Source: Candidatus Rokuibacteriota bacterium
GTDB taxonomy: Bacteria; Methylomirabilota; Methylomirabilia; Rokubacteriales; CSP1-6
NCBI GenBank assembly: GCA_003220225.1
Contig: QHRU01000067.1
Location: 1 to 40,216, forward strand
Length of the DNA: 40,216 nucleotides
Direction of reading: 5' to 3'
Position numbers and translations under genes: made by a program. Positions 1-40,216 of the stretch are shown here, in pieces (position 1 is the first letter of the stretch; the number at the start of each line of letters is the position of its first letter). The notes beneath the pieces are model-generated. The model did no database searches, was not told where the DNA came from, and was given only the letters and a program-made list of their open reading frames with translations.

Positions 1-1361
<1,361 letters not shown>

Positions 1362-1365
<4 letters not shown>

Positions 1366-1573
1366 TCCCGCCCCGGCACGCTGGGCGTCGTGATCGGCGG
1401 CGCCGCCTTGTCGATCTTCTCGGGCCTGTCCGGCTTGTTGGCCTCGTCGGCTTTGCCGGCGGGTCGAGGATCGCGACCGCTTGTTCGACCTGATCCCTGG
1501 CGAGCCAGTCGGATCCGCCCCTGCTCTGCGCCTTGACCGGCAGCTGGAAGTCGGCGGACGCCGCCCTGCCCAC
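1362..1573 (-). pseudogene. Possible short frameshifted reading frame downstream of the hydrolase gene
   Basis: Just after the hydrolase stop, a GTG at 1573 opens a frame reading ...DFQLPVKAQSRGGSDWLA...VAILDPPAK. It then turns into arginine-rich nonsense. A neighbouring frame takes over near 1460-1480 and reads ADEANKPDRPEKIDKAAPP to a TAG at 1362-1364. Joined, the two pieces give about 70 ordinary-looking residues, which suggests a small gene with one frameshift or a sequencing error. No family is recognised and the start is weak. It could equally be chance reading in GC-rich intergenic DNA between two convergent genes. Confidence 0.22.
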
Positions 1574-1578
1574 GCGCT

Positions 1579-2571
1579 TCAGTCCGGGTGGCGGAGGGTG
1601 TGGAAGACCAGCCAGAGCCTGAGGCCTTCGCGCGTCGCGCGCCAGACCGAGCCGGGGGCGGCCTCGATGTGACCGACCGCGTGCAGGAGCACGAGGCGCG
1701 TGCCCGCCGGCCGCGCCGCGGCCAGGCGCAGGCTCTCGGTGTAGGGAACCGCGCGGTCCGCATAGCCGTGCACGAGGATCACGCGGGCGCGCACCTCGGG
1801 CATCGCGCGCGCCGGGGAGAGCCGCTCGAGCAGCGCGCGCACGCCCGGCGGCAGGGCCGCCAGCGAGCGCTCGACCCGTGCGGCGTCGCCGGCGGCCAGC
1901 GCCGCGCGCGTGGGCTCGTCGACCAGGTCGGCGTTGGCGTCCACGAAGGCGCGCACGAGCGCGGGGTCGTGGGGCGCCCGGCCCGACACGCCGCCGAACT
2001 CGAACGCTCCGGTGAGCCAGAAGCGCAGCGTCGCCGCCGCCGACGCGTGCGGCCCGAGCGCGAGCAGCACGCCGACGCGGTCGCGCACGCGCGGATCGGC
2101 GGCGGCCGCGAAGGCCGGGGCGGCGCCGATGCTCACGCTCACCATCGCCCACGGGCCCGGCCGGGTCGCGAGCGCGGCCACCACGGGCGCCGCGTCGTCG
2201 GGGCGCAGACGTCCACGCGTGAGACCGGGCAGCGTCGGCACCGTCACGTCGAAGCCCGTGCGCGCGAGCAGCGCCGCCGCGCGCGCCAGACGCGGATCGT
2301 CCTTGCCCATGGGCGCGTAGCCGTGCACGAGCACCAGGGGCGGGGCGACGCCGAGGGAGGCGCCGGTCCAGCGATCCGCCGACGGCCCGAGCGACTCACG
2401 CACGGGGGCGGGCGTGAGCGCGTCGAGCGCGGGCAGCGCGCCGTCGCTCAGGAACTCGACGAGGAACGCGGCGGAGAGGACGAGCGAGACGGCGTCGCGG
2501 GTGACCGGAGCGGCGAGGACGAGGGCGAGGGCGAGAGCGGCGAGACGGCGGGCTACTTCCGGTTGACGCAC
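1579..2571 (-). CDS. Alpha/beta-hydrolase, probably membrane-anchored
   Basis: The product is about 330 residues. An N-terminal hydrophobic stretch (residues 9-40) suggests a membrane anchor. The hydrolase fold follows: the oxyanion-side motif LVHGY (81-85), a nucleophile elbow SVSIG with probable catalytic Ser147, Asp272 in HGYADRAVPY and His301 in HAVGHIEA. The elbow has Ser where the first Gly of GxSxG usually sits. The frame is open much further upstream, but that part overlaps the methyltransferase gene. The GTG at 2571, overlapping that gene's 3' end by 19 bases, is the best start, so the two are probably translationally coupled. The substrate is unknown; an esterase or lipase-like activity is inferred from the fold. 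Pairing with a phospholipid-type methyltransferase is compatible with a lipid role but does not prove it. Confidence 0.72.
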   Translation of the reverse strand: MRQPEVARRLAALALALVLAAPVTRDAVSLVLSAAFLVEFLSDGALPALDALTPAPVRESLGPSADRWTGASLGVAPPLVLVHGYAPMGKDDPRLARAAALLARTGFDVTVPTLPGLTRGRLRPDDAAPVVAALATRPGPWAMVSVSIGAAPAFAAAADPRVRDRVGVLLALGPHASAAATLRFWLTGAFEFGGVSGRAPHDPALVRAFVDANADLVDEPTRAALAAGDAARVERSLAALPPGVRALLERLSPARAMPEVRARVILVHGYADRAVPYTESLRLAAARPAGTRLVLLHAVGHIEAAPGSVWRATREGLRLWLVFHTLRHPD

Positions 2572-3206
2572 TTCACGAGGCGCCACCCGTTGAACATGTT
2601 GACCTGATGCACCAGCTCCGGCGTGAGGCCGACCAGCTCGAGCAGCGGCTTGAGCGCGAGGTTGGACTTCCAGCCCAGCCGCGTGCAGACAGGAGCGACG
2701 AGGTCCTCGAGCCAACCCGTCACCCGGCGCTCGCTGCGGAAGTGGTTCAGGATCACGAGGGTGCCGCCCGGCTTCACCACGCGCCGCATCTCACGCAGCA
2801 CCGCCACCGGATCGGGCACCGCGGAGATCGTGTAGGTCGCGACCGCTTTGTCGAACTCGTTGTCGCCGAAGTCCATGGACGTGGCATCCATGACCTTGAG
2901 GGTGACGTTCGGCATGGCGAGGTTCTGCACGCGCTCGACGGCCTTGTCGAGCATTTCACCGGAGAGGTCGATGCCGGTCAGCCGGCACGCCGCGGGATAG
3001 AGGGGCAGGTTGAGCCCGGTGCCGATGCCGACCTCGAGCACGGTGTCGCCCGGCGCGAGGGCGCACTGCTTGATGGCGGCGGATCGCCCCGGAGCGAAGA
3101 TCCAGTCGAAGATGAAGTCGTACACCGGCGCGTACAGCTCGTAGGCGCGCTCGACCTGCCTCTTCTCCAACGCTACGTCCACGCGAGCCCCCTCAGCGTT
3201 CTTCAT
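2553..3206 (-). CDS. Class I SAM-dependent methyltransferase, PmtA/UbiE-like
   Basis: The 217-residue protein has the SAM-binding motif I VLEVGIGTGLNLPLY (about residues 56-70), the acidic strand GIDLSGEML and post-motif regions VMDATSMDF and VVKPGGTLVILNHF. Motif I with NLPLY and the N-terminal YELYAPVYDFIFDW segment resemble bacterial phosphatidylethanolamine N-methyltransferases of the PmtA group. Ubiquinone/menaquinone methyltransferases are the main alternative. ATG at 3206 is taken as the start. A GTG at 3182 is preceded by a better ribosome-binding sequence (GAGGGGG) and would give a protein eight residues shorter. A strong-looking promoter lies just upstream. The gene overlaps the downstream hydrolase gene. 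The methyltransferase fold is certain; the phospholipid substrate is inferred from similarity. Confidence 0.88.
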   Translation of the reverse strand: MKNAEGARVDVALEKRQVERAYELYAPVYDFIFDWIFAPGRSAAIKQCALAPGDTVLEVGIGTGLNLPLYPAACRLTGIDLSGEMLDKAVERVQNLAMPNVTLKVMDATSMDFGDNEFDKAVATYTISAVPDPVAVLREMRRVVKPGGTLVILNHFRSERRVTGWLEDLVAPVCTRLGWKSNLALKPLLELVGLTPELVHQVNMFNGWRLVKCVNRK

Positions 3207-3254
3207 TCGAGGCGCGGTCGTGAAGTTGAGGGCGTATGCCCCGGGTCGCGGCGT

Positions 3255-3283
3255 ATTCTAACCGCTCGGCCCGTCATTGCCAA
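3255..3283 (-). promoter_or_regulatory. Sigma-70-type promoter for the methyltransferase gene
   Basis: On the minus strand, TTGGCA (3283-3278) and TAGAAT (3260-3255) are separated by exactly 17 bases, each one mismatch from consensus. Transcription would begin near 3248, leaving a leader of about 40 bases before the ATG at 3206. This is one of the clearest promoters in the window. Confidence 0.6.
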
Positions 3284-3318
3284 GGGGAGCATGGTGTGGC
3301 AAGCCGCGGGCCGCCCGC

Positions 3319-4701
3319 CTACGTCCGTAGCGCTCTCGTAAATCGTGCCACGATCGTCCGGGCCAGCGCCTCCGGCGAGGCGTCGCCCTCGCGGGCGCGC
3401 CAGTCGCGCAGGCGGATCACGGCCTTGGCCATCGCCCGATGGCCGCCGGCGGAGCCGAGGTCCCCGAACGCGTGGCGCACCACGTCGCCGGCCGCCCGCA
3501 CCCAGCCGACGTTGCGCACGGAGACGTGCAGCTCGCCGTGCACGGTGCCGGACACGACCGACCATTCCGCGCCCTCCACCTGCAGGAAGAAGTCCGCGAA
3601 CTGCGCGACGAGCTCGGGATAGGCGACGGCGCCCAGGTGGGAGAAGACGACGCCGTGCACCACGTGGCGGCCGGCGATCCCCCGCGCCAGCACGTCGAGG
3701 GCCTCGTTCGGCAGATCGGGCCGCTCGATGCGCCGCAGCGCGCTGTGGTTCGCCAGCGCGTGCACGTAGGCGAAGGCCTCGAGGTCGGCGCGCGTGGCCC
3801 CGCGCTCGAGGTGCTGGGTGTCCGCCTTGATCCCGTAGAGCAGCGCGGTGGCCAGGCGCTGGGAGACGCGCGCGTCGATCGCGCGCAGGTATTCGGTGAG
3901 GATGGTGGCGGTGGCCCCGTAGCCCGGGCGCAGATCCTTCAAGATGGCCCGCACCGGCGCTTCCTCGGGGTGGTGGTCGATCACGAGGTCCACGCGCTCG
4001 AACGTCTCCTCGAAGAACGAGGGCTGGGCGTCGACCATCGCGAGCGCGTCGTACTCCTCGAGCGCGCGCGGCTTGATCTGCTCGACGTCGATCTCGAGGA
4101 TGCGCGTCATGGCGCGGTTCTCGGGACGCGTGATGGTGCCGAAGGTCGCGATCGGCGCCGCCGTCTTGTTGCGGCCCAGCACGGCGCGCAGCGCGAGGGC
4201 GGAGGCGATGGCATCGGGGTCGGGATCGTCCTGCATCATGATCAGCACGCGCTCGGCCGAGGCGAAGTGGGCGCGGACGCGCTCCACGCGCGCACGGGTC
4301 AGCGCGCGCTCGAGCGCGGGCTCGAGGAAGCGCTCGGTGACGGCGTCCATCGCGAGCCCGATCACGCCCTCGGGCTCGCCGCCCGGCACGCGGTCTTCGG
4401 CGAGCGCCACGATCGGCGCGTCGGGGGCGACGCGGCGGATGGCGGCCACGATGCGCGCCTGGCGGGCGCGCTCGACGGCGAGGAGCACCGGCTCGTGGCC
4501 CGTGCGGAAGGCGCGACGGTAGAGGCCCTCGCGCTCGAGGTCCCCGGTGAGGGCTTCGCCGCCCCGCTGCACGATCCGCGTGCGCGCGCGGGCGCTCTCG
4601 ACGAGGTAGAGCGGGTCGAGGCGCGGCTCACCGGAGTCGGCGACCAGGCGCCAGAGGAAGTCGTCGGGGCAGGCCAGGATGCAGCGCATGATCCACCGCA
4701 A
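3319..4701 (-). CDS. DHH/DHHA1-family phosphoesterase (RecJ/NrnA-like) with an extra N-terminal domain
   Basis: The 460-residue protein carries DHH-family metal-binding motifs. These are DDPDPDA (158-164), an aspartate in AMVDAQ (224), the signature DHH (242-244) and a C-terminal DHHA1 substrate-binding motif GSAGGHRAM. NrnA-type enzymes hydrolyse nanoRNA, pAp or cyclic dinucleotides with Mn2+, and cytosolic action is expected. About 140 residues precede the DHH domain; they begin with ILACPDDFLWRLV and include a region like a degenerate nucleotide-binding (TrkA-N-like) fold. That arrangement is unlike the compact ~320-residue NrnA. The precise substrate cannot be read from sequence. The gene stands alone on the minus strand, with a palindromic repeat element upstream of its start. 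Confidence 0.85.
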   Translation of the reverse strand: MRWIMRCILACPDDFLWRLVADSGEPRLDPLYLVESARARTRIVQRGGEALTGDLEREGLYRRAFRTGHEPVLLAVERARQARIVAAIRRVAPDAPIVALAEDRVPGGEPEGVIGLAMDAVTERFLEPALERALTRARVERVRAHFASAERVLIMMQDDPDPDAIASALALRAVLGRNKTAAPIATFGTITRPENRAMTRILEIDVEQIKPRALEEYDALAMVDAQPSFFEETFERVDLVIDHHPEEAPVRAILKDLRPGYGATATILTEYLRAIDARVSQRLATALLYGIKADTQHLERGATRADLEAFAYVHALANHSALRRIERPDLPNEALDVLARGIAGRHVVHGVVFSHLGAVAYPELVAQFADFFLQVEGAEWSVVSGTVHGELHVSVRNVGWVRAAGDVVRHAFGDLGSAGGHRAMAKAVIRLRDWRAREGDASPEALARTIVARFTRALRT

Positions 4702-4741
4702 AGTATGAGCCTCTGCGGGGGGCGAACAAGCGGTTTATGGA

Positions 4742-4878
4742 GATGGGGGGCCCCGAAATGGCCCCCATACCCGCCCTCTATCGCCTAGAAGCCTGTCGGA
4801 TTATCGAGGGGTGCCACGGCTTCGCCGGGGCGCCCCGAGCGCTGTGGGGGGTATGGGGGGCCCTTCGTGGCCCCCCAT
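4742..4878. repeat. Dispersed palindromic intergenic element, copy 1
   Basis: This intergenic segment holds three stem-loops. One is GGGGGCC/GGCCCCC with a CCGAAAT loop (near 4743-4768). One is GGGGTGCC (4808-4815) pairing with GGCGCCCC (4829-4836) around an inner CGGC-TTC-GCCG. One is a perfect ten-base ATGGGGGGCC/GGCCCCCCAT stem (4853-4862 with 4869-4878). The stretch from AGCCTGTCGGA to the last stem recurs, inverted and slightly diverged, at 27199-27291. It may act as a transcription terminator for the small gene at 4883-5086, or be a REP/MITE-like element. Confidence 0.75.
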
Positions 4879-4882
4879 GTCA

Positions 4883-5086
4883 CTAGGCGGCCTTGTCGCG
4901 GACCTCGCGGACCTGGAACCGGTGGCGATCGCCGTTCGTCCCCGCCAGCAGGGTCGGCCGGCGGCCGAACCGCCCGAAGTACCAGGCCTCGTAACACTCG
5001 CGGTGATAGGTCCCGGTGATGGCGACCACCTGCGGCGCATACCGGGCGACGAGCATCTGGCACAGAGGCGACCGTTGCATTTTCAC
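4883..5086 (-). CDS. Small protein of unknown function (67 aa)
   Basis: The frame encodes 67 residues with ordinary composition and no long arginine or alanine runs. The central block TYHRECYEAWYFGRFGRRP is rich in aromatic and charged residues, and LLAGTNGDRHRFQVRE follows. No signal peptide or membrane segment is visible, so the protein is probably cytosolic. ATG at 5086 and an internal ATG at 5056 are both possible starts. It lies 88 bases downstream of the trehalose synthase gene on the same strand and just upstream of the palindromic repeat. No family is recognised. Composition argues for a real gene, but there is no homology evidence here. Confidence 0.5.
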   Translation of the reverse strand: MKMQRSPLCQMLVARYAPQVVAITGTYHRECYEAWYFGRFGRRPTLLAGTNGDRHRFQVREVRDKAA

Positions 5087-5120
5087 GCGATTGCGGGGCG
5101 GGACGGGGGTGGGCGAGCCG

Positions 5121-5138
5121 CCCCTGTGACGACAGGGG
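5121..5138 (-). terminator. Hairpin downstream of the trehalose synthase gene
   Basis: CCCCTGT and ACAGGGG form a perfect seven-base stem around a four-base loop in the gap after the stop at 5175. There is no uridine run, so it would be a weak or factor-dependent terminator. Readthrough into the small gene at 4883-5086 is plausible. Confidence 0.35.
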
Positions 5139-5174
5139 GTAACCTTTGATACAACGCAGCGCCCCGGGGGCCGC

Positions 5175-7397
5175 TCAGGCGACGCGGCGGTCGGTCACGC
5201 GTGGGATCCGCGCCAGCTCGTCGAGCAGCAGCCCCGCCCAGCCGTAGATGTTGTGCTCGCGGACCTGCCTCCGCATATGGCTCATCCGGTCGCGGCGCTC
5301 CTCCACCGGGAGCCCGACCGCGCGGTGGATGGTCGAGGCCACGTCCTCCACGTCGTAGGGGTTGACCAGCAGCGCGTCGGGCAGCTCGTGCGAGGCGCCC
5401 GCGAACCGGCTCAGGATGAGGACGCCGTCGTCGTCGTCGCGGGCGGCCACGAACTCCTTGGCGACCAGGTTCATGCCGTCGTGGAGCGAGGTCACCATGC
5501 AGAAGTCGGCGAGGCGGTAGAAGCCGTAGATCTCGCGGCGGTCGTGATGGCGCTCGCGGTAGACGATCGGCTGCCAGCCGCGCTCGCCGAGGTCGGCGTT
5601 GAGCGCGCGCACCATCTCCCGCGTCTCCTCCTGCACGGCCTGGTAGCGCGCGATGCGGCTGCGGCTCGGCGAGGCGATCTGGATGAAGGTGAGACGCCGG
5701 CGGTACTCGGGCCAGCGCTCGAAGAACCGCCGCAGCGCGCGGATCCGTTCCGGCAGGCCCTTCGTGTAATCCACACGCTCGACGCCGACGCCGATGAACT
5801 CGCCGGTGACACCGAACGCCGCCAGCGCGGCCGCGCGGTCGGCCGGCCGCGCCGCGGCGCCGAGGTCGGGCGCGACGCTGATCGGAAACGGCCGCACGTG
5901 GGTCGTGTGCTGGCCGCGGACGACCGTGAAGCGGTCCCATTCGATCCGCCCCTCGATGGCGCGCTCGACGGTCTCGAGGAAGTTGTTGCAGTAGAACTGC
6001 GTGTGGAAGCCGACGAGGTCGGCGCCCAGCATCCCGAGCAGGATGTCCGACTGCCAGGGGCAGATGCCGACGGCCTCGAAGTTCGGCCACGGAATGTGCC
6101 AGAAGAGCGCCACGCGCGCGTCGGGGCGCGCCTCCTTCACGAGACGGGGCAGCAGCGCGAAGTGGTAGTCCTGCACGAGCACGATCGGCGCCTCGACCGC
6201 CTCCATCTCCTGGAGCAGCGCCTTCGCGAAGCGCTCGTTCACCGCGCGATAGTGCCCCCAGTCGGCGGCGCGGAAGCGCGGGCGCTCGTGGACGATGTGG
6301 CAGAGCGGCCACAAGCCCTCGTTGGCGAAGCCGTAGTAGTAGCCGGCCTCCTCCTCGTCGCTCAGCCACACGCGCCGCAGCGTGTACGCCGGATCCGCCG
6401 AGGGCAGGCCGATGCGCTCGCCGACCTCGCGGTCGGCGTTGCCGCTGCCGTGGGCGACCCACACGCCGCCGCAGGCCTGCATGATGGGCCCGAGCGCGGT
6501 GACGAGCCCGCTCGCCGGCTCCTGCTCGCGCACGACGCGGCCGTCGCGCACGTGGCTCACCGGCTCGCGGTTGGACACGACGAAGACCGGGCGGCGGCCG
6601 AAGCGCATCTCGACGAACTGCTTGAGACGCTCCTCCGTCCACACGCTCTCGCCGGCCAGCCGGAGCCGCGCCTCCTGCTCGGCGGCGCTGCGCGCGCGCG
6701 CGAGCGTGCGCGCCAGTCCCGTCACCTCGCTGGCCAGCGAGCCGAAGAGGCTCTCGTCGGCGTCGGGCGGCGGGGCCACCGGGCGGCCCGCCTTCATCTG
6801 CTTGGTCCACTCCGCGATGCGCGCGATCGGACGCGTCACCGACCAGCGCACGAGGGCCCAGGTGATGCCGGTGACCAGCAGCATCAGCACACCCATCCGG
6901 ACGGCCGTCCGCCGCCAGAGGTCCCACTCGCCGGAGTCGAGATACTGGGCGTCGAGGAGGACGGCGGCGGCGCCGGCCGCGCGCTCGTCCTGCTGCACCG
7001 GGACGACGTGGACCCAGGTGAGCCGGCCCGCGACGTTCTGGAAGCCGGCCACGGGCTCGTTGCTGCGGATCGCGTCGCTGACGAGCGGGGACAGCGGACC
7101 CAGGAACGGCCGCACGTCGGCGGTCGCGGCGAGCACGCCGCCGAATGTGTCGTAGATGGCGAGGCCGCGCTCGGGCGTGCCGAAGCGCGTGAGCACGCGC
7201 TCGTAGCCGGTGCGCGCGCCGCGCGTCACCAGCCGCTCGGAGGCCTCCGCGACGGCGGCGCCGACCAGCGTGGCGCGGCGCTTGAGGCTCTCGATCTGGC
7301 GCTCGCGCTCCTCGCGCACCTCGAGGTAGGCGAAGCCCGCCGAGACGACCAGCGTGACCAGCCAGATCCCGCCGAGCAGGCGGACGAGGAATCGCAT
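5175..7397 (-). CDS. otsA: Membrane-anchored trehalose-6-phosphate synthase with N-terminal sensor and HAMP-like module
   Basis: The 740-residue protein joins a receptor-like front to a complete GT20 synthase. The front has a transmembrane helix at about 5-25, an extracytoplasmic region of about 140 residues, a second helix at about 167-187 and a HAMP-like stretch with a coiled segment (188-245). The synthase, from about 268, has [11 protein letters not shown], the G-loop region [27 protein letters not shown], the phosphate-contacting Arg541 and Lys546 in [13 protein letters not shown], and Asp640 to Glu648 in [10 protein letters not shown]. All expected OtsA active-site motifs are present. 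OtsA makes trehalose-6-phosphate from UDP-glucose and glucose-6-phosphate; ordinary OtsA is soluble and about 470 residues. No OtsB phosphatase is adjacent. The gene follows apgM with a four-base gap. The enzyme call is secure; sensing is inferred from architecture. Confidence 0.92.
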
Positions 7398-7401
7398 GCC
7401 C

Positions 7402-8601
7402 CTACGCTCCGAACTTCATCAGCCTCTGGGCGTTGGCCATGACGAGCGGCATGAGGTGATGCGCGGGGATCGTGCCGAGGCTGCCCGTCGCGCACGCCCG
7501 CTCGGTGAATGCGGTGACGGAATCGGCGCCGCAGTAGCGGCTCCACAGGAGCGCCGGGACCGGCTGCCAGCCGTGGCCCGCGAGCACCGAGGGCGTGGCG
7601 TGGTCGCCCGACACGACGAGGACATCGGGACGGAGCGCGCGGACCTTCGGGACGTGCGCGTCGAAGCGCTCGAGGGCCGCCACCTTGCCGTCGAAGTCGC
7701 CGTCCTCTCCGGCCTTGTCGGTGTCCTTGTAGTGTACGAAGAAGAAGTCGTAGGCCTCCCAGTGCTCGCCGAGCGTCGCGATCTCGCTCTCGAACGTGCC
7801 GCCGGTCTTGAGCACGTCCATGCCGACGAGCTTGGCGAGGCCGCGGTACATCGGGTAGGCGGCGATGGCCGCCGCGCGCATGCCGTAGACCTCGGGGAAG
7901 CGCGGCAGCTCCGGCAGCTGGTCGAAGCCACGCAGGAGCACCATGTTCGCGGGCGCCGCGTCGTGCAGCAGGCGGCCGGCCTCGGTCACGAAGCGGTTGA
8001 CGAGGTCCGCCGTGGCGCCCGCGGCGGGCTCGAGCGCGCGCACCGGCAGCGGCGGCTTGCCCAGCACCTGGGGATCCGTCTCCGAGAGGCGTCCGCTGAG
8101 CCGTGGCCCGCGCAGCACGAGCACGAAGCGATGCTCCTTGACGGGCTCGACGAAGACTTCGACGCCCGGCAGGCGGATCGCGCGCAGCCGCTCGGTGAGT
8201 CGCACGCAGACCTCGGTGCCGATGCGGCCCGCGCGCCGGTCGGTGATGCGGCCCTGCGCGTCGACGGTGCAGAAGTTGCCGCGCGCGGCGACGTCGCCCG
8301 CGCGCAGGTCGAACTCGATGCCGAGCGACTCCAGCACGCCGCGGCCGACCTGGAAGCGCACCGGATCGTAGCCGAAGAGGCCGAGGTGCCCCGGCCCGCT
8401 GCCCGGCGTGATGCCGGGCGCGACGTGGCGGAGCAGGCCACAGGCCGCCTCCGAGGCGAGAGCGGCCAGGTTGGGCATGCCGGCCGTCTCGAGCTCCGAG
8501 CGCCCCGTTTCGGGGCGCGGGAGGCCGCCGAGCCCGTCGAGCGAGAGAAGGACGATCTTCGTGGTGTTCGACACCACGAGCGGGCGAATGAGATCCAGCA
8601 T
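7402..8601 (-). CDS. apgM: 2,3-bisphosphoglycerate-independent phosphoglycerate mutase, archaeal type
   Basis: The 399-residue length matches the ApgM branch of the alkaline-phosphatase superfamily rather than the ~510-residue GpmI. Visible motifs are the metal-binding LLSLDGLGG (Asp22), the hallmark TPGSGPGHLGLFGYDP holding the probable nucleophile Ser68, and the C-terminal metal ligands in VVSGDHATPSVLAGHG. The enzyme interconverts 3- and 2-phosphoglycerate in glycolysis and gluconeogenesis in the cytosol. It lies 22 bases after the FAH-family gene and 4 bases before otsA, so the three are probably co-transcribed. That would tie central carbon flux to trehalose synthesis, although shared regulation is only inferred. 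Confidence 0.92.
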   Translation of the reverse strand: MLDLIRPLVVSNTTKIVLLSLDGLGGLPRPETGRSELETAGMPNLAALASEAACGLLRHVAPGITPGSGPGHLGLFGYDPVRFQVGRGVLESLGIEFDLRAGDVAARGNFCTVDAQGRITDRRAGRIGTEVCVRLTERLRAIRLPGVEVFVEPVKEHRFVLVLRGPRLSGRLSETDPQVLGKPPLPVRALEPAAGATADLVNRFVTEAGRLLHDAAPANMVLLRGFDQLPELPRFPEVYGMRAAAIAAYPMYRGLAKLVGMDVLKTGGTFESEIATLGEHWEAYDFFFVHYKDTDKAGEDGDFDGKVAALERFDAHVPKVRALRPDVLVVSGDHATPSVLAGHGWQPVPALLWSRYCGADSVTAFTERACATGSLGTIPAHHLMPLVMANAQRLMKFGA

Positions 8602-8623
8602 GGCTTCAGTGTACCGGAGGCCG

Positions 8624-9529
8624 CTACGCTTCCTTGACGGGGTTGTCCATCGAGCCCAGCTTGTCGATCTCCACGCGGCACACGTCGCCGGGCTGCAGGA
8701 ACACCGGGGTCGGCTTCATCGCGAACCCCACGCCCGGCGGCGTCCCGGTGGCGATCAGATCGCCGGGCGACAGCGTCATGAGCCCCGAGAGGTAGGAGAC
8801 GAGGTAGCGCACGTCGAAGATGAACGTCTTGGTGTTGCCGTTCTGCATCTGCTTGCCGTTCACGAACGTCTTCAGCGCGAGCGTGTGGGGATCGGCGATC
8901 TCCTGACGGTCGGCGACGTACGGGCCCACGGGGGCGGCCGTCTCGAAGATCTTGCCGGCCATCCACTGGCTGGTGATGAACTGGAAGTCGCGCGCGCTCG
9001 CGTCGTTGACGATCGTGTACCCCCACACGTAATCGAGCGCCGACTCCTTCGACACGAAGCGCGCCGTGCGGCCGATCACCACGCCCAGCTCGACCTCCCA
9101 GTCGAGCTGCTTGCTGCCGCGCGGGCGCAGGATCGGATCGCCCGGCCCGACGATGGAGGGGCTCCACTTGCCGAAGATGGGCGGCTCCTTCGGGATGGGG
9201 TTGCCCGTCTCCTCGGCGTGGTCGCGGTAGTTCAGGCCGATGCAGATGAACTTGCCGGGATCGGTGATGGGCGCGTGCAGCCGCGCGGAGGCCGCCGGGA
9301 CGGTCACCCATTCCTTGATCGAGGCGACGGCCTCCGCGCTGGCCGCGCCGCCTTCGAGGAACTCGCGCGCGGACGGCGGCACCAGCGCGGCGGCGATCTC
9401 CTGCGCGCGGACGACGCCGCGGGCGGCCAGGGTGGCGGCGACGCTGGCGGCGAGATCGGCGATGCGATCGCCCTGCAGCGCGCCGAGGCGCGGGGATTGC
9501 CCATTGGCGGAGAACCGGACGAGCTTCAT
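8624..9529 (-). CDS. Fumarylacetoacetate hydrolase-family protein
   Basis: The 301-residue protein has the FAH-fold catalytic domain. Evidence includes FICIGLNYRDHAEE (with His104), the paired metal ligands in WEVELG (Glu145, Glu147), Asp176 in IVNDASARDFQ and the C-terminal GDLIATGTPPGVG loop. Members cleave or decarboxylate 2-oxo acids using Mg2+: 2-keto-4-pentenoate hydratase-like enzymes, acylpyruvases, ureidoglycolate lyase and oxaloacetate decarboxylase. The family is broad and the substrate cannot be assigned from these motifs. The start ATG at 9529 has a good GGGAGG ribosome-binding site. It is the first gene of the probable FAH-apgM-otsA operon. Confidence 0.9.
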   Translation of the reverse strand: MKLVRFSANGQSPRLGALQGDRIADLAASVAATLAARGVVRAQEIAAALVPPSAREFLEGGAASAEAVASIKEWVTVPAASARLHAPITDPGKFICIGLNYRDHAEETGNPIPKEPPIFGKWSPSIVGPGDPILRPRGSKQLDWEVELGVVIGRTARFVSKESALDYVWGYTIVNDASARDFQFITSQWMAGKIFETAAPVGPYVADRQEIADPHTLALKTFVNGKQMQNGNTKTFIFDVRYLVSYLSGLMTLSPGDLIATGTPPGVGFAMKPTPVFLQPGDVCRVEIDKLGSMDNPVKEA

Positions 9530-9561
9530 GGGTGGCTGCCTCCCGACGAAAATGTACCGGG

Positions 9562-9567
9562 ATTATA
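9562..9567 (-). promoter_or_regulatory. Perfect TATAAT -10 element upstream of the FAH-apgM-otsA operon
   Basis: A consensus TATAAT on the minus strand sits 33 bases before the ATG at 9529. No good -35 hexamer is seen at 16-18 bases upstream, so the promoter may be activator-dependent. In this GC-rich setting a perfect TATAAT at the right distance is unlikely to be chance. Confidence 0.45.
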
Positions 9568-9685
9568 GCCCTTTCGGGCAAGGAGCCCGCCCGCGCAAAA
9601 TTCCCTGCGCGCCCGGGACGGTCGGCGGGAGAATAGGATTCCCCGGCACTCGAGGGGTGGTGGAACCACACAGGGAGGTCGGTGT

Positions 9686-10105
9686 ATGCGGAGGACTTCG
9701 GTGCTGAGGTTCCTGACGTTGGTGGTGGTGGCGTCGTTCGCGCTGGCGGGCCCGCTGGCGCCGCTGGCCCACGCGCAGCAGCCGGCACAGCCGGCGCAGC
9801 CCGCACAACCCGCGCAGCCCGATCTCTTCCAGGAGACGTTGAAGGCGCAGCGCGCCTCCGACAGGGCGCAGGGCTTCTACGTCGCGGGGGCCGTCGTCGT
9901 GAACGTGTTCTTGATTCCCGGCAGAGCCATCACGTGCGCGGCCGGCGCGGCGGTCGGGGCGGCGATGCTGGTGGTGACGCTCGGCAGCGGCTACAGGGCG
10001 GCCACGGCGATCACTCGCGAAGGCTGCGGTGGCAAGTGGGTGGTGAAGGGCGACGATCTGAGGCCCGAGACACCCGCTCCTCTGGTCGTCGAACCGATGC
10101 GATAG
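9686..10105 (+). CDS. Secreted or membrane-associated protein of unknown function
   Basis: The 139-residue product starts at an ATG with a clear AGGGAGG ribosome-binding site eight bases upstream. Residues 1-31 form a classical Sec signal peptide, probably cut after AHA. A short Gln-Pro-Ala repeat (four units) follows. The mature part has one or two glycine- and alanine-rich hydrophobic stretches (VAGAVVVNVFLIPGRA and AAGAAVGAAMLVVTLGSG) and a tail REGCGGKWVVKGDDLRP with a Cys-Gly-Gly motif. No family or function is recognised. The stop overlaps the GTG of the next gene, suggesting coupled expression with the CusF-like protein and possibly a shared periplasmic role. Confidence 0.7.
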   Translation: MRRTSVLRFLTLVVVASFALAGPLAPLAHAQQPAQPAQPAQPAQPDLFQETLKAQRASDRAQGFYVAGAVVVNVFLIPGRAITCAAGAAVGAAMLVVTLGSGYRAATAITREGCGGKWVVKGDDLRPETPAPLVVEPMR

Positions 10106-10443
10106 TGCTCACGCGAGCCGGCGCGCCCTGGGCGCGCCGGCTCCTCGTTCTGCTATTCGTCCTGCTCCTTCTCCTCTTCGCCGCCGGCCTCTGGGGCACC
10201 GTGGTGCGTCCCGCCGCCTACGAAGTGCGCGGCGAGGTCGTCGCGCGCGCCACGCCCGATCTGCTGCTGATCCGTCACCAGGCCGTGACGGCGCTCGGCA
10301 TGGGCGCGATGGAGATGATGGCGGTGCGTGGCGCTCCCGCGGCGCTGGACGCCGCGCGACTCTCGCCCGGCGACCGCGTGCGCCTCGCCGTGCGCCCCGC
10401 CGGCGACGAGATCACGCTCGTGTGGGTGGAGCGAGAGCGGTGA
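10105..10443 (+). CDS. Membrane-anchored CusF-like copper-binding domain protein
   Basis: The 112-residue protein starts at a GTG that shares one base with the preceding stop (TAGTG). Residues 12-34 are an uninterrupted hydrophobic helix, an uncleaved anchor or signal. The remainder fits the small beta-barrel of CusF: VRGEVVARATPDLLLIRHQA, then MGAMEMM, then LSPGDRVRLAV. His58, Met69 and Met71 have the same spacing as the Cu(I)/Ag(I) ligands His36, Met47 and Met49 of E. coli CusF. The position of the capping Trp44 is Met66 here. A periplasmic copper chaperone role is inferred from this motif. No CusA/B/C or copper ATPase gene is nearby, so involvement in cytochrome maturation or metal tolerance is open. 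Confidence 0.65.
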   Translation: MLTRAGAPWARRLLVLLFVLLLLLFAAGLWGTVVRPAAYEVRGEVVARATPDLLLIRHQAVTALGMGAMEMMAVRGAPAALDAARLSPGDRVRLAVRPAGDEITLVWVERER

Positions 10444-10480
10444 CCGTCGGCGTCGGCGTCGGCCCGGCGGCGCGCGGCGC

Positions 10481-10635
10481 GGCCCCGTTCGACCACGCAA
10501 ATCGACACTGCGAAGCGCCTGTCAGCGAACACCGATTCACCGCCGGATCCGACGCTGTACCCGAAACACGGGTCTCACGGGGCCGCGCCGCGCGCCACCG
10601 GGCCGGCCCCGTTCGACCACGCACCTCGACAGTGC
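10481..10635. repeat. Direct repeat pair in a convergent intergenic gap
   Basis: A 31-base unit beginning GGCCCCGTTCGACCACGCA occurs at 10481-10511 and again at 10605-10635, with three mismatches by eye. The repeats lie in the 207-base gap between the CusF-like gene and the cytochrome gene, which converge. A GTCGGC triplet repeat sits at about 10445-10462. No convincing gene is seen in the gap. Confidence 0.6.
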
Positions 10636-10650
10636 CCGCCCTGCGCACGG

Positions 10651-11043
10651 TTACGGCTGCGGGGCCCTTCGTTTCGACGTGAGCGTTCGCACGTAACCCA
10701 CCAGCGATTCGATGTCGGCGTCCGAGAGCTGCGCGCCGAAGGCGGGCATGCCGGGCCGGCCGATGGACGCTCCGCCGTGCTTGATGAGGTCGAACAGGTA
10801 CCGATCGGATTCCACCGCGACGCGACGGTCGGTGAGGTCCCCCGGCCGCAGCAGAAAGAGCGCTGCCCGCCAGGAGCCCCGGCCGTCCGTCCCGTGGCAC
10901 TCGGCGCAGTAGGCGTAGTAGAGTCGTTCAGCGCGAGAGGCGCCGGCCGGTGGGCGCGCATCCGTGAGGAGCCACCCCAGGCCGCCCGCGAGGATGCCGA
11001 TCGCCGCAACAGCCGCGACGAGGATCACGACGCCGCGACGCAT
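10651..11043 (-). CDS. Small membrane-anchored c-type cytochrome
   Basis: The 130-residue protein has an N-terminal hydrophobic segment (about residues 5-26, an anchor or signal). A class I cytochrome c domain follows, with the haem motif CAECH (Cys46, Cys49, His50) and probable axial ligand Met99 in RPGMPAF. The ending DADIESLVGYVRTLT is the usual C-terminal helix. It would carry single electrons on the periplasmic side of the membrane. The partner complex is not encoded nearby. It converges with the CusF-like gene, and copper handling and haem electron transfer may be linked, but only proximity supports this. Confidence 0.92.
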   Translation of the reverse strand: MRRGVVILVAAVAAIGILAGGLGWLLTDARPPAGASRAERLYYAYCAECHGTDGRGSWRAALFLLRPGDLTDRRVAVESDRYLFDLIKHGGASIGRPGMPAFGAQLSDADIESLVGYVRTLTSKRRAPQP

Positions 11044-11078
11044 GGCGACATTCTACGAGGAACGATCGGAAATACCCC

Positions 11079-11106
11079 TTGACAAGAGGGGACGCAAACG
11101 GATAAA
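11079..11106 (+). promoter_or_regulatory. Promoter for the first ABC transporter operon
   Basis: A perfect -35 TTGACA (11079-11084) is followed after 16 bases by GATAAA (11101-11106), four of six matches to the -10 consensus. The local DNA is AT-rich compared with its surroundings. The binding-protein ATG at 11148 follows with an AAGGAGG site at 11133-11139. Confidence 0.6.
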
Positions 11107-11147
11107 GAGATTAACCTTTTCGGACCTTCGCGAAGGAGGCTCTCCCG

Positions 11148-12485
11148 ATGAGTGACGGACACCCTGTAGAGACCGACCCGACCACCGTCAGCCGCCGCGG
11201 CTTCCTGAGAGCGACCGGTGCCGGCGTCGCGGGAGGCACCCTCGCGGCGATGCTGGACGCCCGCCAGGCGCCTGCCCAGATCCGTGGAACGACGCTCAGA
11301 ATTCTCCAGTGGAGCCACTTCATTCCCGCGTACGACAACTGGTTCGACACCGTCTTCGTCAAGGAGTGGGGTGACAAGAACGGCGTCAAGGTGCGCGTGG
11401 ACCACATCCCGCACCTCGAGCTGCCGGCCCGGATGGCCGCCGAGTTCGCAGCGGGAGCGGGCCACGACATCATGATGAACGGCTCGTCGATCCTCACCCG
11501 GCTCTACTACAAGAGCCTGGCCGACATCAGCGACATCTACGACGCCGCCGGCAAGAAGCACGGCGGCTGGATCCCGACCGCCGGCCCACTGGTGCAGGTG
11601 GAAGGTCGCACCTACGGCATGCCGATGTTCTACATCCTGCTGCCGATGCTCTGGCGGAAGGATCTCTTCGAGGCCAACAACCTCAAGGCTCCCGACACCT
11701 GGGAGCTGGCGCGCGTGGCCGCCCGCACGCTCAAGCCCAAGGGCCACCCGACGGGCATCCAGTTCTCGCAGTGCGCCGACGCCAACCTGAACTGGCGCTC
11801 GCTGCTGTTCAGCTTTGGCGGCGCCGAGTCCGACGTCTCGGGCGAGAACATCCTGATCGACTCAAAGGAGACGCGCGAGGCGCTCCGGTTCGCCAAGGCG
11901 CTCTTCGACGAGGGCATGACGCCGGAGGTCTTCTCATGGGACGACGCCTCCGACAACCGGTATCTCGCCTCGGGCGTGGCGTGCTGGATCCACGACGCGA
12001 TCTCCGCATACCGAACGACCGAGGACACGAACCCCGACGTGTTCAAGAACACCCACATCGCCATGGAGCCCGCGGGCCCGGGCGGCAAGCGCGTGAGCAC
12101 GTCGGCCGCCAACGTCTACATGATCTGGAAGTTCTCGAAGAACCAGCAGGCGGCCAAGGAATTTCTCACGCACTTCGTGGACGCCGGCCCCGATGGCATG
12201 GTGCAGAGCCGCGGCTACAACATGCCGTACCTGCTCGGCCAGGCCAAGAAGCCGATGCCGATCATCGGCGCCGATCCCAAGATGCAGATCCTTCAGGACT
12301 TCCCGAAGATCGTGGCGTTCTACGGCTATCCCGGGCCGTTCACGACGCCGATCCAGGAGGTCGTCAACCTGTTCGTCCTGCCCGACATGTTCACGCGCGT
12401 GGCCCGCGGCCAGGCCATCGAAGACGTGGTGAAGTGGGGCATGGGCGAATACCGCCGGATCTTCGCCAAGCACAAGCGCGCATGA
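11148..12485 (+). CDS. ABC transporter extracellular solute-binding protein (Tat-exported, sugar type)
   Basis: The 445-residue product has a twin-arginine signal with SRRGFLRATGAG in the first 35 residues. A family 1 (MalE-like) solute-binding fold follows, opening with LRILQWSHFIPAYD. Features such as GRTYGMPMFY, DTWELARVAARTLK and the late VVKWGMGEYRRIF are typical of CUT1 carbohydrate-binding proteins. It should act in the periplasm, delivering ligand to the two permeases encoded next; its last codon overlaps the first permease start (ATGA). It is clearly more distant from the three tandem binding proteins at 20.8-24.7 kb than those are from each other. The ligand is unknown; a sugar, polyol or glycerol-phosphate type is inferred from the family. 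Confidence 0.92.
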   Translation: MSDGHPVETDPTTVSRRGFLRATGAGVAGGTLAAMLDARQAPAQIRGTTLRILQWSHFIPAYDNWFDTVFVKEWGDKNGVKVRVDHIPHLELPARMAAEFAAGAGHDIMMNGSSILTRLYYKSLADISDIYDAAGKKHGGWIPTAGPLVQVEGRTYGMPMFYILLPMLWRKDLFEANNLKAPDTWELARVAARTLKPKGHPTGIQFSQCADANLNWRSLLFSFGGAESDVSGENILIDSKETREALRFAKALFDEGMTPEVFSWDDASDNRYLASGVACWIHDAISAYRTTEDTNPDVFKNTHIAMEPAGPGGKRVSTSAANVYMIWKFSKNQQAAKEFLTHFVDAGPDGMVQSRGYNMPYLLGQAKKPMPIIGADPKMQILQDFPKIVAFYGYPGPFTTPIQEVVNLFVLPDMFTRVARGQAIEDVVKWGMGEYRRIFAKHKRA

Positions 12486-13465
12486 CGGGAAGTTCGCTCC
12501 ACGGCGGCCCGGACCCGATGGCCCGGGCCGCCGTTGTCTCTGTGCCCGCGCGGGCCGCCGAGCGCCCCTGGCTGACCCACGGCGCACGCCGGCTGATGTT
12601 CGGCTACACACTGCTGGCGCCGGCCGCCCTCTACGTGCTCCTCCTGGTCGGCGCGCCCTTCCTCTTCTCGCTCTACCTCGCCGTCAGCGACGCCAACGTC
12701 GGCGAGCCCATCGCGCACTTCGTCGGGCTCGAGAACTTCAAGGCTGCCTTGGAGATGGACGTCTTCTGGATCTCCCTCCGGAACAGCGTCGTGTTCCTGG
12801 TGGTGGCGGCCGTCCTCAAGAGCCTGCTCGGCACCTCGCTGGCGTTCCTGCTGCTCCAGGACTTCAAGGGCAAGAAGCTGATCCGCGGCCTCGTCGTCAT
12901 CCCGTTCACGCTGCCCATCGCCATCAGCGTGCTGTCCTGGAAATGGATGTACGACTCCCAGTTCAGCGTCATCAACTGGGTATTGAGCCGCATGGGCCTG
13001 ATCGGGCAGTTCGGGACGGAGGGCTGGCCGATCTGGCTCGGCGATCCGAAGCTGGCGCTGGTCGCGTGCATCCTCGTGAACGTGTGGCGGACATTCCCGT
13101 TCTCCGCGATCGTCCTGCTGGCGGGGTTCACGTCGGTGCCTGTCGAGGTGATCGACGCCGCCAAGGTGGATGGCTGCTCGTTCTTCCAGCGGTTCCGCCA
13201 CGTGGTCGTGCCGATGATCTTTCCGATCCTCATGATCGGATTCCTCTTCGACACGGTCTTCACGCTGTCGGACCTGAGCGTCGTGTACCTCCTGACGCAA
13301 GGCGGCCCGGCCAACGCGACCAAGATCCTGCCCGTGCTCGCGTACCAGATCGGGATCCAGGCCGGCAGCCTCGGCCGCGGCGCGGCCATCGCGCTGTTCC
13401 TCGTGCCCCTGCTGATCCCGGCCCTCATCCTGGTGCTGCGCAACCTGAAACGGCGGGAGTACTAG
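12482..13465 (+). CDS. ABC transporter permease (CUT1, MalF/UgpA type)
   Basis: The 327-residue membrane protein starts at the ATG overlapping the binding-protein stop by four bases. It shows six hydrophobic segments and the cytoplasmic EAA loop VPVEVIDAAKVDGCSFFQRF, which contacts the ATPase. LTQGGPANATKILPVLAYQ and SLGRGAAIALFLVPLL are conserved in this subfamily. The longer MalF/UgpA-type N-terminus identifies it as the first of the permease pair. It forms the transmembrane channel with the next gene product. No ATPase gene follows, so an ATPase encoded elsewhere must energise the pair. Confidence 0.93.
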   Translation: MTGSSLHGGPDPMARAAVVSVPARAAERPWLTHGARRLMFGYTLLAPAALYVLLLVGAPFLFSLYLAVSDANVGEPIAHFVGLENFKAALEMDVFWISLRNSVVFLVVAAVLKSLLGTSLAFLLLQDFKGKKLIRGLVVIPFTLPIAISVLSWKWMYDSQFSVINWVLSRMGLIGQFGTEGWPIWLGDPKLALVACILVNVWRTFPFSAIVLLAGFTSVPVEVIDAAKVDGCSFFQRFRHVVVPMIFPILMIGFLFDTVFTLSDLSVVYLLTQGGPANATKILPVLAYQIGIQAGSLGRGAAIALFLVPLLIPALILVLRNLKRREY

Positions 13466-13469
13466 ACCG

Positions 13470-14339
13470 ATGGCGCGAGCGATGGCGCCTCCGATGACGC
13501 AGCGGCGAAAGTCGATCAGGCGACACCTGCTGATCTACGCGGCGATCACACCGTACGTCGTGATCGCGGTGTTTCCGATCTACTGGATGGCGATCACCGC
13601 GTTCAAACAGGATCCCGACCTCTACCGGATGGAGCACTTCCCGTTCTGGTTCAACCTGGCGCCGACGCTCCGGAACTTCAAGATCCTCTTCTACCAGACG
13701 CACTACGGCGACTGGATCTGGAACACGTTCACGATCTCGGCCTGGGTGGCCCTGATCACGCTGGTGACCGCGGTGCCGGCGGGCTACGCGCTCGCGCGCC
13801 TCAAGCTGCCCGGCGCCGAGAACACCGGCATCGCGATCTTCCTGACCTACCTCGTGCCGCCCATCATCCTGTTTCTGCCGCTGTCGCGCATCGTCGCCGA
13901 GCTGGGCCTTCAAGACTCGTGGTGGGCGCTCGTCGTCGTCTATCCGACGTTCACGATCCCGTTCTGCACGTGGCTGCTGATGGGGTTCTTCAAGACGGTG
14001 CCGATGGAGATCGAGGAGGCCGCGCGCGTGGACGGGTGCGGTCAGGCGGGCGCGTTCCTGCGCGTCATCCTGCCGATCAGCCTGCCCGGCGTGCTGACCA
14101 GCGTGATCTTCGCCTTCACGCTCTCGATGCAGGACTTCCTCTACGGGCTGGCGTTCGTGTCGCCGGGCGACCAGAAGCCGGTGCCGGTGGGCGTGCCGAC
14201 CGAGCTGATCCGTGGCGATATCTACTACTGGGGCTCGCTCATGGGGGCGGCGCTGCTCGTCGGTCTCCCGGTGGCGATCCTCTACAACTTCTTCCTCGAC
14301 CGCTTCATCCAGGGCATCACTGGCGGCATCGGGAAGTGA
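13470..14339 (+). CDS. ABC transporter permease (CUT1, MalG/UgpE type)
   Basis: The 289-residue membrane protein begins four bases after the previous stop. It has six predicted transmembrane segments. The EAA loop is VPMEIEEAARVDGCGQAGAF, and the C-terminal GDIYYWGSLMGAALLV and FIQGITGGIGK are typical of MalG/UgpE. It is the partner of the preceding permease. Two hairpins follow the stop, the second a strong GC stem, which probably ends the operon. An ATP-binding gene is absent from this three-gene unit. Confidence 0.93.
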   Translation: MARAMAPPMTQRRKSIRRHLLIYAAITPYVVIAVFPIYWMAITAFKQDPDLYRMEHFPFWFNLAPTLRNFKILFYQTHYGDWIWNTFTISAWVALITLVTAVPAGYALARLKLPGAENTGIAIFLTYLVPPIILFLPLSRIVAELGLQDSWWALVVVYPTFTIPFCTWLLMGFFKTVPMEIEEAARVDGCGQAGAFLRVILPISLPGVLTSVIFAFTLSMQDFLYGLAFVSPGDQKPVPVGVPTELIRGDIYYWGSLMGAALLVGLPVAILYNFFLDRFIQGITGGIGK

Positions 14340-14404
14340 GCGCCGCGCGAGTTCGAGCGCCGGCTCTGCCGGCACAACCAATTCCTGGGGGGAGGCAGGG
14401 CGAG

Positions 14405-14456
14405 CGCGAGCCGTAGGCTCGCGCCGCCCGTCGGAAGGGGGGCAAAGCCCCCCTCC
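14405..14456. terminator. Two stem-loops between convergent operons
   Basis: The first is an eight-base perfect stem CGCGAGCC/GGCTCGCG (14405-14412 with 14416-14423). The second is GGGGGGC/GCCCCCC around AAA (14437-14443 with 14447-14453), extended by flanking pairs. They lie between the permease stop at 14339 and the cupin stop at 14463, so the second could serve as a bidirectional terminator. The same GGGGGGC core recurs at 16053-16069. Confidence 0.55.
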
Positions 14457-14462
14457 GAGGAT

Positions 14463-14921
14463 TTATTCGGCGTCCGGGCGGACGATGGGATCGGGTCGGC
14501 CGGGGTAGCCGACGTGGAGGATGAGGTACTTCACGGGCTTGTCGGTCCGGTTGAAGGCGTTGTGCCACCAGCCGCCGTTGTCCATGTAGGACTGGCCGGC
14601 CGCGTGATACTGCGCGCCCGCGATGCCGACCGGCCCCGTCTCGTACTCGGTGGTGAGGATACCCTCGATGACGTAGACGAAGGTGGGCACGCGGAACTGC
14701 AGCCGCCCCGTGTGGCCACCCGGCTCCAGCTCGATCGTCTGGCCGGTGAGCAGGATCGGGGCGTTGACGGTGGCGCTGAAGCCTCCGAGCGAGGTGACGA
14801 GGTTTCGCGCCTTGACGCCCTTCGCCGCCTTCGTGTCCGCCGTCGGCTGCTGGGCGTCCGCGGGCGCGAGGAGGGCGAGGACGAGCGCCACCACGAGACC
14901 GAGCGAGAGCCTGATGACCAT
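14463..14921 (-). CDS. Secreted cupin-domain protein
   Basis: The 152-residue protein has a Sec signal peptide (LSLGLVVALVLALLAPADA, then a probable cut) and one cupin beta-barrel. The barrel shows the first cupin motif region (TIELEPGGHTGRLQFRVPTFVYVIEG) and the second (GQSYMDNGGWWHNAFN). The first motif keeps one His, while the usual paired His is unclear, so metal binding is uncertain. Cupins include dioxygenases, isomerases and sugar-binding proteins; here a periplasmic role is indicated, with no substrate. An AGGGGG ribosome-binding site precedes the ATG. It sits between ABC clusters, which may hint at carbohydrate handling, but the link is only positional. Confidence 0.82.
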   Translation of the reverse strand: MVIRLSLGLVVALVLALLAPADAQQPTADTKAAKGVKARNLVTSLGGFSATVNAPILLTGQTIELEPGGHTGRLQFRVPTFVYVIEGILTTEYETGPVGIAGAQYHAAGQSYMDNGGWWHNAFNRTDKPVKYLILHVGYPGRPDPIVRPDAE

Positions 14922-15001
14922 GGGTCCACCCCCTGAGCGGGTTGAGAATTCGCGAGCCAGGACGGCCAGTGCGGCGCAAACCTAGCATTCGCCGTTTTCG
15001 C

Positions 15002-16036
15002 ATGTCAAGGTTCAGCGCGGCGCTCGCGGCGGCGCTGATCGCGGTGGCAGCCGGTCTCGCCGCGCGCCCGGGCGCGGCCTCGAGCGTCCAGACAGCGCCA
15101 GGCCTCATCGCGGAGGTGGTCGTCACCGACGTGGGCCGGCCGATCCAGCTCGCTTTCGATCGCGGTGGGCGCCTCGTCGTGCTGAGCCACGGCCGTCGCG
15201 GCGACGCGGCGGGCGAGATCCATCGCCTGGACGTGACGCAGGCGCTGCCGATCGACGCCGGGCGCGCGCCGCGCGTCGTCATCCCCTTCTCCGAGGCGCC
15301 GCGCAAGCCGACGCTCGGGAGCCTGGCGGTCGATCCGCGTACGGGCGACCTCTACCTCGGCGAGGAGAACGGCAATCGCGTCTATCACCTCGAGACTCAC
15401 AGCCGGCTGACCGCGGTCGCCGTCGGGCTGCAGCACCTCGTGGGCGGCAGCAGCATCGCGCTCGACGGCGACGGCCGGCTGGTCGCCGTCGACTACGCGA
15501 GTCCCGAGACGCAAGGCCGGGCCGAGGTTCCACCGCCGCCGGGGCTCGACGTGCTCGGCACCGGCTACCAGGGGCCGCTGATCTTCCGGGTAACCCTCGG
15601 CGACGGTGCCGCGCTCCCGCGCCGCCTCGACCTCGTGCCGCCGTTCTTCCCGCGCTGGTGGATCTCGCCGCCGGGCGAGCCGCTGACGCGATTCATGGCC
15701 GTGGCGGCGAGGTCCGACGGCACGTTGCTGCTGCTCGACTCGCTCGGCCAGGTGTTCCGGTTGACGGACGCGGGGGAGCTACTCGCCGTCACGCGCCTGC
15801 CCGCCGGCCACTATCAGCGCACGAGCCTGGCCGTCACGCGCGACGGCACGCTCTTCGTATCGACCGGGTTCCACGTGCGGCGGCTCTTCCGGGTGTCGCC
15901 GGGCGGCGCGGTGACGACGGTCGCCTCCGAGCTGGGCGATCCGGGCGGTGTCGCCGTCGACGACGAGGGCCGCATCTACATCGCCGAAACCGCCCTCCAC
16001 CGCGTCATCCGTATTTCCCCCGCGCGCGCTCAGTAA
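15002..16036 (+). CDS. Secreted NHL/SMP-30-like beta-propeller protein
   Basis: The ATG at 15002 is followed by a signal peptide (FSAALAAALIAVAAGLAARPG), giving a 344-residue product. The frame is open further upstream to a TTG at 14942, but that start would bury the signal. Repeated blade-like units are visible: PIQLAFDRGGRLVVLS, GSLAVDPRTGDLYLGE, SSIALDGDGRLVAVD, TSLAVTRDGTLFVST and GGVAVDDEGRIYIAE. This is the NHL/SMP-30-like six-bladed propeller pattern. Such proteins bind ligands or act as lactonases. No catalytic set can be assigned. It is divergent from the cupin gene, with an 80-base gap, and both products are exported, so the two may be co-regulated. Confidence 0.82.
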   Translation: MSRFSAALAAALIAVAAGLAARPGAASSVQTAPGLIAEVVVTDVGRPIQLAFDRGGRLVVLSHGRRGDAAGEIHRLDVTQALPIDAGRAPRVVIPFSEAPRKPTLGSLAVDPRTGDLYLGEENGNRVYHLETHSRLTAVAVGLQHLVGGSSIALDGDGRLVAVDYASPETQGRAEVPPPPGLDVLGTGYQGPLIFRVTLGDGAALPRRLDLVPPFFPRWWISPPGEPLTRFMAVAARSDGTLLLLDSLGQVFRLTDAGELLAVTRLPAGHYQRTSLAVTRDGTLFVSTGFHVRRLFRVSPGGAVTTVASELGDPGGVAVDDEGRIYIAETALHRVIRISPARAQ

Positions 16037-16052
16037 CCTCCGATGATCGGTT

Positions 16053-16069
16053 GGGGGGCGAAGCCCCCC
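16053..16069. terminator. GC-stem terminator between convergent genes
   Basis: GGGGGGC/GCCCCCC around GAA, a perfect seven-base stem, lies between the propeller gene stop (16036) and the permease stop (16079). The stem and the trailing TCCGAG match the hairpin at 14437-14453. It is probably bidirectional. Confidence 0.6.
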
Positions 16070-16078
16070 TCCGAGTAA

Positions 16079-16951
16079 TCAGGCTCCTTCGATCATCGCC
16101 GCGGTGAGACCGCGCACGTAGCCGCGCGCGAACACCGCGCACAGCAGCACGACCGGGATGGCCATGAGGTTGATCCCGGCGACCGCGAGCAGCTCGTCGA
16201 GCGCCACCTCCATCGTCGCGAGGCCCGCGGGGATCGTCTGGTTGTGCTCGGACAGCAGGAACACGGAGGCGATCATGAAGTCGCTGGCGATCGTCCCCAG
16301 CGCGAAGATCCCGGCGGCGATGAGGACGGGCCGGCTCATCGGGAGCACGATGCGATAGAAGGCCGCCGCGCGCGAGGCGCCCTCGACCAGCGCGGATTCT
16401 TCGATCTCTCGCGGCAGGTTCTGGAAGTACGCCGACAGGATCCAGACGCAGAACGGCAGCGCCATCGTCGGATAGACGAGCAGCAGGACGACGGGGTTGT
16501 CGTCGAGGCCGAGGCGGATGATGACCTGGTAGAGCGGGACGAACAGGATCGTGTGCGGCACGACGTAGGTGGCGAAGATCGCGCGCCGCCACCAGCGGAA
16601 GCCCGGCGGCTGCAGGCGGCCGAGCGCGTAGGCGGCCGCCACGCCGGCCGCCAGCGTGATGGCGACCGAGCCGCCGAAGATGACGATGGTGTTCTCGAGC
16701 CACACGAAGAACGGGTAGTCGCGGCGCAGCGCCCGGCCCACGAAGTTGCGCGGCTGGCCCTTGCGCTCGAACAGCTCCTCGAAGTTCTCGAGCGTCGGGT
16801 TGGTCACGATGAACGGGTTGCCGAAGACGTCTTCCTGGGCCGTCTTCAGCGACTGCACGAACATGAAGTAGATCGGGAACACGCAGTAGACGGTGGCCAC
16901 CAGCAGCAGTCCCGCGTGGCCGGCCCGGCGCCACCACGGCCGGGGGTTCAC
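16079..16951 (-). CDS. ABC transporter permease (MalG/UgpE-like), second pair of the large operon
   Basis: The 290-residue membrane protein uses a GTG start at 16951, whose GTGA overlaps the upstream permease stop. It has six hydrophobic segments. The EAA loop is LPREIEESALVEGASRAAAF, a diverged form with Glu-Gly in place of Asp-Gly. The periplasmic loop between helices 1 and 2 (EELFERKGQPRNFVGRALRRDY) is longer than in the other MalG-type permeases of this window. It is the last gene of the minus-strand transporter operon. A dedicated binding protein is not adjacent, so its ligand source is unclear. Confidence 0.9.
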   Translation of the reverse strand: MNPRPWWRRAGHAGLLLVATVYCVFPIYFMFVQSLKTAQEDVFGNPFIVTNPTLENFEELFERKGQPRNFVGRALRRDYPFFVWLENTIVIFGGSVAITLAAGVAAAYALGRLQPPGFRWWRRAIFATYVVPHTILFVPLYQVIIRLGLDDNPVVLLLVYPTMALPFCVWILSAYFQNLPREIEESALVEGASRAAAFYRIVLPMSRPVLIAAGIFALGTIASDFMIASVFLLSEHNQTIPAGLATMEVALDELLAVAGINLMAIPVVLLCAVFARGYVRGLTAAMIEGA

Positions 16952-17808
16952 GCGCGCGCCTCCGCGGGCGGATCGAACGCGCGGAAGAGCAGCGCCAGCA
17001 CGGCGAGCAGGAACGGCACCAGCATCAGCGAGAGCGCCGAGGCGGGTCCGAACTGGCCGCCCTTGATGGCGAGCCAGTACGCCTGCGTGCCGACGACGGG
17101 GAAGACGACGCGCCCGGCCGTCAGCAGCCACACGTTGGCGAGGTCCGCGAACGCCGTGGTGAGCGACAGGAACACGGCGAGGGCGAGGAAGGGCCGCAGC
17201 AGCGGCACCGTGACCAGCCAGAATCGACGCCACGCGCTCCGGGACTCCAGCAGCGCGCACTCGAACAACTCGGGCGGGACGGCGTTGATCCCGGCGAGCA
17301 GGAACACGCCGATGAAGGAGCTGCCGCGCCAGATGTTGAAGAGGGTCACGGAGAGGAAGGCCCAGGCGCCGCCGCCGAGGGCGCCGTCCACCGTGTACTT
17401 GAGCGTTCCCATGAACGGGCTGTACGCGGTGGGAATGGGCGGGCTGAGCGTCCAGTACCACCCGATCACGCTCACGCTGGCCGGATACGCCCACGGCAGG
17501 AAGATCGCCAGGAACACCAGCGTGCGGCCGCGGAACGGCCGCGCCAGCAGCAGCGCGAAGGCGACGCCGAGGGCGAGCTTGGCGAGCGTGGTGGCCGCCG
17601 CGAAGCCCACGGTGACGACGACGGCCCGCCAGAACTCGGCGTCGGCGAGGAGGTGGCGGTAGTTCTCGAGCCCGACGAACCGCGGGCCGTGGTCGTTGAG
17701 CGGGGAGAAGTCCGTGAAGCTGATCCAGACCTCCCAGCCCAGGGGGTAGGCGAGCATGCCGAGCAGGAGGACGGTCGCCGGCGCGAGGAGGAGGTAGGCG
17801 GTTGCCAC
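16948..17808 (-). CDS. ABC transporter permease (MalF/UgpA-like) with a degenerate EAA loop
   Basis: The 286-residue membrane protein has six predicted helices. The coupling region VPPELFECALLESRSAWRRF stands where other CUT1 permeases have EAAxxDGA, so the Asp-Gly pair has been lost. The tail RVVFPVVGTQAYWLAIKGGQFGPASALSLML still fits the family. It begins 26 bases after the ATPase stop and overlaps the next permease by four bases. The altered loop could mean adaptation to a particular ATPase or relaxed function. The pair is clearly homologous to, but more diverged than, the other two permease pairs here. Confidence 0.88.
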   Translation of the reverse strand: MATAYLLLAPATVLLLGMLAYPLGWEVWISFTDFSPLNDHGPRFVGLENYRHLLADAEFWRAVVVTVGFAAATTLAKLALGVAFALLLARPFRGRTLVFLAIFLPWAYPASVSVIGWYWTLSPPIPTAYSPFMGTLKYTVDGALGGGAWAFLSVTLFNIWRGSSFIGVFLLAGINAVPPELFECALLESRSAWRRFWLVTVPLLRPFLALAVFLSLTTAFADLANVWLLTAGRVVFPVVGTQAYWLAIKGGQFGPASALSLMLVPFLLAVLALLFRAFDPPAEARA

Positions 17809-17834
17809 CTCGCGCCGGCGATGTCCTCCGACGC

Positions 17835-18926
<1,092 letters not shown>

Positions 18927-18950
18927 GCGATGTCTCCCCTCAATGGATTC

Positions 18951-18971
18951 CCCGGAGTCGGGTGCTCCGGG
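18951..18971 (-). other. Intercistronic hairpin between permease and ATPase genes
   Basis: CCCGGAG and CTCCGGG form a seven-base stem with a seven-base loop in the 55-base gap before the ATPase start. It is inside the operon, so it may be a processing or partial-termination site that tunes ATPase dosage, or a chance palindrome. Confidence 0.35.
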
Positions 18972-18981
18972 CTCTTCGGGC

Positions 18982-19833
18982 TCACCCCTTGACGGACCCG
19001 GTGAGTCCCGTGACGTAGTACTCGACGAAGAAAGAGTAGACGAGCGCGACCGGGATGCTGCCCAGCAGCGCGCCCGCCATCAGCTGTCCCCAGAAGTAGA
19101 TGTCGCCGCGGATCATCTCGGAGACGACGCCGACCGGCACCGTCTTGCGCTCCGGCGACGAGAGGAACACCAGCGCGTAGATGAACTCGTTCCACGAGAG
19201 CGTGAACGCGAAGATCCCCGCCGACAGGATGCCGGGCACCGCGATGGGAAAGATGATCCGCACCATGGCCCCGAACCGCGTGGCCCCGTCGATGCGCGCG
19301 CACTCCTCGAGCTCCTTGGGGATCGTCTTGAAGTAGCCCATGAGGAGCCACGTGCAGAAGGGGATGAGGAACGTCGGGTAGGTCAGGATCAGCGCCCACG
19401 GAGTATTGCCGAGCTGGAAGTTGCGGATGATATCGGCCAACGGAATGAACAACAGCGTCGGAGGGACGAGGTAGGTGACGAAGATCGAAGTTCCCAACGC
19501 CCCCGCCATCGGGAACTTCAGTCGTGCCAGCGCGTAGCCGGCGAGCAGCCCGCAGAAGAGCGAGATGCCGGTGGAGATGACGGCGATGAAGAACGTGTTC
19601 CAGAGCCAGTGCGGGAACGTCGTCTTCTCGAACAGGTCGCGGAAGTGCTCCAGCGTGGGGTGGAGCGTCCAGAAGGGCGCGTTGTTCACGGCGCGCCACG
19701 AGCGGTACAGCTCCGCGTCGGGACGGATGGCCGTGATGAGCATCCAGTAGAAGGGGAAGAGGGTGCCGATCACGAACAGGGTGAGCGGGATGTAGAAGTA
19801 CACCCACCGCTTCCACGGCCGCTCGATGACCAT
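18982..19833 (-). CDS. ABC transporter permease (CUT1, MalG/UgpE type)
   Basis: The 283-residue membrane protein starts at an ATG directly abutting the stop of the upstream permease (TAGATG). It has six hydrophobic segments and an EAA loop IPKELEECARIDGATRFGAM with the Asp-Gly intact. The C-terminal GDIYFWGQLMAGALLGSIP closely resembles the plus-strand permease at 13470-14339, marking the two as paralogues. It pairs with the preceding gene product and should use the ATPase encoded 55 bases downstream. Confidence 0.93.
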   Translation of the reverse strand: MVIERPWKRWVYFYIPLTLFVIGTLFPFYWMLITAIRPDAELYRSWRAVNNAPFWTLHPTLEHFRDLFEKTTFPHWLWNTFFIAVISTGISLFCGLLAGYALARLKFPMAGALGTSIFVTYLVPPTLLFIPLADIIRNFQLGNTPWALILTYPTFLIPFCTWLLMGYFKTIPKELEECARIDGATRFGAMVRIIFPIAVPGILSAGIFAFTLSWNEFIYALVFLSSPERKTVPVGVVSEMIRGDIYFWGQLMAGALLGSIPVALVYSFFVEYYVTGLTGSVKG

Positions 19834-20796
19834 CTACGCGCCCTCGAGGCGACGGAGGTAGCGCAGCTGCACCCAGACGACGACAAACAGCACGGGTAGC
19901 ATGAAGAGCGAGATGGCCGCCCCCTCGCCCAGGAGGCCGGTGGCCACGCCCACCTGGTAGGCGTAGGTCGCGAGCAGGTGGGTGGCGTTCGCGGGGCCGC
20001 CGCCCGTCAGCACGTAGATGAGCTGGAAGTCGGAGAACGTCTGGATGATCGAGAAGACCACCACCACGAGCGTGACCGGCTTCAGGAGCGGCCAGGTCAC
20101 GTGCCAGAAGCGCTGCCAGCCGTTGGCGCCGTCGAGGGAGGCCGCCTCGTGCAGGTCGGGGTTGATCGTCTGCAGCCCGGCCAGCAGCGTGATGGCGAAG
20201 AAGGGCATGCCGCGCCAGGTATTCACCACGATCGCGCACCACATGCCGTAGACGCCGTCGGACAGGAACGGGATCTTGTTCACGATGAAGCCCGTCCGGA
20301 AGAGGAGCCAGTTCAGCACGCTGAACGTGGGATCGAACATCCAGCGCCAGGCGAACGTCGAGAGCACGGTCGGGATGATGAACGGCAGCAGCATCGAGGC
20401 GCGCACGAGGCGCTTGCCGCGGAAGCTGCGGTTGAGCAGCAGGGCCAGCCACATGCCGAGGGCCAGCTTGAAGATCGTGGCCCAGAACGTGTAGAAGAAC
20501 GTGTTGCGGAACGCCTGCTGGAAGATCGAGTCGTCCCACGCCTTCGCGAAGTTCTTCAGACCGACGAAGTGACCGACGTTGCCGACGCTCGTGTCGGAGA
20601 GCGAGAGCCAGACGCCCGAGACGAACGGGTAGGCGATGAACGTCCCGAGCAACACGACCGTCGGCGCCAGCAGCAGCGAGGCCAGCAGCCGCTCGCTCTC
20701 GAGAAAGCGCGTCAGCCCCCGGGCGCGCCGGGTGCCCGGGTGCGGCAGGGCCACCACCACCGCGCCATTCGTTCCGCCCGCGATCGGTTTCTTCAC
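19834..20796 (-). CDS. ABC transporter permease (CUT1, MalF/UgpA type)
   Basis: A GTG at 20796, three bases after the binding-protein stop, gives a 320-residue product; longer readings would overlap the upstream gene. Six helices, an EAA loop INPDLHEAASLDGANGWQRF, the conserved LTGGGPANATHLLATYAYQ and GLLGEGAAISLFMLP are visible. It is a paralogue of the permease at 12482-13465. It sits between the triple binding-protein array and its partner permease and most likely receives ligand from one or more of these three proteins. Confidence 0.92.
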   Translation of the reverse strand: MKKPIAGGTNGAVVVALPHPGTRRARGLTRFLESERLLASLLLAPTVVLLGTFIAYPFVSGVWLSLSDTSVGNVGHFVGLKNFAKAWDDSIFQQAFRNTFFYTFWATIFKLALGMWLALLLNRSFRGKRLVRASMLLPFIIPTVLSTFAWRWMFDPTFSVLNWLLFRTGFIVNKIPFLSDGVYGMWCAIVVNTWRGMPFFAITLLAGLQTINPDLHEAASLDGANGWQRFWHVTWPLLKPVTLVVVVFSIIQTFSDFQLIYVLTGGGPANATHLLATYAYQVGVATGLLGEGAAISLFMLPVLFVVVWVQLRYLRRLEGA

Positions 20797-20798
20797 GC

Positions 20799-22103
20799 TT
20801 ACCCGTAGATCTTCTTGAGCTCGGCGGCCGCCCACTTGACGGCCTCGTCAGGGCTACTGCCCTGGGCACCCTTGGCGAACATGTCCACGACGACGTACTT
20901 GCTGTAGACCTCCGTGGCCTTGGCCGAGGGGGGCCCGGCGAAACCCATCGTACGCGAGTTGTCAGGGGCGGTGCGGAAGCCCTTCATCGGCTCGTCGATC
21001 GTGTTCCAGAGCGGATGCCGCTCCCAGCGCTTGGTGGCGCCGACCGAAAAGCCCTCGGCCACCTCGAACCAGCGGCCGTACGCGTCCTGGCCGTGGAACC
21101 ACTTGAGGAAGTCCTTCGCGAGCTTCGGGTTCTTCGTGTACTTCATCACCGCGTGCGCGAACGCCGTGTGATAGCTCCACGACCCCGCCGGTCCCGCGGG
21201 CAGCCGAGCGTGCTGGATATCGCGCACCAGCGGCTCGCCGCGCTCGTCCTTGATCTTCTCCTGGCCGCGCTTGGCGGCGATGTAGATCGAAGCGCCGTTG
21301 AGCGTCGCGCAGATCTCGCCCCCCAGGAAGGCGCGGTTGTTGTTCGTGTCGTCCCAGGCCAGGCCGCCCTCGTCGCAGGCGTCCTTCCAGAACGCCGTCA
21401 TGAACTTGACCGCCTCCACCGAGCCCTTGCTGTCGATGGCCGTCTTGCCGCTGCGATCGGTCTCCACGCCGCCGAAGTTCCACATGAGCGGATACGCCCA
21501 CGCCGGCGCGTCGCCGAAGGTGTGGCCGAGCGTCTGCCCGTAGGGATGACCCTTCTTCTTCAGCTTCGTGCCCACGGCCCGCAGCTCGTCGTAGGTCTTC
21601 GGGAAGGTGGTGACGCCGATCTCGTCGAACCATGACTTCCGGTAGGCGATGAGACCGGGCACGATGCTGTGGGGCAGGGCCATGAACCGGCCGCCGACCT
21701 TCGTGTACGTCTCGGACTGCGGGTAGAAGCCGCCCTGGTCTTTTGCCTGCCAGGCCGCGACGTCGCTGACGTCGAGCAGACCGTTCTCGTAGAGGTGCGG
21801 CCAGTTGTGCAGCATGTGGATGATGTCGGGGCCGCTCTGCGACTGGATGGACGCGGTGATGCGCGGCTGCAGGTCGTTGGCGTTGATGAATTCGAACTGC
21901 ACCTCGGCGCCGAGCAGCCGCGAGGCCTCGCCGGCCTGCTTCTTCAGCTCGACGTCACAGGCCGGGATGAAGTCCACCCAGCGCAGGACGTGCAGCTTGC
22001 TGCCCTGCGCGAACGCGGGCGCGCGGCCGGCCGCCGTGAGCCCCACGACCGCGCCGCTGCCCTGCAAGAATCGTCGACGGGTGATGCCTGCGCGCATGGT
22101 CAT
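20799..22103 (-). CDS. Solute-binding protein, third of a tandem paralogous array
   Basis: The 434-residue product has a Tat-like signal (ITRRRFLQGSGAVVG) and a family 1 binding-protein fold. It shares many near-identical blocks with the two upstream genes: RWVDFIPA, FINANDLQPRITA, LGHTFGDAP, GGLAWDDTNNNRAFLGGE, LNGASIYI and AVKYxKNPKLAKDF-like segments. It begins four bases after the previous stop and is the copy nearest the permeases. ATG at 22103 or an in-frame ATG two codons later could start it. The family suggests a sugar, polyol or similar ligand. Differences among the three copies lie mostly outside the shared blocks and may set ligand preference. Confidence 0.92.
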   Translation of the reverse strand: MTMRAGITRRRFLQGSGAVVGLTAAGRAPAFAQGSKLHVLRWVDFIPACDVELKKQAGEASRLLGAEVQFEFINANDLQPRITASIQSQSGPDIIHMLHNWPHLYENGLLDVSDVAAWQAKDQGGFYPQSETYTKVGGRFMALPHSIVPGLIAYRKSWFDEIGVTTFPKTYDELRAVGTKLKKKGHPYGQTLGHTFGDAPAWAYPLMWNFGGVETDRSGKTAIDSKGSVEAVKFMTAFWKDACDEGGLAWDDTNNNRAFLGGEICATLNGASIYIAAKRGQEKIKDERGEPLVRDIQHARLPAGPAGSWSYHTAFAHAVMKYTKNPKLAKDFLKWFHGQDAYGRWFEVAEGFSVGATKRWERHPLWNTIDEPMKGFRTAPDNSRTMGFAGPPSAKATEVYSKYVVVDMFAKGAQGSSPDEAVKWAAAELKKIYG

Positions 22104-22107
22104 GGCC

Positions 22108-23400
22108 CTAGCCCTCGTAGATCTTCTTGAGCTCGGTCTCGGCCCACTTCACGGCGTCCTCGGCCCGCATGCCCTGCACGGCCTTGGCGTACATGTCGAC
22201 GATGATGTACTTCGAGTACGACTCGGTGGCCTTCGCCGTCGCCGGTCCCTGGTAGCCGAGCATCCGCGTCTTGCGCGCGGCGCGCCGGAAGACCTGCAGC
22301 GGCTTGTCGATCTTGGCCCACATCGGATGCTCTTCCCAGGCCTTCGCGGCGCCCACCGAATAGCCCTCGTTCACCTCGAACCACTTCCCGTAGTTCTCCT
22401 TCTGGTGCATCCAGGTCAGGAGGCCCTTGGCGAGCTTCGGGTTCTTGCTGTACTTCATCACCGCGTGCTGGAAGGGCACGTAGAGCGCGGCCTCGCCGGC
22501 CGGCCCCGCCGGCAGCGGCGCCGCGTGCTCGATATCCTGCCAGAGCGGCTCGCCCTTCTCGTCCTTGATCGTGTCCTTCTTTCGCTTGGCGACGATGTAG
22601 ATCGAGGCGCCGTTGAGGGTGGCGCTGATCTCGCCCGCGTGGAAGGCGCGGTTGTTGTTCGTGTCGTCCCAGGCGAGCCCGCCCTCGTCGCACGCGTCCT
22701 TCCAGAACGCTGTGAGAAATTTCACCGACTCCACCGTGCCCTTGGAATTGAGGACGACACGCTTGCCGGAGGGATCCGTCTCGGCGCCCCCGTAGCTCCA
22801 CAGGAACGCGTACGCGAAGGTCGGCGGATCGCCGAAGCTGTGCCCGAGCGCCTGGCCGACCGGCTTGCCCTTGGCCTTGAGCTTTCGGCCCGCCTCGCGC
22901 CAGGCGTCCATCGTCTTGGGAAATTCGGTCAGGCCGATCTCCGCGTGCCACGAGCGCCGCCAGGCGACCGCGTTGCCGCCGGTGCTGTGCGGCACGGCCA
23001 GCCACCGGCCGCCGACCTTGGCGGCGGCGTCGAACGCGTCGTAGAAGCCGCCCTGCGCCCTGGAGACGGCCTCCGCGACGTCGGAGACGTCGACGAGACC
23101 GTTGGCGTAGAGCTGCGGCCAGTTGTAGAGCATCTGGAAGATGTCGGCACCCGAGCCGGACTGGATGCCCGCCGTGATGCGCGGCTGCAGGTCGTTGGCA
23201 TTGATGAACTCGAACTGCACCTCGGCGCCGAGCGCCTTGGAGGCTTCGGGAGCCTGGCGCTTCAGCTCCACGTCGGCCTCCGGAATGAAGTCGACCCAGC
23301 GTACGACGTGCACCTTGGACCCCTGCGCGAAGGCGGGGGCCCGATGGGCGGCGAGAATGCCGGCGACGCCCGTCAGCTTGATGAACGTTCGGCGTTGCAT
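22108..23400 (-). CDS. Solute-binding protein, second of a tandem paralogous array
   Basis: A start at the ATG at 23400 is favoured because AGGAGG precedes it by seven bases; the frame is open upstream but overlaps the previous gene. The 430-residue product begins MQRRTFIKLTGVAGILAA, a compact Tat-type signal. The mature region shares the array's hallmark blocks, including CDEGGLAWDDTNNNRAF and AGEISATLNGASIYIVAKR. It lies 25 bases after the first copy and 4 before the third. All three copies are intact, which argues against simple redundancy decay. The ligand is unknown. Confidence 0.92.
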   Translation of the reverse strand: MQRRTFIKLTGVAGILAAHRAPAFAQGSKVHVVRWVDFIPEADVELKRQAPEASKALGAEVQFEFINANDLQPRITAGIQSGSGADIFQMLYNWPQLYANGLVDVSDVAEAVSRAQGGFYDAFDAAAKVGGRWLAVPHSTGGNAVAWRRSWHAEIGLTEFPKTMDAWREAGRKLKAKGKPVGQALGHSFGDPPTFAYAFLWSYGGAETDPSGKRVVLNSKGTVESVKFLTAFWKDACDEGGLAWDDTNNNRAFHAGEISATLNGASIYIVAKRKKDTIKDEKGEPLWQDIEHAAPLPAGPAGEAALYVPFQHAVMKYSKNPKLAKGLLTWMHQKENYGKWFEVNEGYSVGAAKAWEEHPMWAKIDKPLQVFRRAARKTRMLGYQGPATAKATESYSKYIIVDMYAKAVQGMRAEDAVKWAETELKKIYEG

Positions 23401-23425
23401 CGAGCCTCCTGTCGGGAGCGGTCCG

Positions 23426-24730
23426 TTAAGCCTCGTAGACCTTCTTGAGCTCACCCTCGGCCCACTTCACGGCGTCCTCGGCCGACATGCCCTGCACGCC
23501 CTTGGCGTACATGTCGGTGATGATGTACTTCGTGAAGGCCTCGGTGGCCTTCGCGGTGGATGGCCCGGCGTAGCCGAACAGCCGCGTGTTGCGGGCGGCC
23601 GTGCGGAACATCTTCAGCGGCTCGTCGAGCTTGCCCCACATCGGGTCGTTCTCCCACTTGTGGGTGGAGCCGACGGAGTAGCCCTCCTGCGAGGCGAACC
23701 ATTTGCCGTAGTTCTCCGGCTTGTGCAGCCACGTGAGGAAGTCCTTCGCCAGCTTCGGGTTCTTGCTGTACCTCATCACCGCGTGCGATTGGTTGAGGAA
23801 GAGCAGGTAGCCGCCGGCCGGGCCGGCCGGCAGCGGCGCGTGGTCGATGTCCTGGAACAGCGGCTCGCCCTTCTCGTCCTTGATCTTGTCCTTCTGCCGC
23901 TTGGCCACGATGTAGATCGAGGCGCCGTTGAGCGTGGCCGAGATCTCGCCGGCGTGGAAGGCGCGGTTGTTGTTGGTGTCGTCCCAGGCCAGGCCACCCT
24001 CGTCGCAGCACTCCTTCCAGAACCCCTGCATGAATTTCACCGCCTCGACGGCGCCCTTGCTCTGGAGCACGACCTTCTTGCCCGACTTGTCGGTCTCGGC
24101 GGCGCCGAAGGCCCAGGTCATCGGGTAGGTGAAGGTCGGGGCATCGCCGAAGGTGTGGCCGAGCGTCTGGCCGTACGGCTTGCCCTTCTTCTTGAGCCCG
24201 GCGAACAGCTTGCGCGCCTCGTCCCACGTCTTCGGGTAGTGGCTGGCGCCCGCTTCTTTGAGCCACGACTTGCGGTAGGCGACGGCGTTGCCGACGATCG
24301 AGTGCGGCACCGAGAGCCACTTGCCGTTGACCTGGCAGGAGGGCGCCCACACCTCGTAGAAGCCGCCCTCCGCCTTGGACAAGGCGCTCGCCACCTCGCT
24401 CACGTCGATGACGGCGTTCTGGTAGAGGTGCGGCCAGTTGTACTGGAAGTTGAAGATGTCAGCGCCCGAGCCCGACTGGACGGCGGCCGTGATGCGCGGC
24501 TGCAGGTCGTTGGCGTTGATCGTCTCGAACTGGATCTTCGCGCCCAGCGCCTTCTCGGCCTCGGGCATCTGGCGCTTGAGCTCGAGGTCCGACTCGGGGA
24601 TGAAGTCCACCCAGCGGACCCAGTGCAGGGTGCTTCCCTGCGCGAACGCCGGCGCCTGCCGCGCGGCGAGGATCCCGGCGATGCCGGTGATCTTGAGGAA
24701 GTACCGCCGATCCATCGACTTCACGTCCAT
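23426..24730 (-). CDS. Solute-binding protein, first of a tandem paralogous array
   Basis: The ATG at 24730 is preceded by GGGAGGA and begins a 434-residue product with a Tat-type signal (SMDRRYFLKITGIAGIL). An ATG five residues inside is also possible. The mature protein is closest by eye to the second copy, sharing HAGEISATLNGASIYIVAKR and DAVKWAEGELKKVYE. This gene leads the nine-gene minus-strand operon: three binding proteins, two permeases, the ATPase and two more permeases, counted with short gaps throughout. A promoter and a tandem 11-base repeat lie upstream. Confidence 0.93.
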   Translation of the reverse strand: MDVKSMDRRYFLKITGIAGILAARQAPAFAQGSTLHWVRWVDFIPESDLELKRQMPEAEKALGAKIQFETINANDLQPRITAAVQSGSGADIFNFQYNWPHLYQNAVIDVSEVASALSKAEGGFYEVWAPSCQVNGKWLSVPHSIVGNAVAYRKSWLKEAGASHYPKTWDEARKLFAGLKKKGKPYGQTLGHTFGDAPTFTYPMTWAFGAAETDKSGKKVVLQSKGAVEAVKFMQGFWKECCDEGGLAWDDTNNNRAFHAGEISATLNGASIYIVAKRQKDKIKDEKGEPLFQDIDHAPLPAGPAGGYLLFLNQSHAVMRYSKNPKLAKDFLTWLHKPENYGKWFASQEGYSVGSTHKWENDPMWGKLDEPLKMFRTAARNTRLFGYAGPSTAKATEAFTKYIITDMYAKGVQGMSAEDAVKWAEGELKKVYEA

Positions 24731-24811
24731 TCGCGAATCCTCCCTTGACTCTTTCAACTGGCGCAGACGTCGCGCTGGTCTCCAAGGTTGAAGCGAGGGC
24801 TAAACCTCCGG

Positions 24812-24833
24812 GAAACGTGACGGAAAAGTGACG
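24812..24833. promoter_or_regulatory. Tandem 11-bp direct repeat, candidate operator of the transporter operon
   Basis: GAAACGTGACG (24812-24822) is followed at once by GAAAAGTGACG (24823-24833), differing at one base. The spacing of one helical turn and the position just downstream of the predicted -10 fit a regulator binding site on one DNA face. No regulator gene is linked. Confidence 0.4.
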
Positions 24834-24835
24834 AA

Positions 24836-24865
24836 GTGATACCACCCCGAGGGGGACCTCGTCAA
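24836..24865 (-). promoter_or_regulatory. Promoter of the triple binding-protein transporter operon
   Basis: On the minus strand, TTGACG (24865-24860) and TATCAC (24841-24836) are 18 bases apart, five and four matches to consensus. A CCCC/GGGG palindrome lies in the spacer. Transcription would start near 24829, inside the tandem 11-base repeat, leaving a leader of about 100 bases. Confidence 0.5.
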
Positions 24866-24911
24866 ATACAACCCTGCCGCGCCTGTCGCGCCGCGTGATC
24901 CCCGCGACGGG

Positions 24912-26132
24912 CTAACGGGCGGCAGCGGCCTCGGTGAGCGCGAGCGCCGGCAGCCGCGGCCGCCGGAACGTGAAGGCCAGCACGACGGCCATCGTCCCGA
25001 TGGCGAACGAGGCGAGGAAGAGCCAGACGTACGACCCGAGCCGATCGTAGATCACCCCGCCCGCGAACGACCCGAGGCCCATCCCCAGCGTGGAGATCAG
25101 GAACACGGCGCCGTACGCGCTGCCCATCACCTTCTCGCCGAAGTACTCGCGGGTGACGAGCGCGTAGAGCGGCATGACGCCGCCGTAGGCCGTGCCGAAC
25201 ACGAGCGCCAGCGCCACGAACGAGCCGAGGTCGCGCGCGAAGAGATAGCCGAAGATCATCGCCGCCTGGACCGCCAGGCCCGCGATGAGGGTGGGCTTGG
25301 CGCCGAAGCGGTCGGCCAGGAGCCCGCCGCCGATACGGCCCACGATCGAGGCGAGGCCGGAGACGCCGAACACCGTGGCCGCCGCCATCGCGGCCACGCC
25401 CTGGTCGGTGGCGTGCGTGACCATGTGGAAGATCGGGCCGGAGTGCGCGGCGCAGCAGGCGAAGTGCGTGAGCGCGATCGCCCAGAACTGCGGCGCGGCC
25501 AGGACTTCGCGCGTCGTGTAGTCGCGCTGGGCCCCGGGCTCCGCGTCGTCGCTGGCCACGGCGCCCGTCGCGGGCTCGCGCAGCAGGAGGGCCACGGGGA
25601 CAATCACGAGCCACGCGAGGTCGCCCAGCACGAGCATCGCCACGCGCCAGTCCCAGGCGCTCGTCAGCGCGCGCGCGAGCGGCGCGACGATCAGGATGCC
25701 GAGCCCGATCCCGGCCGACACGAGGGCGACCGCGAGGCCGCGGCGCGCGGTGAACCATCTGGTCGTGGTGGCGGTCAGCGGCGCGTAGAAGGCGCCCGCC
25801 GCGAAGCCCACCAGAAAGCCGAAGCTGAGGGAGAACTGCCACAGCGCCTGCGCCTGGCTCGCAAGCACGAGCCCGAGGCCGAGCAGGAATCCGCCGCCGA
25901 CCGCGACGCCGCGCCCGCCGATGCGGTCGGAGAGCGCCCCCCAGAAGAACGAGCCGAGGCCCATCGCGATCCAGTTCAGCAGGGCGACCGTCGAGATCGC
26001 GCCGCGGCTCCAGCCCATGGCGCGCTCGATCGGCGCGAGGAACACGCCGAGAGCGAAGAGGCAGCCGAGAGCGACGCAGACGATCGTCGCAGAGGCGGCG
26101 ACGACGATCCAGCCATAGAAGACGCGGCGCAT
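24912..26132 (-). CDS. MFS transporter, monocarboxylate/OFA-like
   Basis: The 406-residue protein has twelve predicted membrane helices. MFS signatures include the loop 2-3 motif GALSDRIGGRG and its C-terminal equivalent GGLLADRFGAKP. The opening FYGWIVVAASATIV is characteristic of the oxalate/formate antiporter and monocarboxylate-type transporters, so an organic acid substrate is likely. A hydrophilic loop of about 25 residues (REPATGAVASDDAEPGAQRD) separates the two halves. It is divergently arranged with the MscS-like gene, with only about 30 bases between starts. The MFS fold is certain and the substrate inferred. Confidence 0.9.
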   Translation of the reverse strand: MRRVFYGWIVVAASATIVCVALGCLFALGVFLAPIERAMGWSRGAISTVALLNWIAMGLGSFFWGALSDRIGGRGVAVGGGFLLGLGLVLASQAQALWQFSLSFGFLVGFAAGAFYAPLTATTTRWFTARRGLAVALVSAGIGLGILIVAPLARALTSAWDWRVAMLVLGDLAWLVIVPVALLLREPATGAVASDDAEPGAQRDYTTREVLAAPQFWAIALTHFACCAAHSGPIFHMVTHATDQGVAAMAAATVFGVSGLASIVGRIGGGLLADRFGAKPTLIAGLAVQAAMIFGYLFARDLGSFVALALVFGTAYGGVMPLYALVTREYFGEKVMGSAYGAVFLISTLGMGLGSFAGGVIYDRLGSYVWLFLASFAIGTMAVVLAFTFRRPRLPALALTEAAAAR

Positions 26133-26161
26133 GCGTGAGACCTACGATAGCATGCACGCGC

Positions 26162-27196
26162 ATGCGCGCCTTGTGGCCCCGGCTCTTCTGGCCCGTCGTC
26201 GCCCTCGTGGTGGTGACGGTCGCGGCGCTGCTCTTCCGGAACGCGCTGATCCTCGGCTTCCGCCGCTGGACCGGCCAGCGCGCGACGGGGGACAGCCTGG
26301 TCCTCCAGGCGATCCGCCTGCCGTCGCTGCTCTGGTGCGTCGTGCTCGGCCTCTTCGTGGCCATCGAGATGGCCGAGCTGCCGCCCCGCCTCGCCGTCCA
26401 GATCCACGCCGTGCTCGAGGCCGCGATCATCCTGTCGGTCACCATGACGGTGGCCGGCGCGCTCGACTCGCTGGTGGCGGCGGCGAGCGAGCGGCGCGCG
26501 CTCGCCGTCGGCGTCACCGGGCTCTTCCGCACGTCCGTGCGCCTGGTCGTCCTCGTGGTCGGTGGCCTCGTGCTGCTCAGCTCCCTCGGCATCGCCGTCA
26601 CGCCGATCCTCACCGCGCTCGGCGTGGGCGGCCTCGCGGTCGCCCTGGCCCTGCAGGACACGCTGTCGAACCTCTTCGCGGGCATCCACCTGCTGGCCGA
26701 CAAGCCGATCCGCGTGGGCGACTACGTGCGCCTCTCGGCCGAGAACGTCGAGGGCCACGTGGTGGACGTGGGCTGGCGCTCCACGCGCCTCCGCATGCTC
26801 CAGAACAACGTCGTCGTGGTCCCGAACAAGCGGGTCGCGGAGTCCATCATCACCAACTACGACCTCGGTGAGACGCGGATGGCCGTGCTCATCCGCGTCC
26901 GCGTCGACTACGACGCGGACGCCGAGCTCGTCGAGCGTCTGCTGGTCGACGAGGCCACCCGCGCGGTCGGGCAGGTCGACGGGCTCCTCGCCGAGCCGCC
27001 GCCTTCGGCGCGGCTCATCCCGGGCTTCGGCGACTACGCGCTCGAGTTCACGCTCGCCTGCCAGGTGCGGAGCTTCGTCGACCAGTTCAGCGTCCAGCAC
27101 GAGCTGCGCAAGCGCGTGCTCAAGCGGCTCCGCGCGGAGCGGATCCGTATCCCGTTGCCGACCGAGGTGCGACCGCGCGAGCCCGAACGCGCTTAG
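26162..27196 (+). CDS. MscS-family mechanosensitive channel protein
   Basis: An ATG at 26162 gives 344 residues; a GTG at 26135 would add nine. Four hydrophobic segments precede the family hallmark pore helix ALGVGGLAVALALQDTLSNLFAG. The beta domain follows with ADKPIRVGDYVRL, VDVGWRSTRLRMLQNNVVVVPNKR and a C-terminal alpha/beta domain. MscS channels open under membrane tension and release solutes during osmotic downshift. With four helices it is slightly larger than E. coli MscS (three). It ends next to the second copy of the palindromic repeat. A role alongside the trehalose synthase in osmotic response is only speculative, since the genes are 20 kb apart. Confidence 0.93.
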   Translation: MRALWPRLFWPVVALVVVTVAALLFRNALILGFRRWTGQRATGDSLVLQAIRLPSLLWCVVLGLFVAIEMAELPPRLAVQIHAVLEAAIILSVTMTVAGALDSLVAAASERRALAVGVTGLFRTSVRLVVLVVGGLVLLSSLGIAVTPILTALGVGGLAVALALQDTLSNLFAGIHLLADKPIRVGDYVRLSAENVEGHVVDVGWRSTRLRMLQNNVVVVPNKRVAESIITNYDLGETRMAVLIRVRVDYDADAELVERLLVDEATRAVGQVDGLLAEPPPSARLIPGFGDYALEFTLACQVRSFVDQFSVQHELRKRVLKRLRAERIRIPLPTEVRPREPERA

Positions 27197-27198
27197 TA

Positions 27199-27291
27199 CA
27201 TGGGGGGCCCCGAAATGGCCCCCCAACCCCCCCAACCGCTCGTCGCGCCCCGGCGAAGCCGTGGCGCCCCTCGATTCCGACAGGCTCCTAA
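27199..27291. repeat. Dispersed palindromic intergenic element, copy 2
   Basis: Read on the minus strand, this segment matches 4786-4878 from AGCCTGTCGGA through the GCCACGGCTTCGCCGGGGCG core to the terminal GGGGGG stem. Its outer stem is GGGGGGCC (27202-27209) with GGCCCCCC (27217-27224) around CCGAAAT, the same loop as the first hairpin of copy 1. It separates the convergent MscS-like and MFS genes. The stop codon of the restored MFS frame (27288-27290) falls at its edge. Confidence 0.75.
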
Positions 27292-28446
27292 AACCGCGCG
27301 CGCTCGCGGACGAGCGCGAGGACTCCGAGCCCCGCCAGCATCACGAGCGAGAGGCCGATCCACGGGCCGCGATAGCCGCCCGCCGCCGTCACGCACCAGC
27401 CGAAGACGGGCGGGCCGAGCGTCACGCCGAGCGAGGAGATGGCGAGCCCGAGCCCGACCGCGGTGCCGGCCGAGCGCGGCCCGGCGAGCTCGGCCATGAG
27501 GGTGTGCTGCACGCAGCCATGGTCCCGCGCCCGGGCCCGTGAAGGCGATGGCCAGCGAGCAGAGCGCGGACCCGCAGCCGGCGATGACGAGCGGCGTGCG
27601 GCGGCGGCCGCCGAACGTGCGATCGGAGAGCACGCCGAACGCGACGCGCCCGAGCACGCCGCCCGCCTGGGCGAGCGCCAGGTACCGGCTCGCCGCGAGC
27701 AGCGCGAGCCCGACGAACTCTTGGAGATAGAGGGCGAGGAACGCCATCCAGACGGTCTGCATCGCGGCGAACACCAGCGTGGCGCTGGCGACCAGCCAGA
27801 GGTCCCGCGAGCGCAGCACCTCCGCGACCGTCCCGCGCTGGCCCGCCGCGCGGCGCAGCGGCGCCTCGCCGGTCGGGTCGCGATAGACGGTCGCGCAGAG
27901 CGCCGCGCACGCGACGATCGCCAGCGCGCCGGCGGCGATCGCCCAGCGCCAGCCCAGGCGCAGCGCGAGCGCGGGCATCAGGGCGGCGCCGAGCATGCCG
28001 CCGAAGGGCAGGCCGACCTGCTTGAGGCCGACGACCGTGGCGCGCTGGCGCGGCGGGAACCACGACATCGCCGCCGTCGTCGACGCCGGGTTGAGCGTGC
28101 CGTACCCGACGCCTGCGATGCCGAGCAGCGCCAGCAGCACGCCGTACGAGCCCGCGGTGCTGGCCGCGAGCAGGCCGCCGGCGATGAGGGCCTGGCCGAG
28201 CACGAGCGTCTTCGCGGTCCCCCAGCGATCGGCGAGCATGCCGGCGAAGAACGACATCGTCACCGGGCCGAGGTAGTAGACGGACAGGAACGAGCCGGCC
28301 TGCGTCAGCGTGAGCCCGAGGTCGTCGCGGATCAGCGAGGCGATGGCCGGAATGCCGAGGGGGCCGACGTTGGCGACCGTCTGCGCCAGCACGATGACCG
28401 CGAGGATCACCCAGCGCTGGCGCGCCGCCTCCGGGGTCCGGGTCAC
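27288..28446 (-). pseudogene. MFS transporter gene broken by an internal deletion and frameshift
   Basis: A GTG at 28446 opens a normal MFS protein (motif GMLADRWGTAK, then FGVLSDRTFGGRRR) for about 305 residues, ending with ALCSLAIAFTGPGAGPW. The frame then turns into arginine- and alanine-rich nonsense. Another frame takes over near 27520 and reads VQHTLMAELAGPRSAGTAVGLG...ALVRERARF to a TAG at 27288. Both parts read as one transporter, but the hydrophobic ninth helix expected between GPW and VQHTL is missing. This implies loss of about 60 bases that also shifts the frame. The join lies in a GC palindromic run, so an assembly or sequencing error must be considered. The GTG overlaps the kdsB stop by four bases. 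Confidence 0.75.
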
Positions 28447-29177
28447 CGCCCCCGCGCCGCGAGCAGGGCCTGCACGGCGTGCAGATCGTCCTCCGTGTCC
28501 ACGCCGACGGTCGGCTCGGTCGTCTCCACGACCGTGATCGGGATGCCGTTCTCGAGGAAGCGCAATTGCTCGAGCCGCTCGGTCTGCTCGAGCTCCGACG
28601 GCGGCAGGCGATGGAAGGCCTCGAGCGCGGCGCGCCGGTAGGCGTAGAGACCGATGTGCTTGTAGACCGGCGTGCCGATGCGGTCGCGGTCGTAGGGGAT
28701 CGGGAATTTCGAGAAGTAGAGCGCGTGGCCGGCGGCGTCGACCACGACCTTGTTGACGCTCGGCAGCGGCTTCTCGGCGTCGGTCGCGCGGATCTTGAGC
28801 GTGCTCACCTGCGTGTCGGGGTGCGTGCGGAACGGCGCGACGAGCCGTGCCACGTGGCCGGGCGTGACGAGCGGCTCGTCACCCTGCACGTTGACGTAGA
28901 CGTCGGCGGCGCGGCCCTGCGCCACTTCCCACACGCGATCGGTGCCCGATGGGTGCGCGGACGAGGTGAGGATGGCGGGGATGCCGTGGGCGTGGCAGAC
29001 GTCCACGATCTCCTGGGCGTCGGTGGCCACGAGCACGTCGCTGAGCTCCGGCGCGCGCCGCGCCGCCTCCCACGTCCAGCAGATCAGCGGGCGCCCGGCG
29101 ATCTCGCGCAGGAGCTTGCGCGGCAGGCGCGTGCTGGCCAGCCGCGCGGGAATGACGCCGAGGACCCGGAGCCTCAT
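28443..29177 (-). CDS. kdsB: 3-deoxy-manno-octulosonate cytidylyltransferase (CMP-Kdo synthetase)
   Basis: The 244-residue protein has the KdsB nucleotide-binding signature VIPARLASTRLPRKLL, then VATDAQEIVD, YVNVQGDEPLV, FSKFPIPYDRD and the late HIGLYAYRR. It activates Kdo with CTP for attachment to lipid A, in the cytosol. This implies a lipopolysaccharide-bearing, Gram-negative envelope. Other Kdo genes (kdsA, kdsD, waaA) are not in the window. The ATG at 29177 overlaps the stop of the LLM oxidoreductase gene (ATGA), and its own stop overlaps the broken MFS gene, so three unrelated-looking genes share one transcript. Confidence 0.95.
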   Translation of the reverse strand: MRLRVLGVIPARLASTRLPRKLLREIAGRPLICWTWEAARRAPELSDVLVATDAQEIVDVCHAHGIPAILTSSAHPSGTDRVWEVAQGRAADVYVNVQGDEPLVTPGHVARLVAPFRTHPDTQVSTLKIRATDAEKPLPSVNKVVVDAAGHALYFSKFPIPYDRDRIGTPVYKHIGLYAYRRAALEAFHRLPPSELEQTERLEQLRFLENGIPITVVETTEPTVGVDTEDDLHAVQALLAARGR

Positions 29178-30172
29178 CCGCCGAAGGTGCGCAGCGTGCG
29201 CAGCAGCGTGGGGCGCGGGTCGCCGCCGGCGGCGGCCGCGGGGTTGAACGGCAGCACCACCGGCATCGTCAGCCCGGCCTTCGCGAAGGCCTCGATGCGC
29301 GCGCGGCAGAACGCCTCGTCGCCGACGACGCCGAGCCCGTCGAGCACGCGCGGCGAGATCGCGCCGACGGCGCCGGCGCGGTCGCCGGCCTGCCAGCGCG
29401 CGTTGACCGCGTCCACCTCTCCGGCGAACCCGGCCGTCCGGAAGAACGACGCGTAGACGTCGACGATGGCGTAGCCGGTGATGTCGCGCGCGAGCGCCGC
29501 GCGCGCCGTCTTCACATCGTCGGTCACGCAGGTGCGAATGAACGAGGCGATCTCGAAGCCCTCGAGTGTGCGGCCCGCCTTCCGCGCTCCCGCCTCGAGA
29601 TGCGCGATGGAGGCCGGCACCGCCTCGGGGGGGATCCAGTTCAACACGACGCCGTCGGCGATCTCGCCCGCCAGCTCGAGCATCTCGGGACCGAGCGCGG
29701 CCAGCACGATGCGCACGGGCGCGGGCGGCGCCACGAGGCGAAAGTTCTTCACGCGGTAAAAGGCCCCCTCGAAGTTCACGCGCTCGCCCGCGGTCACGAG
29801 GCGGATGATCTGCACGGCCTCGCGGATCTGCGCGAGCGCGGCCGAGAATTGCAGCCCGTGCCACTGCTCGACGATGATCCGGCTCGAGAGCCCGATGCCG
29901 AGCGCGACGCGGCCCGGGGCCAGGTGGCCGAGCGCCGCCGCGCTCATCCCGAGCAGCGTCGGCGTGCGCGTCTGGACGGGCACGACGGCGGAGCCCACGT
30001 GCAGGGTCGTGCTGTGGGCGGCCATGGCCGCCATCACCGCGATGGCGTCGTAGCCGGCGGTTTCGCCCGTCCACGCCGTGTGATACCCGCGCGCCTCCGT
30101 CTCGCGCACGACCTCCACGAACTCGGCGGCGGGCAGGGTGGCCGCCCCGGCGAGCACAAAGCCGAGCCGCAT
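29174..30172 (-). CDS. LLM-class flavin or F420-dependent oxidoreductase
   Basis: The 332-residue protein has the bacterial luciferase-like TIM barrel: LGFVLAGAATLPAAEFVEV at the start, GYHTAWTGE, then LHVGSAVVPVQTRTP, GRVALGIGLSS and the later VRIVLAALGPEMLELAGE. Members of this group use FMN or coenzyme F420. Features such as TGETAGYDA and the GIG-type loop lean toward F420, but cofactor choice cannot be settled by eye. A much longer upstream frame exists, yet it would run through the divergent amidohydrolase gene, so the ATG at 30172 is taken. The substrate is unknown. It heads the small operon with kdsB. Confidence 0.88.
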   Translation of the reverse strand: MRLGFVLAGAATLPAAEFVEVVRETEARGYHTAWTGETAGYDAIAVMAAMAAHSTTLHVGSAVVPVQTRTPTLLGMSAAALGHLAPGRVALGIGLSSRIIVEQWHGLQFSAALAQIREAVQIIRLVTAGERVNFEGAFYRVKNFRLVAPPAPVRIVLAALGPEMLELAGEIADGVVLNWIPPEAVPASIAHLEAGARKAGRTLEGFEIASFIRTCVTDDVKTARAALARDITGYAIVDVYASFFRTAGFAGEVDAVNARWQAGDRAGAVGAISPRVLDGLGVVGDEAFCRARIEAFAKAGLTMPVVLPFNPAAAAGGDPRPTLLRTLRTFGG

Positions 30173-30232
30173 CAGACGGTGCCGGCGTCGCGCGCGTCGA
30201 TGATCGCGTGGTGGGCAGTCACGGCTCGGCAG

Positions 30233-30238
30233 TATACT
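30233..30238. promoter_or_regulatory. Palindromic -10-like element shared by divergent genes
   Basis: AGTATACT (30231-30238) is its own reverse complement, so TATACT, five of six matches to a -10, is present on both strands. It lies in the 78-base gap between the divergent LLM oxidoreductase and amidohydrolase genes. For the plus gene the leader would be only about six bases. No convincing -35 is seen either way. Confidence 0.35.
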
Positions 30239-30250
30239 CGACGGCCGCCG

Positions 30251-31552
30251 ATGAGACTCCTGCCCGAGGTCGTGCTGACGCCCGACGGCTGGCGGCGCGA
30301 CGTCGCGATCGTGGTGGCTGACGGCCGCATCGCCCACGTCGGCGCCGCCGGTCCGCCGCGCGCGGGCGACGTGGCGCTGACGGGCCGCGCGCTGCTGCCC
30401 GGCACCGTCAACGCGCACTGCCACACGTTCCAGTCGCTGCTGCGCGGGCTCGGCGACGACCTCGACTTCGCCGGCTGGCGCGACCGCGTGCTCTATCCCT
30501 TCTCCGAGCGGCTCGACCGCGACGGCATCGGCCTCGGCGCCGCCTTCGCCTTCGCCGAGATGCTCCGTCACGGCGTCACGACGTGCGTGGACTTCTTCTA
30601 TCTCAACGACGGCGGCCACGAGAACGCGGAGGCGGTGATCGCCGCCGCGCGCGCGGTGGGCATCCGGCTCGTGCTGGCGCGCACGATGTACGACTGGGAG
30701 GGCGCGCCCAAGCGCTACCGCGAGAGCTCCGCCGACGCGGCCCGCCGCGTGCGCGAGCTGATCGCCGCCCACCGCCACGACGCGACGGTGGACGTGCACG
30801 CGGCGCCGCACAGCCCGCACGGCGCCTCTCCGACCATGATTCGGGCGGGATGGGAGGTGGCGGAAACCGAGAACGTGCCGATGCACGTGCACGTGGCCGA
30901 GGGACGCTACGAGGGCGAGCGGACGCTGCGCGAGCACGGCGCCACGCCGGTGCGCCACCTCGACCGGCTCGGCGCGCTCGGCGCGCGCACGATCGCTGTG
31001 CACGCCGTCTGGCTCGACGACGAGGAGGTTGCGCTCATGGGCGCTCGCGGCGCGGCGCTGGCGTACTGTCCCTCGAGCAACATGTTCCTCGGCGACGGCG
31101 TCACCCGCCTGCCCGAGCTGCTGCGCGCGGGCGTGCGCGTCGGCCTCGGCACCGACGGCGGCTGCACCAACAACCGGCTGTCGGTCTTCGAGGAGATGCG
31201 GATGGCCTCGCTCCTGCAGCGCGTGCGCCTCCTCGACGGCGGCGCGCTGCCGGCCACGACGGTGTTCGGCCTCGGCACCGAGTCCGGCGCCGCCATCCTC
31301 GGGCTCGACGCCGGGCGGATCGAGGCGGGCCGGCTCGCCGACTTCGTCGCCGTGGACCTCGGCCACGCGTCACTGCATCCGGCCACGAACCTCCTGGCCA
31401 ACGTGGTGTTCGCGATGTCGCCGCAAGCGGTGACGGACGTCTGGGTCCACGGCGAGCGCGTGGTGGAGGACGCGCGGCTCGCGCGCGTGTCCGAGGCCGA
31501 GCTGCTGGCGCGCGTCGGCGCCCTCACGCGCGACTGGAGGACTAACGCTTGA
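30251..31552 (+). CDS. Amidohydrolase/deaminase of the AtzA-TrzN/MtaD group
   Basis: The 433-residue protein has the metal-dependent amidohydrolase motifs in order: NAHCHTFQSLLRG (HxH), a His in HVHVAEG, a His in AVHAVWLDD and an Asp in LGTDGGCTNNRL with FEEMRMASLLQ. A small flanking beta-sandwich is formed by both ends. Close family members deaminate S-adenosylhomocysteine, methylthioadenosine, guanine or triazines. The LLRGLGDDLDFAGW stretch resembles the SAH/MTA deaminases, but substrate assignment stays open. The stop overlaps the bactofilin stop tail-to-tail by eleven bases. Confidence 0.88.
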   Translation: MRLLPEVVLTPDGWRRDVAIVVADGRIAHVGAAGPPRAGDVALTGRALLPGTVNAHCHTFQSLLRGLGDDLDFAGWRDRVLYPFSERLDRDGIGLGAAFAFAEMLRHGVTTCVDFFYLNDGGHENAEAVIAAARAVGIRLVLARTMYDWEGAPKRYRESSADAARRVRELIAAHRHDATVDVHAAPHSPHGASPTMIRAGWEVAETENVPMHVHVAEGRYEGERTLREHGATPVRHLDRLGALGARTIAVHAVWLDDEEVALMGARGAALAYCPSSNMFLGDGVTRLPELLRAGVRVGLGTDGGCTNNRLSVFEEMRMASLLQRVRLLDGGALPATTVFGLGTESGAAILGLDAGRIEAGRLADFVAVDLGHASLHPATNLLANVVFAMSPQAVTDVWVHGERVVEDARLARVSEAELLARVGALTRDWRTNA

Positions 31553-31970
31553 AGGGGAGGACGGCGGCGTCGCGGGCCGGCGTGACGACGGGCGGCGTCT
31601 CGCCCGGGCGCGGCTTGGTCATGCGGCAATGGCCCTCGAAGACGACGCCTTCCTCCACGATCACCACCGGCGCCTCGACGTCGCCGAAGACCCGCGCGGT
31701 GCCGCGCAGCTCCACGCGCTCGGTGCCGAGCACGTTGCCCACGACTTCGCCGTTGATGAGAATCACCCCCGCGCGGATGGAGGCGTTGACCACACCCTTC
31801 TCGCCGATGATGAGCGTGTCGTTCGAGGCGATCTCGCCCTTGAACTTGCCGTTCAGCATGACGGTGCCGCTGAACGTGTACTTGCCTTCGAAGTCGGACG
31901 CCTCGTCGATGAACGCGGTGAGGTCGTTGGTGCGGGCGGCCACGCGTTTTGGCTTCTTCCTGAAGATCAT
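31542..31970 (-). CDS. Bactofilin family cytoskeletal protein (second of a pair)
   Basis: The 142-residue protein has the bactofilin (DUF583) core, a right-handed beta-helix built of short repeats: FSGTVMLNGKFKGEI, DTLIIGEKGVVNASI, GVILINGEVVGNVL, RVELRGTARVFGDVE and VVIVEEGVVFEGHC. Basic residues precede it (FRKKPKRVAART) and a Pro-rich tail follows. Bactofilins polymerise without nucleotides and localise envelope or cell-shape functions at the membrane. It follows the other bactofilin gene by 26 bases. The two proteins probably co-assemble, as paired bactofilins do in some species. Confidence 0.92.
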   Translation of the reverse strand: MIFRKKPKRVAARTNDLTAFIDEASDFEGKYTFSGTVMLNGKFKGEIASNDTLIIGEKGVVNASIRAGVILINGEVVGNVLGTERVELRGTARVFGDVEAPVVIVEEGVVFEGHCRMTKPRPGETPPVVTPARDAAVLPFKR

Positions 31971-31996
31971 GGGCGGAGCCCTGGCCTCGGCTGCCG

Positions 31997-32461
31997 CTAG
32001 CGCGGCACCGGCTGGCCGGCGCTGGCGCGTTTCTCCTCGATCAGGTACACGGGCCGCTGGCCGCCGCCCGGCTCGGTGATCTTGCTCACGTTGCCGTTGA
32101 AGAAGCCGCCCTTGCTGATGACCAGCGAGTCGGTCTGGATGTTGCCGCTCACGCGCCCGGTGGCGGTGATCTCGACGTTGCCGGTGGCGACCATGTTGCC
32201 ATCGTAGTGGCCCATGACGATCGCGTCCACCGTGTTGACGTTGGCGTTGACCACGCCCTTTTCGCCGATCACGAGCTTGCCGCCCACCTGGAGCTCGCCG
32301 CCCACCTCGCACTCGATCTGGACCGAGTCGTTGATCTCGAACTTGCCCTCCATCCTGGCGTGCTCGCCGACCACCGTGAGCAGCGTGATCGGGGTCGCGC
32401 CGTGGCCGTTGGTCTGCGCCTGCGGGGCGGCCGGCTTGGGGGCGTCCTTGCGTCCGAGCAT
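31997..32461 (-). CDS. Bactofilin family cytoskeletal protein (first of a pair)
   Basis: The ATG at 32461 has an AGGAGGAGG ribosome-binding site; the frame is open further upstream but without support. The 154-residue product has a short Pro/Ala-rich N-terminus (PKPAAPQAQTNGHG), the bactofilin beta-helix (ECEVGGELQVGGKLVIGEKG, DAIVMGHYDGNMVATGNVEI, GRVSGNIQTDSLVISKGGFF) and a short charged tail. It differs from the downstream copy mainly in its ends. The promoter-like sequence upstream overlaps the stop of the polytopic membrane protein gene. Confidence 0.92.
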   Translation of the reverse strand: MLGRKDAPKPAAPQAQTNGHGATPITLLTVVGEHARMEGKFEINDSVQIECEVGGELQVGGKLVIGEKGVVNANVNTVDAIVMGHYDGNMVATGNVEITATGRVSGNIQTDSLVISKGGFFNGNVSKITEPGGGQRPVYLIEEKRASAGQPVPR

Positions 32462-32546
32462 CGAGGCCTCCTCCTGTCCGATCCCTGCTGCGTGAGCGGC
32501 TCCGCGGGCCCACGGAGAACAAACACTGCGCGGCGGCACACGGCCG

Positions 32547-32564
32547 CTCCCGATATCTCGGGAG
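32547..32564 (-). other. Hairpin at the 5' end of the predicted bactofilin transcript
   Basis: CTCCCGA and TCGGGAG make a perfect seven-base stem with a four-base loop, immediately downstream of the predicted -10. It could stabilise the bactofilin mRNA, or act as the terminator of the polytopic membrane protein gene; it has no uridine run. Confidence 0.35.
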
Positions 32565-32569
32565 AGCAG

Positions 32570-32598
32570 ATTTAGCATCCCGCCGGGGTGGGGGTCAA
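32570..32598 (-). promoter_or_regulatory. Candidate promoter of the bactofilin pair
   Basis: On the minus strand, TTGACC (32598-32593) and CTAAAT (32575-32570) are 17 bases apart, with five and three matches to consensus. The -35 overlaps the stop of the upstream membrane protein gene. Transcription would start near 32563. Confidence 0.35.
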
Positions 32599-34148
32599 CC
32601 CCCGCGGGTGGTGGACGCGGGCGTCGTCGAAACCGAGGGACTGCGGCCGACGGACGCGGCGAGGCGGATGTATTCGAAGACGAGCCAGAGGAGCAGGAAG
32701 ACGCCGAGCTGGATGGACGCCTCGTAGAAGAGCGGCAAGAGCTCCGACGAGGTCAGCTCGAAGGCGTAGCCGGCGGCGCCGACGAACGCGAGGAAGCCCA
32801 TGGCGACCAGCCGCACGGGGTCGGCGGCGCCGTCGCGCCACGGCAGCAGCACGAGGAGCACGAGGAACGAGTAGTAGTAGCCGGCCGGCGAGAGCGCGCA
32901 GAAGACGAGCGGCACCGCATACATCACCGACTCGAGCGGCCGCGCCTTGAGAATCAGCGGCAGCGCCACCAGGAGGTAGAGGACCGACACCATCGGGAGC
33001 ACCCAGGGCGCCGGCCGCGCGGCGAGCGCCGCCTCGTGCGGGACGAAGACGCTGCCGTCAGGCCGCTCGACCCAGGGCGCGGTGTGGAACGCGATCAGCG
33101 AGCCGAGGCCGACGTGGTTCGTGTACGTGCCCTGGTTGTGCAGGCGGATCTTGGCCGTGAACTCCCCGGTCAGCTCGCGCGTCCGGGGCACGGCCACCAG
33201 CGTCAGCGACACCGTGAGCCCCAGCGCTGCCGCGGCGACGAGACAGCGCGCGAGCGCCGGATCGCGCGCGCCGGTGAGCCGCGCCTGCATCCACTTGAGG
33301 CCGAGGGGGACCAGGAAGAGCACGGGGAAGACCCGCGCGAGGACGGCGTAGCCGAAGCCGAGGCCGGCGGCGGCGCCCGCGCCGCGCGCGAGCGCGGCGG
33401 CGCCGAGGAGCAGCGCGGCGATCCAGTCCCAGCGCAGCGGCGAGCCGCCGATGAAGTCGAAGCGCGCGAAGAAGCTCAGCGCGAGGTAGGCGAAGGCGAG
33501 CGCGGCCGCCAGGCCCCCGAAGGCGCGCCACACCGCCCAGAAGGCGGCCAGCACGATCGCGTAGTCGAGCGAGGTCAGCAGCGTCAGCGTGAGTGGAGTC
33601 GCGGGCAGCCAGCGGACGAGGAGGTGCAGCGCGAGCGCGCGCGGCGGGGGATCGTTGTAGCCGTGGTCGAAGAAGACGCGCTCCCAGTCTTCGATGTGCG
33701 GGCCGAAGACGAGGAGATCGCGCTTGAACGCCTGCCAGCGCGCGGGCGCGAAGCGCGCACGCACGGCCGCCGCGTCGATGCTCGCGACGTCACGGAGCGC
33801 GTAGGTGGCGAGGTCGCGCACCCGGCGGATCGGCGCGAAGGCGCCGAGCTCGCGCCCGGCCACCCAGGTGGCCTCGTAGATCCGCGTGTAGCCGAGCTCG
33901 GGGAGGTACTTGGCGCCCATGAAGTAGTGGAAGGTCTCGTGCCAGTGGATCGGGCTCTTGTAGTGCACGTGGAAGAAGCCGAGATTCGGGTAGGCGAGGG
34001 CGGCGGCCACGGCGAGCGTCACCGCGACGACGCGCAGCCGCCGCGACGGCGCGCGGCCGGTGGCCAGCCAGAGGAAGACCCCGCCGAGGGCGAGAAGGAG
34101 GAGGAGCCGGAGCGCGCGGAATTTCTGGTAGGGATCCAGAACGTTCAG
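32595..34148 (-). CDS. Polytopic membrane protein, possible GT-C-type glycosyltransferase; unusual start
   Basis: About 517 residues with ten or more hydrophobic segments. After the first two helices an extracytoplasmic region reads [24 protein letters not shown], and later [18 protein letters not shown] and [11 protein letters not shown]. The overall layout (a first-loop acidic patch, many helices, no soluble domain) resembles lipid-linked-sugar transferases of the GT-C type, but no family motif is certain. No ATG, GTG or TTG exists in frame between the pafA stop and the first helix. A CTG at 34148 overlaps the pafA TGA as CTGA, in the same way as the ATGA and GTGA overlaps elsewhere here, and is proposed as the start. 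It is co-oriented with the proteasome genes. Confidence 0.72.
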
Positions 34149-35500
34149 AAGGAGCGGATGAGACGCTCGACCCGTTCGTCGTGGGACTGGAACGGGTCCT
34201 TGCAGAGGATCGTCTCGCGCTCCGGGTCGTTGAGTTTCAGGTAGACCCAGTCCACACGATAGTCCTTGCCCTTGAGGTTGGCCTGCCGGATGAACTCGCC
34301 GCGCAGCCGCGCCCGCGTCGTCTGCGGCGGTTCGTGCTTGGCGCGCTCGATCGTCTCGTCGTCGGTGATGCGGTCGACCATGTCCCTGCCGACGAGCTTG
34401 TAGTAGAGTCCGCGGTCGGGGCGGATGTCGTGGTATTGCAGGTCCATCAGCGAGATCTTCGGGTCGCGCCACGACAGCCGGTTGCGCGTCATGTAGCTCT
34501 CGATCCACTGACGCTTGATGACCCAGTCGAGCTCGCGGTCGAGCTGCATCGGATCGGACTCGAGCTTCTCCATCACGTCCGTCCAGCGCGCGAGCACGTC
34601 CTTGGACGCGGCGTCGGCGTCGATGGAGTTGACGTAGCGGGTCGTGTACTCGAGGTACTCGATCTGCATCTGCAGCGCCGAGATCGAGCGACCGTCCTTG
34701 AGCTTGATGGTCTCCTTCAGCGTCGGGTCGTGAGAGATATCGCGGATGGCCTGCACCGGCGACTGTAAGGAGTAATCGCGGTCGAAGAAGCCATCTTCGA
34801 TCATGTCGAGGACGAGGGCGGTCGTTCCAATTTTTAGATACGTCGCCACTTCGGACATATTGGAATCGCCCACGATGACATGGAGACGCCGATATCGTTC
34901 GGCGTCGGCGTGAGGCTCGTCGCGCGTGTTGATGATCGAGCGTGACGATGTCGTGGCGCCCGAGATCTCCTGGCAGATGTGCTGCGCGCGCTGGCTCAGG
35001 CAGTAGTGGAAGCCGCGCGGCGTCTGGAGCACCTTGCCCGCGCCCGCGAATATCTGTCGCGTGACGAAGAACGGGATCAGCGCCTCGGCCAGCCGCTGGA
35101 ACGACACGTCGCGGCTGACGAGATAGTTCTCGTGGCAGCCGTACGAGTTCCCGGCGGAATCCGTGTTGTTCTTGAAGAGCAGGATATTGCCCGAGATCCC
35201 GTCCTCGCGCAGCCGCTTCTCGGCCTGGTGCAGAAGGTCCTCGACGATGCGCTCGCCCGCCTTGTCGTGGATCACCAGCTCGGCGACGTCATCGCACTCC
35301 GGCGTCGCGTACTCCGGGTGGAAGCCGGTGTCGAGGTAGAGGCGCGCGCCGTTCTCGAGGAAGACGTTGGCGTTCCGGGCGCCGGGGATGACTTTCTCGA
35401 AGAGATACCGCGCGACGTTGTCGGGCGAGAGGCGCCGCTGGCCGTTGAGGGTGCAGGTCAGGCCGTACTCGTTCTCGAGGCCGAAGATGCGGCGCTTCAT
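34145..35500 (-). CDS. pafA: Pup (or Pup-like modifier) protein ligase PafA
   Basis: The 451-residue protein is of the glutamine-synthetase-like carboxylate-amine ligase fold. The N-terminal [14 protein letters not shown] carries the metal-binding Glu pair. [19 protein letters not shown] holds the catalytic Asp, and [18 protein letters not shown] and [21 protein letters not shown] follow. It lacks the long N-terminal insert seen in Dop, which separates the two. PafA uses ATP to join the C-terminal Glu of Pup to lysines of target proteins. It is the last proteasome gene, 22 bases after prcA. Identity is secure; whether the modifier is Pup or a UBact-type protein cannot be told here. Confidence 0.95.
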
Positions 35501-35522
35501 CTGGATCTCAGCCTAGCACGTC

Positions 35523-36215
35523 CTACCTCTGTGTGCCCAGGAGTTGGCTCAGCGCCTCGGGCGGGATGCGCCGGAACTTGCGCCGCTCCTTCGTGCGGTC
35601 CAGCACGGCCACCTCGAGATCGCGCTCGCTGAGCGTCTTGTTCTGCGTGACCGTCAGCGCCCGGACCCCTAGCTGCAGCGCCTCGTCCAGGGGGAGCGCA
35701 TCCCGGTAGTGGTCCTTGAGGAAGCGCCGGATCTCGTCGGCCTGGCCGCCCATGGCCGCGTAGTTGTGCTCGTCCTCGATCGTGCCGTCGTAGAGGATGT
35801 GGTAGATCTCGTTGCGGCTGCCGTTGGCCTCGGCCACCTCCGCCACGAGCACCTCCACCTCGAAGGGCTTGATGTCCTGCGTGAAGATGTTGCCGAGCGC
35901 CTGCGAGTAGGCGTTGGCGAGCGCCTTGGCCGTCACGTCGCCGCGGCTGTACGAGTAGCCCTTGATATCCGCGTGGCGGATGCCGGCGATCCGGAGATTT
36001 TCGAACTCGTTGTACTTGCCGACGCCCGCGAACGCGATCCGATCATAGATTTCCGAGATCTTGTGCAACAGGGTCGAGGGATTCTCCGCCACGAGCAAAA
36101 TCCCGTCGCGGATCTCGAGGGTGACGATGGACCGGCCGCGCGAGATGCCCTTGCGGGCATACTCGGCCTTGTCCTTCATCATCTGCTCGGGGCTGACGTA
36201 GTAGGGCAGCGGCAC
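35523..36215 (-). CDS. prcA: Proteasome alpha subunit
   Basis: A GTG at 36215, three bases after the prcB stop, gives 230 residues. Longer readings only run back into prcB. The start (LPYYVSPEQMMKDKAEYARKG) is the alpha-type N-terminal extension, with YARKGISRGRS corresponding to the alpha H0 helix and its gate. IVTLEIRDGILLVAENPS and HKISEIYDRIAFAGVGKYNEFE follow. There is no catalytic Thr, as expected. Seven copies form each outer ring of the 20S core and control substrate entry. The C-terminus is short. The call is secure. Confidence 0.95.
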   Translation of the reverse strand: MPLPYYVSPEQMMKDKAEYARKGISRGRSIVTLEIRDGILLVAENPSTLLHKISEIYDRIAFAGVGKYNEFENLRIAGIRHADIKGYSYSRGDVTAKALANAYSQALGNIFTQDIKPFEVEVLVAEVAEANGSRNEIYHILYDGTIEDEHNYAAMGGQADEIRRFLKDHYRDALPLDEALQLGVRALTVTQNKTLSERDLEVAVLDRTKERRKFRRIPPEALSQLLGTQR

Positions 36216-36217
36216 GC

Positions 36218-37045
36218 TCAGCCCCCGTTCCCGGTGCGCGCGCGGTCGGCGAGGATCGCCTCGCACACGCGCTTGACCTCGTCGTCGGCGACGTCGCCGA
36301 AGCCGCTCCGCGTGATGGTCTTCACGGTCGGATAAATGCCACGCACGAGGTCGGGGCCGCCGGTGCCGACGTCCTCGTCGGCGGCGTCGATGAGCGCCTC
36401 CAGCGTCACCCGCAGCGCGTCGTCGCGCCCCATGTCGCGCTTCCAGAGCTTCTTCAGCGAGTCGCGCGCGTCCTTGGAGCCGGAGCCCTGAGCGTCGTAG
36501 TCCTTCTCCTCGTAGCGGCCGCCGGTGATGTCGTACTTGAAGAGGCGGCCCACGCCGGCTTTCTCGTCGAAGCCGGCGAAGATCGGCACCACGGCCAGGC
36601 CCATCATGGCCGCCTGGAGGTTCATGCGGATCATCTGCCCGAGCTTGTTGGCCTTGCCGTCGAGCGAGAGGTTGTCGCCCTCGACCTTCTCGTAGTGCTC
36701 GAGCTCGGTCTGGAAGAGCTTGGCCATCTCCATGGCGGGGCCGGCCGCGCCCGCGATGCCGACGCCAGACAGGTCGTCGGCCTTGAAGATCTTCTCGATG
36801 CGTCGGCTCGCGACCTGGTACCCGGCGGTCGCCTGGCGGTCGCCCGCCATGATGACGCCGTCGCGATATCGCAGCGCGAGCACGGTCGTTCCGTGCGGCA
36901 CCAGCTCCGGCGCCGCCGGCTGCTCGAGGGGAGGACGCGCGGCGGCCGGCGACGGGAACAGGTGTGGCGAGTCGCGGCGGAGCAGGTCGCTGAAGCTGGA
37001 GTTGCCGTACTCGCGGAACTGGTGCTGCCAGTGCTCGTCGTTCAT
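36218..37045 (-). CDS. prcB: Proteasome beta subunit (catalytic)
   Basis: The 275-residue precursor has a 52-residue propeptide ending LVPHG, followed by the catalytic Thr53 in TTVLALRYRDGVIMAGDRQATAG. The conserved Asp and Lys partners (GDRQAT, RRIEKIF) and GIAGAAGPAMEMAKL are present. Autocleavage at the Gly-Thr bond in the assembled particle would expose the active Thr. Seven subunits make each inner ring. The start ATG has an AAGGA site 8 bases upstream. It lies 25 bases after dop, with no room for a pup gene in between. Confidence 0.96.
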   Translation of the reverse strand: MNDEHWQHQFREYGNSSFSDLLRRDSPHLFPSPAAARPPLEQPAAPELVPHGTTVLALRYRDGVIMAGDRQATAGYQVASRRIEKIFKADDLSGVGIAGAAGPAMEMAKLFQTELEHYEKVEGDNLSLDGKANKLGQMIRMNLQAAMMGLAVVPIFAGFDEKAGVGRLFKYDITGGRYEEKDYDAQGSGSKDARDSLKKLWKRDMGRDDALRVTLEALIDAADEDVGTGGPDLVRGIYPTVKTITRSGFGDVADDEVKRVCEAILADRARTGNGG

Positions 37046-37070
37046 TGCGATCCTTGTGGGTGCGGGGGCC

Positions 37071-38573
37071 TCACATCCCGAAGCTGGGCCGCGAGATGTT
37101 GCGCAGCAGGTCGGCGGCCGTCGGCGATTCCGTCAGGAGTTGCCGCACGTGTGCCTCGGTGCCGCGGAGCGGCTCGAGCATGAAGATCTTCTTGAGGGGG
37201 CCTTCCTTGAGGTCGAAGATGACCGAGTCCCAGGAGGCCGACACGATCTCGTCGCTGTAGCGCTGCAGGCACATCCCACGGAAGTACGCCCGCGTGTCCT
37301 TCGGTGGGTCGTAGATCGCCTTGGAGATCTCGTCATCGGTGACCATGCGATCGACCGCCTCGGACTCCTCGAGCTTGTAGTAGAGGCCCTTGCCGGGACG
37401 GATGTCGTGGTACTGGAGGTCGATCATCAGCACACGGTGATCGTTCCACTCGAGGTCGTGCTTGGCGACGTAGTTCTCGATGAGCTGCCGCTTGATGACC
37501 CAGTCGAGCTCGCGGCCGAGCTGCCTCGGGTCCTCGGCGAGGCGGTCGAGCGTCGCCTCCCACCTGCCCATCACGTCGGCCACCCAGGGCTCGGGCTGCT
37601 GGCGCTCCTTGAAGTAGCGCTTGGCGAGGGCGAGGAACTCGCGCTGGTGGTCGACCGCCGAGATCGTGCGCCCGTCCTTCAATCGGACGGTGTCGCGGCA
37701 CGCGAGGTCGCGCGAGACCTTGCGGAAGGCGGCCACCGGCCCGTCGATCGAGAGGTCCTTTTCGATGAAGTCGTCCTCGACCATGCTGAGCACGATGGCC
37801 ATGGTGCCGACCTTGAGGTAGGTCGAGACCTCGCTCATGTTGGCGTCGCCGACGATCACGTGCAGGCGCCGGTACTTCTCGGGGTCGGCGTGGGGCTCGT
37901 CGCGCGTGTTGACGATCGGGCGCGAGTGCATCGTCTCCAGGCCGACCTCCGTCTCGAGGAAATCGGCGCGCTGTGAGATCTGGTACTCGCACGGCTCGGC
38001 GTTGTTCTCGTAGCCGACCTTGCCCGCGCCCGTGTAGACCTGCCGGGTGACGAAGAAGGGCATCATGTGCTGCACGATCCGCGCGAAGGGCACCTTGCGG
38101 TCCATGAGGTAGTTCTCGTGGGTGCCGTAGGAGTTGCCCTTGTTATCGGTGTTGTTCTTGTAGATGAGGATCCGCTGTTCTGGCGGAGAGACTGCTTCCG
38201 CTCGCTGTCTCGACAGGTTCAGAATCCGCTCCCCGGCCCGATCCCAGATCACCGTGTCTCTCGGATTCGTCGTTTCAGGACTGGAGTATTCGGGGTGAGC
38301 ATGATCCACGTAGAATCTCGCCCCGTTGGACAGGATCAGGTTGATGAGCCGCGACTCCTCCTTGGACGTGCCCTCCTTCTCCTCCATGTACTCGAAGCCA
38401 CGGGCATCCCGCAGCGGGCTCTCGGCTTCATAGTCCCATCGCACGCGCGAGCTGCGATAGGTCTCGTAGGAGTTGATCAGCAGCAGGGAGGACAGGATCG
38501 GGTTGAAGTCCGGCTGGTTCTTGACCGTGATCCCGTACTCGGTCTCGATGCCCATGACTTTCGGGATGGCCAT
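37071..38573 (-). CDS. dop: Deamidase/depupylase Dop
   Basis: The 500-residue protein is a PafA paralogue. Visible are the metal-binding MGIETEYGITVKN, the Dop-specific insert LLLINSYETYRSSRVRWDY (the Dop loop region) and the nucleophile Asp in GARFYVDHAHPEYSSPET. KNNTDNKGNSYGTHENYL and [22 protein letters not shown] also match the family. Dop converts the C-terminal Gln of Pup to Glu where needed and removes Pup from targets. The start has an AGGGGA site. Dop precedes prcB by 25 bases, an arrangement like Mycobacterium except that pup is absent from the gap. Confidence 0.95.
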   Translation of the reverse strand: MAIPKVMGIETEYGITVKNQPDFNPILSSLLLINSYETYRSSRVRWDYEAESPLRDARGFEYMEEKEGTSKEESRLINLILSNGARFYVDHAHPEYSSPETTNPRDTVIWDRAGERILNLSRQRAEAVSPPEQRILIYKNNTDNKGNSYGTHENYLMDRKVPFARIVQHMMPFFVTRQVYTGAGKVGYENNAEPCEYQISQRADFLETEVGLETMHSRPIVNTRDEPHADPEKYRRLHVIVGDANMSEVSTYLKVGTMAIVLSMVEDDFIEKDLSIDGPVAAFRKVSRDLACRDTVRLKDGRTISAVDHQREFLALAKRYFKERQQPEPWVADVMGRWEATLDRLAEDPRQLGRELDWVIKRQLIENYVAKHDLEWNDHRVLMIDLQYHDIRPGKGLYYKLEESEAVDRMVTDDEISKAIYDPPKDTRAYFRGMCLQRYSDEIVSASWDSVIFDLKEGPLKKIFMLEPLRGTEAHVRQLLTESPTAADLLRNISRPSFGM

Positions 38574-38632
38574 GCAGTCCCCTCTACGAAGCCCGTGACA
38601 ACGGTCGCTGAACGATACCGTGAAAAAGGAAA

Positions 38633-38689
38633 CCCCCCGGCCACCGTTCGCGGGACCGGGGGGGAAGTGGGGGCCGTTCGACGGCCCCC
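38633..38689. terminator. Double hairpin between mpa and dop
   Basis: CCCCCCGG/CCGGGGGG (38633-38640 with 38656-38663) and a nine-base GGGGGCCGT/ACGGCCCCC stem (38669-38677 with 38681-38689) stand in the 122-base gap. They follow the mpa stop on the minus strand. They may terminate or attenuate transcription from mpa into dop, setting their relative levels. Confidence 0.55.
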
Positions 38690-38695
38690 GATTCC

Positions 38696-40216
38696 TTATA
38701 GATACTGGCCGGTGTTCACGACCTTTTCGACGTTACGCTTTTCCTTCTGCGTTTCGCCCATGAGCGGCTTGACGTACACGATCCGCTCGCCCTTCTTCCC
38801 GGCGATCTTCGCCCAGTCGTCGGGGTTCGTCGTGTTCGGCAGGTCCTCGTTCTCCTTGAACTCCTCGCGGACCGCGGTGATGAGGTCGTCGGTCGTGATG
38901 CCCTTTTCGCCGCCACCGATGTAGCGCTTGAGCGCCAGCTTCTTGGCGCGCCGCACGACGGACTCGATCATCGCGCCCGACGAGAAGTCCTTGAAGTAGA
39001 GGACCTCCTTGTCGCCGTTCGCGTAGGTGACCTCGAGGAAGCGGTTCTCCTCGCTGAGGCTGTACATCGCCTCGATGCTCGCCCCGATCATCGTGTCGAT
39101 CGCCGTCTGCATATCGCCGCGATGCTGCCTCGTCTCCGACTCGGCGATCGGGATGTCGGTCGTCAGGTACTTGTGGAAGATGTCGGAGGCCGCCGCCTGG
39201 TCGGGCCGCTCGATCTTGATCTTCACGTCCAGCCGGCCCGGCCGCAGAATGGCCGGATCGATCAGGTCCTGCCGGTTGGAGGCGCCGATGACGATGACGT
39301 TCTTGAGCCCCTCCACCCCGTCGATCTCCGCCAGCAGCTGCGGCACGATGGTGGTCTCCACGTCGGAGGAGATGCCCGTGCCGCGCGTGCGGAACAGGGC
39401 GTCCATCTCGTCGAAGAACACCACCACCGGCACGTCCTCGTTGGCCTTCTCCTTGGCCTTCACGAAGATCTCGCGGATCTTGCGCTCCGTCTCCCCCACG
39501 TACTTGTTGAGCAGCTCGGGCCCCTTGATGTTGAGGAAGAAGCCCTTGATCTTCTCCCCGCGCTTCTCCGAGATCTTCTCGGCTAGATTATTGGCCACCG
39601 CCTTGGCGATCATGGTCTTGCCGCAGCCGGGCGGCCCGTACAGCAGCACCCCCTTGGGCGGCGTGAGCTTGTGCTCCTTGTAGTAGTCCGCGTACAGGTA
39701 GGGCAGCTCCACGGCGTCCTTGATCGCTTCGATCTGCGTGCCCAGCCCGCCGATCTGCTCGTAGCCGATGTCCGGCACTTCCTCTAGCGAGAGATCCTCC
39801 ACCTCGCTCTTGGGCAGCTTCTCGAGCAGGTAGCCCGACCTGGCGTCCATGAGCAGGTGGTCGCCCGTCTTGAGCCGCGCCTGGCGCAGGGGATCGGCGA
39901 TGATGCCCACCTTCTCCTCGTCCGCGCGCAGGGTCACCACCGCCCGCTCGGGATCCAGCTGCTCCTTGAGAATGACCACGTCGCCCTGGATCTCGTAGCC
40001 GGCCGCCTCCACCACGTTGAGGCCCTCGTTGAGCACCAGCTCCTGCCCGGGCTTGAGCGTCTCCACCTTGAGGGCCGGGTGCAGGTTGACCTTCACCTTG
40101 CGGCCCTGGGCCAGGATGTTGACGGTGCCGTCCTCGTTCACCGAGAGATAGACGCCGTACGTCGAGGGCGGCGCGCACAGCTTGTCGACTTCCTCCTTGA
40201 GCGCCGTGATCTGCTC
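38696..40216 (-). CDS. mpa: Proteasome-associated AAA+ ATPase Mpa/ARC (5' partial)
   Basis: The frame runs to the window edge, so the N-terminus is cut. The first visible residues, [14 protein letters not shown], are the end of the coiled coil that binds Pup. Two OB domains follow. The AAA+ domain has Walker A GPPGCGKT, the pore-side segment [19 protein letters not shown], Walker [11 protein letters not shown] and the second region of homology [11 protein letters not shown]. The protein ends GQYL, the C-terminal motif by which mycobacterial Mpa docks on the 20S core. It unfolds tagged proteins and feeds them into PrcAB. The gene leads the locus and is followed by a double hairpin before dop. 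Confidence 0.95.

Follow-up and report, generated by a model that had tools for sequence, protein, structure and literature searches.

The window, i.e. the whole stretch of 40,216 nucleotides that was analysed, carries on its minus strand a gene for a fusion protein of 740 amino acids. From the N-terminus onwards, its parts follow each other in the order transmembrane (TM) helix, single-Cache-like extracytoplasmic domain, TM helix, HAMP domain, coiled linker and complete GT20 domain of the OtsA type. The features of the locus and the evidence for each of them are:

5175..7397, minus: sensor-HAMP-GT20 fusion protein (P0001), 740 aa (single ATG-started frame; full-length homologues in 11 phyla)
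7323..7379, minus: transmembrane helix 1, aa 7-25 (hydropathy; within helix 2-59 of the models)
6945..7223, minus: predicted single-Cache-like extracytoplasmic sensor domain, about aa 59-151 (AF2 model, Foldseek match to the WalK sensor, profile match, Pfam matches of homologues)
6840..6905, minus: transmembrane helix 2, aa 165-186 (hydropathy; within helix 151-202 of the model)
6687..6839, minus: predicted HAMP domain, aa 187-237, with the invariant P190 and E224 (sub-threshold Pfam match, PDB profile matches, invariant columns, WalK match spanning the HAMP)
6591..6686, minus: helical HAMP-GT20 linker, aa 238-269 (AF2 helix 215-249, then 255-266; regional identity)
5211..6584, minus: GT20 trehalose-6-phosphate synthase domain, aa 272-729 (PF00982, Foldseek matches to TPS structures, catalytic residues kept)
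7402..8601, minus: apgM/iPGM, 2,3-bisphosphoglycerate-independent phosphoglycerate mutase (NCBIfam PRK04135, 565 bits, over the cut-off; its stop lies 4 nt before the start codon of the fusion)
8624..9529, minus: fumarylacetoacetate (FAA) hydrolase family protein, upstream in the same string (PF01557, 242 bits; upstream position conserved in the clade described below)
3319..4701, minus: DHH-family protein, downstream (PF01368, 41.7 bits; likewise downstream in L003, L004, L032 and L033)

The sensor-synthase fusion is a widespread family and not a local oddity. A scan of species genomes yielded at least 565 confirmed relatives, the best 80 of which match over approximately the full length, sensor included. 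Full-length colinear homologues with 41-72% identity are found in 11 named phyla (according to the taxonomy labels of the tree, Acidobacteriota, Elusimicrobiota, Nitrospirota, Omnitrophota, Methylomirabilota, Myxococcota, Bacteroidota, Verrucomicrobiota, Gemmatimonadota, Edwardsbacteria and Daviesbacteria). Apart from MAGs, which predominate, the carriers include an isolate, Niastella soli, and a complete chromosome, CP096137. Both in the genome of the window and in 8 of the 10 other genomes checked, the fusion is the sole GT20 gene. In a few relatives from the same phylum, the match sets in only at about residue 255 and the frames have about 500-550 aa, so sensor-less versions exist as well. 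With more than 100 full-length homologues at 41-93% identity, the fusion is not due to chance, and the conservation of the same anatomy across phyla argues that the joining of sensor and GT20 is functional. An assembly artefact or a frameshift join was rejected, since there is one open frame and the same architecture occurs in more than 100 independent genomes.

The GT20 half of the protein matches PF00982 with 367 bits (cut-off 32.5) over profile positions 4-472 of 473, and Foldseek aligns the modelled domain with the TPS structures 5jio, 5k41 and 1gz5 (target TM 0.88-0.92); its nearest relative in the PDB is the trehalose-6-phosphate synthase of Mycobacterium thermoresistibile. We mapped the residues of the domain using E. 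coli OtsA as the reference. The equivalents of OtsA R9, G22, Y76, W85, D130, H154, R262, K267, R300, D361 and E369 are present without exception in the window protein, and these 11 residues are near-invariant in 104 aligned proteins, whether OtsB is nearby or not. In OtsA, the residues R262, K267, L365 and E369 touch the nucleotide, and R9 recognises the phosphate of glucose-6-phosphate (PMC3441724).

Like the E. coli and mycobacterial OtsA, the fusion has the GT-B fold, the catalytic and phosphate-binding residues and, in most of its relatives, OtsB as a neighbour. On the other hand, OtsA is a soluble protein of about 470 aa, whereas the fusion adds about 270 N-terminal residues as a sensor-HAMP module. 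Two residues differ from OtsA across the fusion family: a Trp near the acceptor site, in the motif "LWFGW" (the second Trp, W42 in E. coli counted with Met), is mostly His, otherwise Gln or another residue, and the Arg that precedes OtsA D361 (R361 in E. coli numbering with Met) is replaced by His. Furthermore, the fusion reaches 424 bits with the OtsA equivalog TIGR02400, which is below the cut-off of 564.85, so its GT20 domain belongs to a distinct GT20 subgroup. The best NCBIfam match of this half is the bifunctional OtsA-OtsB protein (PRK14501, 468 bits); however, the fusion misses the cut-off of 634 and has no OtsB half. From the sequence we infer that the domain makes trehalose-6-phosphate (T6P) from nucleotide-glucose and glucose-6-phosphate; an adjacent OtsB in 40 of 80 relatives supports this indirectly. 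Two other assignments were rejected: a catalytically dead pseudo-enzyme, because every active-site residue that was checked is kept, and a glucosylglycerol-phosphate synthase, because that model scores 276 bits versus 424 for OtsA and the neighbouring phosphatase is a T6PP above its cut-off.

The front half is more difficult to recognise. The hydropathy profile peaks twice, at aa 7-25 and at aa 165-183; of 110 homologues, 106 likewise have exactly two peaks of this kind. The Pfam HAMP model (PF00672) matches aa 182-235 with 16.3 bits (18.1 bits for the N-terminus alone), below the gathering cut-off of 25, and reaches E <= 0.01 in 3 of 58 family members; the sequence alone thus only hints at a HAMP domain. 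None of the sCache or dCache models in Pfam matches the window protein, and among the 58 family members sCache_3_2 is found in 8 and dCache_3 in 5. The Pfam family SMP_2 (PF10144) matches 14 of the 58 sensor halves, more than any Cache model; it may be a Cache-like membrane protein itself.

Structure prediction goes further. AlphaFold was run on the whole protein and on the N-terminal 252 residues with an alignment of 58 homologues, and the mean pLDDT was 86 in each case. The predicted N-terminus consists of a helix (2-59), a Cache/PAS-type alpha/beta domain (approximately 65-149) and two further helices (151-202 and 215-251), that is, the model has the single-Cache layout of a long N-terminal helix and an extracytoplasmic PAS-like sheet between two TM helices. 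The best Foldseek match of this model is WalK (9a5d, itself an integrative model), with E 4.5e-11 and a query TM of 0.81 over 258 columns. Next in rank come crystal structures of the WalK extracellular domain and then the sensor domains of KinD, DctB and CitA. A profile of the 58 homologues, when compared with the PDB, finds the YycG/WalK sensor domain (E 0.0012), the HAMP-containing region of Tsr and the AF1503 HAMP.

HAMP domains are characterised by two amphipathic helices that follow a TM helix, with a conserved Pro in the first one and a Glu where the second begins. In the fusion, helices 151-202 and 215-251 come after the TM segment, and P190 and E224, invariant in all 58 sequences, are the sole invariant residues among the first 252; they sit at the positions of the signature Pro and Glu. 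These predictions support the view that the N-terminus is a WalK-like sensor module, a resemblance that comes from the predicted structure, with the protein's own HAMP and Cache scores below the Pfam cut-offs. The sequence-only reading had made its sensor front dependent on such a fold, which AlphaFold does predict. The anatomy that it had claimed (a sensor, a HAMP and a coil joined to a complete GT20 domain in place of a kinase) is thus borne out by Pfam, hydropathy, AlphaFold, Foldseek and profile matches, and the extracytoplasmic part, for which it had given about 140 residues, comes to about 135.

The closest known counterpart of the front half is the WalK/YycG sensor histidine kinase, its best structural match, which has the same succession of TM, single Cache, TM and HAMP. 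However, the identity in the structural match is 14%, and the fusion lacks the PAS, DHp and ATPase domains and has a glycosyltransferase as output; Pfam finds no DHp or HATPase domain in the C-terminal part, which holds GT20 only. With respect to how it would work, the fusion can be compared with Cache-HAMP-GGDEF proteins and HAMP-adenylate cyclases. In these proteins, as in the fusion, a receptor in the membrane is linked directly, by way of HAMP, with an enzyme that produces a small molecule. Unlike in these receptor-type second-messenger enzymes, the output of the fusion is a core metabolic glycosyltransferase, the product of which normally feeds an osmolyte pathway.

The three regions are conserved to a different degree: the median identity is 27% for the sensor, 52% for the HAMP-GT20 linker and 58% for GT20. 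A sensor that has diverged while the GT20 domain was kept is what one expects if one output serves varying inputs. Alternatively, the N-terminal part could do no more than hold the synthase at the membrane as an anchor or scaffold, for example next to OtsB, TreT or a channel, and sense nothing. The poor conservation of the sensor fits this explanation too, as does the lack of invariant residues in the sensor domain that would mark a ligand pocket. Nevertheless, Cache domains with diverse ligands are variable in general, and a plain anchor needs neither a Cache fold nor a second TM helix nor a HAMP. Moreover, both invariant residues of the N-terminus lie in the HAMP, and the linker is better kept than the sensor. 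We therefore consider a pure anchor unlikely.

The genes around the fusion, identified by Pfam and NCBIfam, point to trehalose metabolism under osmotic control. In 80 named loci, OtsB was found within 6 kb of the fusion in 40 cases, a TreT-type trehalose synthase in 36 and DUF5752 in 30; these are minimum counts, as short contigs are frequent and the picking of ORFs in GC-rich loci is crude. OtsB mostly starts no more than about 200 bases past the end of the fusion. In one island with fusion, OtsB and TreT, an MscS-type mechanosensitive channel carries a fused DUF5752 at its C-terminal end (L040:11069-12445, plus strand), and tblastn finds the same MscS-DUF5752 pair in L038, L043, L047 and L060. 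Elsewhere, DUF5752 lies directly ahead of TreT. Loci L050 and L097 have standalone MscS genes in their vicinity, and other fusion loci have cation exchangers nearby. These arrangements suggest that DUF5752 ties membrane tension to trehalose synthesis, and the presence of MscS, DUF5752 and TreT in the fusion islands favours an osmotic control of this synthesis. In the window itself, neither MscS nor DUF5752 adjoins the fusion.

The reading that we prefer, and hold to be reasonably probable, is that the fusion is a membrane-bound, receptor-gated T6P synthase; that it is catalytically active and dimeric, that the sensor gates it and what kind of signal it receives are all points that we infer. 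A WalK-type single-Cache domain outside the membrane would read a signal, which would pass via TM2 through a dimeric HAMP and the coiled linker to the cytoplasmic GT20 domain, where nucleotide-glucose would be joined to glucose-6-phosphate. In most of the family, T6P would then be handed to the neighbouring OtsB and converted to trehalose. Osmotic or envelope stress would be the likely trigger, given that MscS channels, DUF5752 and TreT are found in the same gene islands. That an outside signal would directly set the T6P output, as the sequence-only reading had suggested, follows plausibly from the predicted anatomy.

The window's copy of the fusion belongs to a part of the family in which the partner phosphatase is largely missing. 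The order of mutase followed by fusion marks a Rokubacteriales clade of 12 proteins (SH-aLRT 99), in which FAA hydrolase, apgM-type mutase (together 7402-9529 of the window, minus strand) and fusion form a conserved string. A genome-wide scan with PF02358 found no OtsB in 13 of the 15 clade genomes (the one of the window and 12 others), with OtsB present in the remaining two, while OtsB is missing in only 2 of 38 other genomes of the phylum that have the fusion. The difference corresponds to a Fisher p of about 1e-8, or 8e-7 among genomes that are at least 90% complete, although kinship between the genomes means that these values overstate their independence. A locus outside the clade, L015, has both the mutase upstream and OtsB downstream of the fusion, which suggests that the loss of OtsB came afterwards. 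An OtsB hidden elsewhere in the window's genome was rejected, as the whole-genome search was negative and the same search was positive in 53 of 95 genomes of the phylum.

Among genomes of other phyla, picked mostly because no OtsB adjoined the fusion and of completeness not known, OtsB is absent altogether in 14 of 25 (G097, G098, G100, G102-G104, G106, G109, G111-G113 and G117-G119), many of them Acidobacteriota. In several OtsB-less genomes, the fusion is directly followed by DUF5752 and TreT (L044, L049, L071, L073, L093, L099 and L107). The window's own genome has, apart from the window, a cluster (G000:C97:17000-32000, L119) of GH57, GlgC, DUF5752, TreT, GlgE, a TreS-like enzyme of the alpha-amylase family and maltokinase, so trehalose has another source there. 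With OtsB gone in this lineage, T6P would either be cleared by some phosphatase that escaped recognition or be put to use unchanged. A GH65 phosphorylase was rejected as the T6P sink, because the genome has no gene of the GH65 family.

Alternatively, the enzyme of this clade may make a different product, or use a different nucleotide-sugar, instead of providing T6P for trehalose. Besides the distribution of OtsB, a change of substrate would fit the placement of the gene behind a phosphoglycerate mutase and the residue S576, at the site of OtsA P297 in the nucleotide-base pocket: Ser is fixed here in 13 of 13 clade members, whereas 90 of 91 other proteins have Ala or Pro (Ser in one). Yet the donor and acceptor residues that were checked are identical to those of the OtsB-linked relatives, and in the set of 58 sequences the clade differs from the others at just eight positions, none of them catalytic. 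We find such a change quite improbable.

Another explanation takes T6P in the OtsB-less clade to be an intracellular second messenger, with the fusion as a one-protein transducer similar to a receptor-type diguanylate cyclase. The combination of sensor, HAMP and intact synthase in a genome with neither OtsB nor a GH65 gene is consistent with this, and trehalose can be supplied by TreT, which is encoded elsewhere beside GlgE and the TreS-like gene. In plants, T6P is an established signal, and in fungi it acts as a regulator (PMC12125463). On the other hand, the accumulation of T6P is toxic in M. tuberculosis (PMC5148154), no T6P receptor has been identified, and an unrelated phosphatase could stand in for OtsB in what is a 97% complete draft genome. 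As a general account of T6P in the clade, we regard this as very unlikely. A speculative version, to which we give a low probability, is that in the OtsB-less Rokubacteriales clade, and possibly in OtsB-less Acidobacteriota, the fusion acts as a one-component transducer that turns an outside signal into a pulse of T6P as intracellular messenger, with trehalose made by TreT; if true, a receptor enzyme that once served an osmolyte pathway would have become a device for signalling when the phosphatase was lost.

Known outputs of receptor-HAMP modules include kinases, cyclases, the signalling domains of chemotaxis and comparable signalling parts. In the open-access literature, we found no characterised regulatory class with a sensor-GT20 fusion and no paper that couples a bacterial TPS, OtsA or GT20 with HAMP or Cache (subscription papers could still hold one), nor anything relevant on OtsA lacking OtsB. 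Each part of the fusion is of a known kind. What seems not to have been described in that literature is the joining of a receptor-HAMP module with a metabolic glycosyltransferase, the breadth of its distribution and the loss of OtsB.

If the fusion is indeed a receptor-gated synthase, the production of a stress-protecting sugar may be set directly from an outside signal. A receptor hard-wired to a central osmolyte enzyme would bypass both transcription and phosphorelay and let metabolism respond at once. That OtsB is missing time and again makes one ask what role T6P plays in bacteria, and with Niastella soli there is a cultured strain that carries the fusion. Since it is the sole GT20 gene in many genomes over about 11 phyla, the fusion may be the main route of T6P control in many uncultured soil and groundwater bacteria.
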